Source of the DNA: a bacterium
GTDB taxonomy: Bacteria > Actinomycetota > Acidimicrobiia > Spongiisociales > Spongiisociaceae
Length of the DNA stretch: 64,000 nucleotides
Assembly (NCBI GenBank): GCA_028821235.1
Contig: JAPPGV010000014.1
Span: forward strand, 1-64,000
Direction: 5' to 3'
Below the pieces are notes generated by a model that saw only the letters and a program-made list of their open reading frames with translations, did not search any database and had not been told where the DNA came from. The position numbers and the translations under genes are program-made. Below are positions 1 to 64,000 of the stretch, piece by piece (the first letter of the stretch is position 1; each line of letters opens with the position of its first letter).

Positions 1-1106
1 AGCTGCGGGACGATGGTGGATTCGACGTCGGATGAGATGCCGGTGCCTCGGGTCCTGAAGAGGGAGTCCATCTCATCGAAGAAGACGATCACGGGCACGC
101 CTTCGTCCGACTTCTCCCGGGCTCGCTGGAAGATCAGCCGGATCTGCCGCTCGGTCTCGCCTACGTACTTGTTGAGGAGCTCCGGACCCTTGATATTGAG
201 GAAGTAGGACCGGGCGTCGTCGTGGCCCGTACGCCTGGCCACCGCGTCGGCCAGGCTGTTGGCCACCGCTTTGGCGATGAGGGTCTTGCCGCATCCCGGC
301 GGCCCGTAGAGGAGGACGCCCTTGGGTGCCACCAGCCCGTATTCCTCGAACAGGTCCCGGTGGACGTACGGGAGTTCCACCGCGTCCTTGATCGCTTCGA
401 TCTGGTCGTGAAGTCCGCCCACATGGTCGTAGGTGACGTCGGGAACCTCCTCGAGCACCAGTTCCTCCACCTCAGGCCGGATCAGCCTCTCGTAGGCCAG
501 GCCGTGGCGGGGGTCGATGCGGACGTGGTCCCCGATTCTCAAGAAGACCCGCTGCAGTGGCCCGGCCAACTCCACGACCCGCTCCTCATCGGCGTGGGCC
601 ATCACCAGTAGCCGCTCTTCGGAGAGGATCTCCTTGATGGTGACGACCTGACCCTGGCGGTCGAAGTCCCTCACCTCCACGATGTTCATCGAGTCGTTCA
701 CCAGCACCTGCTGGCCGCGCTGGAGTTCCTTGATCTCGATGGAGGGCTGGGCGTTCACGCGCATCTGCCGCCCCCCGCTGATCACGTCGACGGTGCTGTC
801 GCTGTTGACGCCCAGGACCGTGGCGAACGGATTGGGGGCGGTGGTGAGCTTGTCCACCTCTGCCCGGAGCATGGCGAGTTGCTCCCTGGCCTCCTCCAGG
901 ACAGCGGACAGCTTCTCGTTACGCTGGCCTGCCAGGTTGAGCTGGGACTTGGCCTCGGTGAGACGGCTCTCCAGGAGCCGGACCCGGCGCGGGCCGTCCT
1001 GGAGGCGACGGCGCAGCACGGAGACCTCTTCCTCGAGCGCGTGGACGGTGCCTCGGAGCGCGTTGATCCTGTGCTCGTATTCGTACGGCATCTGTCGGTC
1101 AGTCAT
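1..1106 (-). CDS. arc: Proteasome-associated AAA ATPase ARC/Mpa (3' end outside window)
   Basis: Hexameric AAA unfoldase that recognises pupylated proteins and feeds them to the actinobacterial 20S proteasome. The visible 368 residues begin with a coiled coil (about residues 10-90), continue through the OB-fold inter-domain (about 95-205) and enter the AAA module. Walker A GPPGCGKT is at 268-275 and Walker B VFFDEMD at 341-347. The gene runs off the left edge, so the C-terminal half of the AAA domain and the proteasome-docking tail cannot be judged. It lies 66 nt downstream of trmI on the same strand, the usual order ahead of dop, pup and prcBA in Actinomycetota. Start ATG at 1106. Confidence 0.95.
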
Positions 1107-1172
1107 TCACCCGCCTGAGCATTGCGGGCAGTATACGAGTGGATGCGGACTTCCCGGACAATCTCATACCCC

Positions 1173-1964
1173 TCACGGCGGGTTGACGCATCGGGCGGTG
1201 GTCACGAATCCGGTATGGCCGACCATCCCGTGATCCGGGCGGACCGAGCGGCCCGCGACGTGCCAGGTCCGGAGCAGGATCTCGAAGGTCTCGACATCGA
1301 CGAACCGCCCGCTGGACTCCAGGGCGCTGTGGAACCTGTCAACCTGCGGAACGGTGGGGACGTAGCCGGCCACCAGACCTCCGGGTCGTAGCGTCTCGGC
1401 CGTGGCCGGGATGACCTGCCAGGGCTCCGCCAGGTCCAGAACGAGGCGGTCGTGCTCGACCTCGGCCGCGATCTCACGGACGTCGCCCACCCGAAGGTCC
1501 AGGTGGTCTGGAATCGAGCCGAAGTAGCGCTCGACGTTGGCCCGTCCGCGGGCGGCGTGGTCCTCGCGGAGCTCGCACGAGATCACCCTGCCGGTCCGAC
1601 CCACCGCCCGGACCAGGGCCAGAGTGGCGGCCCCGGAGCCCGTGCCGGCCTCCAGGACGGTGGCGCCGGGCCGGATGTCGGCATACACGAGGATCGGGCC
1701 GAGATCCTTGGGGTACACCACCTGCGGCCCGCGCCGCATCTTGAGTACGTAATCGGCCAGGCGAGGACGGACGCCTATCAACGGCGCGCCGTTGGAGGAT
1801 GTGAACCTGGTCCCCTCGGGCCGGCCGATGATGTCGGCGTGGGCAAGGCTTCCCCGGTGGTACTGGAAGGTGCCGGTGGAGCGAAGTTGCAAGAGGTACT
1901 TGCGCCCCTTGTCGTCGAGCAGGAGAGCCGGCTCGCCCTCCCCGAACGGGATTCCCGCCGCCAC
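1173..1964 (-). CDS. trmI: tRNA (adenine-58-N1)-methyltransferase TrmI
   Basis: SAM-dependent methyltransferase that makes m1A58 in the T-loop of tRNAs. The 263-residue product has the small N-terminal beta domain (FGEGEP, LLDDKGRKY) followed by a Rossmann methyltransferase domain with the SAM motif LEAGTGSGAAT. The reading frame is open up to 2132, but that part is the shadow of the overlapping small membrane gene and is not TrmI-like. A GTG at 1964, or a TTG at 1973 overlapping the upstream stop, fits the family length. It sits directly upstream of arc, the conserved actinobacterial arrangement. Confidence 0.9.
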   Translation of the reverse strand: MAAGIPFGEGEPALLLDDKGRKYLLQLRSTGTFQYHRGSLAHADIIGRPEGTRFTSSNGAPLIGVRPRLADYVLKMRRGPQVVYPKDLGPILVYADIRPGATVLEAGTGSGAATLALVRAVGRTGRVISCELREDHAARGRANVERYFGSIPDHLDLRVGDVREIAAEVEHDRLVLDLAEPWQVIPATAETLRPGGLVAGYVPTVPQVDRFHSALESSGRFVDVETFEILLRTWHVAGRSVRPDHGMVGHTGFVTTARCVNPP

Positions 1965-1969
1965 GACGG

Positions 1970-2068
1970 TCAAAACCCGATCGAGGCCAGGCTGGCCACC
2001 AAGGTCAGCACCATGCCGGCCACGGTGACCCAAACCACCACTTTCACCCATGTGGGCGTGTGCCTCAT
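1970..2068 (-). CDS. Small single-span membrane protein (32 aa)
   Basis: A 32-codon frame starting at ATG 2068, preceded by a strong purine-rich ribosome site (AGGAGAGGAG) about 3 nt upstream. The product starts MRHTPTWVK and is then one hydrophobic helix (about residues 8-30) ending SIGF. Its stop at 1970 touches the start region of trmI, which suggests translational coupling. No family is recognised with certainty. The good ribosome site and clean helix favour a real gene, but its size makes a chance frame possible. Confidence 0.55.
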   Translation of the reverse strand: MRHTPTWVKVVVWVTVAGMVLTLVASLASIGF

Positions 2069-2472
2069 ATGCTCCTCTCCTGGTGCTCCGGCGAGGCGTA
2101 TTTTCGAGTCGTCGTCTCCGCACTCCGAACACCTCTCCGCCAATCTAGTGTGATGAGCCCGCCCGAAGAACGCGAAAATCGACGCCCCGGCAAACGGTTG
2201 CTCCGCCCCGGGCCCTCCCCCGCCACCACCTGTCCTTGGCGTGGGGGCGTGTTGGGCCATACCCGGGTTGGAGCCGGGTGTGGGCGGGTCGCTCCCATAA
2301 GCCGGTATGTTCCCTGCGGGCCGGGTCGCTCCGATCGGTAACGCTTGCGTCCGGTGTAGGTGCTTGGCGGTCGGCAACGTATCGCGGACGTGTGACACTT
2401 TCAACCCCTTCGTCGCGGCCAGTGAGCCTGGCGTCCCTCCCACCGGCCACGAGGACATGGCTAGCCTGAGCG
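2069..2472. other. 404-nt gap between the trmI unit and a plus-strand small gene
   Basis: No convincing gene is seen here; open frames on both strands have Arg/Pro/Gly-rich shadow composition. It holds a hairpin at 2258-2282 (arm CATACCCGG, 7-nt loop, arm CCGGGTGTG, one G-T pair) and a 14-nt direct repeat with one mismatch (CGGGTCGCTCCCAT at 2285 and again at 2322, 37 nt apart). As the only non-coding space between divergent units, it should carry both promoters. No confident -35/-10 pair was identified. Confidence 0.5.
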
Positions 2473-2709
2473 GTGATGATCCGGTTCCTCTCCGCTCGTC
2501 GCGGTGCTCGTTACCTCTTCCAGGGCCTTCGAGAAGGCAAGTCGCCGCTCATACTGGTAGGCCTGATCGTGCTGGTGGCGCGGTTTAACAGGCGTTGGCG
2601 GCCGGACCGCTCACGGGTAGCAACGGTAAAGGTGAAGGCCGGTGAGACCGTCGGCCTACGGGTCTCGCGGCCGGGCGAGGCGCCGGCGACCTTCCGGGTA
2701 GACAGCTAG
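2473..2709 (+). CDS. Small membrane-associated hypothetical protein
   Basis: A 78-residue product of unknown function. A basic N-terminus (MMIRFLSARRGARYL) is followed by a hydrophobic segment SPLILVGLIVLVA (about residues 24-36) and then a basic, soluble beta-like tail (VATVKVKAGETVGLRVSR). The likely start is GTG 2473 or the adjacent ATG 2476; the ribosome site is weak. It converges with the 2714-3207 pair, whose stop is 4 nt away. Composition looks protein-like, but no family is recognised. Confidence 0.5.
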   Translation: MMIRFLSARRGARYLFQGLREGKSPLILVGLIVLVARFNRRWRPDRSRVATVKVKAGETVGLRVSRPGEAPATFRVDS

Positions 2710-2713
2710 AGAA

Positions 2714-2905
2714 CTACAGGCGGTGGATCTCGACCCGGGCTCCGCGGCGCCTGGCGCGCCTCCGTCCGGCCAGGAAGACGACGGCGAGCGCGCCCGCCCA
2801 GGCCAACGCGTTCCTCATCGCGGCCGAGCGGACGAAGTCGCCGGTGTCGTTGACGGCTTCCTCGATCTGGTGAGCCTTGGCCTCGATGTCGTCACGGGTG
2901 ATCAC
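2714..2905 (-). CDS. Small membrane-anchored hypothetical protein
   Basis: A 63-residue product with an acidic, helical N-terminal half (DDIEAKAHQIEEAVND), one hydrophobic stretch (NALAWAGALAVVFLAG, about residues 32-47) and a very basic C-terminus. The start is GTG 2905, which overlaps the TGA of the upstream holin-like gene in a GTGA configuration, so the two are probably co-translated. Such companions of DUF1469/holin-III genes are common in Actinomycetota; the function is unknown. Confidence 0.7.
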   Translation of the reverse strand: MITRDDIEAKAHQIEEAVNDTGDFVRSAAMRNALAWAGALAVVFLAGRRRARRRGARVEIHRL

Positions 2906-3207
2906 AGGGACTCCCTGGGTCGGTTGGCCAGCCACATCACGAAGAGGGCCAGCAGAACGGCCAGTGCCGCGCCGATGAAGTAGCCCAGGACACTCCACAG
3001 CGCGCTGTCGGGAAGCAGGTCCAGCACCAGTCTGAGCCCTGCGATCGAGAGCATCAACCACCCCGCGGCGAACAGCAGTCCGGCCAGCAGGCTGAACCCC
3101 GCGAAACGCGCCACCCGGCGCAAGGGCGCCACCGCCTCCTGGGCGAGGTACGCCTTCGACATCTCGAGCAGTTCGGATATCAACTGGGGGATTTCGGCTT
3201 GCTTCAT
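2902..3207 (-). CDS. Holin-superfamily-III-like membrane protein (DUF1469 type)
   Basis: A 101-residue protein with an amphipathic N-terminal helix (ISELLEMSKAYLAQEAVAPLRRV) and two transmembrane spans (about 36-62 and 72-94). This is the layout of the actinobacterial phage-holin-3/DUF1469 family. Despite the name, the chromosomal copies are not tied to lysis. ATG start at 3207. The gene forms a two-gene unit with the 2714-2905 frame. Confidence 0.8.
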   Translation of the reverse strand: MKQAEIPQLISELLEMSKAYLAQEAVAPLRRVARFAGFSLLAGLLFAAGWLMLSIAGLRLVLDLLPDSALWSVLGYFIGAALAVLLALFVMWLANRPRESL

Positions 3208-3238
3208 GGCGTGTGTGATCCGGCAGGGGCGCTCAAGC

Positions 3239-3259
3239 CTAGTGGTCGGTGGGTATTCC
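3239..3259 (+). repeat. Degenerate 7-nt tandem repeat, GC-rich variant
   Basis: Three successive 7-mers CTAGTGG, TCGGTGG and GTATTCC in the gap upstream of the holin-like gene. They share phase and sequence with similar intergenic tracts at 8039, 22230 and 39459. Confidence 0.4.
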
Positions 3260-3323
3260 TCAAGGAGATCCGGAGTCTCGCCTCAGGGCCCCAGCGACGT
3301 CCGCAACCCGGAGAGGGCGGGCT

Positions 3324-3866
3324 TCATCCCAGCAAGGGCTTGTAGGCCTCCAGGAACTGCTGGTATGTGGCCACTCCCGATCTCTGCCGCTCGATCTCGT
3401 CATCGGTCAGCCGCCTCACCGGCTTGGCCGGGATACCCATGGCGAGGGTCCAGGGCGGGATGACCCGTCCCTCCGGCAGCACCGCCCCGGACGCCAGCCA
3501 GGCGCCCTCACCCAGTTCGGAGCCGGTGAGCGCCATAGAGCCGATCCCGACCAGGCAATGGTCTCCGACCCTCACGCTGTGCAGCACCGCGGCGTGTCCC
3601 ACCGTGGTGTCCCTGCCGACCACACACGGGAAGCCGGGGTCGCAATGCATCACCACGTTGTCCTGGAGGTTTGATCCCTCCCCCACCACCACCCGGTCCA
3701 ATTCGGCGCGGATAACCACCCCGAACATGACCACGGCGCGGGCTTCGATCACGGCGTTGCCGTAGATGTGAACGCCCGGCGCCACGAAGGAGTCGGGATG
3801 GATGGAGGGGGATCCCAGGACCACCGGTCCCTCGGGCTCCCCGTGGGTTTGATCGACCCGGGACAC
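3324..3866 (-). CDS. Gamma-carbonic-anhydrase-like left-handed beta-helix protein
   Basis: A 180-residue hexapeptide-repeat protein of the gamma-CA/PaaY/YrdA family. The three zinc-ligand histidines expected for the family are at 74 (VVMHCD), 91 and 96 (VGHAAVLH). The C-terminal helix ends the protein at the usual length. It could be a carbonic anhydrase or a related enzyme; many homologues have no demonstrated activity. GTG 3866 with an upstream GGAGG is the chosen start. Longer versions of the frame run into the palindromic element and are not family-like. Confidence 0.85.
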   Translation of the reverse strand: MSRVDQTHGEPEGPVVLGSPSIHPDSFVAPGVHIYGNAVIEARAVVMFGVVIRAELDRVVVGEGSNLQDNVVMHCDPGFPCVVGRDTTVGHAAVLHSVRVGDHCLVGIGSMALTGSELGEGAWLASGAVLPEGRVIPPWTLAMGIPAKPVRRLTDDEIERQRSGVATYQQFLEAYKPLLG

Positions 3867-3888
3867 GACCGAAGGATACCTCCGGCTA

Positions 3889-4053
3889 GTGGTCTGTCTG
3901 TGGAATGGCGGCATGGTGTGGCGTCGGCAGCGGTGTTCCTCGCAAGGCCCGGTGACGAAGGCGTACCCGCAGCGGTACGTAGAGGAAGCGGAACGCAGCG
4001 ACGGGACGCCGATGACCGCCAGACCACGCCTGGTTGTTCCGCAGACAGACCAC
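3889..4053. repeat. 165-bp imperfect palindromic (fold-back) element beside tRNA-Leu
   Basis: The ends are near-perfect 17-nt inverted repeats: GTGGTCTGTCTGTGGAA at 3889-3905 and its complement with one mismatch at 4037-4053. Inner arms also match (left GGCATGGTGTGGCG against right GGCGTGGTCTGGCG read on the other strand). The centre holds a small hairpin (CGTACC, 6-nt loop, GGTACG), so most of the element can fold back on itself. It ends 3 nt from the 3' end of tRNA-Leu(GAG). There is no convincing target-site duplication and no open frame of its own. It resembles a MITE-like or REP-like element, or a large structured transcript end. Confidence 0.6.
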
Positions 4054-4056
4054 AGG

Positions 4057-4140
4057 TGTCGGAGAGAGGACTCGAACCTCCACGCCCTTGCGGGCACTAG
4101 GCCCTCAACCTAGCGCGTCTACCAGTTCCGCCACTCCGAC
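4057..4140 (-). tRNA. tRNA-Leu (GAG)
   Basis: An 84-nt class II tRNA. The acceptor stem GTCGGAG pairs with CTCCGAC. The anticodon stem CTAGG/CCTAG encloses loop TTGAGGG (anticodon GAG). There is a long variable arm with GCCCGCAAGGGC, and the T-loop is GGTTCGAGTCC. The 3' CCA is not fully encoded (CCT follows the discriminator A). Confidence 0.95.
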
Positions 4141-4180
4141 CCGAGCGGGGGCACGAGTATACCCACCGCGGGGCCCTTGA

Positions 4181-4810
4181 TCAGTTGACGCCGAGCCGGG
4201 CGATCCGGTCGAGCACCCCGGTTCGCTCCGCGCCGATGGTGGTGCTGTCACCATGGCCGGTGTGGACGACGGTCTCGTCCGGTAGGACCAGCAACATGTC
4301 GCGGATACTCCGGAGCAGGGTGGGCCGATCGCTGAAGCTCCGTCCGGTAGCCCCCGGACCCCCGTTGAACAGGGTGTCTCCCGAGAACACCAGCCCGCTT
4401 CCATCGTCCAGGAAGCAGCACGAGCCCGGTGAGTGACCAGGGGTGTGGATCACTGCCAGCTCGTGTCCGGCCGCCCGCAGGGTGGCGCCGTGGGCCAGGT
4501 CGCGATCAGGTGTGGCATCGGCATACACCATGTCCCACAGCATCCGGTCGTCGGGGTGCAGCATGATGGGAGCGTCTACGTGCTCACGCAGGGCGACCGC
4601 CGAGTTGATGTGGTCGTTATGGCCGTGGGTTGCGACGATGGCAATCACTCGCCGTCCCGCTACCGCCTCCACTATCGGCGCGTGATCGTGGCCGGCGTCG
4701 ATCACCAGAACCTCCTGATCGTTACCGATCAGCCAGATGTTGTTGGTGACCTCCCACTCCCCGCCGTCGAGGCGGAACAGCCCGTCGGTGGTTACCAGTT
4801 CGAGTGGCAT
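4181..4810 (-). CDS. MBL-fold hydrolase, probable mycothiol-pathway thioesterase
   Basis: A 209-residue metallo-beta-lactamase-fold protein of the glyoxalase-II-like group. The metal motif THGHNDH is at 61-67, with further ligands at H126 (HTPGHS), D145 (SGD) and H186 (HTGHGD). It lies 13 nt downstream of the mycothiol-dependent formaldehyde dehydrogenase. In many Actinomycetota this neighbour is thought to hydrolyse the S-formylmycothiol product. The fold and metal site are clear; the substrate is inferred from context. Confidence 0.88.
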   Translation of the reverse strand: MPLELVTTDGLFRLDGGEWEVTNNIWLIGNDQEVLVIDAGHDHAPIVEAVAGRRVIAIVATHGHNDHINSAVALREHVDAPIMLHPDDRMLWDMVYADATPDRDLAHGATLRAAGHELAVIHTPGHSPGSCCFLDDGSGLVFSGDTLFNGGPGATGRSFSDRPTLLRSIRDMLLVLPDETVVHTGHGDSTTIGAERTGVLDRIARLGVN

Positions 4811-4823
4811 GGTCGAGCCCGCC

Positions 4824-5909
4824 CTAAAAGACGACGACCGAACGAAGTACTTCCCCGCGCTCCATCTTGTGGAAGGCCTCCTCTACGTCTCCCACTCCGA
4901 TCGTCTCGGAGACGAAGCGGTCCAGATCGAGACGGCCCTGGAGGTACAGGTCGATCAGCATGGGGAAGTCCTTGGAGGGGAGGCAGTCCCCGTACCAACT
5001 CGACTTCAGGGCGCCTCCGCGGCCGAAGACCTCGATGAACGGCAACTCGAGGGTCATGTCGGGGGCGGGCACCCCCACGAGCACCACGGTGCCGGCCAGG
5101 TCACGGGCCTTGAAGGCCTGCTGGTAGACGTGTGGCAGGCCGATCGCCTCGATGGCCACATCGACCCCGTTGCCTCCGGTCAGCGCCTTGATGGCATGGA
5201 CCGGGTCCTCGTCGTTGGAGTTGATGGTGTGGGTGGCCCCGAACTCTGTCGCCCATTCGAGTTTCCGGTCGTCGATGTCCACCCCGATGATGGTGGTGGC
5301 TCCGGCGAGCTTGGCCCCGGCGATGGCGCCGTCGCCGACTCCTCCGCAGCCGAACACCGCCACGCTGTCGCCCGGGCCCACGCCCCCGGTGTTCATGGCG
5401 GCCCCTATGCCTGCCATGACCCCGCAACCGAGCAGGCCGGCCGCCACCGGCGAGGCGGCGGGGTCCACCTTCGTGCACTGCCCGGCCGCCACGAGGGTGG
5501 CATCCGCGAACGCGCCGATGCCGAGGGCAGCCGACAGCTCCGTGCCGTCGGCGAGGGTCATCTTCTGGGAAGCATTGTGGGTGCTGAAACAGATGTTGGG
5601 CCGGCCCCGCAGGCATGACCGGCACTGGCCGCAAACCGCCCGCCAGTTCAGGATGACGAAGTCACCGGGCTCCACCTCGGTCACCCCGGCGCCCACTTCT
5701 TCGACCACCCCGGCCGCCTCGTGGCCGAGGAAGAAGGGGAAGTCGTTGTTGATGCCTCCCTCCCGGTAGTGGAGGTCGGTGTGGCATACCCCGCACGCCT
5801 GGATGCTGACAACGGCCTCACCGGGACCGGGATCCGGTATGACGATCTCCTCGAGGGTCACCGGCTCGCCGACTGCCTTCGATACCACACCCTGCACGGT
5901 CCGTGGCAT
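4824..5909 (-). CDS. mscR: S-(hydroxymethyl)mycothiol dehydrogenase
   Basis: Zinc-dependent class III alcohol dehydrogenase that oxidises the formaldehyde-mycothiol adduct with NAD. In 361 residues it shows the catalytic zinc ligands C42 (GVCHTD), H63/E64 (GHEAAG) and C162. The structural zinc cysteines are 93, 96, 99 and 107, and the Rossmann motif is [10 protein letters not shown]. The ATG at 5909 has an AGAGGA ribosome site; the upstream extension of the frame lies inside the next gene's 3' region. Its presence implies the cell makes mycothiol, supporting an actinomycetote origin. Confidence 0.9.
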
Positions 5910-5977
5910 TTTCCTCTCCTCTGCTGACGTTGTCCGGAAGACTAGTGGGGCGCCGGTGCCGGAACCCTGCCGCGCCC

Positions 5978-7531
5978 TTACCCCTCGGATGGTGCCCAGA
6001 GCTCGGTTCCGGGATGGAACTGGCTCCACGCGAACCAGAAGGCCTCATGGGCGGGGATCTCGACTCCGTCCGGCCCCAGGGCGCGCAGGCCCCCTCCGTC
6101 CTTCGTCACGACGATCCCGGCGTGCTCGACCGACCCTCCGCCATCCAGCGTTGCGTGCGCATCCACAACGGGGAAGGCCACCACGACCGGCTCTGTCCCC
6201 ACCTCGACGAGCACGCCCAGAACCTTCTCTTGCACAGGCAGGCGGCCGTCAGCGCCTCCTATCGGGAAGATGGGGCCGGCGTCGTCGCGCCCTCTCAGGG
6301 GGTCGTCCGGGTAGGACCGGCCTAACCCACCGTCCTCCGCCACGATGAGGGTATGCGGATTGGCCGCCTTCCACTCGCCCCACCGCGAGGTCACCATCGT
6401 GGTCTGGGGTAGCCGGACGCCCGCCTCCCGGAGCGGGCCGCTCACGGCCTGGCCGGTGAACGTATCGAACATGGAACGCGTGTGGTACTCGTACATCATC
6501 TTATTGGAACGTGAAAGCAGCCCGGACGTGCGGAGCTCGAACGTCCCGGCGTCCCCGAGCCGGTCGCGTACCGAGTCGGGCACCACGTCCGTGAAGTAGG
6601 CCTGGGCGGAGCCGCACAGGGTGCAGTACGGAATACCCAGTCGCCTCCCCCCGATGGTGATGTTGACCATCTCGTGGACTTCCATCATGTTCTTGGGGAA
6701 TGCCACCGACTCACCGTTGACGGTCACCGCGAACACGTAGGCGTCGTCGGGGTAGTAGTCGCCCTCGGAGGCGGGTACCAGCAGGGGATCGTTGAGCGCC
6801 GGGATGCAGCCGCGCGGGCACGGCAGGTGCGTCGTGTTGAGTGGGCGATCGTCGATCAGCACCCCGCCCCATGTGACGTGACGCCAATCGATGAGTGAGT
6901 CCTCGTCGGCGAAGAAGGGGCCCCAACCGAACTCGATCAGGGTGTACAACCCGCCCTTCCACGCGCCGAATCCGGGCGGCGCGGGGGTGTCCCATACGAT
7001 CAGCTGGTTGGTGGCGTCGCGCCACGGGTTCGGACCGAGGTCCACGCCCGTCAGTTCGGTGAAGGCGAACTGGAGGCCCGAGGCCTCGGGGTGGATGAAG
7101 CGCATGAGATCCGCGATGACCCACGCGACACGGAGGTCACCGGACCGGCCGAGGCGGAGTATGGCATCGGTGTCCACCCCGGTGGTCAACGAGTCGAGCA
7201 GGGCTTGGAGATCGGCTTCCACGTCCACCGCCAGGGTGTCCTCCGCCGTAGTGGCCGGCGGTTCATCAGGCGGCTCGGGGGGCGGCGCGAGGGTTCCGGC
7301 GGACTCCTCCTCCGTGGCGGCCGCCGGAGCCGTGTCGGTCGGTTGGTCACCGCCGGATGCGGTGGAGGGCGCCGTCATGCCGGTCGTGGTGGTGGCTTCC
7401 TGAGGGTCCTCGACCTCGAGCGTCGTGGTGTCGCGGCTCGGTGGCCCCGCGGATCGGAGGGTGACCAGCACGGCGACGCCAACCAGGGCCACCAGGCCGA
7501 TCAGAAGCGCCAGGCGGCGTCCGGGGTTCAC
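5978..7531 (-). CDS. DUF3179 domain membrane-anchored protein
   Basis: A 517-residue protein with an N-terminal hydrophobic anchor (about residues 8-24) and a Thr/Pro/Glu-rich linker (about 30-100). The large extracytoplasmic DUF3179 domain carries the family's conserved segment [10 protein letters not shown] followed by the PYCTLCGS cysteine pair (C303, C306). The family's function is not known; homologues occur mainly in marine and environmental bacteria and archaea. It is probably tethered outside the membrane. It is followed by mscR with a gap of about 70 nt and may be separately transcribed. Confidence 0.85.
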
Positions 7532-7608
7532 GCCGCGGTCTCGCCGGAGGGTCCGGTCATCTGCTCGTGTGCCGGCCTGCTCCCGATCGCCGGCCGGGGA
7601 TCATGAGG

Positions 7609-7848
7609 TCAGCGGCCCAGCAGGATCGCCAGGCTGACGGTGGTGGCCGCGAATAGAACCGCCACGATGACGGTCATGCGGTCCAGGTTGCGTTCGGCGA
7701 GCGTCGATCCGCCCATGCCGCCGGCCTGCATCCCGCCGCCGAACATATCGCCGAGCCCACCCTTGCCGGCATGAAGCAGGATCAGGAAGACCAGGGCGAC
7801 CGCGACGATCAGGTGGAGGACGGTGATGATGGCGATCGCGATAGTCAT
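7609..7848 (-). CDS. secG: Preprotein translocase subunit SecG
   Basis: A 79-residue auxiliary subunit of the SecYEG channel. It has two transmembrane helices (about 4-26 and 58-77) joined by a Gly-rich loop with the family segment GGLGDMFGGG. It lies downstream of gpmA-tpiA-pgk, matching the common actinobacterial pgk-tpiA-secG order with gpmA inserted. Start ATG 7848; its leader contains the heptad repeat at 7852-7879. Confidence 0.93.
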   Translation of the reverse strand: MTIAIAIITVLHLIVAVALVFLILLHAGKGGLGDMFGGGMQAGGMGGSTLAERNLDRMTVIVAVLFAATTVSLAILLGR

Positions 7849-7851
7849 TAC

Positions 7852-7879
7852 TTAGTTCCTAGTTGTTAGTTTCTAGTTG
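7852..7879 (+). repeat. Degenerate 7-nt tandem repeat, four units
   Basis: Four contiguous 7-mers TTAGTTC, CTAGTTG, TTAGTTT and CTAGTTG, sharing the core TAGTT. It is the cleanest copy of a repeat family found in other gaps of this window, and it lies in the secG leader on the opposite strand. It is strikingly AT-rich for its surroundings. Confidence 0.65.
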
Positions 7880-8038
7880 GTGGTGGTGCGTCAAGCGAAG
7901 CGCCCGCTTGAGCCCGCTGAGCATCCTACCAACCTCGTCGGCACAAACCAGAACATCCGTGGGCGGTTGTCCGCCGTGGCATGACGATTGACATGGCCTG
8001 AGCGGTGCCGGGCACGGGGGTGTTAAGCCGATCACGGG

Positions 8039-8059
8039 CAACTGGCCACTGACCACTAT
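8039..8059 (-). repeat. Degenerate 7-nt tandem repeat at the gpmA stop
   Basis: On the minus strand, the units ATAGTGG, TCAGTGG and CCAGTTG run from the last codons of gpmA into the gap. The first unit contains the gpmA TAG stop codon. No gene is seen between here and secG. Confidence 0.5.
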
Positions 8060-8805
8060 CCCGCTTGCGCGGCAACTGCGGCGGCGGCTGCCTCGGCTAC
8101 CGCCGGATCGCCCAGGAAACGGTCTCCGGCATACTCGAGGTCGTCATCCAACTCCACGACCAGCGGGATCCCGGTCGGGATGTTGAGTCGGGTGATCTCC
8201 TCGTCGCCGATTCCCTTCAAGTACTTGAGCAGGGCGCGGATGCTGTTGCCGTGGGCGACCACCAGGACGCGGCGTCCCGCGGACAGGTCGGGCATGATCC
8301 CCGACTTCCAGTAGGGCACCGCCCGGGCGACCACATCGGCCAGGCACTCGGAGGCGGGGAGCTCATCGTCGGCAACGTCCCGGTAACGCCGGTCGAAGCG
8401 GGGATGGCGCGGGTCCTCCCTTTCCAGCGCTGGGGGCAGCACCGCATAGCTCCGCCTCCATTGGAAGACCTGATCCGCGCCATGCAGGGCGGCGGTCTCC
8501 TTCTTGTTCAGGCCCTGCAGGCCGCCGTAGTGACGCTCGTTGAGCCGCCAACTCCGGCTGACCGGCAGCCAGTGGAGATCCATACGGTCCAGGGCGAGGT
8601 TGGCGGTGCTGATAGCCCTTCGCAGCAGCGAGGTGTGGACCATGTCGAAACCCAGGCTCTCCTCGGCCATCAGAACGCCGGCGGATACCGCCTCTTCCTC
8701 ACCGCCGGTGGTGAGAGGAACGTCGGTCCAGCCCGAGAAGCGGTTCTCCAGATTCCAGGTGCTCTCACCGTGTCGCAACAGGACCACTTGGTTCGGTCGG
8801 GTCAT
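8056..8805 (-). CDS. gpmA: 2,3-bisphosphoglycerate-dependent phosphoglycerate mutase
   Basis: Interconverts 3- and 2-phosphoglycerate in glycolysis and gluconeogenesis through a phosphohistidine. The 249-residue protein has the family signature LLRHGESTWN (catalytic H12), ERHYGGLQGLNK and the second active histidine in VVAHGNSIRAL. The C-terminus is Ala-rich. It sits between tpiA and secG, so four glycolytic/export genes form a minus-strand cluster. Confidence 0.95.
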   Translation of the reverse strand: MTRPNQVVLLRHGESTWNLENRFSGWTDVPLTTGGEEEAVSAGVLMAEESLGFDMVHTSLLRRAISTANLALDRMDLHWLPVSRSWRLNERHYGGLQGLNKKETAALHGADQVFQWRRSYAVLPPALEREDPRHPRFDRRYRDVADDELPASECLADVVARAVPYWKSGIMPDLSAGRRVLVVAHGNSIRALLKYLKGIGDEEITRLNIPTGIPLVVELDDDLEYAGDRFLGDPAVAEAAAAAVAAQAG

Positions 8806-8830
8806 GCGCGTCCGCTCCCTTCCCCTTCCC

Positions 8831-9607
8831 TCAGGTCCAGTACCTCACGCAGGCGGCCAGCGTCCCGGGGTCGAGAGATGCCCCCCCGATCAGACCGCCG
8901 TCTATGTCCCGCTTGGCCATCAGAGCGGCCACGTTACCCGGATTGATCGACCCGCCGTAGATGATCCGCACCCGGTCGGCGGCATCGCCGTGCCGCGATC
9001 GGATGCGGTCCCTCATGTACGAGATCATCTCCTGGGCCACGGATGGCCGGGCATGCCGGCCGGTTCCGATCGCCCATACCGGCTCGTACGCGACCACCAG
9101 GCGGGCCACCTGCTCGGACGGTATCCGGGCCAGAGCGCCCGAGAGCTGCCGGCCCACTGTCTCCTCGGCGCTACCGGCCTCGCGTTCCGCCAGGGTCTCC
9201 CCCACCGCCACGATCGGCACGATCCCTTCCGACAGCGCCGCCCGCGCCTTCCTGTTGACCATCCGGTCGTCCTCGCCGCAGTGCTGGCGGCGTTCCGAAT
9301 GGCCGACTATGACGTAGCTGACGGCCAGCTTGGCCAGCATGCGGGCCGATACCTCGCCCGTGTAGGCGCCTTCCTTCGCCCAATGGACGTCCTGCGCCAC
9401 TATGTGGATCGGAAGGCCGTCCATCTGGACCACGGTCTGGACCGACCGGAGCGAGGTGAAGGAGGGCGCAACCCCCACGTCGACCCGGTCGTAGTCGGCC
9501 GGATCGAGTTGGTAGCTAAGCGCCTGTACCCACTGCATCGCCTCGAAGTAGGTCCCATGCATCTTCCAATTGCCCACCATCAGGGGCTTGCGCGCTAGCG
9601 GATCCAT
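8831..9607 (-). CDS. tpiA: Triosephosphate isomerase
   Basis: TIM-barrel enzyme interconverting dihydroxyacetone phosphate and glyceraldehyde 3-phosphate. The 258-residue protein has NWKM near the N-terminus (N13, K15), the catalytic His in VGHSERR, the catalytic Glu in AYEPVWAIGTG and the phosphate loop YGGSI. ATG 9607 lies inside the end of pgk (13-bp overlap), indicating coupled translation. Upstream in-frame sequence is a pgk shadow. Confidence 0.96.
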   Translation of the reverse strand: MDPLARKPLMVGNWKMHGTYFEAMQWVQALSYQLDPADYDRVDVGVAPSFTSLRSVQTVVQMDGLPIHIVAQDVHWAKEGAYTGEVSARMLAKLAVSYVIVGHSERRQHCGEDDRMVNRKARAALSEGIVPIVAVGETLAEREAGSAEETVGRQLSGALARIPSEQVARLVVAYEPVWAIGTGRHARPSVAQEMISYMRDRIRSRHGDAADRVRIIYGGSINPGNVAALMAKRDIDGGLIGGASLDPGTLAACVRYWT

Positions 9608-10782
9608 CGTTCCAGTCCCTTCACGCCCGGCAGGGTCTTGCCTTCCAGCAGCTCCAGCCCGGCCCCGCCGCCTGTCGACAGGTGGTCGAGGTCGGCCTCG
9701 CGGCCGAGCATCCTCAGCGCGGCCACGGAGTCGCCGCCGCCGGCCACTCGAAAGGCGCCGGACCGGGCCATCGCATCCGCCACCGTCGCGGTTCCCGACC
9801 GGAATGCCTCCCACTCGAACACGCCCATGGGCCCGTTCCAGAAAACCGATCCCGAACCGCGGATGACCTCGGCGAACTGCCGGGCGGTGGCGGGGCCGAT
9901 GTCCAGACCCCAGGTGCCCTCCTCTATGGAACTCACAACGACCGCGGCGCCGTCGGCATCCTCGTCGAACCGGTCAGCCGTGACGATGTCCGAGGGAAGG
10001 ACCAGCCGGTCTGCCTCCGGGGTGCTCAGGAGCTCGTCCAGCGAGTCGAAGTAGTCCGGTTCCACCAGCGAGTCCCCGACCTCGTAGCCCTCTACGGCCA
10101 GGAAGCTGAAGCACATGCCGCCGCCTACGAGCATGGCGTCCACCTTGGGCAGCAGCGTCCGGATCAGGGGAAGCTTGTCGGAGACCTTGGCGCCTCCCAG
10201 CACCACGGTGAACGGGCCGGGAGGGTTCTCCATGAGGGACCGGAACACGGCCAGCTCGCGCTCGAGCAGCGGCCCCGCCGCCGATCTGAGCAGGGCGGAG
10301 ACTCCGGTGGTGGAGGCATGGGCCCGGTGGGCCGAGCCGAAGGCGTCCAGCACGAAGAAGTCGGCCCAGGCGGCCAACTCGGACGCGTAATCGGGATCGT
10401 TGGTGACCTCCCCGGGATGGAATCGGGTGTTCTCGAGCAGTACCACGTCGCCCGGGCGTGCCTCCTTGACCAGGCGTCCGGCGTCGTGGCCGACCGAGTC
10501 GGAGGCGTGCACGACCGGGAATCCGCCCAGTTCGGACAGCACGCCGGCGACGGGCGCCATCCGCATCCCGTCCACCACTCGGCCTCCGGGACGCCCCAGA
10601 TGGCTGCACAGAACGACGGCTGCGCCCGCGTCACGGAGCTGACGGATGGCGGGGATGGCCGCTCGGAGGCGGAAGTCGTCGACCACGCGCCCGTTTCGCA
10701 GGGGGACGTTCAGGTCGGACCGCAGCAGGACGCGGCGCGCGGACACCGGAAGATCCGCGACGGTCAAGAACCTCTCCGCCAT
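9595..10782 (-). CDS. pgk: Phosphoglycerate kinase
   Basis: Catalyses the ATP-forming 1,3-bisphosphoglycerate to 3-phosphoglycerate step. The 395 residues match family length. They show RSDLNVPL and SHLGRPGG in the substrate-binding N-domain, LGGAKVSDK at the hinge and GGGDSVAAL in the nucleotide domain. It follows rapZ by 9 nt. The gapA gene that normally precedes pgk is not at this locus. Confidence 0.97.
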   Translation of the reverse strand: MAERFLTVADLPVSARRVLLRSDLNVPLRNGRVVDDFRLRAAIPAIRQLRDAGAAVVLCSHLGRPGGRVVDGMRMAPVAGVLSELGGFPVVHASDSVGHDAGRLVKEARPGDVVLLENTRFHPGEVTNDPDYASELAAWADFFVLDAFGSAHRAHASTTGVSALLRSAAGPLLERELAVFRSLMENPPGPFTVVLGGAKVSDKLPLIRTLLPKVDAMLVGGGMCFSFLAVEGYEVGDSLVEPDYFDSLDELLSTPEADRLVLPSDIVTADRFDEDADGAAVVVSSIEEGTWGLDIGPATARQFAEVIRGSGSVFWNGPMGVFEWEAFRSGTATVADAMARSGAFRVAGGGDSVAALRMLGREADLDHLSTGGGAGLELLEGKTLPGVKGLERWIR

Positions 10783-10791
10783 TGCCCTTCG

Positions 10792-11682
10792 CTACTCGAC
10801 GTCCCGATGCCTGATGGTGGCGTGATATCCCTGGTCCTCCAGCCACTCCCCCAGTTCCTCGGCGATGGCCACGGAGCGGTGCCGTCCCCCCGTGCAGCCG
10901 ATCCCGATGCTCACGTAGGACTTGCCCTCCTCCCGGTAGCGGGGGATCAGGAACGAGAGCAGGTCACGGATCCGATCCAGGAAGCCGCGCGCGTCGTCGG
11001 TGCCAAGCACGAAGTCTCGGACCGGCTCGTCCCGACCGGTGAGGAGGCGGAGGCCGGGCACCCAGTGGGGATTGGGGAGGAAGCGTACGTCGAACATCAG
11101 GTCATTGTCGCGGGGCGTACCGTTCTTGAAGCCGAAGGAGGTTACCGCAAGCCGCATGGCATGCTCGTCCACCAGCGCCGAGAGGTGGCTCCCGAACCAC
11201 TCGCGGAGCTGATGGACGTTCGTCTCGCTGGTGTTGATGTACATATCGGCTCGAAGCCGGAGGTCGACCATCATCTCGCGCTCGGCGGCAATCGAGTCGG
11301 CCAGGGTGGGCAATCCGAGGGGATGGGGCCGGCGGTGCTCCTCGTAGCGGCGTATCAAGACGTCGTCGTCGGCGTCCAGGAAGACCAGGGTCATGGCGAT
11401 ACCGGACCGCTCCAACTCCTGGATGTGGGTCTCGAGTTCGGTCAGAGGAAAGCCGCCCCGGCTGTCCAGGACCACGGCCAGGTGCCGCCCTCTCGCCCGC
11501 AGGTCGTTCAACTCGACAACCGGCCGAAGAAGGGAGGGGGGCAGGTTGTCGATCACGTAGAAGCCCAGGTCTTCGAGGACTTTGGCGCCTGTGGAGCGAC
11601 CGGCGCCGGAAAGCCCGGTCAGGACCAGCAACCGGGAGCCGGGGCGCGTCCTGGACGGTACCTGGGCGTCGGGCTCAGCCAT
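10792..11682 (-). CDS. rapZ: RapZ/YvcJ-family nucleotide-binding protein
   Basis: A 296-residue P-loop protein of the YvcJ/RapZ family, an RNase adapter in enterobacteria and a GTPase/ATPase of poorly defined role in Gram-positives. Walker A GLSGAGRST is at 23-31, and the conserved C-terminal motif is IGIGCTGGRHRSV. Its start overlaps the end of uvrC by 8 nt. The yvcK and whiA genes that usually follow rapZ in Actinomycetota are absent here, and pgk comes next. Confidence 0.92.
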   Translation of the reverse strand: MAEPDAQVPSRTRPGSRLLVLTGLSGAGRSTGAKVLEDLGFYVIDNLPPSLLRPVVELNDLRARGRHLAVVLDSRGGFPLTELETHIQELERSGIAMTLVFLDADDDVLIRRYEEHRRPHPLGLPTLADSIAAEREMMVDLRLRADMYINTSETNVHQLREWFGSHLSALVDEHAMRLAVTSFGFKNGTPRDNDLMFDVRFLPNPHWVPGLRLLTGRDEPVRDFVLGTDDARGFLDRIRDLLSFLIPRYREEGKSYVSIGIGCTGGRHRSVAIAEELGEWLEDQGYHATIRHRDVE

Positions 11683-13501
11683 GCAGGGTAGCGTAGAGGT
11701 TCTCGGCCACCCGTAGCGGCACCACCTCGGCCAGCTGGCTCACGCTGGCCTCCCGCATCTTCTTGACCGAGCCGAACGTCCGGACAAGCGCCTTCTTGCG
11801 AGCCGGTCCGACCCCGTCCACGTCGTCGAGTATGGAATCGATCATCCGCTTCCCGCGGAGTTGGCGGTGGTACATGAGGGCGAAGCGGTGGGCCTCGTCG
11901 CGGACCCGCTGGAGCAGGTGGAGCGCGGGCTGGTCCCTGGGGATGACGATCGGATCGACCTGGCCCGGGACGTAGACCTCCTCCATGCGCTTCGCCAGTC
12001 CCGCTACCGGAATGTCGAGATCGAGCTGGGCGAGGACCTCGACCGCCCGGGCGATCTGCCCCGGCCCACCATCGATCAGGACGAGCGACGGTGGGTAGGC
12101 GAACTTGCCCCGTTCGGAGACGGGCTTGTCCAGGTCGGCTAGGTAGGCACTGAAGCGACGGCGGATGACCTCCTCCATGGAGGAGAAGTCATCCTGCCCG
12201 GTCACCGTGCGGATCCGGAACCTCCGGTAGTCGCCCCGCCGGGGCAGCCCGTCCTCCAGGACCACCATCGAACCCACGGTGTGGCGCCCCTGGATGGTCG
12301 AGATATCGTAGGCCTCGATCCGGAGCGGCGGCTCCGGAAGGGCCAGGGCGGTCTGGAGGCTGCGCAGGTCCCGGGCCCGGGCGTTGTGGTCCGACTGGCG
12401 TCTCAGCCGATGCCGCAGGAGAGCCTCGGAGGCGTTGGTCTTGGCGGTCTCGAGCAGGCGGCGCTTGGCGCCACGCTTGGGAGATCTGAGAGTCACCCGA
12501 GTACCGCGTCGCTGTGACAGGAGGTCCGACCACGGCTCGTCGTCCGGAGGCAGCGCCTCCACCAGGATGAGACGGGGCGGTGGTGAGGACTCGTCGTAGA
12601 GATCCCGGAGGACGGTGGCCGTGACCTGGGAGGGGGTCACGTCCTCGACCTTGTCGATGATCGAGCCCAGCCGACCCACGATGCGGCCGTTGCGCACCTT
12701 GAGCACCTGCACCGAGGTCTCGAGGTCGGTCTCGTCCGTGGCGATCAGGTCGAAGTCCTCGCGCCGCTCGGTGACCACCTCCTGGCGGGCCACCGCGCGC
12801 CTCACATCCTGGGCCTGGTCCCGGAGGCGGGCGGCGCTCTCGAAGTCGAGTCTGTCCGACGCCTCGCGCATCCGGGCTTCTATGCCATCGATCAGGTCGT
12901 CGGCGCTACCCGAGAGAACCTGCTCCAGGCCGCTCACGTACCCGGCGTAGGCATCCGGGTCGACGTAGCCGACGCAGGGCGCCGAGCATCGCTCGATCTC
13001 GTACTCGATGCATGGCCTGCCCTTGAGCTCGTGGCGCCGGAACACCGTATCGGAACAGGTGCGGATCGGCAGCGACTTGAGCAGCAGGTCCAGGGTGTTG
13101 CGGATGGCGTAGGCATGGGCGAAGGGGCCGAAGTACTGGGTACCCTTCTTCTTGGCACCCCGTACCACACGGGCCCGCGGCCACAGGTCGGACCTGGTAA
13201 TGGCCAGGTACGGATAGCTCTTGTCGTCTCGCAGCCGGATGTTGAAACGGGGACGGTGCTCCTTGATCAGCGAGAACTCCAGGAAAAGGGCCGCTACCTC
13301 GCTATCGACCATGATCCACTCCACCCCGTCGGACGCCTCGACCATGGCCTGGGTCCGCGGAGGCAGATCGCGGGTGAAGTAGGTGGAGACCCGCTTGCGG
13401 AGAGAGTTGGCCTTGCCCACGTAGTTCACCCGGCCGTGCCGATCACGGAACAGGTAGGCGCCCGGAGCGTCCGGGATCTCGGCCGGAAGAGGGCGCTTCA
13501 C
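11675..13501 (-). CDS. uvrC: Excinuclease ABC subunit C
   Basis: Makes both incisions in nucleotide excision repair with UvrA and UvrB. The 608 residues contain a GIY-YIG nuclease domain (PGAYLFRDRHGRVNYVGKA, first 90 residues) and a cysteine cluster (CSDTVF, RPCIEY, ERCSAPC) typical of the iron-sulphur-binding region. A UVR motif follows (about 200-235), then the RNase-H-like second nuclease (EAYDISTIQG) and a C-terminal helix-hairpin-helix pair (DVDGVGPARKKAL). uvrA and uvrB lie about 6 kb away, beyond the osmolyte locus. Confidence 0.96.
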   Translation of the reverse strand: MKRPLPAEIPDAPGAYLFRDRHGRVNYVGKANSLRKRVSTYFTRDLPPRTQAMVEASDGVEWIMVDSEVAALFLEFSLIKEHRPRFNIRLRDDKSYPYLAITRSDLWPRARVVRGAKKKGTQYFGPFAHAYAIRNTLDLLLKSLPIRTCSDTVFRRHELKGRPCIEYEIERCSAPCVGYVDPDAYAGYVSGLEQVLSGSADDLIDGIEARMREASDRLDFESAARLRDQAQDVRRAVARQEVVTERREDFDLIATDETDLETSVQVLKVRNGRIVGRLGSIIDKVEDVTPSQVTATVLRDLYDESSPPPRLILVEALPPDDEPWSDLLSQRRGTRVTLRSPKRGAKRRLLETAKTNASEALLRHRLRRQSDHNARARDLRSLQTALALPEPPLRIEAYDISTIQGRHTVGSMVVLEDGLPRRGDYRRFRIRTVTGQDDFSSMEEVIRRRFSAYLADLDKPVSERGKFAYPPSLVLIDGGPGQIARAVEVLAQLDLDIPVAGLAKRMEEVYVPGQVDPIVIPRDQPALHLLQRVRDEAHRFALMYHRQLRGKRMIDSILDDVDGVGPARKKALVRTFGSVKKMREASVSQLAEVVPLRVAENLYATLHG

Positions 13502-13529
13502 GGGATGACTCTCATCGGTGGCGAATCCA

Positions 13530-15611
13530 TCAACCGAAGGCGCCGAACCACCGGTCGTGGATCTGTTTGTAGGCGCCGGACTCGATGAGGTCCAGGAGGG
13601 CCAGGTCGATCTGCTCGCGTAGCGCGATGTCGTCCTCGCCGACCATCAGCCCGTACTGAACCTTCTCGAACAATGGGCCGACCGTGGTCACCCTGCCCTG
13701 GCCCTGGCGCGCCACGTGGAACTGGAGAACCGGAGCGTCGAATACGACCGCATCGACCTCGCCCTGCGCCAGCAGGTCGTAGGCATGTTCGACCCCGTGC
13801 ACCACGACCGGGCCGACTCCGAGACCGGTCAGGTAGTCGTACCCGGCCGAGTCGTGGACGGTAGCGATCCGGTGACCGGGAAGATCGGCGGGTCCGTCGA
13901 TGGCGCCTCGGAGCTCGTTCACCGCCAGAGACGAGGCGATGGCGGCCGTAAAGCTGGCGAACACCAGGGTCCCCAGAGCGATCCAGATCAAGGCGAACAG
14001 CCTGCCCAATCTTCCACGGGCCACCTTGTCCCCGTAGCCGACCGTGCTCATGGTCACGACGGACCAGTAGAACGAGTCCCAGATCCCTCGGCCGTAGGGC
14101 GTAGCGAAGTCCGGGTTGTGCGTCCGTTCCAGCCACCAGATCAGGTGGGCGGCGATCAGAACGGCAACCGCGAACACCACGAGCAGCCACGGCAGGTCCG
14201 AGCCCCAGATGGCCGACAGAAAGACCGAGATGCGGTCCCAAACCGCTTGGGAGCCGCTGGTCGGGGTCATGATCGTGAGTCCGGTGTCGAGCAGGGGAAG
14301 CGAGAAGTCGATCGCTTCCTCGCGCGGGCCGGTAATCGCCACGCCCCCCAATCCCACGTCGGCTACCCCGCGGTGGATGTCATCCACCTGCTTGGCCACG
14401 GTGTCGACCGCGTAGATCTCGACCGTCCTGCCGAGGTGGGCGGCGATGAGCTTCACCAGGTCGACCTCGAAGCCGTTATACGTACCTTGGTCGTAGATGA
14501 CGAAGGGCGGGAGGGTACGGGCGGCTACTCGGAGCACACCCCCTGCGGCCACAGTATCGGTTCCGACGCCGGTGTCCAGCGCGATGGCCCCCGGATCGGC
14601 GGCTTCGATCCACGCGGACACCACGTCCGAATTGCGCGCCACCCATTCCCGGGCGTGTTGTCGGATGTCCTCCGGATCACCGTGGTCCCGGACCATGTGG
14701 GCGTTCTGTTCGGAGATGTCTCCGAGGGGGATCACCACCTGTTCGAGTAGCCGGCGAACGGCCGGGTTGGCCTCGAGAAAGCCGGAGTTGGCCACCGCCC
14801 GGATGTCGTTGGGGGGCCATCCGACCAGGCAGGGATCGTTGGCGCATCCCGGTATACCGGGTATCGAGGTCTGGTCGAGAAAGGCTGACTGGTCGGGAGG
14901 CAGGGAGGGGAACGGTGTCTCCAGCCACACCACGTCACGGCCGGGCACCAGTTCGCCTACCGTCCAGTTGGGAGTCCAGGTGTAGTACAGGACGGGCTGT
15001 CCTGCCTCGAACCGAGCGATCGTGTCCGCTATCAGCGGGGAATAGTCGCCCTGGACCTGTTCGACCGTGGTATCCAGTCCGAACGCTTCGAGTTGGTGCT
15101 CGATGATGTGGGAACAGGTCCACCCGGTCTCGCAACCGATCAGGTCGGCCCGCCCGTCGGCGTCCAGGTCGAAGAGCGCGGCGACTTCGGGATCGGCCAG
15201 GTCCCCGAGGTTGGTTATGGCGTGCGCCCCGGCCGTGGCCGCATCGACGAAGTAGCCCTGGAGAGCCCCGGCGTCGACCTGCGTCCCGACTCGCTCCACG
15301 AAGTCCTCCTCGATGAGACCGTCGTGGGTGGGGAACCATCCGTTCACCCAGAGATCGACCTCGCCGGCGGCCACCGCTCGGTAGAAGTCCGGGTTCTCCA
15401 TGGTGACCGGACCTTCCACGCGATATCCCAGGCGCAGTAGCAGCAGGCGGTATACCTCGGCCTGGAACCAGCCGGTGTCCCAGGTCGCCCTGGCCATCCG
15501 CACCGTCTTCGCTCCGGCGGGATCCTCCTCCGTCTGGCCCAGAGCAGGGACAACCGCTCCCATGGCCAGAAGTGCCAGAGCCGACAGTGAACAGGCGATC
15601 AGGGTGCGGCG
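13530..15611 (-). CDS. Chimeric betaine-binding domain / ionotropic-receptor-like K+ channel
   Basis: A 693-residue secreted/membrane protein. Domains in order: signal peptide (about 1-25); OpuAC/ProX-like glycine-betaine-binding domain (about 36-335) with tryptophans in WDTGW, NGWFP (W92) and TWTPNW (W212, W216) that could form an aromatic box; first lobe of a family-3 solute-binding domain (about 358-457); TM1 (about 473-494); re-entrant pore with K+ filter TVGYGD (523-528); TM2 (about 538-562) with ASFTAAIASSL, resembling the receptor SYTANLAAF motif; second lobe (about 567-693). The last four parts are the GluR0 layout. A DLDADGRAD loop (148-156) and a GCxxGWxC cysteine pair recur in the lipoprotein at 17591. 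GTG 15611 has a GGAG site and starts the signal peptide; a TTG at 15641 lacks one. It is divergent from the BCCT gene. The role as solute-gated K+ channel is inferred. Confidence 0.88.
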   Translation of the reverse strand, partial: RRTLIACSLSALALLAMGAVVPALGQTEEDPAGAKTVRMARATWDTGWFQAEVYRLLLLRLGYRVEGPVTMENPDFYRAVAAGEVDLWVNGWFPTHDGLIEEDFVERVGTQVDAGALQGYFVDAATAGAHAITNLGDLADPEVAALFDLDADGRADLIGCETGWTCSHIIEHQLEAFGLDTTVEQVQGDYSPLIADTIARFEAGQPVLYYTWTPNWTVGELVPGRDVVWLETPFPSLPPDQSAFLDQTSIPGIPGCANDPCLVGWPPNDIRAVANSGFLEANPAVRRLLEQVVIPLGDISEQNAHMVRDHGDPEDIRQHAREWVARNSDVVSAWIEAADPGAIALDTGVGTDTVAAGGVLRVAARTLPPFVIYDQGTYNGFEVDLVKLIAAHLGRTVEIYAVDTVAKQVDDIHRGVADVGLGGVAITGPREEAIDFSLPLLDTGLTIMTPTSGSQAVWDRISVFLSAIWGSDLPWLLVVFAVAVLIAAHLIWWLERTHNPDFATPYGRGIWDSFYWSVVTMSTVGYGDKVARGRLGRLFALIWIALGTLVFASFTAAIASSLAVNELRGAIDGPADLPGHRIATVHDSAGYDYLTGLGVGPVVVHGVEHAYDLLAQGEVDAVVFDAPVLQFHVARQGQGRVTTVGPLFEKVQYGLMVGEDDIALREQIDLALLDLIESGAYKQIHDRWFGAFG

Positions 15612-15815
15612 CACGATGGTCTCCGGTAGGGACTGCGCCAAGGCTAGCCAGGTATCCGTTTCTGCTCACCGAGCAAAATATCTGGGTTTCCCCGACCCAT
15701 TAATGGCCGTCTCCATATAGTGAACGGGCACAGGCCCCGGGCCGGGAGTGGCCGCGGGAACTGGCAGGCAACTGAAAGGAGGTCCGTATGGTCATCAGCA
15801 TCGGGAGGTGGCGCC
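15612..15815. promoter_or_regulatory. Divergent promoter region of the osmolyte locus
   Basis: This 204-nt space separates the channel gene from the BCCT transporter. It is visibly AT-richer than its flanks near the centre. It contains an inverted repeat TGCTC-ACC-GAGCA (15663-15675), about 50 nt upstream of the channel start. A perfect 10-bp palindrome CCATTAATGG (15697-15706) and a -10-like TATAGT (15716-15721) on the plus strand follow; no good -35 hexamer is seen. Either palindrome could be an operator controlling both directions. The assignment is positional only. Confidence 0.45.
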
Positions 15816-17594
15816 ATGGCTGACGGCAAGGGTCACGACCAGGACCTCGATCTCACCGGCATATCCGAGGCCTACGAGGACTGGGAGAAGGACCAAGAAC
15901 GCCGCCGCGAGGCTGCCATCCGGGAACGTGCGCACTTCCAGGGTCTTCAGGTAGACCCTGACATCGACTTCTATCCCGAGGTGGCCGATCGGGAGCCCGG
16001 TGACAAGAACATAGTCAGGTGGGGATTCGACATACATCCCCAGGTGACGTTCTACGCCGCGGGATTCCTGGTGATCTTCATCGCGGCCACCCTGATCTTC
16101 CCGGATCAGGCGGGTGGGGTGTTCAGCGCCATCCTCACCTTCATCAACGAGAAGGTGGGCTGGCTGTACATCATCGCGTTCAACGTCTTCATCGGAGCCG
16201 CGCTCTACTTCGCGTTGGGCAGGTACGGCAAGATACGACTAGGCGGCCCGGGGGCCCTACCGGAGTTCTCCACCCCCGCCTGGTACGCCATGCTGATCTC
16301 GGCCGGCCTCGGCATCGGGTTGATGTTCTGGGGCGTGGCAGAGCCGATCTTCCACCTGACGGCGCCGCCTCCCCTGTTCGACGTAGAACCCTTGTCGACG
16401 GGCGCGGCCCGGGCATCGCTGGCGACCTCCTACCTCCACTGGGGGATCCATGGATGGGCGCTGTACGGCCTGGTAGCCCTCGCCCTGGGGTTCTTCGCCT
16501 ATAACCGGGGACTGCCCCTGACCTTCCGCTCGGTCTTCTACCCGATCCTCGGTCCGAAGATCTACGGCGGATGGGGCAATGCGATCGATATCCTCACCGT
16601 GGTGGCCACCCTCTTCGGTCTGGCCACTTCGCTGGGGTTCGGCGCCTCGCAGGCCGCCGCGGGGCTGAACAAGGTCTTCGGCGTACCGGATACCCTGCTG
16701 GTCCAGATTCTGCTCATCGCAGGTATCACGGGGCTGGCCACCATCTCGGTTGTGGCCGGCCTGGACGCCGGAGTCAAGAGGCTCAGCGCGCTCAACGTAT
16801 GGCTGGCCGCGGCCTTCCTGGTCTTCGTACTGGCGGTGGGCCCGACCCTGCTGGTCCTCTCGCTGTACGTGGAGAGCATCGGCGTCTACATCCAGATCCT
16901 GCCGGAGTTCTCGTTCTGGAACGCAGCCCTGCTCGACACGCAGTGGCAGCAGTGGTGGACCATCTTCTACTGGGGATGGTGGATCTCCTGGTCCCCCTTC
17001 GTAGGCATGTTCATCGCCCGGATCTCCAAGGGGCGCTCGGTGCGGGAAATGATCGTCGGTACGATCGTCCTTCCCTGCCTCCTGTGCTTTCTGTGGTTCG
17101 CGGTGTTCGGCGGAGCAGCCATGAACCTGCAGATGACCGGAGAACTGGACGTTGCGACGGCGGTGAACGAGAACGTGGCGACCGCCCTGTTCGTGATGCT
17201 GGAGGCCTTCCCATGGACCTTCTTCGTCTCGATAGTGGGCATCCTGCTACTGGTCTCGTTCTTCGTCACCTCGTCGGACTCGGGATCCCTGGTGGTGGAC
17301 CACCTGACCTCGGGCGGAAAGCTCGACTCGCCTAAACCGCAGCGCGTGTTCTGGGCGTTGATGGAAGGCGCGGTGGCAATCGTGTTGCTGGCCGGAGGCG
17401 GCCTGTCCGCCCTACAAACGGCAGCGGTGGCGACCGGACTGCCCTTCCTATTCGTGCTCCTGATCATGCTGTGGAGCCTGAAGAAGGCCTTCGACGAAGA
17501 GCTCGACCTCTTGGAGAGCCATTACGACGAGGCCATCTTCCAAGCCCAACACAGCGGATTGATCGAGCGGTTGGAGAGAGGAGGTGACAAGTGA
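15816..17594 (+). CDS. BCCT-family betaine/choline/carnitine transporter
   Basis: A secondary transporter for quaternary-ammonium compatible solutes in the cytoplasmic membrane. The 592-residue protein has a long charged N-terminal tail (about 75 residues) and about 12 hydrophobic helices. It carries the family glycine motif GLGIGLMFWGVAEP and the signature FYWGWWISWSPFVGMF of the substrate/ion path. The acidic C-terminal tail (EELDLLESHYDEA) could serve osmosensing as in BetP. ATG 15816 is preceded by GGGAGGTGG. Its stop overlaps the start of a betaine-binding lipoprotein, which is unexpected because BCCT carriers do not need a binding protein. Confidence 0.93.
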   Translation: MADGKGHDQDLDLTGISEAYEDWEKDQERRREAAIRERAHFQGLQVDPDIDFYPEVADREPGDKNIVRWGFDIHPQVTFYAAGFLVIFIAATLIFPDQAGGVFSAILTFINEKVGWLYIIAFNVFIGAALYFALGRYGKIRLGGPGALPEFSTPAWYAMLISAGLGIGLMFWGVAEPIFHLTAPPPLFDVEPLSTGAARASLATSYLHWGIHGWALYGLVALALGFFAYNRGLPLTFRSVFYPILGPKIYGGWGNAIDILTVVATLFGLATSLGFGASQAAAGLNKVFGVPDTLLVQILLIAGITGLATISVVAGLDAGVKRLSALNVWLAAAFLVFVLAVGPTLLVLSLYVESIGVYIQILPEFSFWNAALLDTQWQQWWTIFYWGWWISWSPFVGMFIARISKGRSVREMIVGTIVLPCLLCFLWFAVFGGAAMNLQMTGELDVATAVNENVATALFVMLEAFPWTFFVSIVGILLLVSFFVTSSDSGSLVVDHLTSGGKLDSPKPQRVFWALMEGAVAIVLLAGGGLSALQTAAVATGLPFLFVLLIMLWSLKKAFDEELDLLESHYDEAIFQAQHSGLIERLERGGDK

Positions 17595-18532
17595 TCAAGA
17601 GATCGAGCACCACGATCGCCGCGGTCGCGGCATTCGTACTCGTGCTCTCGGCCTGCGGCGTTCCGGAAGAGGAGGGCCCCGTGGCGATCGCCCGGGCCAA
17701 CTGGAGTTCCGGCTACATGCAAGCTGCCATCTATGCGGAGTTGATCACGGAACTCGGGTACGAGGTCACCGATCCGGCGGCCGCCACACTCAGCCCCTAC
17801 TCGTTCTATCCGGCCCTGGCCGCCGGGCAGTACGACCTGTGGGCCAATGGGTGGTTCCCTCTCCACGACTTCTATCTTGAAGGAGAGAACGTCACCGGCC
17901 AAGCGGTCGACCTACCGATCGAACCGGTCGGCTGGCAGGTGGCCCAAGGTGCCACCGACGGCCTGATGATCGACAAGGCTACGGCTGACAGTCTGGGGAT
18001 CACCTCGATGGACGGTGTGGCCGCTAACGCCGGTGTCTTCGACAATGACGGCGACGGCAAGGCCGACCTATTCGGATGCAACGTCGGATGGGGATGCGAG
18101 TCTGCCATCAACGACCAGATCGCCAACGAGAGTTGGGGTTCCAGCGTGGAGCAGATCTCCGGCACCTATGACGAATTGGCCGTTGGGGTCGTGGACAAGG
18201 TGAGTGCCGGTCAATCGGCACTGTTCTATGCCTGGACGCCCAACTGGACGAACACCGTTCTGGTGGAAGGTCAGAATGCCGTCTGGCTGCAGTCGAACGT
18301 CAATCACATTCGAGCGGTGGCGAACACCGACTTCCTGGATAGGAACCCGGATGTCCAACGCCTGCTCGAGGTAGTGGCGATTCCGCTGGGTGACATCGCG
18401 GCTCAGAACGCCAAGATGGCCGCAGCCGACGAGTATTCGGAGGCTGATGTCGAGGCCGACGCGCAGGCTTGGATCGCCGCCAACCGTGCGAAGGTCGACG
18501 ACTGGCTGGCCACAGCGCGAGCTGCCGGCTGA
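17591..18532 (+). CDS. Glycine-betaine-type (OpuAC/ProX-like) solute-binding lipoprotein
   Basis: A 313-residue extracytoplasmic binding protein with a lipobox LSAC (C22), so anchored by lipid to the outer face of the membrane. Candidate ligand-box aromatics are in NWSSGY, NGWFP (86-90) and AWTPNW (214-219). A calcium-loop-like DNDGDGKAD (151-159) is followed by C163 and C169. It is collinear with the N-terminal domain of the channel at 13530. GTG 17591 overlaps the BCCT stop (GTGA), so translation is coupled. No ABC permease or ATPase gene accompanies it, making a partner role with the BCCT carrier or the channel plausible but unproven. Confidence 0.9.
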   Translation: MIKRSSTTIAAVAAFVLVLSACGVPEEEGPVAIARANWSSGYMQAAIYAELITELGYEVTDPAAATLSPYSFYPALAAGQYDLWANGWFPLHDFYLEGENVTGQAVDLPIEPVGWQVAQGATDGLMIDKATADSLGITSMDGVAANAGVFDNDGDGKADLFGCNVGWGCESAINDQIANESWGSSVEQISGTYDELAVGVVDKVSAGQSALFYAWTPNWTNTVLVEGQNAVWLQSNVNHIRAVANTDFLDRNPDVQRLLEVVAIPLGDIAAQNAKMAAADEYSEADVEADAQAWIAANRAKVDDWLATARAAG

Positions 18533-18558
18533 CGGGTCCGGAACCAAGACAGCTAACG

Positions 18559-18600
18559 GAAGACCCGGCTCCTCATCGAATCAAGAGGAGCCGGGTCTTC
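18559..18600 (+). terminator. Strong hairpin terminator, probably bidirectional
   Basis: A perfect 16-bp stem (arms 18559-18574 and 18585-18600, starting GAAGACCCGG) closes a 10-nt loop, 27 nt after the lipoprotein stop. It lies between convergent genes. No T-run follows on either side, so efficiency is uncertain, but the position and stem argue for transcription termination. Confidence 0.75.
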
Positions 18601-18633
18601 GCGTGCCGGAGGCGAACCTCTAGCGTCCCGGGT

Positions 18634-19362
18634 TCAATCGCGCCGCCAGCGGAGCGCCATGAGATGGGGGATGTCGCCGTGCTGAGCAAGGATCGGATCT
18701 CTGGAGGCGGCTCTTGAACCCACACCCTGCTCCAGCGCCGCATCGAGTGACCACCCCGCCGTGGCCGCTTGGGTGAGCAGCGTTCCGATAGGTCGGTGGA
18801 TGAACTCGACGGACCGGTCTCCGGCCGGCTCCCGGGTTCGGCCCTCGCTCAGGTATTCCCCGAACCTCCAGAACAACTCGCCGTCGGTCGGGTCGATCAC
18901 CGGCCCGGACCCGGGAGCCGTGTAGACGGGATGGTTGATGACGATCGTCAACGACCCACCGGAGCGGGTGGCCCGGGCGGTCTCGGCGAAGAAGCGCCCC
19001 GAGTCTTCGAGGTGCTCCAGCGCCAGGACGGCGTAGGCGCCGTCCACCGCCTCGTCGCGTACACACGCCAGGTCGGGCAGCCGGCCGAGGAACACCGGAT
19101 GGCGACCCGAGGCCAGGCTGGCCAGCTCGAGATTGACGTCCACACCGACAACCCGGACGCCCTGGGCAGCCAGCCTCTCGCCGATGCGCCCTTCCCCGCA
19201 ACCCAGGTCCAGCAATACCTGCCCGCTCCGCGGCCCGAGCACTTGGAGGAAGAGCGGACCCACCTCTTCCTCGTAGGCCGGATCATCGGCCTCGGTCATC
19301 CACCAACCGGCCATGCCGTCCCAATCGTCCGTCTGTTCAGGTCTCGGCGGCAGGACTGGCAC
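18634..19362 (-). CDS. Class I SAM-dependent methyltransferase
   Basis: A 242-residue protein with a Rossmann methyltransferase core: motif I LDLGCGEGRIGERL (about 56-69), an acidic residue in VGVDVN, and a motif IV-like VLALEHLEDSGRF. The substrate cannot be read from sequence; UbiE/small-molecule type methyltransferases are the closest in style. It starts 3 nt beyond the uvrA stop and is likely co-transcribed with uvrA. Confidence 0.85.
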   Translation of the reverse strand: MPVLPPRPEQTDDWDGMAGWWMTEADDPAYEEEVGPLFLQVLGPRSGQVLLDLGCGEGRIGERLAAQGVRVVGVDVNLELASLASGRHPVFLGRLPDLACVRDEAVDGAYAVLALEHLEDSGRFFAETARATRSGGSLTIVINHPVYTAPGSGPVIDPTDGELFWRFGEYLSEGRTREPAGDRSVEFIHRPIGTLLTQAATAGWSLDAALEQGVGSRAASRDPILAQHGDIPHLMALRWRRD

Positions 19363-19364
19363 TC

Positions 19365-22184
19365 CTACGCGAGGACGTCCCGCAGGAACTTGCCGGTGTA
19401 GGACTCGGGTACGGCGGCTACCTGCTCGGGGGTTCCCGAGGCCACGATCCGTCCGCCCTCATCCCCCCCTTCCGGGCCGAGGTCGATGATCCAGTCGGCG
19501 GAACGCACCACGTCCAGGTTGTGCTCGATCACCACGACCGTGTTGCCCGTGTCCACGAGGCGGTGGAGCACTTCCAGGAGCTTGCGCGTGTCCTCGAAAT
19601 GGAGTCCGGTCGTGGGCTCGTCGAGGATGTAGAAGGTGTTGCCGGTGGCCCGCTTGCCCAGCTCGGACGCCAGCTTCACCCGCTGGGCCTCCCCGCCCGA
19701 GAGGGTCGGCGCGGGCTGGCCCAAGCGGATGTAACCGAGGCCGACGTCGCAGATGGTCTGGACGATCCGGGCGATCGGGGGCTGGGCCTCGAAGAACGAG
19801 AGGGCCTCCTCGGCGGGCATGTTCAGGACGTCGGCGATCGACCGGCCCTTCCAGAGCACCTGCAGGGTGTCCCGGTTGTAGCGCCGGCCCTCGCAGATCT
19901 CGCACAGTACGTAGACGTCCGGCAGGAAGTGCATCTCGATCCGGATCGTGCCGTCGCCCCGGCAGGCCTCGCAGCGCCCGCCCTTGACGTTGAACGAGAA
20001 CCGCCCAGGCAGGTAGCCGCGGGCCCTGGCCTCGGGGGTGGAGGAGAACAGCTTGCGGATCCGGTCGAACACCTTCGTGTACGTAGCGGCGTTCGAGCGG
20101 GGTGTGCGTCCGATGGGCGACTGGTCGATGTTGATCACCTTGTCGAGTTGCCCCATTCCTTCGATGCGGCGGTGCCTTCCCGGAACGGTGCGCGAGCGGT
20201 ACAGATGGCTGTGGAGGCCCTTCGACAGGATTTCCTGGACCAGGGAGGACTTACCGCTCCCGGACACTCCTGTGACAGCGATCAGCTTCCCCAGGGGGAG
20301 GTCCACGTCGAGGTCTCGTAGGTTGTTCTCGGCGGCCCCGATCACCCTGAGCCACCGCCCGTCGCCGTTGCGGCGGTGCTCGGGGGTGGGTATGCGCCGC
20401 CGCCCATCCATGTAGGCGCCGGTCAGCGACTCCGGCTCGGCCACGAGGTCGGATAGCTCGCCCTGGGCCACCACGTGCCCGCCCCGCTCCCCCGCTCCCG
20501 GTCCCAGGTCGACCACATGGTCGGCGGTCCGGATGGTCTCCTCGTCGTGCTCGACCACGATCAGGGTGTTGCCGAGATCACGGAGCCGGAGCAGCGTCTC
20601 CAGCAGCCGCCGGTTGTCGCGCTGGTGGAGGCCGATGGAAGGCTCGTCGAGCACGTAGAGAACGCCCACCAGCCCGGAGCCGATCTGGGTTGCCAGGCGG
20701 ATGCGCTGCGCCTCGCCTCCGGAGAGGCTGGCCGCGCCCCGGTAGAGGGTCAGGTACTCGAGACCCACGTCGAGGAGGAACCTGAGACGCTCCCGGATCT
20801 CCTTGAGCACCGGACCGGCGATGGTCGCATCCCGTTCGCCGAGCTCCAGCCGCTCGAGGGCTTCGAGCGTGCCCCGGATCGACCGGTCGCAGACCTCGAA
20901 GATGTTCATTCCCCCCACGGTGACGGCCAGTGACACCGGGTTGAGGCGGGCGCCGGAGCAGGTCGGGCAGGGTACCTGGCGCATGTACTCCTCGTACAAC
21001 GACCGGGCCCGATCCGACTCGGTCTGCTCGTGGCGCCGTCGCAGTACCGGGATCACCCCTTCGTACTTGGCCCGGTAGCGCCGCCGGCGGCCGAACCGGT
21101 TGGTGAAGGACACCTGGATCTTGAGGTCTCCGGTTCCGTACAGCACGGCCTGCTGGTGCTCGCTGTCAAGGTCGCAGAACGGGGTGTCGACGTCGAAGCC
21201 CAGCGTTCTCGCCAGGCCGTTGAGGAGATGCTGGTAGTAGCGGTTGCTGTTGCTAGCCCACGGGGCGAGCGCGCCGTCCGCGATGGAGCGCTCGTCATCG
21301 GGCACGACCAGACGGGGGTCCACCTCGAACCTGGTGCCGATACCCGAGCAGGCCTCGCAGGCGCCGTAGGGGCTGTTGAACGAGAACGAGCGGGGCTCCA
21401 TCTGGTCGAACGAGATACCGCAACTGTCGCAGGAGAGATGCTGGCTGAAGGTCAACTCGGACCCGCCGATGATGTCGATGACCGCGGTGCCGCCCGTCAG
21501 TCCCAGGGCGGTCTCCAGAGAGTCGGTGAGGCGCCGCACACCGCCCCGGCCTGCTACCAGCCGGTCCACCACCACCTCGATGGTGTGGGTGTAGTAGCGG
21601 TCGAGACGGATGGACTCGGCCAGGTCGACGATCTCACCGTCGACCCTGGCCCGGCTGAATCCCTGGCGGGACAGGTCCCGGAACAACTCCTCGTACTCCC
21701 CCTTCCGTCCCCGGACGATGGGCGCCAGCACCTGGAAGCGGGTGCCCTCGTCGAGCCCGGCTATGCGGTCGACGATCTGCTGGGGCGTCTGGCGCTCCAC
21801 CACCTTCCCGCACCGGGGACAGTGGGGCGTACCGATCCGGGCATAGAGGAGGCGGAGGTAGTCATGGATCTCGGTGACGGTTCCGACCGTGGAACGGGGA
21901 TTCCGGCTGGCGGTCTTCTGGTCGATCGAGATGGCAGGTGACAGGCCCTCGATGAAGTCCACGTCGGGCTTGTCCATCTGGCCCAGGAACTGGCGTGCGT
22001 ACGCCGACAGGCTCTCGACGTAGCGGCGCTGGCCCTCGGCGTAGATGGTGTCGAACGCCAGGCTGGACTTTCCGGACCCGGACAGGCCGGTGAAGACGAT
22101 GAACCTCTCTCGCGGCAACTCGATGGAGATGTCCTGGAGGTTGTGCTCGCGTGCTCCGCGAACGATGAGCTTGTCTCTGATCAT
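19365..22184 (-). CDS. uvrA: Excinuclease ABC subunit A
   Basis: Damage-recognition ATPase of nucleotide excision repair. The 939 residues carry two ABC modules, with Walker [13 protein letters not shown] near the N-terminus and [11 protein letters not shown] in the second. Signature segments are LSGGEAQRI and LSGGEAQRV. Zinc-finger cysteines are in HCPRCGK, CDSCGIS/CEAC, CPTC and [14 protein letters not shown]. Length and insertion domains are normal. The gene is complete with ATG at 22184. Confidence 0.98.
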
Positions 22185-22229
22185 GGGCCCGGGCGGTTCG
22201 GCGCAGGGGAAGCGGGGATACCGTTCATG

Positions 22230-22250
22230 CTAGTGGTCGCCCGTGACCAG
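22230..22250 (+). repeat. Weak 7-nt repeat, GC-rich variant
   Basis: Units CTAGTGG, TCGCCCG and TGACCAG in the uvrB-uvrA gap share the CTAGTGGTC start with tracts at 3239 and 3888. It is a marginal member of the family. The segment also forms a small hairpin (GGTC, 6-nt loop, GACC). Confidence 0.3.
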
Positions 22251-22319
22251 CCACCATGACGGGCTACGGGCGGCCTGTCGCGTCACCTCCCGGGCATGAC
22301 GACGGGCCGGCCCCGGTCA

Positions 22320-24338
<2,019 letters not shown>

Positions 24339-24458
24339 GCCGCTCGATCATAGGGGGGTCGTGTGACAACCGGCAGGAGGAGGTGATACGGAGGCAGCCG
24401 GACGGGCGCCCGAGCGGGGATGGTCTATCGTTCGTGGCCGACGATGGCTCGAGGGGCG

Positions 24459-25511
24459 ATGCCTGATTACGGGAACATGCACGGATGGCACAGCGAAGAG
24501 TTCGTAGAACGTCGCGAATTCGATCTGCCCGCGTACATGGGGGCCACCACGTTCGCCAAGCTCCCCCTCGTAACCGACATCGGCCAGATCGCCGAGCGGG
24601 CCCCCGACGCGGTCATCGTGGGCGCGCCGCTCGACGACGGCACCACCTACCGGCCGGGGGCGAGGTTCGGGCCCAGAGCCATACGGACGGGCAACAACAA
24701 CTACGGCGTGTTCTACTCCCTCCAGCTCGGGGTGGACCTCTTCGAGGTGCTGGACGTGGTCGACGCCGGGGACGCCAACATCGAGCCGGTGTGGCTGGAA
24801 CGGGGTTACGCGATGATCTACCGCAAGGTTCGCGACCTGGCCGCGACGGGCACGGTGCCGATCGTCCTCGGAGGTGACCACGGCATCACCTGGCCGGCGG
24901 CCACCGCCATCGCGGAGGCCAACGATCCGGCGCGCATCGGGATGGTCCACTTCGATGCGCACGCCGACACCGGCGAAGTCTTCGGACCGATCGCGAACCA
25001 CGGATCCCCGATGCGGAAGCTCCTGGAGTCGGGCGCGATCGCGGGACCGAACTTCGTGCAGGTGGGGCTCAGAGGCTACTGGCCGGACGGGGAGACGCTG
25101 GCCTGGATGCAGGAGAAGGGCTTCCGGACGCACTTCATCACCGAGATCGAGGAGCATGGCGCCGAGGCGGTGGTCGACCGGGCGATCGAAGAGGCATTGG
25201 ACGGCGCCGATGCCGTGTACCTGAGCGTGGACATAGACGTTCTGGACCCGGCCTACGCTCCGGGGACGGGAACGGCCGAGCCTGGCGGGATGAGTACCCG
25301 CGAGCTGCTACGGGCGGTACGCCGGATAGTCGGCGCGGTCGAATTGGCGGGCATGGACGTGGTGGAGGTCTCCCCGCCCTTTGACCATGCCGATCTGACC
25401 GCGATGGCGGCCAACCGCGTGGTGATGGAGGCCCTCTCCGCGCTCGCCGTCAAGAAACGGTCGGGCACCGGCGTCCGGAGGTCTACCGGCCGGGTCGGGG
25501 GCGGGTCCTGA
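24459..25511 (+). CDS. Ureohydrolase (agmatinase/arginase superfamily)
   Basis: Binuclear manganese hydrolase that releases urea from a guanidino compound. The 350-residue protein shows all metal motifs: GGDHG (H141), FDAHADT (D166, H168, D170) and SVDIDVLDP (D258, D260), plus GTAEPGG with E274. The agmatinase-like features suggest agmatine or a guanidino acid; arginase proper is less likely. Start ATG 24459 has GAGGGG upstream; an ATG at 24420 is possible. It is divergent from uvrB, and its 3' end overlaps the convergent coaE by 29 bp. Confidence 0.9.
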   Translation: MPDYGNMHGWHSEEFVERREFDLPAYMGATTFAKLPLVTDIGQIAERAPDAVIVGAPLDDGTTYRPGARFGPRAIRTGNNNYGVFYSLQLGVDLFEVLDVVDAGDANIEPVWLERGYAMIYRKVRDLAATGTVPIVLGGDHGITWPAATAIAEANDPARIGMVHFDAHADTGEVFGPIANHGSPMRKLLESGAIAGPNFVQVGLRGYWPDGETLAWMQEKGFRTHFITEIEEHGAEAVVDRAIEEALDGADAVYLSVDIDVLDPAYAPGTGTAEPGGMSTRELLRAVRRIVGAVELAGMDVVEVSPPFDHADLTAMAANRVVMEALSALAVKKRSGTGVRRSTGRVGGGS

Positions 25512-26076
25512 TTCGTGCCAGGGCGTCGTCGAGCGCCGTGGCCAGATGCTCCCGCGTGCCCTCGTTGTCGATGACGTAGTCCGCCGCTTCCAACCACGCC
25601 CCCCGGGCGGGCTGAGCGGCCAGGCGGGAGTCGATCTCCCCTTCGGACATGCCCCGCCCGCGGAGCCGCTTCCTTCTGAGTTCGAGAGGTGCTTCGATCA
25701 CCACCCACAACCAGCTGTCGTCGACCAGGTCCGCCAGGACCGGAATCTCCACGGCCGCCGGACGGTCGCCTGCCTCCCGGGCCCATCGGGCGATGCCGCG
25801 GCGAATGGCCGGGTGGGTGATCGCCTCGAGTTCGGCGAGTTGATCCCGGTCGCGGAAGACGATGCGTCCCAGCGCGCGCCGGTCGATCGCTCCGCGGGTC
25901 ACGGCGGCCGGCCAGCGCTCGGCAACCCTGCGGGCGACCGGATGGCCTACCTCGAGGATCGAATGTCCTACCTGATCGGAGTCGAGAACTGCGAAGCCCC
26001 GCTCGGCCAGCAACCGCCCTGCCTGTGACTTACCGGAACCGATGCCCCCGCCGATGGCCAACCGCAGCGGCTTCAT
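25483..26076 (-). CDS. coaE: Dephospho-CoA kinase
   Basis: Last enzyme of coenzyme A synthesis, phosphorylating the ribose 3'-OH of dephospho-CoA. The 197-residue P-loop kinase has Walker A GGGIGSGKS (9-17), LDSDQVGH and the lid-region RKRLRGRGMSEGEI. It lies 16 nt downstream of rpsA, a frequent actinobacterial pairing, with polA further upstream. Confidence 0.94.
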   Translation of the reverse strand: MKPLRLAIGGGIGSGKSQAGRLLAERGFAVLDSDQVGHSILEVGHPVARRVAERWPAAVTRGAIDRRALGRIVFRDRDQLAELEAITHPAIRRGIARWAREAGDRPAAVEIPVLADLVDDSWLWVVIEAPLELRRKRLRGRGMSEGEIDSRLAAQPARGAWLEAADYVIDNEGTREHLATALDDALARIRTRPRPGR

Positions 26077-26092
26077 GAGCGGCCCCGCCTGG

Positions 26093-27511
26093 TTACCGGC
26101 GGCCGATCCCCCGCTCCTTCAGTTCTTGGAGAATCGCTTCGAGGGAGGCGTCCACGTCAAAGGAGGGCTGCTTCTCCTCCTTGGTATCCGCTCGCTCGAA
26201 CTCGGACACGGCGGGGCGCCGGCGCCTGGGCGGACGGTGACCCGACTGGCGGGCGCTGAACTCGGGTAGTGCCTGCTTGATGGAAAAACTCACCCGGCGG
26301 CGGCCCTCGTCCATCTCGGTCAGCTTGACCTTGACCCGCTGGCCGATGGAGAGTTCCAGTTCGGGGGACTCGACCCGGTGCATAGCGATCTCCGAGACGT
26401 GCACCAGACCCTCGACGCCGTCCCCGACCGCCACGAAGGCTCCGAAGGGCACCGTCTTGATCACCTCTCCGTCGAGAACGGTCCCGACCTCGTGCTGCTG
26501 GCTGAACGCCTGCCAGGGATCGGCGGTGGTCTGCTTGATGGACAGGGATATCCGTTCCCGGTTGCGGTCGATCTCCAGCACCTTGACGGTCACCTTCTGG
26601 CCGACCTTGACCACCTCCGAAGGGTGGTTGACGTGCTTCCAGCTCAGCTCGGAGACGTGCACCAGGCCGTCCATGCCGCCGAGGTCCACGAAGGCCCCGA
26701 AGTTCACCACCGAGGAGACCGAGCCGGTGCGGGTCTCACCCACGGTGAGGTTGCTGAGGAACGCGCCCCTCTGCTCGGCCTGGGCCTCTTCGAGGTAGGC
26801 GCGCCGGGACAGCACCACGTTGTTGCGGTTACGGTCCAACTCGATGACCTTGGCCTCGATGTCCTCGCCCACGAACGGATCGAGATCACGAACCCGGCGG
26901 AGATCGACCAGCGAGGCGGGCAGGAAGCCCCGTAGTCCGATGTCCACGATCAATCCGCCCTTTACCACCTCGATCACCGTGCCCCGGACGGTGCCCTTGT
27001 TCTCCTTGACCGCTTCTATCTGGCCCCAGACCCGCTCGTAGAGGGCTCGCTTCTTGGACAGGATCAGACGGCCGTGCTCGTCCTCCTTGTCGATTACCAG
27101 CACCTCGATCTTCTGACCGATCGAGACGATCTGGTCGGGCGTCACGTTCTTGCGGATCGATAGTTCCTTGAGCGGAACGACGCCCTCGGACTTGTAGCCG
27201 ATATCCACGAGGACTTCGTCCTGGCCCATGCTGACCACGTGTCCTTCGAGGATGTCGCCCTCTTTGAATTCCAGAACAGTCTCGGCGATGGCGGCTTCGA
27301 AGTCCTCGGGGCCGAGGTCGTCCGGTAGGGAGCTGACACTGCGAGCCTTGATGGCGGGCGGACCCATGACCGGGTGGTCGTCATCAGGATTCTCGACCAT
27401 CTCGGTCGGCACGACGACGGGCGGGAGGGATACCGGAGTGTTGGGGGTTGCTTCCGGCGTGGCAGGGCCGGTGTCTTGAGCGTTTTCTGTTTTATCGGCG
27501 GGAGTTTCCAT
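26093..27511 (-). CDS. rpsA: 30S ribosomal protein S1
   Basis: mRNA-binding ribosomal protein. The 472-residue product has an acidic, Pro/Thr-rich N-terminal extension (about 1-70) and four S1 OB-fold repeats (about 83-153, 170-237, 257-327 and 342-412). A basic tail contains GHRPPRRRRP. Four repeats is the actinobacterial form (six in enterobacteria). The ATG at 27511 follows a leader of about 220 nt in which no riboswitch or attenuator was recognised. Confidence 0.95.
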   Translation of the reverse strand: METPADKTENAQDTGPATPEATPNTPVSLPPVVVPTEMVENPDDDHPVMGPPAIKARSVSSLPDDLGPEDFEAAIAETVLEFKEGDILEGHVVSMGQDEVLVDIGYKSEGVVPLKELSIRKNVTPDQIVSIGQKIEVLVIDKEDEHGRLILSKKRALYERVWGQIEAVKENKGTVRGTVIEVVKGGLIVDIGLRGFLPASLVDLRRVRDLDPFVGEDIEAKVIELDRNRNNVVLSRRAYLEEAQAEQRGAFLSNLTVGETRTGSVSSVVNFGAFVDLGGMDGLVHVSELSWKHVNHPSEVVKVGQKVTVKVLEIDRNRERISLSIKQTTADPWQAFSQQHEVGTVLDGEVIKTVPFGAFVAVGDGVEGLVHVSEIAMHRVESPELELSIGQRVKVKLTEMDEGRRRVSFSIKQALPEFSARQSGHRPPRRRRPAVSEFERADTKEEKQPSFDVDASLEAILQELKERGIGRR

Positions 27512-27730
27512 CTTTCCTATTTCTCTGCGGGAGGTCCTGGACTGAATACGAGCCGGGACGCATCACGCCTCGGCAAAGCTGATCGGGTCTGGTGTGGTTG
27601 GTAGTGGACCTCCGGGCAGGAAAACCGTCTCGGCCAAGCGTTGCCGGTGACGGAACGCGCCGAAGAATAACACCTCCCCGCCCGGCCACGCAGACGCATC
27701 CTATGAGTGTATCCGCCGCCACGTGGTCCG

Positions 27731-30388
27731 CTACCCCTTCACGGAGGCCAGGTCCGGTCCGATGCCCACGTCGACGGTGAGCGGCACGTCCAATTCCACC
27801 ACCCCCTCCATCATCTCGCGCACGAGGTGGACGGTGGTCGCGACGGCGTCCTCCCGGACCTCGAAGACCAGCTCGTCGTGGATCTGAAGCAGCATGCGCG
27901 CCTCATCGGGCGCCAGGCGGCCGTCGAGTCCGATCATCGCCATCTTCATGACATCGGCGGCAGAACCCTGAACGGGTGCGTTCAGAGCCATCCGCTCCCC
28001 CATCTGGCGGGTCCGCCAGTTGCCCGACAACAGCTCGGGAAGGTACCGGCGACGCCCGAAGAGCGTGGTGGTGTAGCCGACCCTGCGGGCCTTCTGAACG
28101 ACCTCCCTGAGGTACTGGCGCACGTCGGGGAACTGCCGGAAGTAGGTGTCCATATGCTCCCGGGCTTCCGCCCGGCCGATCTTCAACCGGTCGGCGAGTC
28201 CGTACGCCTCCATCCCGTAGAGGAGGCCGAAGTTGACCGCCTTCGCCCGGCGCCTGGCATCGGCCGTGACCGTGTTGGCGGTGAGCCCGAACACTCGGGC
28301 CGCCGTCTCCGTGTGGATGTCGGCGCCTGCCTTGAAGGCGCCCAGCAGACCAGGATCCTTGGAGAGATGGGCCAGGATACGGAGCTCTATCTGCGAGTAG
28401 TCGGCCACCACGAACCGGAAGCCCTCCGCGGCCACGAAAGCCCTGCGGATGGTTCGGCCCAGCTCCGAGCGAACCGGAATGTTCTGGAGGTTGGGCCGAT
28501 CCGAGGAGAGCCGGCCGGTGGAAGCACCCGTCTGGTTGAACCGGGCGTGGATGCGCTGGTCGGGTCCGATCAGCGGCAGGTAGCCATTGACGTACGTGCT
28601 CCGGAGCTTCTCCACCTCCCGGTAACGAAGGACGAGCCCGACGATGGGGTGGGCGTCCTCGAGCTTCTGGAGCACGGACGCGTCGGTGCTGGGCGATCCC
28701 CGAGAGGTCTTCTTGACCACGGGTAGCCCGAGGTCGCCGAAGAGCACCTTTCCGAACTGCTGGCTGGACTTGATGTTGAAGGTCCGACCGGCCTGCTCGT
28801 ATATCTCGGTCTCCAGCCCGGCTAGGTCGGCTCCGAGATCGGCGCCCATCTCCTCTAGGTAGCCCCGGTCGACCCCGATCCCGTGCTGCTCCATCCGGGC
28901 CAGCACCCGTACCAGCGGAAGCTCCATCTCTCGTAGCAGCGTCACCTGATCCCGGTCCGCCAGTTCCGCCTCCATAACGTCCTGCAGGGCCCGAACCGCT
29001 ACCGCCCTGGCCCCGGCCGCCTCCAGGTCCGGTCCGCCCCCGAAGTCGAAGGCAGCCTGCCCGTCATCGTCCCCGCCGCTCTCGGTCGCGGTCAGGTCGA
29101 CCGCCAGGAAGCGGGAAGCCAGATCCTCCAGCTTCTCCGATCGACCGGCCGGGCCGATGATGTATCCCGCCAGTTCAGGATCGAAGCCCAGCCCTTCGAG
29201 CTCGTATCCGATCCGGTGCATCTCCTGTGCAAACTCCTTCGACTTGTAGGCCGAGTAGGGCAAGTCGGGATCGGCCAGAGCGGGCGCCAGGTGACCCAGG
29301 AGCGACACCGGCACGTAGAAAGCGGTCCCGGCCATGGCTCCAGACCCGCCGGACACCGGATCTTCGAGGCGGGGAACGGCCATCAGCCCGACCAACTCGC
29401 CCGAATCGTGAACGGGTTCCAGAGCCAGACCGGCCGCGCCTGCGAGCGTGGAGACCTCGGTCGCCGACCCGACCACCCGGACCTCCACCTCGATGGTCGA
29501 GTCCGCGGCCGGAGGGGTCTCTCCCTCCTGATCCCATAGGCGTTTCCATAGGGTGGCGAACTCCAAGCGGTCGAAGACCTCCCGTATCGACGGCCAATCC
29601 AGATCTCCCCGGCGGAGCCGGTCCTCATCGACCTCCAGATCCAGGTCATCCACCAGCGCCATCAGTTCGCGGTTCAGCAGAACCTGGTCCTGGTGGGTTG
29701 TGAGGTTGGTCCGCAGCCTGGGGGGGTAGCTCTCGAGATGCGAGAAGACCCCCTCCAGATCGTCGAACTGCGACAGGAGCCGGGCGGCGGTCTTCTCCCC
29801 CACCCCGGGGACGCCGGGCAGGTTGTCAGACGTGTCGCCCCGCAGGGCTGCGTAGTCCAGGTACTGCCCAGGCCGTACCCCGTACTTGCCCTCGACCCAC
29901 TCCGGATCGACCACCACGGTGTCGGAAATGCCCCGGAGGGTATAGACCACCCGCACGGTCGTGGACACCAGTTGGAAGCTGTCCCGGTCGCCCGTGACCA
30001 CCAGCACCTGCCACCCGAGGTCGGTGGCTCTCTTCACCAGCGAGGCGATCACGTCGTCGGCCTCGAAACCGGGGCGTTCCATCTGGGGAATATCCATTGC
30101 ATCCAGCACTTCGCGGATCAGAGGGAGCTGGCTACGGAACAGGTCCGGGGTCGACTCCCTCTGAGCCTTGTAGTCGGCGTAGCGCTCGGTGCGGAAGGTG
30201 GACCTCCCCACGTCCCAGGCCACCGCCATGCCGTCGGGGCGGTGCTCGCCGAGCAGCTTGATCAGCATCGACGTGAACCCGAACGCGGCATTGGTCACCT
30301 GACCGGTGCTGGTAGCGAGGTCGGGGGGAAGGGCGTAGAAGGCGCGGTAGGCAAGGCTGTGGCCATCCACGAGGGCCAGGGTGGGCAT
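27731..30388 (-). CDS. polA: DNA polymerase I (proofreading domain apparently inactive)
   Basis: Replicative-gap and repair polymerase of 885 residues. The N-terminal 5' nuclease domain (about 1-290) shows DGHSLAYRAFYALP and the acidic metal cluster (FEADDVIAS, VTGDRD). The middle domain keeps the exonuclease-like fold region but lacks the DxE metal motif (LALEPV in its place), so 3'-5' proofreading is probably absent, as in many Actinomycetota. The polymerase domain has DYSQIELR, the finger helix RRRAKAVNFGLLYGM and the palm HDELVFEV. Confidence 0.96.
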   Translation of the reverse strand: MPTLALVDGHSLAYRAFYALPPDLATSTGQVTNAAFGFTSMLIKLLGEHRPDGMAVAWDVGRSTFRTERYADYKAQRESTPDLFRSQLPLIREVLDAMDIPQMERPGFEADDVIASLVKRATDLGWQVLVVTGDRDSFQLVSTTVRVVYTLRGISDTVVVDPEWVEGKYGVRPGQYLDYAALRGDTSDNLPGVPGVGEKTAARLLSQFDDLEGVFSHLESYPPRLRTNLTTHQDQVLLNRELMALVDDLDLEVDEDRLRRGDLDWPSIREVFDRLEFATLWKRLWDQEGETPPAADSTIEVEVRVVGSATEVSTLAGAAGLALEPVHDSGELVGLMAVPRLEDPVSGGSGAMAGTAFYVPVSLLGHLAPALADPDLPYSAYKSKEFAQEMHRIGYELEGLGFDPELAGYIIGPAGRSEKLEDLASRFLAVDLTATESGGDDDGQAAFDFGGGPDLEAAGARAVAVRALQDVMEAELADRDQVTLLREMELPLVRVLARMEQHGIGVDRGYLEEMGADLGADLAGLETEIYEQAGRTFNIKSSQQFGKVLFGDLGLPVVKKTSRGSPSTDASVLQKLEDAHPIVGLVLRYREVEKLRSTYVNGYLPLIGPDQRIHARFNQTGASTGRLSSDRPNLQNIPVRSELGRTIRRAFVAAEGFRFVVADYSQIELRILAHLSKDPGLLGAFKAGADIHTETAARVFGLTANTVTADARRRAKAVNFGLLYGMEAYGLADRLKIGRAEAREHMDTYFRQFPDVRQYLREVVQKARRVGYTTTLFGRRRYLPELLSGNWRTRQMGERMALNAPVQGSAADVMKMAMIGLDGRLAPDEARMLLQIHDELVFEVREDAVATTVHLVREMMEGVVELDVPLTVDVGIGPDLASVKG

Positions 30389-30403
30389 GCGCTGATCGTA
30401 GCC

Positions 30404-30445
30404 TTAGTCTGTAGTTCGTAATCCGTAGTTGATAGTCCGATGTCC
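30404..30445 (+). repeat. Degenerate 7-nt tandem repeat, six units
   Basis: Six consecutive 7-mers beginning TTAGTCT, GTAGTTC and GTAATCC share the pattern NTAGTYN. It is the longest copy of the family in the window. It lies in the gap between the polA start and tRNA-Leu(CAA), possibly within the polA leader. Confidence 0.6.
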
Positions 30446-30499
30446 ACAAACTTCAGGACTCGACACGTAAACGAGCAATATCAACCAGCAACCGACCGG

Positions 30500-30583
30500 T
30501 ACCGGGAATGGGACTCGAACCCATACGCCCTTGCGGGCACCGGATTTTGAGTCCGGCGCGTCTACCAATTCCGCCATCCCGGC
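30500..30583 (-). tRNA. tRNA-Leu (CAA)
   Basis: An 84-nt class II tRNA. The acceptor arm GCCGGGA pairs with TCCCGGT (one G-U at the end). The anticodon stem CCGGA/TCCGG encloses loop CTCAAAA (anticodon CAA). The variable arm GCCCGCAAGGGC is the same as in tRNA-Leu(GAG) at 4057, and the T-loop is GGTTCGAGTCC. The 3' CCA is not fully encoded. Confidence 0.95.
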
Positions 30584-30733
30584 GAGGGAGCACGATCTTA
30601 CCCCGACGGCCCTACCTTGCGGATCGTATCCTCCTCATGGCCGGGTCCGCTCGCTAGCCTGCAGCTTCCGGACCGGGTGAGTTCGCCAACCCGCGATGCC
30701 CGCACGATCCGTCTTCGAGCACCGTCGCAGGTC

Positions 30734-32518
30734 ATGGATCAATCTCGTATACGCAACGTCGCGATCATCGCCCACATCGACCACGGCAAGTCGACGCTGG
30801 CTGATCGATTCCTGGAGATATGCGGGGCCGTCGAGGCCCGGCGCATGCGCGCCCAGTACCTCGACAACATGGAACTGGAGCGAGAGCGCGGTATCACCAT
30901 CAAACTCCAGAGCGTCCGACTCGAGTACGGTCCGTGGAGGATCAACCTGATCGACACGCCCGGCCATGTCGACTTCGGATACGAGGTGTCCCGGTCGTTG
31001 GCGGCCTGCGAGGGGGTGATCCTCCTGGTGGACGCCGCCCAGGGCATCGAGGCCCAGACCCTGGCCAACTGCACCCTGGCTATGGAGCACGATCTGGCCG
31101 TGGTGCCGGTTCTCAACAAAGTGGACCTGCCCGCCGCCGACCCCGACCGGGTGGCCGAGGAGATCGAACGGGTGCTGGGATTCCCGGCCGAAGAGGTGCT
31201 GGCGGTCTCGGCCAAGACCGGGGAGGGCGTCACCGCGCTCCTCGACGCGATCTGCCGGCGCGTGCCGCCCCCTGAGGACGATCCCGATGCCGAGTTGGCC
31301 GCCCTGGTGTTCGACTCCCATTTCGACACCTACCGTGGGGTCATCAGCTCGATCCGGATCGTGCGGGGCACGCTTCGCTCCGGCTCGCGGGTGCGTTTCA
31401 TGCAGACCGGCGCCGTCTACACCGTCCAGGAGATCGGCGTACGCACCCCGGCAGCCGTGCCCGTGGAGCAGCTGGGCCCCGGAGAGGTGGGATACCTGAT
31501 ATCGGGGGTCAAGAACACGGCGGAGGCCCGGCCCGGCGAGACCGTTACCGATGCCGACCGTCCCTCCGCCACTCCCCTACCGGGCTATCGCGAGCCCAAG
31601 CCCATGGTGTTCTGCGGGCTCTACCCGCTGGATGGGGACGAGTACCCCGAGCTGCGGGACGCCCTCGACCGGCTGCGCCTCAACGACTCCAGCTTCAGTT
31701 ATGAGCCGGAGACCTCCACGGCGCTCGGGTTCGGCTACCGGTGCGGCTTCCTGGGCCTGTTGCACATGGAGATCATCACCCAACGCCTCGAGCGCGAGTT
31801 CGCCCTCGACATCATCGCCACGAAGCCGTCGGTGGAGTACCGGGTGCGGACTGCGGCCGGGGACGAGCTACCGGTCGACAACCCCGCCAAGATGCCCCCC
31901 GCAGGAGAGGTGGTGGCCATCTCCGAGCCGATCCTGGCGGCCAGCATCATCAGCCCGGCCCGCTACACGGGACGCCTGATGGACCTCTGCCAGGGCCGCC
32001 GCGGGCGCATCAAGGGGATGGAGTACCTGTCTCCCGAGCGGGTGGAATTGCGTTACCGCGTCCCGCTGGCCGAGGTGGTGACCGACTTCTACGACCAGCT
32101 GAAGAGCCGGACCCGGGGTTACGCCAGCCTCGACTACGAGCCCGACGGGTACGAGGACGCCGACCTCGTGAAGGTGGACATCCTGCTGCATCACGACCCG
32201 GTCGACGCCTTCAGCGCCATCGTCCACCGGGAGGCCTCCTATCCCTACGGGCGCCGGATGACCGAGAAGCTCAGGGAGCTGATCCCCCGCCAGCAGTACG
32301 ACGTCCCCATCCAGGCCGCGATCGGCAGCCGGATCATCGCCCGGGAGACGGTGAAGGCCTACCGCAAGGACGTCACCGCCAAGCTCTACGGCGGAGATGT
32401 GACCCGCAAGCGCAAGCTGCTGGAGCGCCAGAAGGCGGGCAAGCGACGTATGAAGGCGATCGGCCGCGTCGACGTCCCGCCCGAGGCCTTCATCTCGGTG
32501 ATGAGGATGTCTTCCTAG
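30734..32518 (+). CDS. lepA: Elongation factor 4 (LepA)
   Basis: Ribosomal GTPase implicated in back-translocation and 30S biogenesis. The 594-residue product has the G1 motif AHIDHGKST, the switch RERGITIK, G3 DTPGHVDF, G4 NKVDLP, EF-G-like domains III and V, and the LepA-specific C-terminal domain ending after [14 protein letters not shown] 30734 gives the family N-terminus; the frame is open to 30617 but the extra residues are not conserved in type. The gene converges with trpA, and both stop codons lie in a heptad repeat. Confidence 0.96.
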
Positions 32519-32549
32519 TCTCTACTTCCTAGCTCGCAACCAGCTAGGA
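32515..32549. terminator. Heptad repeat forming a hairpin between lepA and trpA
   Basis: Successive 7-mers from 32515 (CTAGTCT, CTACTTC, CTAGCTC and onward) include the lepA TAG stop and, on the other strand, the trpA TAG stop. Within them the arms TCCTAGCT (32527-32534) and AGCTAGGA (32542-32549) form a perfect 8-bp stem with a 7-nt loop. A bidirectional terminator is plausible, although there is no T-run. Confidence 0.5.
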
Positions 32550-33335
32550 GAGGGCGCCGGCCAGGGCGCGGGTAGCGGTGGCGATTTCCGGAATAGGGTC
32601 GTCCGATACCAGCGCCCTGCGCACCAGGGCGGACCCGACGATGATGCCGTCCACGTAGGGCGCCAGGGCGGCCGCCTGCTCGGGTGTCCCTATGCCCACT
32701 CCCATCACCAGGGGTGTCCCGGTCACCGCCCTGATCCGCGCTGCCAGACGGCGGGGGACGTCCGACACATCCTCCCGCTCCCCGGTCACCCCCATCGCTG
32801 CCACGCCGTAGATGAACACCGGGTCGCGGGCGGCGATCCTGGCGAGGCGCTCGTCATGGGTGGTGGGCGCGGCGAACAGCACCAGGCCGATCCCCGCTCC
32901 CTCGGTGGCCTCGATCACCGGCCCGGCCTCCTCGAGGGGGAGGTCGGCCACGATCAGGCCCGCGGCTCCTGCGTCGGCGGCTCGGCGGGCGAACTCGTGC
33001 GGGCCGACCCGGAACACCGGGTTGGCATAGGACATCGCCAGCGAGGGCCGGCCCGTGGCCTCCACTACCCGGCGGAGGACCTCGAACCCACCACCGAGCG
33101 TCATGCCCTGCTCGATCGCCCGCTGGCTCGCCACCTGGATGGTGGGTCCGTCCATGAGCGGGTCGCTGTACGGGATGCCGACCTCGAAGGCATCAGCCCC
33201 GGCTTCCGCCATCGCTACGAACGTCTCGACCGTCTCTCCCGGGCTGGGCAGTCCGGCGGTCATGAAGGGCAGGAAGGCGGTGCGACCCTCCCGCCGCACG
33301 TCGGCGAACAGCCTGTCGAGGCTCTCGCGGCTCAT
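32544..33335 (-). CDS. trpA: Tryptophan synthase alpha chain
   Basis: Cleaves indole-3-glycerol phosphate and passes indole to TrpB. The 263-residue TIM barrel shows the catalytic segment EVGIPYSDPLMDGPTIQ with the conserved acidic residues and the flexible loop GVAAMGVTGERED. It starts 4 nt after trpB ends and is last in a trpE-ygfZ-trpC-trpF-trpB-trpA unit. Confidence 0.96.
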   Translation of the reverse strand: MSRESLDRLFADVRREGRTAFLPFMTAGLPSPGETVETFVAMAEAGADAFEVGIPYSDPLMDGPTIQVASQRAIEQGMTLGGGFEVLRRVVEATGRPSLAMSYANPVFRVGPHEFARRAADAGAAGLIVADLPLEEAGPVIEATEGAGIGLVLFAAPTTHDERLARIAARDPVFIYGVAAMGVTGEREDVSDVPRRLAARIRAVTGTPLVMGVGIGTPEQAAALAPYVDGIIVGSALVRRALVSDDPIPEIATATRALAGALS

Positions 33336-33339
33336 CGGA

Positions 33340-34548
33340 TCACCTCATCCCGATCTTGGAGGCGATCATCTCGACGTCCTTGTCGCCGCGCCCCGAGAGG
33401 TTGATCAGGACCGTGCGGTCCCGCAACGCATCCGCCTCCCTGGCCACCCAGGCAATTGCATGGGCCGACTCGAGGGCGGGGATGATCCCCTCGGCGCGGG
33501 AGAGCAGGTCGACCCCACCCAGGGCCTCCTCGTCCGTTATGGACACGTAGCGGGCCAGGCCGGTGTCCGCGTAGTAGGCGTGCTCCGGACCGACCCCGGG
33601 GTAGTCGAGGCCCGCCGAGATGGAATGGGCCTCCAGTACCTGGCCCTCGTCGTCCTGGAGCATGTAGGTGCGGGCGCCGTGGAGGATGCCAGGTGAACCG
33701 GCCCCGATCGACGCGCCGTGCCGGCCGGTCTCGATCCCGTGACCCGCCGCCTCCACGCCGACGAGCTCCACCCCCTCCCGACCGGCGAACGGATAGAACA
33801 TGCCGATGGCGTTGGACCCTCCGCCCACGCAGGCGACCACCACGTCGGGCGTCTCCCCTTCGAGCTGGGCGATGCTCTCCTCCCCGATCACCTTCTGGAA
33901 CTCCCGGACGATCCACGGGAACGGATGCGGTCCCACGACCGAACCGATTATGTAATGAGTGGTCTCCACGGTGCGCACCCAGTCACGCATGGCCTCGTTC
34001 ACGGCGTCCTTCAGGGTTCCGGCCCCCGAGGTGACCGGGACCACGTCGGTCCCGAGCATGCGCATCCTCTGCACGTTGAGGGCCTGGCGTTCGATGTCCT
34101 TCTCGCCCATGTAGACCAGGCACTCCAGGCCGGCGTAGGCGGCTGCGGTGGCGGTGGCGACCCCGTGCTGGCCGGCGCCGGTCTCGGCGATCAGCCGGGA
34201 CTTGCCCATGCGGGTGGTGAGCAGCGCCTGGCCCAGGGCGTTGTTGATCTTGTGGGCGCCGGTGTGGGCCAGGTCCTCCCGCTTGAGGAGGACGCGCACC
34301 CCGATCTCGCGGGACAGGTGGTCCGCGCTCTGGAGCGGGGTGGGCCGGCCCGTGTAGGTGGCCAAGAGGTGATGGAACTCGCTGGTGAAGCCCGGGTCTA
34401 CCCACGCCTCTGCGAAGCCGGCGGCCAGCTGCTCGAGGGCCGGCATGAGGGTCTCGGGTGCGAACATCCCGCCGTACTCGCCGAACCTGCCCCGTTCGTC
34501 CGGCCGCTCCAGCCGCGGGCCGCGACCTGTCCCGGCAGCGACCATCAT
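33340..34548 (-). CDS. trpB: Tryptophan synthase beta chain
   Basis: PLP enzyme condensing indole and serine to tryptophan. The 402-residue product has the PLP lysine motif [11 protein letters not shown], the phosphate loop GGGSNAIG and [11 protein letters not shown] 34548 (with a second ATG at 34545) follows GGAGGAG and overlaps the trpF stop. The open frame extends further upstream but that is a trpF shadow. Classic trpB1 type, matching its pairing with trpA. Confidence 0.96.
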
Positions 34549-35159
34549 CGACTCTCCTCCACCCGCTTGGCGTTCCTGACAAAGCTGCGGATCCTGGCGG
34601 GATCCTTCACTCCAGGCGCTGACTCTAGGCCGGACGAGGCGTCTACACCCCATGGACGGTGGCGCGACACCGCATCGGCCACGTTCGAGGGGTCCAGACC
34701 GCCCGCCAGGACGTAGCGGCTGCCCGGCGGCGGGAGCCACTCCGGGGCGACCTGGCGGCCGGTCCCGCCGAGGCCATGCGGCGAGTAGCCGTCCAGGAGG
34801 GCGGTGTGTCCGGCAGGGATGGTCCCGAGGTCCACCGGACCTCGCATCCGGTGGGGCAGGAGCACGAAGGCCCCCGCGGCGGCCGCGGCCCGAGCGGCCT
34901 CGGGCGCGTGATCACCATAGGGCTGCACGCCGGCCGCGCCCACCCGGCCCAGGAGTTCCACGAGTTCGTGGGGACGGGCATCGACGGTGAGTATCAACGC
35001 GGGCACCCGCGACAGGGCGGCCAGGCGGGCGGCGGCATCCACGTGCACATACCGGGGGGTGCCCTGGATGAGATTCAGCCCCAGAGCATCGGCGCCGGCT
35101 GCGGCCGCCGCCTCCACGTCGTGGGCGGTGCGCATCCCGCAGACCTTCACCCAGGTCAT
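34545..35159 (-). CDS. trpF: Phosphoribosylanthranilate isomerase
   Basis: Amadori rearrangement step of tryptophan synthesis. The 204-residue barrel has the catalytic cysteine in VKVCGMR near the N-terminus, [14 protein letters not shown] and the phosphate motif [14 protein letters not shown]. Its stop overlaps trpB and its start overlaps trpC. Many Actinomycetota use bifunctional PriA and lack trpF, so a dedicated trpF is worth noting. Confidence 0.93.
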
Positions 35160-35923
35160 GCCAGCCCCCTGAGCCCGCAGATGGCGTGGGCCGGATCCGC
35201 CGACCTCGACAGGTACTCCCCCACCAGCAGCGCGTCGTAGCCCGCTGCTCTCAGCCGGGCGGCGTCCGCCGGGCCCTTCACACCGCTCTCGGCTATCCGT
35301 ATGTCGACGCCTTCCAGCAGCGGTGCGATCCGCTCCGATGTGGCCAGATCAACGTCGAAGGTCCGCAGGTCCCGGTTGTTGACCCCGATGACGGTGGCGC
35401 CCGCCTCCAGTGCCCGGCTCGCCTCCTCCCGGCTGTGGACCTCCACCAGGGCCGCCAGCCCCGCCTCCTCGGCGGCGCCCAGCAGCCGGGCGAGGAGAGC
35501 ATCGTCGAGGATCGCCACGATTAGCAGCACGGCATCGGCGCCCATGGCCCTGGCCTCCCAGACGTGGGCGGTGTCGAGCGTGAAGTCCTTCCGTAGCGCG
35601 GGCAGCGAAGTGGCGGACCGGGCCGCCCGGAGATCCTCGGAGCTGCCCATGAAGTGATCCGGCTCGGTCAGGACGGACATGGCAGATGCCCCGCCCGACT
35701 CGAAGGCCGCGGCCCGCTCGGAGGGATCCATCCCGGCATTGATCACCCCCTTAGATGGGGAGGCCCGCTTGAACTCGGCGATGACCGACAGGCCCGGGCC
35801 GGCCAGGGCGCCGGTGAAGTCCCGCGGCGGCGGCAGGCGCGCCACCGCTTCATGCAATTGATCCTGGCGCGCCCTCACCTCGGGCAGGCGGCGGCGGACC
35901 GAGGCAAGAACCTTGTCCAGCAT
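35156..35923 (-). CDS. trpC: Indole-3-glycerol phosphate synthase
   Basis: Ring-closure step of tryptophan synthesis. The 255-residue TIM barrel has EFKRASPSKG (catalytic lysine), LRKDFTLD, GVNNRDLRTF, AESGVKGPAD and the C-terminal LVGEYLSRS phosphate site. The ATG at 35923 gives family length. The stop overlaps the trpF start (ATGA). Confidence 0.95.
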   Translation of the reverse strand: MLDKVLASVRRRLPEVRARQDQLHEAVARLPPPRDFTGALAGPGLSVIAEFKRASPSKGVINAGMDPSERAAAFESGGASAMSVLTEPDHFMGSSEDLRAARSATSLPALRKDFTLDTAHVWEARAMGADAVLLIVAILDDALLARLLGAAEEAGLAALVEVHSREEASRALEAGATVIGVNNRDLRTFDVDLATSERIAPLLEGVDIRIAESGVKGPADAARLRAAGYDALLVGEYLSRSADPAHAICGLRGLA

Positions 35924-36016
35924 GGGGGCGAAGGCTACTCGCGGCCATGGCCTGTCAAGGCACACCCCGCGCTCGGACGCTATCAGCCGGCGCTGAGGTT
36001 CAGGCTGGCCGGAACC

Positions 36017-36958
36017 TCATCCGGGCGGCGCGGTCATCGGAAGACCGTGTACTTCAGCGTCGATCTCGGCGCCCTCCCAAGCCACGGTGATCCGGCTTCC
36101 CGGTAGGGCTTCGCGGCGGACCAGAGCCAGTGCGACCGGGGAGTGCAGTGCGGGACTCTCCCCCACCGTGGTGAGTTTCCCCACCGCCTTCCCCTCGAAA
36201 GAGAGCCCGGCCCCCACCGGCGGGACGGCCGGTCCGAGCATCCTTATCCCCCGTAGATGGCGGTTGACCCGGCCCCGGCTGTCGATGCGGGCCACCAACT
36301 CCTGCCCGAGGAAGCACCCCTTCGTGAACGAGACCGCCTCCGGAACCAGGCCGGTCTCCTGCGGTATGGTCTTCCCGTCCACGTCGACGCCCATCCTGGG
36401 TTCTCCGGCCTCGATCCGGAACGCGTCGACGACTCTTTCGCTGATCGGGACGGCGCCGAACTTCTCGAGCGCCTGCCGGTCCAGACCGGCGACCAGGCGC
36501 CGCCGCACCGGCCCCTCGCGCAGTTCCGCGGCCAGCACCCCGTCCTCATCCCGCCAACCGCCCGGCGCCGCGGGGATACGGGCGGCGGGCCCCCAGACGT
36601 CGTGGACCCGCCGGTCGTCCGGGCCGAACTCGACATCGACGCGCAGGCGCCAGCGCGAGAGCGAGGCGATGACCGCCGCCTGGCGGGCCGCGGCGGTGAT
36701 GATCCCCACCCGGTCCACGTCGCGCAGGACCCAGAGCAGGGCGTCCAGCTTCCCGCGGGGTTCCAGAAGGAACGACCTGGCCACCTGACCGGGGGCGAGC
36801 CCCTCTATGTCCTGGCTGAGGATGCCTTGCAGGTAGGAGACCGCATCCGGCCCGACCGCCCAGAACAGGCCGAGTGTGTCCGCCGCGAATCCCGCAACTC
36901 TGCGGGCATGGGCATACCCGGCCCTGAAGTCGCCGGACTCGCCGCTCAGGATGGTCAC
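36017..36958 (-). CDS. ygfZ: YgfZ/GcvT-fold folate-binding protein
   Basis: A 313-residue folate-binding aminomethyltransferase-fold protein of the YgfZ (IBA57-like) family, associated with iron-sulphur cluster assembly and repair. The diagnostic motif KGCFLGQE is at 213-220, followed by ARIDSRGRVNRHLRG and a C-terminal barrel. Its start overlaps the trpE stop (ATGA), and it is followed by trpC after 93 nt. Its position inside a trp operon is unusual. Confidence 0.92.
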   Translation of the reverse strand: MTILSGESGDFRAGYAHARRVAGFAADTLGLFWAVGPDAVSYLQGILSQDIEGLAPGQVARSFLLEPRGKLDALLWVLRDVDRVGIITAAARQAAVIASLSRWRLRVDVEFGPDDRRVHDVWGPAARIPAAPGGWRDEDGVLAAELREGPVRRRLVAGLDRQALEKFGAVPISERVVDAFRIEAGEPRMGVDVDGKTIPQETGLVPEAVSFTKGCFLGQELVARIDSRGRVNRHLRGIRMLGPAVPPVGAGLSFEGKAVGKLTTVGESPALHSPVALALVRREALPGSRITVAWEGAEIDAEVHGLPMTAPPG

Positions 36959-38433
36959 AGCAACTCGGCCCCCGCCACGGCCGCCAGCGCCGCGGCCGCC
37001 TTGTCCTCGGTCTCCTGGAACTCCGCCGCCGGGTCGGAGTCCGCCACCAGTCCGGCGCCCACCTGAACCCAGGCGGTGCCGTCTGCCACCACGACGGTCC
37101 GCAGGCAGATGGCGGTGTCCACGTTGCCGCTGAAGTCCATGTACCCGGCGGCGCCGGCATAGGGGCCGCGGGCCACCGGCTCCATCTCATCGATGATCTC
37201 CATGGCCCGTACCTTGGGCGCCCCCGACACGGTGCCATGGGGAAACACCGCCCGGACCACGTCGACCGAACCCAGCCCGTCACGGAGCCGCCCCGACACG
37301 CCCGACACCAGGTGCATGACGTGCGAGTAACGCTCCACCACCATCAGGTCGTCAACGGTCACCGTGCCGTAGTCGCATACCCGGCCCAGATCGTTGCGCG
37401 CGAGGTCGATGAGCATGACGTGTTCGGCCCGCTCCTTCGGATCGGCCAGCATCTCCTTCTCCAACGCCAGGTCTTCCTCCTCGGACACGCCCCGCCTCCG
37501 GGTGCCGGCGATGGGGCGCGAGAACACGGTGCCGTCCCTGACCCGGATCATCAGCTCCGGCGACGCGCCCACCACGGTGACCTCCGGGTGCCTCAAGTAG
37601 AAGAGGAATGGCGAGGGGTTGATGAGCCGCAGGGCGCGGTAGAGGCCGAACGGGTCGCCCTCGAAGGGCGCTGCAATACGGCGGCTCAGCACCACCTGGT
37701 AGGCGTCGCCCTGCCGGATGTAGTCCTTGACCTCGAGGACGGCCTGCTCGAAGTCCTCGCGGTCCAGCGTGGAGCCGATCGGCAGGTCGGGACGGGCAGT
37801 GCGGTCGGGCCGGGCGGCCGGGCGGTAACGAAGGGCCGTACCGAGGCGCTCCGCGGCGTCGTGGAGCCGGGCCACCGCATCGCCGTACGCAGCGTCGAGG
37901 TCGTCCTCGAGATCGATGAAGACATTGCGAACCAGGTGCAGGGTCTGGCGGGGATGGTCGAGCGCCGCCAGGCTCCCCACGAACTGCCACATCATCTCGG
38001 GCAGGCCGCGGTCGTCAGGAGGCCGGTCGGGGAGCCGCTCGATGTACCGGACCGCGTCATAGGATAGGTATCCGACCGCCCCGGAGTGCAGGGGTGGCAG
38101 GTCGTCCATCGGGTCGGTGGCGTAGCGGGCGAGCAGCCCTTCGAGGACCGTCAGGGGATCTCCGTCCGGCATCCGGACCCGGTCATCGTCGACATGGCAG
38201 ACCCCGTCGCGGCTGGTGAGGGTGAAGACCGGGTCCCACCCGAGGAACGACCAGTGCGCCCAGCGCTCCCCTCCCTCGAGGGACTCGAGGAGGAAGCCGG
38301 GCGCATCGCCGACCAGCTTGCCGAAGGCGCTGACCGGAGTCTCCCGATCGGACAGCAGGGCGATCCTGACCGGGACCACCGAAGCGTGCTCGGCCAGCCG
38401 GCGGAACTCGGCCGGGCTCGGAGTGACTTTCAT
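36955..38433 (-). CDS. trpE: Anthranilate synthase component I
   Basis: Makes anthranilate from chorismate. The 492 residues have the N-terminal tryptophan-feedback region (LLSDRETPVSAF) and the chorismate-binding core (IAGTRRRGVSEEED, DLARNDLGRV, VSGAPKVRAMEII, GAAGYMDFSGNVD). The glutamine amidotransferase partner trpG and the phosphoribosyltransferase trpD are not in this window. ATG 38433. No leader peptide with tandem Trp codons was seen in the 108-nt upstream gap. Confidence 0.95.
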   Translation of the reverse strand: MKVTPSPAEFRRLAEHASVVPVRIALLSDRETPVSAFGKLVGDAPGFLLESLEGGERWAHWSFLGWDPVFTLTSRDGVCHVDDDRVRMPDGDPLTVLEGLLARYATDPMDDLPPLHSGAVGYLSYDAVRYIERLPDRPPDDRGLPEMMWQFVGSLAALDHPRQTLHLVRNVFIDLEDDLDAAYGDAVARLHDAAERLGTALRYRPAARPDRTARPDLPIGSTLDREDFEQAVLEVKDYIRQGDAYQVVLSRRIAAPFEGDPFGLYRALRLINPSPFLFYLRHPEVTVVGASPELMIRVRDGTVFSRPIAGTRRRGVSEEEDLALEKEMLADPKERAEHVMLIDLARNDLGRVCDYGTVTVDDLMVVERYSHVMHLVSGVSGRLRDGLGSVDVVRAVFPHGTVSGAPKVRAMEIIDEMEPVARGPYAGAAGYMDFSGNVDTAICLRTVVVADGTAWVQVGAGLVADSDPAAEFQETEDKAAAALAAVAGAELL

Positions 38434-38541
38434 GCAGTCCACGTTACCGAGAGACCGCCCGGACCGGAACCCCGCAGCGGCGCTCCCGGCCATCGATCAG
38501 GCCATAGCGTTGCGGTGGGCGCCGTCCAAGGAGGCGAGGCC

Positions 38542-39414
38542 TCAACCCAGCACGACCACCGGCATGCCGATCGGTGCCCACTCGTAGAGGGCCTCCGCCT
38601 TGTCGTTCCGCTGGCGGACACAACCTCCCGACAACGCTTGGCCAAGTTGCCCAACGGTCTGCATGGGTAAGCCATTGTCATAGAGTGGAATGGAATGGAA
38701 GCCGATCCGGTTTCCCTTTGAGCTCCAGGCGAAGCGGACCATGTGCTCCATCGAACAACAGCCAATCCCTCGTGCAGTGGGAGACTTGGAGAATATCTCG
38801 TACCGCCCGGCCGGTGGAGAGCGAAATCTGCCGCTCACCGGGTAGGAGTCGGCCACGGCGCCATCGGCTTCGACCAGCCAGAGCATCATCTTCGCGCCAC
38901 GCCGGTCGTAAACCAGGTGCTTGCGGCCGCCGAGACCCACATCGGGAGCCCTCAGCCCGGCCGACCAGAGCAGATCCGCATCGTTGAGGCGGATGGTTGC
39001 TCCACCCTCCTCGGGCAGGGCCAGTTCGGCGCCTTTGAAACCGGCCGTCCCTGAGTGCCAGACCGGCCCCCTTCCGAACCGGAGCGCCTGGTACATGACG
39101 AGGTCACCGTTGTGCTGCATGACGAGGCGGTCGCCTCCCGAGCCGCCGGTACCCGCCGACCAGACTTCCTCGGCTCCCCAATAGGGAGCGAAGTTGCGGT
39201 ACAGGACGAGATCGCCGTCCGGTAGGAAGGCCAGCCGGTAGGAGCCGTCGGAGGACAGGAGGGATTGACCAGGCACGAGAACGTCGCCGGGTCCGAGCGA
39301 GCTGGAGAGGGATGTGGTCGTCCCGGCGCGGTCGCCGACCGTCTGGGCAAGGGCACCCGGAACGGGGAGAAGGAAGGCTGCCAGGACCGCAATCGCGCCC
39401 AGTCGTGTCCGCAT
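38542..39414 (-). CDS. Secreted bulb-type lectin / L,D-transpeptidase (YkuD) fusion
   Basis: A 290-residue protein with a signal peptide (about 1-23, ending ALAQ). A bulb-type lectin-like domain follows (about 38-150), with repeats such as YRLAFLPDGDLVLYR, DRLVMQHNGDLVMYQ and VWHSGT. A C-terminal YkuD L,D-transpeptidase domain has H240 (FHSIP) and catalytic C265 in SGGCVRQ. YkuD enzymes make 3-3 crosslinks in peptidoglycan. The lectin part would bind sugar or wall polymer, which is an inference. SGGC replaces the common SHGC, as in some family members. Confidence 0.85.
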   Translation of the reverse strand: MRTRLGAIAVLAAFLLPVPGALAQTVGDRAGTTTSLSSSLGPGDVLVPGQSLLSSDGSYRLAFLPDGDLVLYRNFAPYWGAEEVWSAGTGGSGGDRLVMQHNGDLVMYQALRFGRGPVWHSGTAGFKGAELALPEEGGATIRLNDADLLWSAGLRAPDVGLGGRKHLVYDRRGAKMMLWLVEADGAVADSYPVSGRFRSPPAGRYEIFSKSPTARGIGCCSMEHMVRFAWSSKGNRIGFHSIPLYDNGLPMQTVGQLGQALSGGCVRQRNDKAEALYEWAPIGMPVVVLG

Positions 39415-39458
39415 AGGCCCGGATTATAGGTAAACGACCGTTCTGGGTATATAGGTCA

Positions 39459-39479
39459 ATGGTGGTCGGTGGCCGATGA
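39459..39479 (+). repeat. Weak 7-nt repeat, GC-rich variant
   Basis: Units ATGGTGG, TCGGTGG and CCGATGA in the gap between the nitroreductase pair and the lectin/transpeptidase. TCGGTGG is identical to a unit at 3246. Confidence 0.3.
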
Positions 39480-39568
39480 GCGACCGGAGGTGATCGAGTT
39501 CTCTCTGGCCATCAAGCCTGTTGTCTCCGCGTCAATCCTGCGTTACAGGGATCACCGACTACTCGCAC

Positions 39569-39889
39569 TCAGACGGGCGGGTCGAGGTTTCTCCTCGTGG
39601 CCTCGGCGGCCATCTCCCTGGCCAGATCGCTCAGCCAGTGACGGAAGCCGTCCTTGTCGACCGTCATCCGAGCCTTGTTGGCCTCGATCGCCGCCCGTTG
39701 CTCGGACAGGAAGGCATCCACCTCCCAGCCGGGCAGGCTCTCGGCTGCCTCTACGAGGCGGCTGGCGCCCTCGATCATCCGGAACGCCCCGTAGATGGGT
39801 TTCTCGTCGAGATGGAGGCGCGCGCAGGTCACCAGGTACAGAACGAAGTCGAACAGGAACTCCCGGGGATCGACCGACTGATCACTCAT
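39569..39889 (-). CDS. Small conserved hypothetical protein (DUF6092-like)
   Basis: A 106-residue, mostly helical, soluble protein (FDFVLYLVTCARLHLDEKP, HWLSDLAREMAAEATRR). It resembles the small DUF6092 proteins that accompany nitroreductases in Actinomycetota; that family assignment is from memory of the pattern and is moderate. ATG 39889 overlaps the nitroreductase stop (ATGA), so the two are almost certainly co-expressed and may form a complex. Confidence 0.7.
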   Translation of the reverse strand: MSDQSVDPREFLFDFVLYLVTCARLHLDEKPIYGAFRMIEGASRLVEAAESLPGWEVDAFLSEQRAAIEANKARMTVDKDGFRHWLSDLAREMAAEATRRNLDPPV

Positions 39890-40419
39890 GTTGATGGTGT
39901 CCACGGCTGATCGAACCGGTCGGCATGAACGGCGGGCTGGAAGCCCTTCAATGGCTTGGAGGGGTTGGAAACCGGCACTCCCACCGCCATCAGCACCTCG
40001 GGACGCACATGCTCCGGGAGGCCCAGGATGGCTTGGACCACTTCCTCGCTCCAACTGGTGATCTTGCAGACGCCGATACCGAGCGCGGGCGCGGCTATGG
40101 CCATGAAGGCGGCGGATGCACCCGCATCCAGCCTGCTCACGACCTCCACCCCGCGTACCCCCGACTCCTCCTCCGACCGCTTCAGGTCGCTGCAGACGGC
40201 GATGGCGGCCGGGGCGTTGTTCACGAATCCCGGGCAGGCCTGGCGCAGGGTGTGGACGATCCGCGGGTCGGTGATCACGATCAGGTGGCGGATTCCCGGG
40301 CGGGCCACCTGGGCTCGACCGGCGGCGTAGACCAGACGATCGAGAGTCGCCGGATCGGGCGGTTCGGGCCGGAAGTCACGGTGCATGCGACGGCGTCGCA
40401 TCGCCTCGAACACCGCCAT
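39886..40419 (-). CDS. Nitroreductase-family flavoprotein
   Basis: A 177-residue FMN-dependent oxidoreductase fold. The N-terminal FMN-phosphate motif RRRRMHRDF, the central PAAIAVCSDL and the helix AFMAIAAPALGIGVCKI are typical. The short length places it among minimal nitroreductases; the substrate is unknown. ATG 40419 gives the family start; upstream in-frame sequence runs into the tRNA-fMet terminator. The next gene overlaps its stop. Confidence 0.85.
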   Translation of the reverse strand: MAVFEAMRRRRMHRDFRPEPPDPATLDRLVYAAGRAQVARPGIRHLIVITDPRIVHTLRQACPGFVNNAPAAIAVCSDLKRSEEESGVRGVEVVSRLDAGASAAFMAIAAPALGIGVCKITSWSEEVVQAILGLPEHVRPEVLMAVGVPVSNPSKPLKGFQPAVHADRFDQPWTPST

Positions 40420-40485
40420 CGGAGCGCTCAAACCCTGTTCCTTCCCCCGCCGCGGCCACGCACCGGGCGGATCACAACGAGACAA

Positions 40486-40513
40486 CCCCCGTCCCCATCA
40501 AGGGGAACGAGGG
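40486..40513 (-). terminator. Rho-independent terminator of tRNA-fMet
   Basis: Read on the minus strand, a GC-rich stem (CCCTCGTTCCCC against GGGGACGGGGG with one bulge) closes a 5-nt loop TTGAT. It is followed by T-rich TTGTCTCGTT, starting 11 nt after the tRNA 3' end. Confidence 0.7.
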
Positions 40514-40523
40514 CCGTACCGGG

Positions 40524-40598
<75 letters not shown>

Positions 40599-40636
40599 CC
40601 GTGGGAAACCAGTTTAGCGCGGCGGGCGCCTACCGG

Positions 40637-40650
40637 CAATAGGCAATAGG
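40637..40650 (+). repeat. Exact 7-nt duplication
   Basis: CAATAGG occurs twice in tandem just upstream of tRNA-fMet on its strand, with a weaker third unit (GAGTCGC). It matches the period of the intergenic heptad family. Confidence 0.4.
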
Positions 40651-40684
40651 GAGTCGCTCCGGGTGACCGCCGGTCATGGCACGT

Positions 40685-40855
40685 TCATTGGAGCACGGCG
40701 ATGATGATGGCGGCGGCACTCGCAACCAGACCGGTCATCCACCCCACGATCCAGCGGGTCTGTTCGGAGAAGCGCCTCTCCATGTCGGCGTGGAGACGCG
40801 ACATGGCCGCGTCCAGCCGGTCGAAGCTCCCGTACTTCTCGGTAACCGGTGTCAT
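40685..40855 (-). CDS. Small coiled-coil/TM protein (56 aa)
   Basis: A 56-residue product starting MTPVTEKYGSF. An amphipathic, charged helix (DRLDAAMSRLHADMERRF, about 12-29) is followed by a C-terminal transmembrane helix (about 35-55, WIVGWMTGLVASAAAIIIAVL). ATG 40855 has a good GAGGAG site upstream. The layout resembles small XhlA-like or DUF1640-like membrane-tethered coiled coils. Function is unknown, but coding looks convincing. Confidence 0.7.
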   Translation of the reverse strand: MTPVTEKYGSFDRLDAAMSRLHADMERRFSEQTRWIVGWMTGLVASAAAIIIAVLQ

Positions 40856-41041
40856 TTCTCCGATCTCCTCTTCGTCGTTCGTCGGGAGAAGCTACTCCCC
40901 TACTCTATCATGGCTAAACAACTGTAGCGTCGTCCACGGACGGGTGTGATCGGCATTCACCCTCCTCACCTGTAGCAGGGTCGGTTAGGTCCTCGACGAG
41001 TACGATCGGAGCGGTCGCCGACCGATGCACGGAGGTCATCA

Positions 41042-42460
41042 ATGAGCCAGGCTTCTCCATCTGATCGCACCGTATGCGACCTCCTGCTCGAGGGTGGGGT
41101 GGTGATCACGCTGGACGGGAGGCGGCGGGTGCTGGATGACGGCGCGGTGGCCGTCGCCGGTGGGAAGATCACGGAGGTCGGCGCCGCCGCCGGCATGCGG
41201 CACCTGCGAGACACAGCCGGGAAGGTCATCGACTGCCGCGGCAAGGTGGTCCTCCCCGGGCTGACCGACGGCCACACCCACCTGTTCCAGTCGCTGGGCC
41301 GGGGACTCGGCGACGGCATGACGCTGGTGCCCTGGCTCCAGAAATTCATGCTCCCCTACTCGAAAGCCATCACCAGGGAGATGAGCGTGGCGGCCGTCCG
41401 GCTCGGCGCGCTGCAGGCCGCCCTGTCCGGTACCACGATGGTGGTGGACAACCACTACGCGCCCACCGATACCGAGACCATCCTGGCCGTGGCCGACGCT
41501 ATCGAGGAGGTGGGAATTAGGGGCGCCGTCGCCCGCGGAATCTTCGGGGAGATGAACCCGGGCGGCGAGCTGATGGGGGTGGATCCGGAGCTTTTCACCT
41601 GGACCAACCAGGAGGAACTCGCCATCACCGCCGAATGCATGGCGGAGCGCCCGCGAGGCGGCCTGGTCGAGGTCTGGCCGTGTCCGGAGAACATCGTCTA
41701 CGTGTGGCCGGAGCTGATCGAGGCGTCCGCGGAGATGGCCGAGGCCGGCGGAGTCGGCTGGCACATGCACTGCTCGGAAGTACAGGACGAGATCTCGTTC
41801 TTCATGGAGGTGCACGGAACCCGTCCCGTGGCATGGCTGGCCGACCGGGGGTTGCTCAGCGGCCATACCACGCTCGCTCACGCCGTCTGGCTGGATCCCG
41901 ACGAAGTCGCGGCCATGGGCGCCGGCGGCGCCACCGCGGTGCATAACCCGGTCTCGAACCAGTACCTGGCCTCGGGCGTGCTCCACCTGGAGCCGCTGCT
42001 GTCGGCGGGCGCCACCGTGGCCCTCGGAAGCGACGGGGTGGCGGTCGCCGGGCAGGACATCTTCGAGGCCATGAAGGCCGGCATGCTGATGCACCGGGTG
42101 GCCAGCCTCGACTCCACCGCCACCACCGTGGAGCAGTTTCTCGAGCTGGGGACGCGGGGCGGCGCAGCCATGACCGGCCTGGACGCCGGATCACTGGAGT
42201 CCGGCCGCGTGGCCGATCTGGTGGTGGTGGACGTGTCCGGGGTCCGGCATACGCCATGGAGCCGTCCGGTGGCGTCGGTGGTCCACTCCGGTAGCGCGGC
42301 CGAGGTCGAGATGGTGATCGTGGGGGGTGAGATCATCGTGGAGGACGGGCACTCCACCAGGGTGGACGAGGCGGAGGTAAGGGCTGTGGCAGCCGAAGCA
42401 GCCGCTCAACTCTTCGGCAAGGCACGCCTGAGCGGCCTCACCACGGACTGGAGCTTCTAG
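41042..42460 (+). CDS. Amidohydrolase of the TrzA/AtzA/8-oxoguanine-deaminase group
   Basis: A 472-residue metal-dependent hydrolase. Motifs: GLTDGHTHLFQS (H78, H80), WHMHCSE, AHAVWLDPDE, HNPVSN and the metal aspartate in LGSDGVA. These are the subtype III signatures shared by purine/triazine deaminases, so it probably deaminates or dechlorinates an N-heterocycle such as 8-oxoguanine or guanine. The exact substrate is unknown. ATG 41042 is preceded by ACGGAGGTC. It stands alone on the plus strand and overlaps the convergent ccdA end by 4 bp. Confidence 0.88.
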   Translation: MSQASPSDRTVCDLLLEGGVVITLDGRRRVLDDGAVAVAGGKITEVGAAAGMRHLRDTAGKVIDCRGKVVLPGLTDGHTHLFQSLGRGLGDGMTLVPWLQKFMLPYSKAITREMSVAAVRLGALQAALSGTTMVVDNHYAPTDTETILAVADAIEEVGIRGAVARGIFGEMNPGGELMGVDPELFTWTNQEELAITAECMAERPRGGLVEVWPCPENIVYVWPELIEASAEMAEAGGVGWHMHCSEVQDEISFFMEVHGTRPVAWLADRGLLSGHTTLAHAVWLDPDEVAAMGAGGATAVHNPVSNQYLASGVLHLEPLLSAGATVALGSDGVAVAGQDIFEAMKAGMLMHRVASLDSTATTVEQFLELGTRGGAAMTGLDAGSLESGRVADLVVVDVSGVRHTPWSRPVASVVHSGSAAEVEMVIVGGEIIVEDGHSTRVDEAEVRAVAAEAAAQLFGKARLSGLTTDWSF

Positions 42461-43209
42461 ATCGCGGCCAGGCCCTCGAGACCGAGCCTGATCATCCATT
42501 CGCTGATCAGGCTCGACAGGTCGGTGATGCGACCGGTGATGAAGAGCCAGCCGAAGACCATCATCAGGAGGCCTGACAGGACGTTGATGGTCCGCAGATG
42601 GCGTTGGAGGAGCTTGATGCCCGAGTAGAGCTTGGTCACGCCGATCCCGGCGGCGATGAACGGCAGGCCCATACCCATCGAGAAGACGAACAAGAGCAGC
42701 ATCCCCCTCACGACCGTCTCCTGGGTGGCGGCCTGGGTGAGGATGGCCGCCAACACCGGGCCGATGCAGGGGGTCCAGCCGAAGCCGAAGGCCATGCCCA
42801 TCACCAGCGGCGCCCATCCGCCCAGTTGCGAAGGACGCACGTGGAGCCGCCGCTCCCGGTAGAGGAAGGCCAGGCGGGGCGACGTGCTGAGCGCCATCAG
42901 CACGATGACCAGGCCGAACACGGCGATCAGCCAACCAGCAGCCGTGGTGATGACGCCCTTGTTACGGGCGAGCAGGCCGGCCACCGAGGTAGCCCCCGCT
43001 CCCAGGGCCACGAAGACGATGGTGAACCCGAGCACGAACAACACGGTGACCCGGAGCATCCGGGCGGTGGAGGCCTTCCCCTGCTGCAGATCGGCCACCG
43101 AGTAGCCCGACATGAGCCCCAGGTATCCGGGCAGTAGAGGCAGCACGCAGGGCGAGACGAAGGAAAGAGCCCCAAAGACGAGTGCGCTCACGTATCCGGC
43201 AGGATCCAT
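42457..43209 (-). CDS. ccdA: Cytochrome c biogenesis thiol transporter CcdA
   Basis: A 250-residue polytopic membrane protein (about six helices) of the CcdA/DsbD-beta family, carrying electrons from cytoplasmic thioredoxin to extracytoplasmic thiols. The two reactive cysteines are in SPCVLPLLPGY (C21, first helix) and GWTPCIGP (C148, fourth helix). No thioredoxin-like or ResB/ResC partner is adjacent; fabI lies 11 nt away upstream on the same strand. Confidence 0.93.
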   Translation of the reverse strand: MDPAGYVSALVFGALSFVSPCVLPLLPGYLGLMSGYSVADLQQGKASTARMLRVTVLFVLGFTIVFVALGAGATSVAGLLARNKGVITTAAGWLIAVFGLVIVLMALSTSPRLAFLYRERRLHVRPSQLGGWAPLVMGMAFGFGWTPCIGPVLAAILTQAATQETVVRGMLLLFVFSMGMGLPFIAAGIGVTKLYSGIKLLQRHLRTINVLSGLLMMVFGWLFITGRITDLSSLISEWMIRLGLEGLAAI

Positions 43210-43220
43210 ATTCCGAGATC

Positions 43221-43994
43221 CTATGTCGCGATGGCGTGGAAGCCGGCGTCGACGTGGATGACCTCGCCGGTCACCTTGGTGGCGAAGTCGGAGAGCATCA
43301 CGCAGATCATGTTGGCCACCGGGGTGGGATCGGACGTGTCCCAGGTGAGGGGGGCTCGCTCGCTCCAGACATCCTGGAACCGCTCGAATCCGGCGATGCC
43401 CTTGGCCGCCATCGTCGACAGCGGACCCGCCGACACGGCGTTCACCCGGACGTTGTGGCGTCCCAGGTCGCGGGCCAGGTAGCGGGTCACCGAGGCCAGG
43501 GCGGCCTTGCAGACCCCCATCCAGTCGTAGGCGGGCCAGGCCTGGGTGCTGTTGTCGAAGTCGAGGGTCACCAGGGACCCGCCTCCTGCTTCCTCGAACA
43601 GCGGGAGCAGCCCGACGGCCAGGGTCTTGTAGGAGAACGCCGAGGTGGTGAAGGCGAGCGAGGCGCTCTCCACGGGCGTGGTCAGGAAGTTGCCGCCCAG
43701 CGCGTCCTCGGGGGCAAAGGCTATGGCATGCAAGGCCCCGTCCAGGCTCCCCCAGCGTCGCCCCAGCTCATCCACCAGCTGCTGCATGTGCCCCGGATCG
43801 TTGATGTCGAGCTCGAACACGTCGGGGGGATCCGGGAGGCGGCGGGCTGCCCGCTGCGTAAGGCGCATCCCCCGTCCGAAGCCGGTCAGGAGGACCTCGG
43901 CGCCCTGTTCCTGGGCCACCTTGGCGCTGTGCCAGGCTATCGAACCGTGCGTGAGGACGCCGGTTACCAGCACCCGCTTACCTGTCAGCAGCAT
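43221..43994 (-). CDS. fabI: Enoyl-[acyl-carrier-protein] reductase (NADH)
   Basis: Final reduction of fatty-acid elongation. The 257-residue short-chain-dehydrogenase-fold protein has the InhA/FabI-style dinucleotide segment GVLTHGSIAWHSAKVAQEQGA. The active-site Y-x6-K is YDWMGVCK, and AVSAGPLSTMAAKGI is the substrate-loop region. It resembles the mycobacterial InhA branch more than enterobacterial FabI in style. Upstream is acs, so acetate activation and lipid synthesis are linked in order, though 64 nt apart. Confidence 0.93.
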   Translation of the reverse strand: MLLTGKRVLVTGVLTHGSIAWHSAKVAQEQGAEVLLTGFGRGMRLTQRAARRLPDPPDVFELDINDPGHMQQLVDELGRRWGSLDGALHAIAFAPEDALGGNFLTTPVESASLAFTTSAFSYKTLAVGLLPLFEEAGGGSLVTLDFDNSTQAWPAYDWMGVCKAALASVTRYLARDLGRHNVRVNAVSAGPLSTMAAKGIAGFERFQDVWSERAPLTWDTSDPTPVANMICVMLSDFATKVTGEVIHVDAGFHAIAT

Positions 43995-44058
43995 GACCTC
44001 TCCTCCGTCGCGTTACCGGCCCGTCGGTCCCGTGCGAGAACCCGGCGGCCGGGGGGCT

Positions 44059-46020
44059 TCAGTCCTCGTCAGCAGGGGCCGCGGCCGCCTTCTCCGCGAT
44101 CTCGGCAACGATATCGGCATTGGCCAGCGTGGTCACGTCCCCGAGCTTCCGCTGCTCCGAGATGTCCCTCAGCAGGCGCCTCATGATCTTGCCCGAGCGG
44201 GTCTTGGGCACGTCCGGTGTGAAGACGATGCTCTTGGGCTTGGCGATCGGGCCGATCGAGTTGGCGACATGATCCCGTAGCTCGCCTATCAACGAGGAGT
44301 CACCCTCGATGCTGCCCCGCAGGCTGACGAACGCGGCGATCGCCTGGCCGGTGAGCGGATCGGACCGGCCCACCACCGCCGCCTCGGCAACGGACGGGTG
44401 CGAGACGAGGGCCGACTCCACCTCCATGGTGGAGATGTTGTGGCCGGATACCAGCATCACGTCGTCCACCCGGCCCAGCAACCACAGATAACCGTCATCG
44501 TCCAGCTTGGCCCCGTCACCGGGGAAGTACATGCCGTCGTAGCGGGACCAGTAGGTGTCGATGTACCGCTGGTCGTCGCCCCAGATGGAGCGCAGCATGG
44601 AGGGCCAGGTGTTGCGGATCACCAGGTAGCCGCCCCCTCCCCTGCCGACCGGGCTGCCCGCGTCGTCGACCACGTCCGCCTGGATGCCCGGCATGGGGTT
44701 GGTGGCCGAGCCCGGCTTGGTGGAGGTGATGCCGGGTAGGGGGGCGATCATGATCGAGCCGGTCTCGGTCTGCCACCAGGTGTCCATGACCGGCGCGTTG
44801 CCGCCCCCGATGTGCTCGTGATACCACATCCACGCCTCGGGGTTGATGGGTTCGCCCACCGTGCCGAGCACGCGCAGCGTGGACAGGTCGTGGCGCTGCG
44901 GGTACTCCTCACCCCATTTCATGAAGGCCCGGATGGCGGTTGGAGCGGTGTAGAGCTGGGTCACCTTGTACTTGGCGATGATCGACCACAGCCGGTCCTT
45001 GTCCGGGTAGTCGGGCGTCCCCTCGTACATGACCGAGGTGGTCTGGTTGGCCAGCGGCCCGTAGAGGATGTAGGTGTGACCGGTCACCCAGCCGATGTCT
45101 GCAGCGCACCACCAGATGTCCTGGTCCGGCTTGACGTCGAACACGAAGCTGTGAGTCGTGGCCGCGCCCACCAGGTATCCCCCCGTGGTGTGCATGATGC
45201 CCTTGGGCTTGGCGGTGGTGCCGGACGTGTACAGGATGTAGAGCAGGTCCTCGGCGTTCATGACCTCGGGCGCGCACTCGGCGCTCTGCCCGTCCACGAG
45301 GTCGTGCCACCAGATGTCCCGGCCCTCCTTCATGGTCACGTAGTTCTCGGTCCGGCGTAGCACCACGCAGCGTTCGACCAGATCGGTCCTCTCCATGGCG
45401 CGGTCGGCGGCCACTTTCAGATCCACCACGCTCCCCCGGCGCCAGGCGCCGTCACAGGTGATGAGAACCCGGGCGCCGGCGTCCTCGACCCGGTCGTAGA
45501 TGGCGTCGGCCGAGAAGCCGCCGAAGATGACGCTGTGGGCGGCACCGATGCGAGCACAGGCCAGCATGGCCACGGCCAGCTCGGGGACCATGCCCATGTA
45601 GACCGCGACGCGGTCGCCCTTTCCGACTCCGATCGACTTCAGGCCGTTGGCGAACCGGCAAACGTCCTCGTAGAGGTCCCGGTATGTGATGACCCGCTCG
45701 TCCCCGGGCTCGCCCTCCCAGTAGTAGGCCACCTTGCCGCCCTTGCCGGCCTCGATGTGGCGGTCCAGGCAGTTGTAGGACATGTTGAGCTCGCCGTCCG
45801 TGAACCACTTGAAGAAGGGCGGGTTGGAGTCGTCCAGGAGGACGGTGGGCTCCTTGAACCAGGTCACGCGGTTGCGGGCCTGCGCCTCCCAGTACGCGAC
45901 CGGGTCGACGGCGGCTTGCTCATGCAGACCCGGTTGGGCGTTGGCCTGCCGGGTGAACTCCGGTGACGGCGGGAAGATGCGATCTTCCCGCAACAGGTTT
46001 TCGATGGTGCGCTCGGCCAC
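44059..46020 (-). CDS. acs: Acetyl-CoA synthetase
   Basis: AMP-forming activation of acetate to acetyl-CoA. The 653-residue adenylate-forming enzyme has YTSGTTAKPKG (P-loop), WWQTETGSIMIAP and DTYWSRYDGMYFPGDGA. The C-terminal lysine motif PKTRSGKIMRRLLR is the site usually regulated by acetylation. Length and motifs are normal for Acs. Confidence 0.97.
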   Translation of the reverse strand: MAERTIENLLREDRIFPPSPEFTRQANAQPGLHEQAAVDPVAYWEAQARNRVTWFKEPTVLLDDSNPPFFKWFTDGELNMSYNCLDRHIEAGKGGKVAYYWEGEPGDERVITYRDLYEDVCRFANGLKSIGVGKGDRVAVYMGMVPELAVAMLACARIGAAHSVIFGGFSADAIYDRVEDAGARVLITCDGAWRRGSVVDLKVAADRAMERTDLVERCVVLRRTENYVTMKEGRDIWWHDLVDGQSAECAPEVMNAEDLLYILYTSGTTAKPKGIMHTTGGYLVGAATTHSFVFDVKPDQDIWWCAADIGWVTGHTYILYGPLANQTTSVMYEGTPDYPDKDRLWSIIAKYKVTQLYTAPTAIRAFMKWGEEYPQRHDLSTLRVLGTVGEPINPEAWMWYHEHIGGGNAPVMDTWWQTETGSIMIAPLPGITSTKPGSATNPMPGIQADVVDDAGSPVGRGGGGYLVIRNTWPSMLRSIWGDDQRYIDTYWSRYDGMYFPGDGAKLDDDGYLWLLGRVDDVMLVSGHNISTMEVESALVSHPSVAEAAVVGRSDPLTGQAIAAFVSLRGSIEGDSSLIGELRDHVANSIGPIAKPKSIVFTPDVPKTRSGKIMRRLLRDISEQRKLGDVTTLANADIVAEIAEKAAAAPADED

Positions 46021-46142
46021 GTCTCCTCGCTTACGATCCGCGTGGGTCGGAGGCTACTCGCGTCGCCACACCCATCGCGCCAACCGGCTATAAGGCCGGG
46101 CCACCTCGCGGGCCCGAGATCCCGGGAGCTGACGCGTTGGGG

Positions 46143-47900
46143 TCAGTACCCGCCGACCGTTGCCGGAACCTCGGAGGAGGTGGTGGCGGCGTCCAGGGAG
46201 TCCCGGGCATGGTATGACGACCGCACCAGCGGGCCCGACTCGATATGGGCCAGTCCGATCCGCCGGCCGAAGTCCGCGTAATCGGCGAACTCGTCGGGGT
46301 GGACGTAGCGGTCGACCGGGCGGTGTCTCACCGTGGGCCGCAGGTACTGGCCCACCGTGACCACGTCCACGCCGACCGCCCTGAGATCGGCGATGGCTCC
46401 CAGGACCTCATCACGGGCTTCGCCCATGCCCACGATCAGTCCCGACTTCACCACCCCGTCCGGTCGGTACCACTTCGCCCGGGCCAGAAGCGCGAGGGAG
46501 CGTCCGTACGAGGCGGCGGTCCTGACCTCGCGCTGGAGCCGGAGGACGGTCTCGGTGTTGTGGTTCAGCACGGCCGGCCCCGCTTCCATGACCCGCTCCA
46601 GGTCCGCCCTGGCTCCCTTGAAGTCGGGAATCAGCACCTCGACGTCGCACTCCGGTACCCGTTTCCGCACCTCCTGCACCGTCCTGGCGAAGATGGTCGA
46701 GCCGCCGTCGGGAAGGTCATCGCGGTTGACGGACGTGATCACGGCGTGGCGGAGACCCATCGCCGCGATGGCCTCGGCCACCCGGACCGGTTCCTGAAGG
46801 TCGAGTCCTTGGGGGCGGCCCGTCGTGACGTCGCAGAAGCCACACGCCCGGGTGCAGACGCCACCCAGGATCATGATGGTGGCGGCGCCCTCGCTCCAGC
46901 ACTCGTAGATGTTGGGGCAGCCTGCTTCCTCGCACACCGTGTGGAGGTCGAGCTCCCGCATGAGCCTTCCGAGCTGCCGGTATTCCGGCCCCAAGCGGGC
47001 GGTCACCTTCATCCACGGCGCCCGGGGCGGCTCGCCCGCCAGCCGCTTGCCGATCGTCACCGGCACGGCTGCCCGGCCCTTGCGGGCGAAGGTTCCCTCG
47101 GCAAGGAGCCGGTCCACCTCGAAGGTTCTCAGCCGTCCCTGCCCCCGGGTGAAGGCGCCCAGCTGGAGGTCGTTCTGCTCGTACCCGAACACCTCCACGA
47201 AGCGAGGGACCAGCACCTCGACGGTCTCCTCTATCGAGATCCTCCTGCCCAGGAGCTCCGCCAGGGAGGTGACGGGACGGTCGGTGATGCCGCACGGGTG
47301 CATGTGACCGAAGTAGCTCATGTCAGGGTCGACATTCAGGGCGAAGCCATGCATGGTCACGCCCCGAGCCACCCGTACGCCGATTGCGGCCACCTTCCCC
47401 CGGTCGGTCCACACTCCGGTGTACCCGGCATCCCGCCAGGCCTCGACGCCGAAGTCGGACATGGTGCGGATCAGCACCTCCTCCACGGCCCGGACATAGG
47501 GGACGATCTTGCGCAGGTCGGCCAGGGCCAGGATGGGGTAGCCGACCAGCTGGCCGGGGCCGTGGTACGTGACGTCGCCCCCGCGGTCGATATCGAACCG
47601 CGTCGCTCCGATCGCGGCCAGGCGATCCTCGGGAAGGAGGAGGTGGGAGCCGTCGCCGTTGCGACCCACGGTGTAGACGTGGGGGTGTTCCTGCAGGAGC
47701 AGGTAATCGGACCCGGCCCGGCCCGTCTGCCTGCCCTCCCAGAAGGCGCGTTGCAGGTCCCAGGCCTCGTCGTACGCGAGACGGCCCAGCCACCTGGTGC
47801 GCAACCGGGTCGGTTCGGCCGCTATCCGGAACTGCCGGTCCGGTTCGACCGGCAGCCGGACCGGCTCCGGTAGTCTGTCTAGGTCAGTTGCTGTTCCCAA
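46143..47900 (-). CDS. Fused octanoyltransferase-lipoyl synthase (LipB-LipA)
   Basis: One 585-residue protein carries both steps of de novo lipoate synthesis. LipB part (about 30-250): RGGDVTYHGPGQLVGYP, catalytic K169 (TDRGKVAAIG) and C203 (HPCGIT). A linker follows. LipA part (about 285-575): auxiliary-cluster cysteines 323, 328 and 334 (CEEAGCPNIYEC), radical-SAM cysteines 349, 353 and 356 (CTRACGFC), and C-terminal RSSYHA. Both active sites are intact and no internal stop or frame change is seen. Start TTG 47900 has GGAG 8 nt upstream and overlaps the E2 gene by 22 bp, so enzyme and lipoylated target are coupled. Confidence 0.93.
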   Translation of the reverse strand: MGTATDLDRLPEPVRLPVEPDRQFRIAAEPTRLRTRWLGRLAYDEAWDLQRAFWEGRQTGRAGSDYLLLQEHPHVYTVGRNGDGSHLLLPEDRLAAIGATRFDIDRGGDVTYHGPGQLVGYPILALADLRKIVPYVRAVEEVLIRTMSDFGVEAWRDAGYTGVWTDRGKVAAIGVRVARGVTMHGFALNVDPDMSYFGHMHPCGITDRPVTSLAELLGRRISIEETVEVLVPRFVEVFGYEQNDLQLGAFTRGQGRLRTFEVDRLLAEGTFARKGRAAVPVTIGKRLAGEPPRAPWMKVTARLGPEYRQLGRLMRELDLHTVCEEAGCPNIYECWSEGAATIMILGGVCTRACGFCDVTTGRPQGLDLQEPVRVAEAIAAMGLRHAVITSVNRDDLPDGGSTIFARTVQEVRKRVPECDVEVLIPDFKGARADLERVMEAGPAVLNHNTETVLRLQREVRTAASYGRSLALLARAKWYRPDGVVKSGLIVGMGEARDEVLGAIADLRAVGVDVVTVGQYLRPTVRHRPVDRYVHPDEFADYADFGRRIGLAHIESGPLVRSSYHARDSLDAATTSSEVPATVGGY

Positions 47901-49168
47901 TCCCAGGTCTCCAGGTTTTCCTTGATCCGGCGGAGGAAGAGAACTGCGGTGGAGCCGTCGAAGGCTCGATGATCCCAGGACAGGCCGAGGTAACCCATGT
48001 GCCTGATGGCGATGGCGTCCGCGCCATCGGGCGTGGTTATCACCTTGGGTCGCTTGGCGATACCGTCTGTCGAGAGGATGGCCACGTCGGGAACGTTGAT
48101 GACCGGCGCCGACATGAACGAGCCGTAGGGCCCGGGATTGGTGATCGTAAAGGTGCTGCCGGAGATGTCGTCGGGACCCACCCGACCGCCGCGCGCCCGC
48201 ACTGCCAGGTCGCGGACCTTCCTCGCCAGGGCTCTCAGCGAATAGTCATCCGCCTTCTTTATGGTGACCACCATGAGGCCGTCCTGGTTGAGGTCAACGG
48301 CGATCCCGAGATGGACATCCTGGTGGAATGTGGCGGTGCGACCCTGCTGGTCGAAGGAACTGTTGACCACCGGGAAGGCCCGGAGGGCGTCCATCGTGGC
48401 GCGGGCGATGAAGGGCAGGTAGGTGAGCGAGAATCCTTCCTGCCGCCGGAAGGACTCGCGGTGGGCTTGGCGCACCCTCTCCACCTGCTCGTAGTCGACC
48501 TCCATAGAGGTCCACACGTGGGCGGCGGTGCGTAGCGAAGCGACCATGTTGTCGGCGATTCGCACCCGCAGGCGGCTGAGCTTGACGGGCTCGTCCATCT
48601 GCGGACCGGGATCGGCAGGCGCGGGCTCGGGCTCGGAGACTGCGGGGGCCGGGGCCGGTTCGGGCGCCGCCTTCATGCTGTCTATGTAGGCGAGCACATC
48701 GTTGCGCGTAACGCGGCCGTCGCGTCCGGTGCCCTCGATGACGCCCGGATCGATGTCGTGCTCCCGGGCCAGGCGGCGGACCACCGGCGACAGGAACTTG
48801 CGGGGTCCGCGCCGGTCGGGCGCATCCGATGCCGGGGCCGGTGCGGCCTCCGGTGGGGGCGGGGACGCCTCCCCTTCCTCCGCGGGGGGCGCTTCGGCCT
48901 CAGCAGCAGCGGCCGCCGGGACGCCCTCGTCGACCGAGGCGATCACCACCATGGCCGTGCCGACCTCGATCGTCTCGCCCTCGCCCACCAGTATCTCGCT
49001 GACCACACCGGCCACCGGTGACGGAACCTCCGTGTCGACCTTGTCGGTGGAGATCTCGACGATGGCCTCGTCGAGGGCGATGGAGTCGCCCTCCTGCTTC
49101 ATCCACCGGAGCACGGTGCCCTCCGTTACCGTCTCGCCCAACTGCGGCATGGACACTGTGGTTGGCAT
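47879..49168 (-). CDS. 2-oxo acid dehydrogenase E2 acyltransferase (dihydrolipoamide)
   Basis: Core subunit of a 2-oxoglutarate, pyruvate or branched-chain dehydrogenase. The 429 residues comprise one lipoyl domain (about 1-78; lipoylated K43 in STDKVDTE), a Pro/Ala/Glu-rich linker, a peripheral-subunit-binding domain (about 118-155; LSPVVRRLAREHDID) and the catalytic domain with SWDHRAFDGSTAV near the end. SucB is the best guess, but the substrate is not fixed by sequence alone. ATG 49168 with AGAGGTGAG upstream. It is flanked by lpd and lipB-lipA. Confidence 0.92.
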   Translation of the reverse strand: MPTTVSMPQLGETVTEGTVLRWMKQEGDSIALDEAIVEISTDKVDTEVPSPVAGVVSEILVGEGETIEVGTAMVVIASVDEGVPAAAAAEAEAPPAEEGEASPPPPEAAPAPASDAPDRRGPRKFLSPVVRRLAREHDIDPGVIEGTGRDGRVTRNDVLAYIDSMKAAPEPAPAPAVSEPEPAPADPGPQMDEPVKLSRLRVRIADNMVASLRTAAHVWTSMEVDYEQVERVRQAHRESFRRQEGFSLTYLPFIARATMDALRAFPVVNSSFDQQGRTATFHQDVHLGIAVDLNQDGLMVVTIKKADDYSLRALARKVRDLAVRARGGRVGPDDISGSTFTITNPGPYGSFMSAPVINVPDVAILSTDGIAKRPKVITTPDGADAIAIRHMGYLGLSWDHRAFDGSTAVLFLRRIKENLETWDWEQQLT

Positions 49169-49208
49169 GTTTCTCACCTCTCCAGGGGTCGGGGCCTCAT
49201 CGGCGGAC

Positions 49209-50588
49209 TCAGTGAAGGGGACGACCCGCCGAGGACAGCAAGGTCTCTCCGATCGCCTCGCTCAACGTGGGATGGGCGTGTATGAACGCCGCCACCTCCT
49301 CCGGCAGGGCTTCCCAGCCCACCGCGTACATCAACTCGTGGATCATCTCGCCGGCCTGCGGTCCGACCACGGTGGCGCCCACGATAGGCCCGTCGACCTC
49401 GTTCAGGATCCTTACGAATCCCTGGTTCCTCCCGATGATGCGGGCCCGGCCCACGCCCACGAAGGAGTGGTCGTGCTCCTCCACCGCAATACCCTTGGCA
49501 GCCGCATCGACCGAGGTGATGCCCACGGATGCCACCTCCGGATGGGTGTAGACCACGCTGGGGAGGGCCCGGTAATCGACCGGAGCGGGCGTTCCGGTGG
49601 CTATGAACGTGATGGCTGCCATGGCCTCGGCGAAGGCGCCGTGCGCGAGGCCGGGGGTGCCGGCCACGATGTCGCCGACCGCGAAGACGCCCGGCTCGGC
49701 AGTCTGCATGGTCTCCAGGTCGGTGATGACGAAGCCCCGGTCGGTCTCCGTCCGGACCGTGTCCAGCCCCAGATTCTCGGTCACCGGCCGGCGCCCTACG
49801 GCCACCAGCACCGCGTCCACCTCGACTCCCGACTCGGCCGCCCCGGTCCCGCCGAGGAGGAGCGGGCGCTCACCGGAGTTGTCGAGCGTCGCGGCGGCCT
49901 CCAGGAAGAACCTCACCCGTCTGCGCCTCAACTGCTTCTGGAGCTCTCGGGCGGCGGCCGGCTCGAAGCCGGGAATGATCTGGTCCAGCATCTCGAAGAC
50001 CACCACATCGCTGCCCACGTCGGCCAGCAGGCTGGCGAACTCGCAACCAACTATCCCGCCCCCGATGATCCCCACCCGATCGGGCCGCTCGGTCCAGTCG
50101 AGCGCATGGTCTGAGTTGACGATCCTGACGCCGTCGTAAGGGAAGCCCGGAAGCTCGATCGGCACCGAACCGGTGGCGAGGATCACCGCCCGGCCCTCGA
50201 GTACCCGGGTGGCTCCGTCGTGATCGACCTCGACCCTTCCCGGTCCGGCCATCCGGCCCGTGCCCTTGACGACCTCGACCTTCCGCATCCTGAGCAGACC
50301 GGACAGGCCTCTCACGAGGCCGTTCACGATCCGGTCCTTGCGCGCCAGCGCCTTGGGCCAGTCGAAGGAGGTTTCCCCCGTCACCACTCCGAACTCCCCT
50401 GCGGAACGAACCGTCGAGTAAACCTCGGCGGACTGGAGCCAGGTCTTGGCCGGTATGCAGCCCCGTAGCAGGCAGGTTCCGCCTAGCTCATCCTTCTCGA
50501 CCAGAGCCACCGAGAGACCGAAGTTGTGGGCGTACAGGGCGGCGCCGTAGCCGCCGGGGCCGCCGCCGATCACGATTACGTCATACAC
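49209..50588 (-). CDS. lpdA: Dihydrolipoyl dehydrogenase (E3)
   Basis: FAD enzyme re-oxidising lipoyl groups with NAD. The 459-residue product has IGGGPGGYGAAL (FAD), the redox-active pair in GGTCLLRGCIP, IGGGIVGCEFA (NAD), FAVGDIVAG and the C-terminal HAHPTLSEA with the catalytic histidine. GTG 50588 has GGAGA upstream; a TTG at 50612 is possible but lacks a site. It is first of the lpd-E2-lipB/lipA operon. Confidence 0.95.
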   Translation of the reverse strand: MYDVIVIGGGPGGYGAALYAHNFGLSVALVEKDELGGTCLLRGCIPAKTWLQSAEVYSTVRSAGEFGVVTGETSFDWPKALARKDRIVNGLVRGLSGLLRMRKVEVVKGTGRMAGPGRVEVDHDGATRVLEGRAVILATGSVPIELPGFPYDGVRIVNSDHALDWTERPDRVGIIGGGIVGCEFASLLADVGSDVVVFEMLDQIIPGFEPAAARELQKQLRRRRVRFFLEAAATLDNSGERPLLLGGTGAAESGVEVDAVLVAVGRRPVTENLGLDTVRTETDRGFVITDLETMQTAEPGVFAVGDIVAGTPGLAHGAFAEAMAAITFIATGTPAPVDYRALPSVVYTHPEVASVGITSVDAAAKGIAVEEHDHSFVGVGRARIIGRNQGFVRILNEVDGPIVGATVVGPQAGEMIHELMYAVGWEALPEEVAAFIHAHPTLSEAIGETLLSSAGRPLH

Positions 50589-50712
50589 GGATGCGTTTCT
50601 CCGATTCGCCAAGGGATGCGATTGGTCTGCCTGCAGGACAACCTGGTGTCATTCCACGGACAGAACACCAGCCTAGTTCGGGCTGAGAGATCCAAACCTC
50701 TACCCTCCCGGC

Positions 50713-50805
50713 ATGCCCACCAGGTACCTGATCATCGCGGCGTTGATCACCGCCATGGTGATACTGGTCGGGGTGGGCGCCTGGTTCCTACTCGGAGTGA
50801 TCTAG
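50713..50805 (+). CDS. Possible 30-aa single-span membrane peptide
   Basis: ATG 50713 opens a short frame MPTRYLIIAALITAMV... with one helix of about 22 hydrophobic residues ending in TAG at 50805. There is no clear ribosome site. It faces lpd divergently and ends 3 nt from the convergent gene at 50809. It is protein-like in content, but chance cannot be excluded. Confidence 0.4.
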   Translation: MPTRYLIIAALITAMVILVGVGAWFLLGVI

Positions 50806-50808
50806 CAA

Positions 50809-51027
50809 CTACGGGCTCCGGAATCCCCGGTTGCGGGCCTCGGCCAAGGTGTCAGGGCCGAAACTCTGGATCAGGTTACGCCCCAGCAGGTCGTCGTCCC
50901 CGAGCCTGGCCTCGAGCCGGGCGAGCTGGTCACCGTCGTCGCAGTCGTAGACGATCATCGTGTCCCTGGCGCCGACGAAGCGGCTCTTCTCGAACCGGGA
51001 CAGGCGGGAGGATGCCCCACCGGACAC
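50809..51027 (-). CDS. Small hypothetical protein
   Basis: A 72-residue soluble product (MIVYDCDDGDQLARLEARL, GPDTLAEARNRGFRSP) of unknown function. GTG 51027 directly abuts the stop of the zinc-ribbon gene, suggesting a coupled three-gene unit 51761-50809. An internal ATG 24 codons in is an alternative start. Confidence 0.6.
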   Translation of the reverse strand: MSGGASSRLSRFEKSRFVGARDTMIVYDCDDGDQLARLEARLGDDDLLGRNLIQSFGPDTLAEARNRGFRSP

Positions 51028-51318
51028 TCAGGCCCCTCCCCCGGTAGCCACCTCGGCTCCGCACATCGGGCAGGGCGCCACGCTCACATCGCCGACGATG
51101 AAGCTGAATCCGCATTCGGCATCCGGGCATCTCGCCCTCCGGGAGGGAACCTCGGGTGGAGGGGCCGGAGGCACCATGTCCTGGGGCCGTGGTCCGGGAC
51201 CAGGACCTCCTCCACCGGTGCCGCGCACCTCGTTGGTGACCCCGCAGGCCGGACAGGCATAGCGGCCCGGCGCCATGACCTCGAAACCCGTCCCGCAGCG
51301 ACCGCAGCGCGCCCTCAT
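51028..51318 (-). CDS. Double zinc-ribbon protein
   Basis: A 96-residue protein with two four-cysteine knuckle sites. The first is CGRC/CPAC near the N-terminus (MRARCGRCGTGFEV). The second, after a Gly/Pro-rich linker, is CPDAEC/CPMC. It likely binds two zinc ions; role unknown. ATG 51318 overlaps the preceding stop (ATGA) with AGGGGAACC upstream. Confidence 0.8.
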   Translation of the reverse strand: MRARCGRCGTGFEVMAPGRYACPACGVTNEVRGTGGGGPGPGPRPQDMVPPAPPPEVPSRRARCPDAECGFSFIVGDVSVAPCPMCGAEVATGGGA

Positions 51319-51761
51319 ACAGGTTCCCCTTCCTCGACCGGTTCTCCCATTGCTCCTATGCCCGCCAGGTACGCGGCCTCTCGGGCCAGCACCGCGGCTA
51401 TGTCGGACCGGGAGTAATCGTATCCGCTTGCGGCCAGCTTGGCACGGATGTACTCGATGGCGCTGCCCTCGCCCCCGGCCACCACCCGCAAGCCCCTCCG
51501 GCGGCGGGCGGGAACCGCCAGACCCTGAAGGTAGTGGACCGACCACTCGATGATGCGCTGCGCGCCCGCCGGCCGGATCCGGTCGAGTACCTCCGGGTCG
51601 AGATGCTCCACCGCGAAGTCGATGGCGTCGTTGATGACGTAGACCGGTTGACGCTCTGCCCGGGTACTCCTACGCCGGACCAGGACGGCCACCGACATGG
51701 CGGCCAGGGCCAGGAGGAGGATTAGCGCCACGCCGAGCGCGATGACCGGAACGGATGGCAT
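51315..51761 (-). CDS. Single-span membrane hypothetical protein
   Basis: A 148-residue protein with an N-terminal transmembrane helix (about 4-28), a short basic stretch (RRRSTRAER) and a cytoplasmic helical domain (INDAIDFAVEHLDPEVLDRI, YIRAKLAASGYDY). No family is recognised. It is first of the three-gene unit with the zinc-ribbon protein. Confidence 0.75.
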   Translation of the reverse strand: MPSVPVIALGVALILLLALAAMSVAVLVRRRSTRAERQPVYVINDAIDFAVEHLDPEVLDRIRPAGAQRIIEWSVHYLQGLAVPARRRRGLRVVAGGEGSAIEYIRAKLAASGYDYSRSDIAAVLAREAAYLAGIGAMGEPVEEGEPV

Positions 51762-51782
51762 GGCCGGATCCTAGGAGGGTTT

Positions 51783-51810
51783 CTGGTCGCGAGTCTCTAG
51801 TCTCCGGCTG
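51783..51810 (+). repeat. Degenerate 7-nt tandem repeat
   Basis: Units CTGGTCG, CGAGTCT, CTAGTCT and CCGGCTG upstream of the 51761 gene. CTAGTCT is identical to the first unit at the lepA stop (32515). Confidence 0.45.
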
Positions 51811-51828
51811 ACGGCGTGATGGACGTCA

Positions 51829-51856
51829 CTAACAACATCTACCAACCGCCAACTAG
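51829..51856 (-). repeat. Heptad repeat reaching into the end of the beta-propeller gene
   Basis: On the minus strand, CTAGTTG, GCGGTTG, GTAGATG and TTGTTAG. The first units encode the protein's last residues LVGGW, and the third contains its TAG stop. The repeat therefore extends about 17 nt into the coding sequence. Confidence 0.5.
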
Positions 51857-53977
51857 CTCTTCCGGGATCGGGAACCCGGTCCAGGAGGTTGCCTCGAACC
51901 TGTCCAGGTCCGAGCCCAGCAGGCCGCCTTCCGACACGGTGAAGAGCGTGTCGCCCACCACCAGGGACCGGAGGATCGGCCAGGGGCCCCAGAAGCGGAG
52001 CTCGTCCTCGGGAACGCCGGGCACCTTCGGCTCGTGCTCGACAGTGGCCAGTTGCCGGATGCCTCCGGCGCCGACCGAGAGCACGAAGGCCCCCGCGAAG
52101 TAGTCCCAGTAGTCTGACTGGTCGTCGTACTTCCACCAGCCCACCGGCATCACGGCCATGTCCTTCGGCGCCCAGTACAGGAAGGCGCGGTGGTCCCACT
52201 CCACGTCCGAATAGGAGTCCTCCACGGTGAACTGATGGATGCGAAGCGGGTTGGCCAGATCGGAGACATCGAACACCGATACCTGGGTGCCCAGCGTCCA
52301 ACCCCGCTCATCGGCATCCTGACCGATTCCCAGCAGGAGCCCGTCACCGATCGGGTGCAGGTAGGCGGAGTAGCCGAGGATCTTGAGCTCACCCACCACC
52401 CGGGGGTTCTCGGGGTCGGACAGGTCGACGGTGTAGAGCGGATCGGTCTGGCGGAAGGTGACTATGTAGCCGATATCGCCGATGAACCGGACGGCGAAAA
52501 TGCGCTCGCCCTGCCCGAGACCTCCCACGGATCCGACGATCCGTAGCTGCCGGCCATCCCTGGCCATAACGTCCACCCGGCTCACCGAGGGCCGGTTCTC
52601 ACGGACCCACCAGCTCCACGAAGGGTCGTCGGTGGAGGCCACCCGCAGGTGTCCGTCGTACTCGGACATGGCGAACTGGTTCAGGAGGAATCCGTCCACC
52701 GATCCGCTCGCCAGGTATTCGGGGCCGCCCGAGCCCCCGATGTCGAATTGATGGATATGGGTGCTGATGGCTTCCGCCTCCCTGATCGCCGTCTCCTCGT
52801 CGAGGGCATCCCAGTCGGCCCAGCGCTGGGTGGCGACGTAGAGGTTGGTCGACGACGCGTAGACCGTGTCGCCTCCCGACATCACGGTTGACACCGCCTC
52901 GGTGCCGATCCCGCCGGCGAGGTCGAAGCTCAGCACGGACAGGAAGTCGAACCCCGAGAACTGCTCGGGTGCGTATGACGAGGCACAATCGATGAACAGG
53001 CCCCGCGAGATGCCGCCCGTACCCTCGAGGACGTAACCAGGTGCCCAGTCCTCCAGAGTCGATTCCGCGATGGTCATCCGGTTGGCCATCTCGGCCCTGG
53101 CCTCGGCCGACCGGGACGCGGGATAGACGAACGGGAGCCGTTCGTGGGGCCGGGAGGAGAGGACCAGGCTGACCCGCTCGCCCACCAGCCGGGCCGACAC
53201 GTACCTGCCCTCCACCGTGAGAGTGCCGGTCACGGTCAGGTTCCCGGGGTCGGACAGATCGACCTGGACCACCTGGGTGAGGTCGCCGACCGGTCCATAG
53301 CCGCCGGCCATCAGCAGGGCGGTGCCTTCGCCGAGGAACATCCGGAAACTGTGGAACCTGCCGAGACTCTCGTCCTTGCCCTGCTGGGACTCCCAGGACC
53401 AGAGATCGAGCGTCCCCACCAGTTCAGGACTGCCTGACGAGACGTCGATGTAGTGGAGCATGCCATGGGCCAGGACGAGGATCCGGCTTCCGTCGGTCTT
53501 GACGAGGTCCGGCTCGTCGACGCCGATTTCCTGGACGTTGGTGGTCGAGTAGTCGACGCCGGCTTGCGGGGCCGAGGCGACGCTGTCGGCCGCGGCCGCA
53601 GCGCTTTCCTCCATGATCTCGAAATCTGCCTCTTCCACGATGAGCTCTTCGGGGTAGCGGCCACCGTCGAGGCCGTAGGGCCCCACCCGTTCCAGCGCTT
53701 CCGCCTTGACGTGGCCGATGAACGCATCGCACGAATCGAACTCCACTAGCGCCGAGGCGAAGAGACCGACAACGGGGTCCGGGCCGGTGGTGGAGACCGT
53801 GAGGCCCGTAGTGGAGACTGCGGAGCCGGTGGTGAGGGCCGTGGTAACGGTGATCGCCGGTACCGTTGCTACGGTCGGGGTGATGGCAACCGGTCGGGTG
53901 GTGGTCACGGCCGGGTCCGGCGCGCAGGCGCCGACGAGGAGTGCCATGACGACCAACCAGACTGCGTGCTTCCTCAT
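51839..53977 (-). CDS. Secreted beta-propeller lipoprotein
   Basis: A 712-residue protein with a signal peptide and lipobox LVGAC (C18), a Thr/Val-rich spacer, then a large secreted beta-propeller domain. Family-typical segments include DEPDLVKTDGSRILVLAHG, DLSDPENPRVVGELKILGY and the repeated LSDPGN/LSDPEN blades. Members are widespread in Actinomycetota, archaea and Firmicutes with unknown function, and are sometimes annotated as C-terminal beta-propeller or secreted protein. ATG 53977 follows AAGGAG. It is divergent from sufC. Confidence 0.87.
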   Translation of the reverse strand: MRKHAVWLVVMALLVGACAPDPAVTTTRPVAITPTVATVPAITVTTALTTGSAVSTTGLTVSTTGPDPVVGLFASALVEFDSCDAFIGHVKAEALERVGPYGLDGGRYPEELIVEEADFEIMEESAAAAADSVASAPQAGVDYSTTNVQEIGVDEPDLVKTDGSRILVLAHGMLHYIDVSSGSPELVGTLDLWSWESQQGKDESLGRFHSFRMFLGEGTALLMAGGYGPVGDLTQVVQVDLSDPGNLTVTGTLTVEGRYVSARLVGERVSLVLSSRPHERLPFVYPASRSAEARAEMANRMTIAESTLEDWAPGYVLEGTGGISRGLFIDCASSYAPEQFSGFDFLSVLSFDLAGGIGTEAVSTVMSGGDTVYASSTNLYVATQRWADWDALDEETAIREAEAISTHIHQFDIGGSGGPEYLASGSVDGFLLNQFAMSEYDGHLRVASTDDPSWSWWVRENRPSVSRVDVMARDGRQLRIVGSVGGLGQGERIFAVRFIGDIGYIVTFRQTDPLYTVDLSDPENPRVVGELKILGYSAYLHPIGDGLLLGIGQDADERGWTLGTQVSVFDVSDLANPLRIHQFTVEDSYSDVEWDHRAFLYWAPKDMAVMPVGWWKYDDQSDYWDYFAGAFVLSVGAGGIRQLATVEHEPKVPGVPEDELRFWGPWPILRSLVVGDTLFTVSEGGLLGSDLDRFEATSWTGFPIPEELVGGW

Positions 53978-54113
53978 GTCCGGCTCCTTCCAGGAATGAT
54001 TCTGATGGACGATTCCTCCCTATGACGCCCCGGGGCCGCCCTTCGGTTCCCGACCCCGCAGCGGGGCGGGTACCCTGGGGTCCGCACCGCTTCCTCATCA
54101 GGAGATCCACCCA

Positions 54114-54872
54114 TTGACCGACCCCGGCCCCCTGCTGGCCGTCGAAGACCTGCATGCGTCTGTCGGCGGACAACCCATCCTGTGCGGCGTCAACCTCACT
54201 GCCCGTAGGGGCGAGATCCACGCCATCATGGGTCCCAACGGCTCCGGGAAGTCCACCCTGGCCAAGGTCTTGATGGGACATCCGGGCTACGAGGTCACGT
54301 CCGGGATGGTCTCCTTCAAGGGGGAGGACATAACGGAGGCCGATCCCCCCAGCCGGGCCAACATGGGAATGTTTCTCGCCTTCCAGTATCCGGAGGAGAT
54401 TCCGGGCGTGTCGGTCGTCAACTTCCTCCGCACCGCGCTCAGCAACCGGACCGGGGTCGATTACACCGTTCTCGAGTTGCGGTTGCGGGTCATGGACGCC
54501 ATGGAGTCGCTCGGCATGGATGCCTCCTTCGCCGACCGCTACGTGAACCAGGGCTTCTCCGGAGGCGAACGCAAGCGCAACGAGGTCCTGCAGATGGTGG
54601 TGCTCGAGCCGGAGCTGGCCATCATGGACGAGACCGACTCCGGACTCGACATAGATGCCCTCCAGGTCGTGGCCGAAGGGGTGAACCGCCTGGCCGGGCC
54701 CGAGCGCGGGTTTGTCGTCATAACCCATTACCAGCGGCTCCTCGACTACGTCACCCCCGACCACGTCCACGTACTGGTTGATGGCCGGATCGTGAGATCC
54801 GGTGGCGCCGATTTGGCCCATCAACTGGAGGAGGAAGGATACGAAGCCTTCCGAGCCGTCGCGGCGCCATGA
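54114..54872 (+). CDS. sufC: Fe-S cluster assembly ATPase SufC
   Basis: ABC-type ATPase that energises the SufBCD scaffold. The 252 residues have Walker A GPNGSGKST, the SufC-specific signature GFSGGERKRNE, LAIMDETDSGLD and the H-switch ITHYQRLL. Start TTG 54114 with AGGAG 8 nt upstream. sufB and sufD are not adjacent; upstream is a divergent unrelated gene. Confidence 0.95.
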   Translation: MTDPGPLLAVEDLHASVGGQPILCGVNLTARRGEIHAIMGPNGSGKSTLAKVLMGHPGYEVTSGMVSFKGEDITEADPPSRANMGMFLAFQYPEEIPGVSVVNFLRTALSNRTGVDYTVLELRLRVMDAMESLGMDASFADRYVNQGFSGGERKRNEVLQMVVLEPELAIMDETDSGLDIDALQVVAEGVNRLAGPERGFVVITHYQRLLDYVTPDHVHVLVDGRIVRSGGADLAHQLEEEGYEAFRAVAAP

Positions 54873-56104
54873 TCGACACCGACGCCGTACGCGGTGACTT
54901 CCCCATCCTGGAGCGCAGGATCAACGGCCGCAGGTTGGCCTTTCTCGACTCCGCGGCGAGCTCGCAGAAGCCGGTACAGGTGCTCGACGCGATGGCGGAC
55001 ATCTACCGTAACTCCTACGCCAACGTCCATCGCGGCGCCTACACCCTCTCGCACGAGGCTACCGAGGCCTACGAGGAGGCCCGCCACAAGGTGGCCGTCT
55101 TCCTGAACGCCACCAGCGACGAGGAGATCGTCTTCACCCGTAGCGCCACCGCAGCGATGAACCTGTTCGCATACGGCTGGGGCCTCAACAATCTCAAGTC
55201 GGGTGACCGGATCCTGACCAGCGTGATGGAGCACCACGCCAATATCGTGCCCTGGCACATCATCGCCCGCCACACCGGGGCGGAACTGCGCTACATGGAG
55301 TTGACCGACGGTTTCCGGCTCGATCTGGAAGGTGCTCACGACCGGTTCGACGAGCGGGTCAAGGTGGTGGCGGTATCGGGAATGTCCAACGTGCTGGGCA
55401 CCATGCCACCGGTGGGCGAGATCGCCCGCCTGGCTCACGAGGTGGGGGCCGTGCTCCTGGTCGACGGCGCCCAACTGGTTCCTCACGCTCCGGTGGACGT
55501 CCGGACCCTCGGGGCCGACTTCCTGGGGTTCTCGGGCCACAAGATGCTCGGGCCGACCGGCATCGGGGTCTTGTGGGGTCGGAGGGCGCTGCTGGAGAGC
55601 ATGGAGCCGGCCGAGGGCGGCGGCGAGATGATCCGAGATGTCCGATTGTACGAATCGGATTGGGCGGAGGTGCCACACAAGTTCGAGGCCGGTACCCCGC
55701 CGTTCGTGGAGGCTATCGGGTTGGGCGCGGCGGTGGACTACCTGTCCGCCATCGGGATGGACAACGTTCTCCAGCACGATCGGGAACTCACCGGCTACGC
55801 CCTGGAGCGGCTCGCCGGAGTCCCCGGCCTCTCCGTTCAGGGCCCGGCGGACACCGTTGACCGGGGTGGTGCGATCAGCTTCGACCTGGCCGGCATCCAC
55901 GCCCACGACGTAGCCACCATCCTCGACCAGGAGGGTGTGGCGGTACGGGCCGGGCACCACTGCGCCAAGCCGTTGCTCCGGAGCCTGGGTCTGACCGCCT
56001 CGACCCGGGCGTCGTTCTACGTCTATAACGTGCCCGCGGAGGTGGACGCGCTGGTGGACGCCCTAGGCGTGGCCCGGCGCATATTCGGACTCGACGGCGC
56101 TTGA
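54869..56104 (+). CDS. sufS: Cysteine desulfurase SufS
   Basis: PLP enzyme that takes sulphur from cysteine for Fe-S assembly. The 411-residue group II desulfurase shows EHHANIVPW, DGAQLVPH, the PLP lysine in FSGHKMLGPTG and the active cysteine in RAGHHCAKP. ATG 54869 overlaps the sufC stop by 4 bp. Confidence 0.95.
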   Translation: MIDTDAVRGDFPILERRINGRRLAFLDSAASSQKPVQVLDAMADIYRNSYANVHRGAYTLSHEATEAYEEARHKVAVFLNATSDEEIVFTRSATAAMNLFAYGWGLNNLKSGDRILTSVMEHHANIVPWHIIARHTGAELRYMELTDGFRLDLEGAHDRFDERVKVVAVSGMSNVLGTMPPVGEIARLAHEVGAVLLVDGAQLVPHAPVDVRTLGADFLGFSGHKMLGPTGIGVLWGRRALLESMEPAEGGGEMIRDVRLYESDWAEVPHKFEAGTPPFVEAIGLGAAVDYLSAIGMDNVLQHDRELTGYALERLAGVPGLSVQGPADTVDRGGAISFDLAGIHAHDVATILDQEGVAVRAGHHCAKPLLRSLGLTASTRASFYVYNVPAEVDALVDALGVARRIFGLDGA

Positions 56105-56279
56105 GGGACCGGGATTGCCGGCGGTGAGCAATCGGGTAACGGCAACGAACCGGCTGCGCTCTCCAGGAGGGTACTGAGAATGTCCAGTTGCCAGGTATCG
56201 GGCAATGAAACCCCAGGTCAATGCTTCGCTGGCCAACCCATCCCCGTCTCTTTCGGCACGCTCCTATGGTGGGACGCTC

Positions 56280-56738
56280 ATGGCGCTTGAAGACCTCTAC
56301 CGCGAGGTGATCCTCGACCATTACCGGAATCCCCGTAACCGGCAGGTCCTCGGGCGGGCCAACGCGGCCGCCGACGGGAACAATCCGCTGTGCGGCGACG
56401 AGGTCCGGGTCGAACTGCTGATCGAGGGGGGCGAGGTCACCGCTATCGGGGTGACCGGTCACGGATGCTCGATATCGCAAGCCTCGGGCTCGATGATGGG
56501 CGACGCGGTCAAGGGGCGGAGCATCGAGACGATCCGGACGCTCACGGACCGGTTCAAGGGCATGATGAGCATTGACGGCGCCGGTGAGCCCGGGCTCGAC
56601 CCGAGCCGGCCGGGTGCGGTCCTGGGTGATCTGGAGGCACTCCAGGGAGTCCGCAAGTTCCCGGTCCGCATCAAGTGCGCCAACCTGCCCTGGACCACTC
56701 TGGAAGAGGCCATCAACAACTTCGTTGCCAGTCATTAG
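56280..56738 (+). CDS. sufU: Sulfur-transfer/scaffold protein SufU
   Basis: A 152-residue partner of SufS with the zinc/sulphur ligands C38 and D40 (PLCGD), C63 (GCSIS) and C133 (KCANLPW). It has the insertion between the second and third cysteine that separates SufU from IscU. ATG 56280 gives the family N-terminus (ALEDLYREVILDHYRNPRN). The 175-nt gap from sufS contains weak 7-nt periodic sequence. The last codons form one arm of a hairpin. Confidence 0.94.
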   Translation: MALEDLYREVILDHYRNPRNRQVLGRANAAADGNNPLCGDEVRVELLIEGGEVTAIGVTGHGCSISQASGSMMGDAVKGRSIETIRTLTDRFKGMMSIDGAGEPGLDPSRPGAVLGDLEALQGVRKFPVRIKCANLPWTTLEEAINNFVASH

Positions 56739-56759
56739 TTCCTGGCAACTAGCCAACTA
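56724..56759. terminator. Hairpin and heptad repeat between sufU and fumC
   Basis: Arms GTTGCCAG (56724-56731, inside sufU) and CTGGCAAC (56742-56749) form a perfect 8-bp stem around a 10-nt loop containing the sufU TAG. Units TTAGTTC, CTGGCAA and CTAGCCA run on to the fumC TAG stop on the other strand. It is probably a shared terminator for the convergent genes. Confidence 0.5.
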
Positions 56760-58148
56760 AAGGATTCCTCCCTCGGTCATCCGCTTGATGTCCAGCACCC
56801 GATCCAACTCCTCCGCGTCCATCAGACCCATGTCGAGCACCACCTCGCGGATGGTGCGGCCCGTGGCGTAGGCCTCCTTGGCCACCCGGGCGCCCATGTC
56901 GTAGCCGATGCGCGGGTTGAGGGCGGTGACCACCGCCAGGTTGCTCTCCGCCAGCCGGCGAGCCCGCACCGCATCCGCCTCGATCCCGTCGACGCAGCGT
57001 TCCCGCAGGGTGGACGAGGCGGTGGCCAGGAGCCCGATCGACTCCAGGAGGTTGTGGGCCATCATCGGCATCATCACGTTGAGCTCGAAGTTGCCGCTGG
57101 CACCGCCCCATGAGATGGCCGAGTCGTTTCCGATCACCTGCGCGGCAACCTGGCACACCATCTCGGGAATGACCGGATTGACCTTTCCGGGCATGATCGA
57201 GGATCCCGGCTGGAGGGCGGGAAGCCTGATCTCCCCCAGGCCCGTACGGGGTCCCGACGCCAGCCAGCGCAGATCGTTGGCGATCTTGGACAGGGACACC
57301 GCGACGGTCTTCAGGGCGCCCGAAGCCATGACGACCGCATCCTTCCCCGCCTGGGCCTCGAAGTGGTTGGCGGCCTCCCGGAGCGGATAGCCGGTCCTCC
57401 TGGCCATCAGCCCGATGACCGAAGCCGCGAACCCGGGCGGCGCGTTGATTCCCGTTCCGACGGCGGTGCCTCCCAGGGCGAGCTCGTCGAGGTCGGGCAA
57501 CACCGCCAGCAGGCGTTCGACGCCCTTCGCGACCTGCGCCGCGTACGAGGAGAACTCCTGGCCCAGCGTCACGGGCGTGGCGTCCATCAGGTGGGTGCGG
57601 CCGGACTTGACCACGTCCCCGAAGTCGGCCGACCTCGCCTCGAGCGATCGAGCCAGCGCCTCCAGCGCAGGCATCAGGTCCTCTCTGGTGGCGGACGCAG
57701 CCGCCACGTGCATGGCGGTGGGGATCACATCGTTCGAGGACTGGCCGAAGTTGACGTGATCGTTGGGATGGACCGACCGGTCCCCTGTCGAACCTCCGAG
57801 CAACTGGGCGGCCCGGTTGGCGATGACCTCGTTGGCGTTGGTGTTGGTGGAGGTACCCGACCCGGTCTGGAAGACGTCGAGCACGAAGTGGTCGTCCCAG
57901 AGACCGGCCATGACCTCGTCCGCTGCCTGCGACACCGCCGAGGCGATCTCGGTCGGCAGATGACGTTCCGCGCCCGCCACCTGCGCGGCCGAGCCCTTGA
58001 TCAGGCCGAGCGCCCAGATGAACCAGCGGCCGAACCTACGGTCGGAGATGGGGAAGTTCTCTACTGCCCTCCGGGTCGAGGCGCCGTAGAGAGCATCCGA
58101 TGGGATCTCCACCTCCCCCATGGAGTCCTTCTCGATCCGGAACCGCAC
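56757..58148 (-). CDS. fumC: Class II fumarate hydratase
   Basis: TCA-cycle hydration of fumarate to malate. The 463-residue aspartase/fumarase-superfamily protein has [26 protein letters not shown] and the mobile-loop signature [12 protein letters not shown]. The aspartase/fumarase split is narrow, but overall motifs favour fumarase. GTG 58148 with AGGGG 5 nt upstream gives the family start [13 protein letters not shown]. Monocistronic downstream of era. Confidence 0.92.
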
Positions 58149-58248
58149 CAACCCCTCACCTTCGTCACCTCGACCGCGCCCTTCATGGGCGGGGCATAGC
58201 GAGTGTACCCCGCCGGGCCATCCGGCAGCACACCTCGCCACCACGCTC

Positions 58249-59133
58249 CTACAGGCCGAGACGCTCGATCCGGTCGGGATAGCGCTGCCAGTCCTTCTCG
58301 ACCTTCACGCGGAGATCCAGGAAGATCCGCCGGCCCAGCGCCTCCTCCAGCTCGCGCCGCGCCCGGGTGCCGGCATCGCGCAAGTTGGTCCCGCCCGCAC
58401 CCACCACGATCCCCTTCTGGGACTCCCGCTCCACGTAGATGACCGCTTCGATACGGGTCAGGCCATCCTCCCGGACCTCGATCCCCTCGGTCTTGACGGC
58501 TACCGAGTGGGGTAACTCCTGCCAGAGCCCGGGTAGCAACTTCTCCCGGACGGTCTCGGCGATCAATACCTCGTCCGGCCGGTCGCTCACCACACCGGGT
58601 GGATACAGGGCCGGACCTTCCGGCAGGCGGGGAACCAGCTCGGCGACCACCCTTTCCAGGCCGTCGCCCTCGAGAGCCGAGACCGGGATGTAGGCGCCGA
58701 AGTCCCACAGCGCCGCCTCGCTCAACCGTTCCGCCACGCGACTCTTGCGCGCCGCGTCCACCTTGTTGACGATCAGGACCACCTGCTCCTGTTCCACCGA
58801 GTCGAGGAGGTGTTCCGCTATACGGCGGTCTCCGGGCCCAACCCGGGCGGTGGCGTCTATGACGAACACCGTGCAGTCGGCGTCGGTCACGGTCCGGTAT
58901 GCGGTCGAGTTGAGGCGCTCACCCAGGGCCGTCCGGGGGCGGTGGAGCCCGGGCGTATCCACGAACACGATCTGGGCGGCGGTGTCTTCCACCGTCAGAA
59001 CGCCCCGGACGCTCAATCGGGTGGTCTGCGGCCGCCGGGAGGTGATGGTCACCTTCTGCCCGACCAGGCTGTTGATCAACGTCGACTTGCCGACGTTGGG
59101 CCGCCCCACCACCGCCACGAATCCGGAACGCAC
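58249..59133 (-). CDS. era: GTPase Era
   Basis: Binds 16S rRNA and promotes 30S maturation. The 294 residues have the GTPase motifs [18 protein letters not shown] and NKVD, followed by a KH domain (EREVSQKG-type segment [15 protein letters not shown]). GTG 59133, 8 nt after the upstream stop, gives normal length; another GTG at 59157 would overlap that stop. It ends the phoH-pgpH-ybeY-hlyC-era block. Confidence 0.95.
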
Positions 59134-59140
59134 GCGGCTC

Positions 59141-60337
59141 TCAGCGATCGGTGTCACCCACCCGGTGGACCAGCACGCGTTCCACCCGCCGACCCTGCAC
59201 CCGGTCGGCGACCAGCACGGCCTCACCCATCTCGAAGCGCTCCCCCACCATCGGAACCCGCCCTGCCAGCCCGAGCACCAGGCCGCCCACGGTATCCCAC
59301 TCGTCATCGGGCAGATCGGCGCCCAAGACCTGGTTGAGGTCGTCCACCGACAATCGAGCCGCCACCAGGAACCCTCCGTCATCCAGAGGCTGCACCATGG
59401 GGGCCTCGGTGTCGTACTCGTCGACTATCTCACCCACCAACTCCTCGATCAGGTCCTCGATGGTGACCAGCCCGGCGGTCCCGCCGAACTCGTCCACCGC
59501 AATGGCGATGTGAATCTGGGTCGACTGCATCTCCCGGAGCAGGTCGGGCACGGGCTTGGACTCGGGAACGAAGTAGGGCTCGCGGGAGATCCGGGTGACG
59601 GGCTCCGGATCCCGTGATGCCGCCACCCGGCCCAACAAGTCCTTGGCATACACCATTCCCACTATGTCGTCCGTCCCCTTGCCGGTGACCGGCACCCGCG
59701 AGTAGCCGCAGTCCAGGATGAGATCCAGGGCCTCCGTGGTGGTGCTGGCGGCGCCCAGCGTCACCATGTCCGTTCGCGGCACCATCACCTCGCGCACGAT
59801 GGCATCGGAGAACTCCAGAACCGAGGAGATCATACGGATCTCCTCTCGATCCGACGGATCGTGATCGCCGTTGGCCACGGCCGGGGCCAGGACGATGTCC
59901 TCCTCGTCCTCGATCAGGTCTCCCGCCCGGCTGCCGATCGAGATCGCCAGGCGCAACAGCCTGGCCAGCCGGTATGCGATCCGGTGGGGCCGCTTCCGGC
60001 CGACCGAGCGGGGCCACAGGTCTCCCAGCAGCACGATCATGGCGGCCGTCAGCGCCAGCGCCATAGCCAGCCGCGACCCGCTCAGCATGGCCCCGGTAGC
60101 CCAGGCGGCCGAGAGGGCGACGGTCACCAGGAGGGTGGCATGTATCAAGGAGATGGCCGGCCGGATACGGGTGCGCTCCTCCAGCAGCTCCGCGACGATC
60201 CCGGCGCCCTCCCTGCCGTCCGCGGCGTCGTGCAAGGCATCGGCTCGAGGCGTGCGGACCAGCGACTCACCGGCCGCCCGGAGCGCTGCCGCCAGCGAGA
60301 GCACCGCCACCGCCGCCGTCCAGGCCAGCCAGTTCAT
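59141..60337 (-). CDS. CNNM/CorC-type (HlyC family) transporter with CBS domains
   Basis: A 398-residue membrane protein. The N-terminal DUF21-like region has about three to four helices (to about 125). A paired CBS module follows (about 180-300; MVPRTDMVTL, GYSRVPVTGKGTDDIVGMVYAKDLL) and a C-terminal CorC/HlyC domain (about 315-398). Such proteins are linked to magnesium/cobalt efflux; the hemolysin name is historical. It sits between ybeY and era, its conserved actinobacterial place. Confidence 0.92.
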   Translation of the reverse strand: MNWLAWTAAVAVLSLAAALRAAGESLVRTPRADALHDAADGREGAGIVAELLEERTRIRPAISLIHATLLVTVALSAAWATGAMLSGSRLAMALALTAAMIVLLGDLWPRSVGRKRPHRIAYRLARLLRLAISIGSRAGDLIEDEEDIVLAPAVANGDHDPSDREEIRMISSVLEFSDAIVREVMVPRTDMVTLGAASTTTEALDLILDCGYSRVPVTGKGTDDIVGMVYAKDLLGRVAASRDPEPVTRISREPYFVPESKPVPDLLREMQSTQIHIAIAVDEFGGTAGLVTIEDLIEELVGEIVDEYDTEAPMVQPLDDGGFLVAARLSVDDLNQVLGADLPDDEWDTVGGLVLGLAGRVPMVGERFEMGEAVLVADRVQGRRVERVLVHRVGDTDR

Positions 60338-60804
60338 CTCCGCTCCATCCCGATCGCGGCCAGGAGGTGGCGCTCCCTCGATTCCATTTCTTCGGCCTCC
60401 GAATCCGACTCATGGTCATAACCGACCAGGTGCAGCAGACCGTGGGTGACCATGAGCGCCATCTCATCCTCGTACGCAGTGCCGAGGCGCCGCGCCTGGT
60501 CTTGGACGTAACAGGGCGCGATGATCACGTCGCCGAGCGCGTACGGTACCCCCGCCCCGCTCCGGGCGGCGCTCTCCCGATGCCTCACACCGCGCGGCGC
60601 AAGAGGTAGCGCCAGCACGTCGGTCGGCCCTTCCCGGCCCAGGAACCGCTGATTGTGTACCGCCATGTCATCGTCGGTTACCAGCATGATCCCCACCTCG
60701 GTGGACGATGGCATGTCCTCCTTCTCCAGCACGACCGCCGCCAGGGCGCAGAGGCCATCCCCGTCGACCGGTAGGTCCTGGTGGTTCGATAAGAGAATCT
60801 CCAC
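60334..60804 (-). CDS. ybeY: Endoribonuclease YbeY
   Basis: Zinc metalloprotein needed for 16S rRNA 3' maturation and 70S quality control. The 156-residue product has the metal triad H121, H125 and H131 in HGLLHLVGYDH. Its stop overlaps the start of the CorC-like gene (ATGA) and it lies 25 nt after pgpH. Confidence 0.96.
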   Translation of the reverse strand: MEILLSNHQDLPVDGDGLCALAAVVLEKEDMPSSTEVGIMLVTDDDMAVHNQRFLGREGPTDVLALPLAPRGVRHRESAARSGAGVPYALGDVIIAPCYVQDQARRLGTAYEDEMALMVTHGLLHLVGYDHESDSEAEEMESRERHLLAAIGMERR

Positions 60805-60829
60805 GGGCTACGTATCCAACCGCGGGCGT

Positions 60830-63436
60830 TCAACCCGGTTCTCCGCCGGGGAAGTCCGGGTAGGGGATGCGCTGGTGGTAGTGCCCCACCAGAGCCTCGA
60901 CCATGGCTTCCTTCACCCTGCTGAGATCCCCCAGCGTCACATCCGAAGCCGAGAGCTGGCCGTCGGCCACCTTCTCCCCGACCACTTTCTCCACCAACTG
61001 CTCGATGCGTTCCGGCGTGGGCTCCTCCACCTGGAAGACCGCCCGGCAGGCGCCCTCGACCGAGTCGGCGAGCATGACGATGGCCATTTCCTTCTTGACC
61101 GGTTTGCGCCCCGCGTGGCGGTAGTCCTCCCTGTCCACGGCATCGTCCCCGTACTGCTTGCGGGCCTTGTTGTAGAAGAAATGCATGATGCCGTCGCCAT
61201 GGTGGGTGATGACGGCTTCGGCCACATCTCCGGGGATCCGGAACTTGCGCGCCAGGCTCAGGCCGTCCAGCACGTGGCGGCGCAGCACCTCGGCGGACCG
61301 CAGGGGGGGCATCTCGTCATGGGGGTTCTGGATGCCGAACTGGTTCTCGATGAAGAACTGTGGATGCTCGGTCTTGCCGAGATCGTGGTAGTAGGCGCCC
61401 GCCCGGGCCAGCAACGGGTTGGCGCCCACCGCTCGGGCCGCTCGATCCGCCAGCGTCCCCACCATCAGGGAGTGGTTGAAGGAGCCGATGGCCTTCTCCT
61501 CCAGCAGGCGGAGGGCAGGATGGTTGCGATCGGTCAGGTCCAGGAGTCGTAGCGAGGTGGTGATGTCGAACACGATCTCCAGAACCGAGAGCAGCGAGCT
61601 TCCGACCAGCCAGGAGATGGCGCCACCGCCGACCGCGAACGCCGCCGACCGGAGAATGCTGATGTCCTGGGGGAAGAACCAGGCGATCAGCGCCGCGACG
61701 CCGCCGCACATCGCCATGATGTAAAGGCCCGCCCGCCGCAGGTCGCGCCGGGCCGAGATAGCCGATACGAACGGGATCGGTACGAGCACCGACAGGCCGG
61801 CGTACAGCGTGTAGCCGGGGTCGGTGGTGGCAATGGACGTCATCGATCCCACGACCACAGCCATCAGCACCGCCGTGCGGGCGTCGAACAGGATGGCGGT
61901 CATCAGGCCGAAGGCGGCCGCCGGCATCAGGAAGCCGATCGCGCCGTCTCCCCCGGCTGCGAACACGGCCGCCCCACGGGCCGACACCGCCGCCAGCACC
62001 ACCAGCAGGCCGAACAGGGACATGCGGCGCATCGAGTTCCAGACGCTCCTTTGGAACCTGTATAGGTAGAGCGCAGGCAACCCGACCACGATGGCCACCG
62101 CCGCCGCCAGCGCTACGTATCGGGGCGCCGCCCGCCCGAGCAGCCCCGCATCGGACAGCGCCGCCTCGATCTCCTCGGTGACCTCCCGGCCCTCCTCCAC
62201 GATCACTTCACCGGCCTCATACCGGATGGTCAGGGGGACGACCTCGCCCGCCCTCTCCTCCCGGAGACCCTCCGTAGCCACGGCGTCGACCGTCTTGTTG
62301 GCCGCTAGGAACACGGTGGCCACCTCCGGCACCACCTGGGAGACCTGCTGCCATATCGCCGAGTCGGCCTCCGGTAGCTGGACGAACCTGGGCGTGGAGC
62401 GGATCTGTATCTGGACCTCGCGCAGGTCCTCGCTGAGGATCCCGCCGTCGGTATTGAGAGCCTCGGTCGCCAGCAGGAGGGTCTCGCGTTCGATCGAGAG
62501 CAGCCACGGCTCCTGGCCCCGGATCTCGCGGAGGACGTCCCCCGTGGCGATGTCTACAAGGAGGGAGACCGCACTGTCCGACAGCAGCAGGCCGCGCGCC
62601 TGGAGGCTGGCCAACTGGGTGTCCTTGGAGGTCACGGCGGGGCGCAAGGGGATGTGGATCGTAACCGTCTCCTGGCCGTCCACGAGCTCAACGTCCTGGG
62701 AGAGGAGCTGCTCGGGGCCGGTCAACCTGTCAGGAACGGAGTCGGTATCGATGAGAACGGCCGCGGGCCCCGGCGCCATCCGTCCGACCGAGTAACGACC
62801 GTCCGAGAACGTGACCGTCTCGAAGCGGGTCCCGGTCGCGTCGTAGGCCACCACCCTCACGTCTCCGAGGCCGTAATCCACCGCGAGGTTGAAGAACCCG
62901 TTCGCATCGGTATCGATGAACACCCGCCCGTTGACACCGGCCGTCGCGGCCACGGCGGTGGGCAGGGTGGTCGGCGTGGGCGCCTCCTGGGTGACCGTGC
63001 CCGGTTCCTGCCCCGGCTCCGCACCCGGATCGACGGTCGTGGCCACGGTCGTCGCGACGGTGGTGGTGGGTACCGTCTGGCGGGCCACGGTGCTCGTCGT
63101 GGTGACCACCGGCAACGGGCGGGCGCCCTGATCGACGGTGGCGGCCCGCAGCGACTGGAAGAAGGCCCGGATGTCGTTGATCACGATGGCGTCGATTTCC
63201 TCGTGCCGCCCGTACACCGGGTCCACCGCATCCCGCGCCGCCTGGCGGGCGACCTCGGTGGCAGCGGAGTCCTGGATCTCGATCGGGGACTCCGCCACGA
63301 AGGCCTGGGGCGCCGGCTCCCCCACCACCACCTGGACGGTGGTGAACTCCTGGTTGATCAGCATGCCGGCCCAGGAGAGTGCAGCGGTAGCCACCAGGAT
63401 CAGCCCGGTGATCACGGCCCTGACACGGCGTGTCAT
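60830..63436 (-). CDS. pgpH: PgpH-type 7TM-HD cyclic-dinucleotide phosphodiesterase with extra extracellular domain
   Basis: An 868-residue membrane protein. An N-terminal anchor is followed by a large extracellular 7TM-HDED region (about 35-430), about seven helices (about 440-650) and a cytoplasmic HD domain with [14 protein letters not shown] and ITHHGDG. Homologues degrade c-di-AMP. The extracellular region is interrupted (about 110-265) by a Thr/Pro-rich stretch and a SdrD-B/Cna-B-like beta domain ([43 protein letters not shown]). Its ATG overlaps the phoH stop. Confidence 0.92.
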
Positions 63437-64000
63437 CGGCCGGTCGGCCCCTTGTCCGCCGCCTCGTAGGCTTTCACGATCTCTGCCACCAGACGGTGGC
63501 GAACGACATCGGCGGCGTCCAGGTGGACCACTGCGACGTCCCGCACCTGCCCCAGGATTCCCCGGGCGTGGGCCAGCCCCGACAGGCGATCCGGCGGCAG
63601 ATCGACCTGGGTGGCGTCGCCGGTGATGATCATCTTCGAGTTGAACCCCAGCCTGGTCAAGAACATCTTCATCTGCGCCCGGGACGTGTTCTGCGCCTCG
63701 TCCAGCACCACGATCGAATCGTTGAGCGTGCGGCCCCGCATGTAGGCAAGGGGGGCGATCTCGATCGTTCCCCTCTCTATGTAGCCCATGACGTCGTCGG
63801 GCCCGAGCATCTCGTACAAGGCGTCGTACAGTGGTCGGAGATAGGGGTTGAACTTGGCCTCCAGATCGCCGGGCAGGAAGCCGAGCCTCTCCCCTGCCTC
63901 GACCGCCGGCCTGGTGAGGACTATCCGCTTGACCTTCCCCGTGATCAAGGACTCCGTGGCGGCCGCCATGGCCAGATAGGTCTTGCCGGTCCCGGCCGGA
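63433..64000 (-). CDS. phoH: PhoH-like ATPase (5' end outside window)
   Basis: Only the C-terminal 188 residues are present. The Walker [13 protein letters not shown] is at the very edge of the window, followed by [18 protein letters not shown], a Walker [14 protein letters not shown] and [13 protein letters not shown], all typical of the PhoH family. PhoH proteins are RNA-associated P-loop ATPases, here heading the block with pgpH, ybeY and era. Confidence 0.95.

Follow-up and report, generated by a model that had tools for sequence, protein, structure and literature searches.

The fusion gene and its distribution

The window, i.e., the whole stretch of 64,000 nucleotides that was analyzed, contains on its reverse strand a gene in which an OpuAC/ProX-type binding domain is fused to a K+ channel of the GluR0 kind. 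Two genes for a transporter and a free-standing binding protein lie divergently on the forward strand. The features are the following:

13530..15641, reverse strand: fusion gene, OpuAC domain plus GluR0-like K+ channel; 703 aa in one open frame, coordinates with the stop codon
15534..15614, reverse strand: signal peptide (about residues 10–36); hydropathy peak at residues 8–37, position ahead of the first domain, low pLDDT at residues 1–42
14637..15509, reverse strand: OpuAC/ProX-type N-terminal domain (residues 45–335); Pfam, NCBIfam, match to 1r9l by sequence and fold, conservation
14535..14597, reverse strand: flexible linker from the N-terminal domain to S1 (about residues 349–369); pLDDT below 50 at residues 353–365
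14262..14528, reverse strand: S1 half of the split family-3 binding domain (residues 372–460) with Arg440; Pfam, PDB match, conservation
14127..14195, reverse strand: first transmembrane helix M1 (residues 483–505); AlphaFold model, hydropathy
14025..14096, reverse strand: pore helix and K+ selectivity filter TVGYGDK (residues 516–539); Ion_trans_2, filter kept in 59–60 of 60 members
13911..14012, reverse strand: second transmembrane helix M2 with an FTA gate-like motif (residues 544–577); AlphaFold model, hydropathy and conservation
13542..13907, reverse strand: S2 half of the split binding domain (residues 579–700) with Asp635; Pfam, PDB match, conservation
15720..17594, forward strand: BCCT (betaine/carnitine/choline) transporter, divergent neighbor; Pfam BCCT 8e-184, TIGR00842 above cut-off
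17591..18532, forward strand: free-standing ProX-type binding protein with a lipoprotein-like signal; Pfam OpuAC 9e-33, NCBIfam ProX above cut-off

Two codons can serve as the start of the fusion gene, TTG 15641 and GTG 15614 (codon 10). The GTG is favored as the start, since the alignments with distant orthologues begin only near this codon. The original prediction had placed one uninterrupted gene at 13530–15611; the single open frame was verified, but the end at 15611 is three bases off GTG 15614. The predicted signal peptide was supported by the hydropathy profile, which also revealed two transmembrane segments (residues 471–507 and 543–577). In Pfam, four domains scored above their gathering scores, namely OpuAC at residues 45–335 (2e-49; 168.9 bits versus a gathering score of 21.2), SBP_bac_3 in two pieces at 372–700 (1e-23), Ion_trans_2 at 490–572 (4e-15), and Lig_chan at 485–588 (5e-10).

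The distribution of the fusion turned out to be wide in the samples analyzed. Full-length orthologues in a single frame were present in 8 of the 9 other genomes of the genus, and the copy in the ninth (G006) is broken at contig ends. The class sample contained 26 fusion-bearing genomes among 395 (the window's own genome excluded, the broken copy of G006 included), the phylum-wide sample contained a few more, and for a cyanobacterial class the number was 2 of 194. In the named collection, fusions belong to Acidimicrobiia, Nitriliruptoria (the isolate Salsipaludibacter albus), and Jiangellaceae (Haloactinopolyspora alba, Phytoactinopolyspora), and the cyanobacterial fusions belong to Halomicronema, Leptolyngbya, and Symploca. 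Further fusions are from Chloroflexi, Desulfosarcinaceae and other 'Deltaproteobacteria' (Desulfobacterota/Myxococcota), Bacteroidetes (Bacteroidota), and Kiritimatiellae (Kiritimatiellota). The titles of several records suggest that the sources are marine, symbiotic, or from salt lakes, so that a saline habitat of the members can be inferred, albeit from names only. With regard to spread by plasmids, no full-length match was found in any plasmid record.

The original prediction had called for a search for OpuAC, SBP_bac_3, and Ion_trans_2 in one chain. All three, together with Lig_chan, were detected in 43 of 43 diverse members that were scanned with Pfam. The prediction would have been refuted if a sequencing or assembly error had joined two genes. 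The window is from a draft assembly of 162 contigs, and split frames occur in a few relatives (L118, L122, L125), which would be compatible with an assembly or annotation artefact. However, whole orthologues exist in the eight congeners and in other classes and phyla, in independent assemblies, and the isolates Haloactinopolyspora alba, Salsipaludibacter albus, and Halomicronema CCY15110 carry the uninterrupted fusion. An assembly chimera is excluded by these uninterrupted orthologues, and we consider an artefactual join of any sort as practically ruled out. With respect to the displaced frames, L125 (6929–9084) is split at the linker and L118 (6926–11532) inside the pore region, and in L122 (7164–9044) the N-terminal part is in another frame. 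Whether sequencing errors or decay underlie these three cases was not resolved.

The two binding domains and the K+ channel

The N-terminal half matched the NCBIfam ProX equivalog with 341 bits (cut-off 215), whereas the choline-type model yielded only 36 bits and thus remained far below its cut-off of 379. In a sequence search against solved structures, residues 44–348 matched E. coli ProX (2e-62). An AlphaFold model was built with 43 homologues; its mean pLDDT was 78.8, with values mostly above 85 in the N-terminal domain. The first PDB match of this domain in Foldseek was 1r9l, i.e., ProX with glycine betaine (TM 0.91 by target, rmsd 1.6 Å, E 7e-30), and the identity in the structural alignment was 37%. 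A fold of residues 36–335 unrelated to OpuAC, which would also have refuted the original prediction, can therefore be dismissed. For the channel part, most of the subsequent matches were AMPA and NMDA receptors.

The residues W65, W140, and W188 of E. coli ProX, which belong to the glycine betaine box, align with W102, W174, and W222 of the fusion protein. Conservation was counted over 60 fusion members. W102 and W174 are present in all of them, and position 222 is a tryptophan in 51 and a phenylalanine or tyrosine in the remaining nine. H106, the equivalent of ProX H69, is kept in 52 members and replaced in eight, and C176, the equivalent of ProX C142, is kept in 60 of 60, as are W54 and W58. 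The residues of the ligand box thus rank among the most conserved positions of the whole fusion protein. On the basis of this conservation, a vestigial N-terminal domain was rejected. Together, the scores above the cut-offs of Pfam and NCBIfam, the ProX fold, and the aromatic box corroborate the predicted OpuAC/ProX-like domain. The likely ligand of this clamshell, inferred without binding data, is glycine betaine or a close quaternary amine on the outside of the cell.

Two other views of the N-terminal domain have to be weighed against this inference. The domain might have a structural role only, in assembly or stability of the tetramer, as parts of the animal ATDs have, and ligand binding would then be incidental or lost. 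Engineered animal iGluRs indeed work without their N-terminal domain (PMC6385376), but the invariance of W54, W58, W102, W174, and C176, and the restriction of position 222 to W, F, or Y in all 60 members, make a purely structural role highly improbable. Alternatively, the domain might be a sensor for another solute, e.g., choline, proline betaine, carnitine, or DMSP, a variant that overlaps with the reading preferred below. The OpuAC and BCCT families cover these solutes, and one choline-type protein was found among the neighboring binding proteins of relatives. However, it is the ProX model and not the choline-type model that scored above its cut-off, and the box residues match those of E. 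coli ProX. A different ligand is therefore regarded as possible but doubtful.

The original prediction had also described a split family-3 domain around a TM-pore-TM unit with the filter TVGYGD and the second-helix motif ASFTAAIASSL. Pfam, hydropathy, and conservation were in agreement with this description. The filter is located at residues 533–538, with G535 and G537 in 60 of 60 members and Y536 in 59, and the second-helix motif is located at residues 562–572. The split domain matched the Nostoc iGluR-homologue domain 2pyy and NMDA receptors in the search against solved structures, and the closest NCBIfam model, GlnH, remained below its cut-off. Arg440 (60 of 60 members) and Asp635 (58 of 60) align with the equivalent residues of 2pyy. 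According to Ger et al., this Arg/Asp pair holds the alpha-carboxylate and alpha-amino groups of glutamate (PMC2950845). From the conservation of both residues, it is predicted that the split domain has retained the ability to bind an amino acid.

The two parts of the protein are connected by a linker that, measured from A348 to V372, comprises 21–23 residues in 41 of 60 members (range 21–42). The pTM of the model was only 0.49, and therefore, it is undetermined how the N-terminal domain packs on the channel part within the single chain.

Gene neighborhood and proposed mechanism

Of 33 dereplicated fusions, 23 have a BCCT gene at a distance of at most 4 kb, in contrast to 0 of 14 plain GluR0-like channels (Fisher p 8e-6, phylogeny ignored). 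Flanking genes of relatives were called with codon usage. In the count, L125 was classed as a fusion that is split at the linker and not as 'plain', and an OpuAC match beside L122 was left out, as it was read as the displaced frame of L122 itself. The nearby binding protein is of the ProX type in Acidimicrobiia and Nitriliruptoria, of the choline type in L117 (with a similar OpuAC gene in L121 and L125), and of the OsmF type in L113 (with a similar gene in L120). The recurrence of different kinds of binding proteins at one place, also in distant lineages, speaks for a functional connection with quaternary-amine osmolytes and not for the mere inheritance of one operon. One-strand adjacency to the fusion, in some cases with an overlap, was observed in L085, L095, L107, L116, L117, and L121. 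In the window, the BCCT gene may start at ATG 15816. The free ProX-type gene overlaps the BCCT stop codon by four bases, and the pair (15720–18532) is retained in many relatives.

The neighborhood is not uniform. BCCT was absent from the flanks seen of the cyanobacterial, Jiangellaceae, and Bacteroidota members and of one Desulfosarcinaceae member. At distant loci, the non-betaine neighbors are mixed (Radical SAM, EamA, YitT, D-Ala ligase, and others) without a common theme. Among the examined flanking frames of the window gene, no adjoining genes for an ABC importer (ProVW) were found; BCCT is the recurrent neighbor in the relatives. Scans for promoters and terminators around the divergent promoter region yielded nothing above chance.

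The proximity of transport genes raises the possibility that the N-terminal domain is a tethered capture protein that hands betaine to the BCCT or to an ABC importer without any effect on gating, while the channel anchors it or serves separately. In addition to the BCCT and the free binding proteins close by, the nearest free relatives of the domain, which include ProX proteins beside proV/proW-like genes (L128, L130–L134), would fit this view. However, the BCCT already has a free ProX-type protein beside it, both in the window and in most relatives, and BCCT carriers are not known to need or use a binding protein. Furthermore, the fusion is retained in members without a BCCT neighbor, and the ligand residues, filter, and gate motif of the channel have been kept, which would not be expected for a mere anchor. 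A role restricted to capture is thus considered unlikely.

Instead, we propose, with a probability of roughly 0.6, that the fusion protein is a two-sensor, periplasm-facing K+ channel, the N-terminal domain of which senses betaine-type osmolytes. Such a protein would connect the two main osmolytes of the cell. The domain order, the ProX fold with its aromatic box, the amino-acid-binding residues, the K+ filter, and the linkage to betaine/choline genes are observed in the sequences and the model; the ligand, the gating, and its sign are inferred. The protein would be a homotetrameric ligand-gated K+ channel of the GluR0 kind with a second clamshell sensor at its N terminus. External glycine betaine, or a close quaternary amine, would be bound by the N-terminal clamshell, and its closure would be relayed to the split domain via the flexible linker, which comprises about 22 residues. 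The state of the split domain would then set the ease with which an amino acid agonist opens the pore. It is likely that the N-terminal domain modulates an amino-acid-gated K+ pore, an inference without ligand, electrical current, or phenotype data for any of the members found. The original prediction had likewise presented the gating or modulation of K+ flux by betaine as an inference. Whether betaine favors opening or blocks the pore cannot be told from sequence.

The physiological part of the proposal is weaker. Bacteria take up K+ after an upshock. K+ uptake is reduced when betaine is imported, and the build-up of compatible solutes is accompanied by K+ export (PMC8844918). GluR0 conducts K+ and slows the shrinkage of cells after KCl upshock; activation by effluxed glutamate was proposed by the authors (PMC13099474). 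The channel might let K+ out while external betaine is available and imported by the neighboring BCCT, so that K+ would be exchanged for betaine, and the amino acid site might report released glutamate or a similar amino acid. A role in trading K+ for betaine is plausible, but it is an inference that rests on known physiology. The old question of K+-for-betaine exchange would become testable in one protein, and members in cultured strains make experiments practical. If the proposal were true, direct sensing of an extracellular compatible solute would, as far as we found, be suggested here for the first time for any channel.

A more far-reaching hypothesis, which we put forward only tentatively, is that of a two-key K+ valve. 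External betaine and an external amino acid, e.g., released glutamate, would together open a K+ path for the classic switch from potassium glutamate to compatible solute. In that case, the layered combination of a modulatory clamshell, an agonist clamshell, and a channel, which is credited to eukaryotic receptors, would also be an independent bacterial invention that serves osmoregulation and has been passed from phylum to phylum.

Relation to known receptors and origin of the fusion

The fusion protein shares with GluR0 of Synechocystis and the 'Group 1' receptors the order S1-M1-pore-M2-S2, the K+ filter, the Arg/Asp pair, and the lack of M4 (PMC2950845, PMC13099474). It differs in having a whole ProX-type domain in front of S1 and betaine-type transport genes nearby. 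Published accounts agree with the earlier statement that bacterial GluR0 has no additional N-terminal domain, and they place this layer as a later eukaryotic addition (PMC6385376, PMC11479355). The fusion meets the sequence and structure features of GluR0 except for having an N-terminal domain.

Animal and plant iGluRs with an ATD also have a second clamshell before the ligand-binding domain, and their channel part is structurally similar. However, their ATD belongs to a different family, which resembles leucine/isoleucine/valine-binding proteins, and they have M4 and lack the GYG K+ filter that is present in the fusion. No ATD of the ANF_receptor or Peripla_BP type was detected in the fusion with Pfam, the only domain in its N-terminal half being OpuAC, and no M4 was found after S2, with which the protein ends; the signal peptide is followed by two transmembrane segments only. 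The arrangement of a clamshell before the channel looks like an independent invention. With this conserved family, bacteria have a second clamshell of their own, which indicates more than one origin of the layered design. In addition, the fusion offers a compact model for the modulation of one clamshell by another.

Two further systems are similar in part. E. coli ProX (1r9l) has the same fold and the box of three tryptophans, but it is the free periplasmic protein of the ProVWX importer, whereas the domain of the fusion is covalently attached to a channel and no proVW genes adjoin in the window. DeCLIC, too, is a ligand-gated channel from bacteria to which an N-terminal domain, probably a modulatory one, has been added (PMC9897478), but it is pentameric, belongs to another channel superfamily, has jelly-roll domains, and is sensitive to calcium. 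A published family or any other description of the OpuAC plus GluR0-like architecture, which would have refuted the original prediction, was not found in the open literature searched; subscription papers were not covered.

In the channel tree, all 37 fusion rows grouped with two 'plain' rows (support 98/99), and the fusions also clustered in the tree of the N-terminal domain. The clustering in both trees points to few origins and a long co-inheritance. One of the two exceptions, L125, is itself a fusion with a frame split at the linker, and the other, L204, has a long branch. For the channel tree, a strict single clade of all fusions was weakly rejected (p-AU 0.033), which is due to the long-branch plain channel L204 and the split copy L125. 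The data are most simply read as a single fusion event with transfers between phyla and few losses or splits. A recent duplication of the N-terminal domain from the neighboring free ProX (17591–18532) was also considered; the fused domain does not stem recently from this protein, because the latter is found in a different clade of the domain tree.

Several related proteins were observed that have other combinations of the domains. A protein from Chloroflexaceae (L126:294–2429) contains OpuAC and SBP_bac_3 in tandem. It shares with the fusion a closely related OpuAC and the order of the binding domains, but it has no channel and was found on one contig only. It is a possible relative of a fusion intermediate. 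Two frames from the genus and the family of the window (L147:1807–4611, L149:8646–10958) each contain two tandem OpuAC domains and no other Pfam domain, and the window's own genome encodes an additional OpuAC protein of 556 aa with a long low-complexity C-terminal part (L148:7969–9636). Lastly, a symbiont of Olavius algarvensis (G765; L206, L207, L209) harbors one fusion together with about five plain GluR0-like channels.
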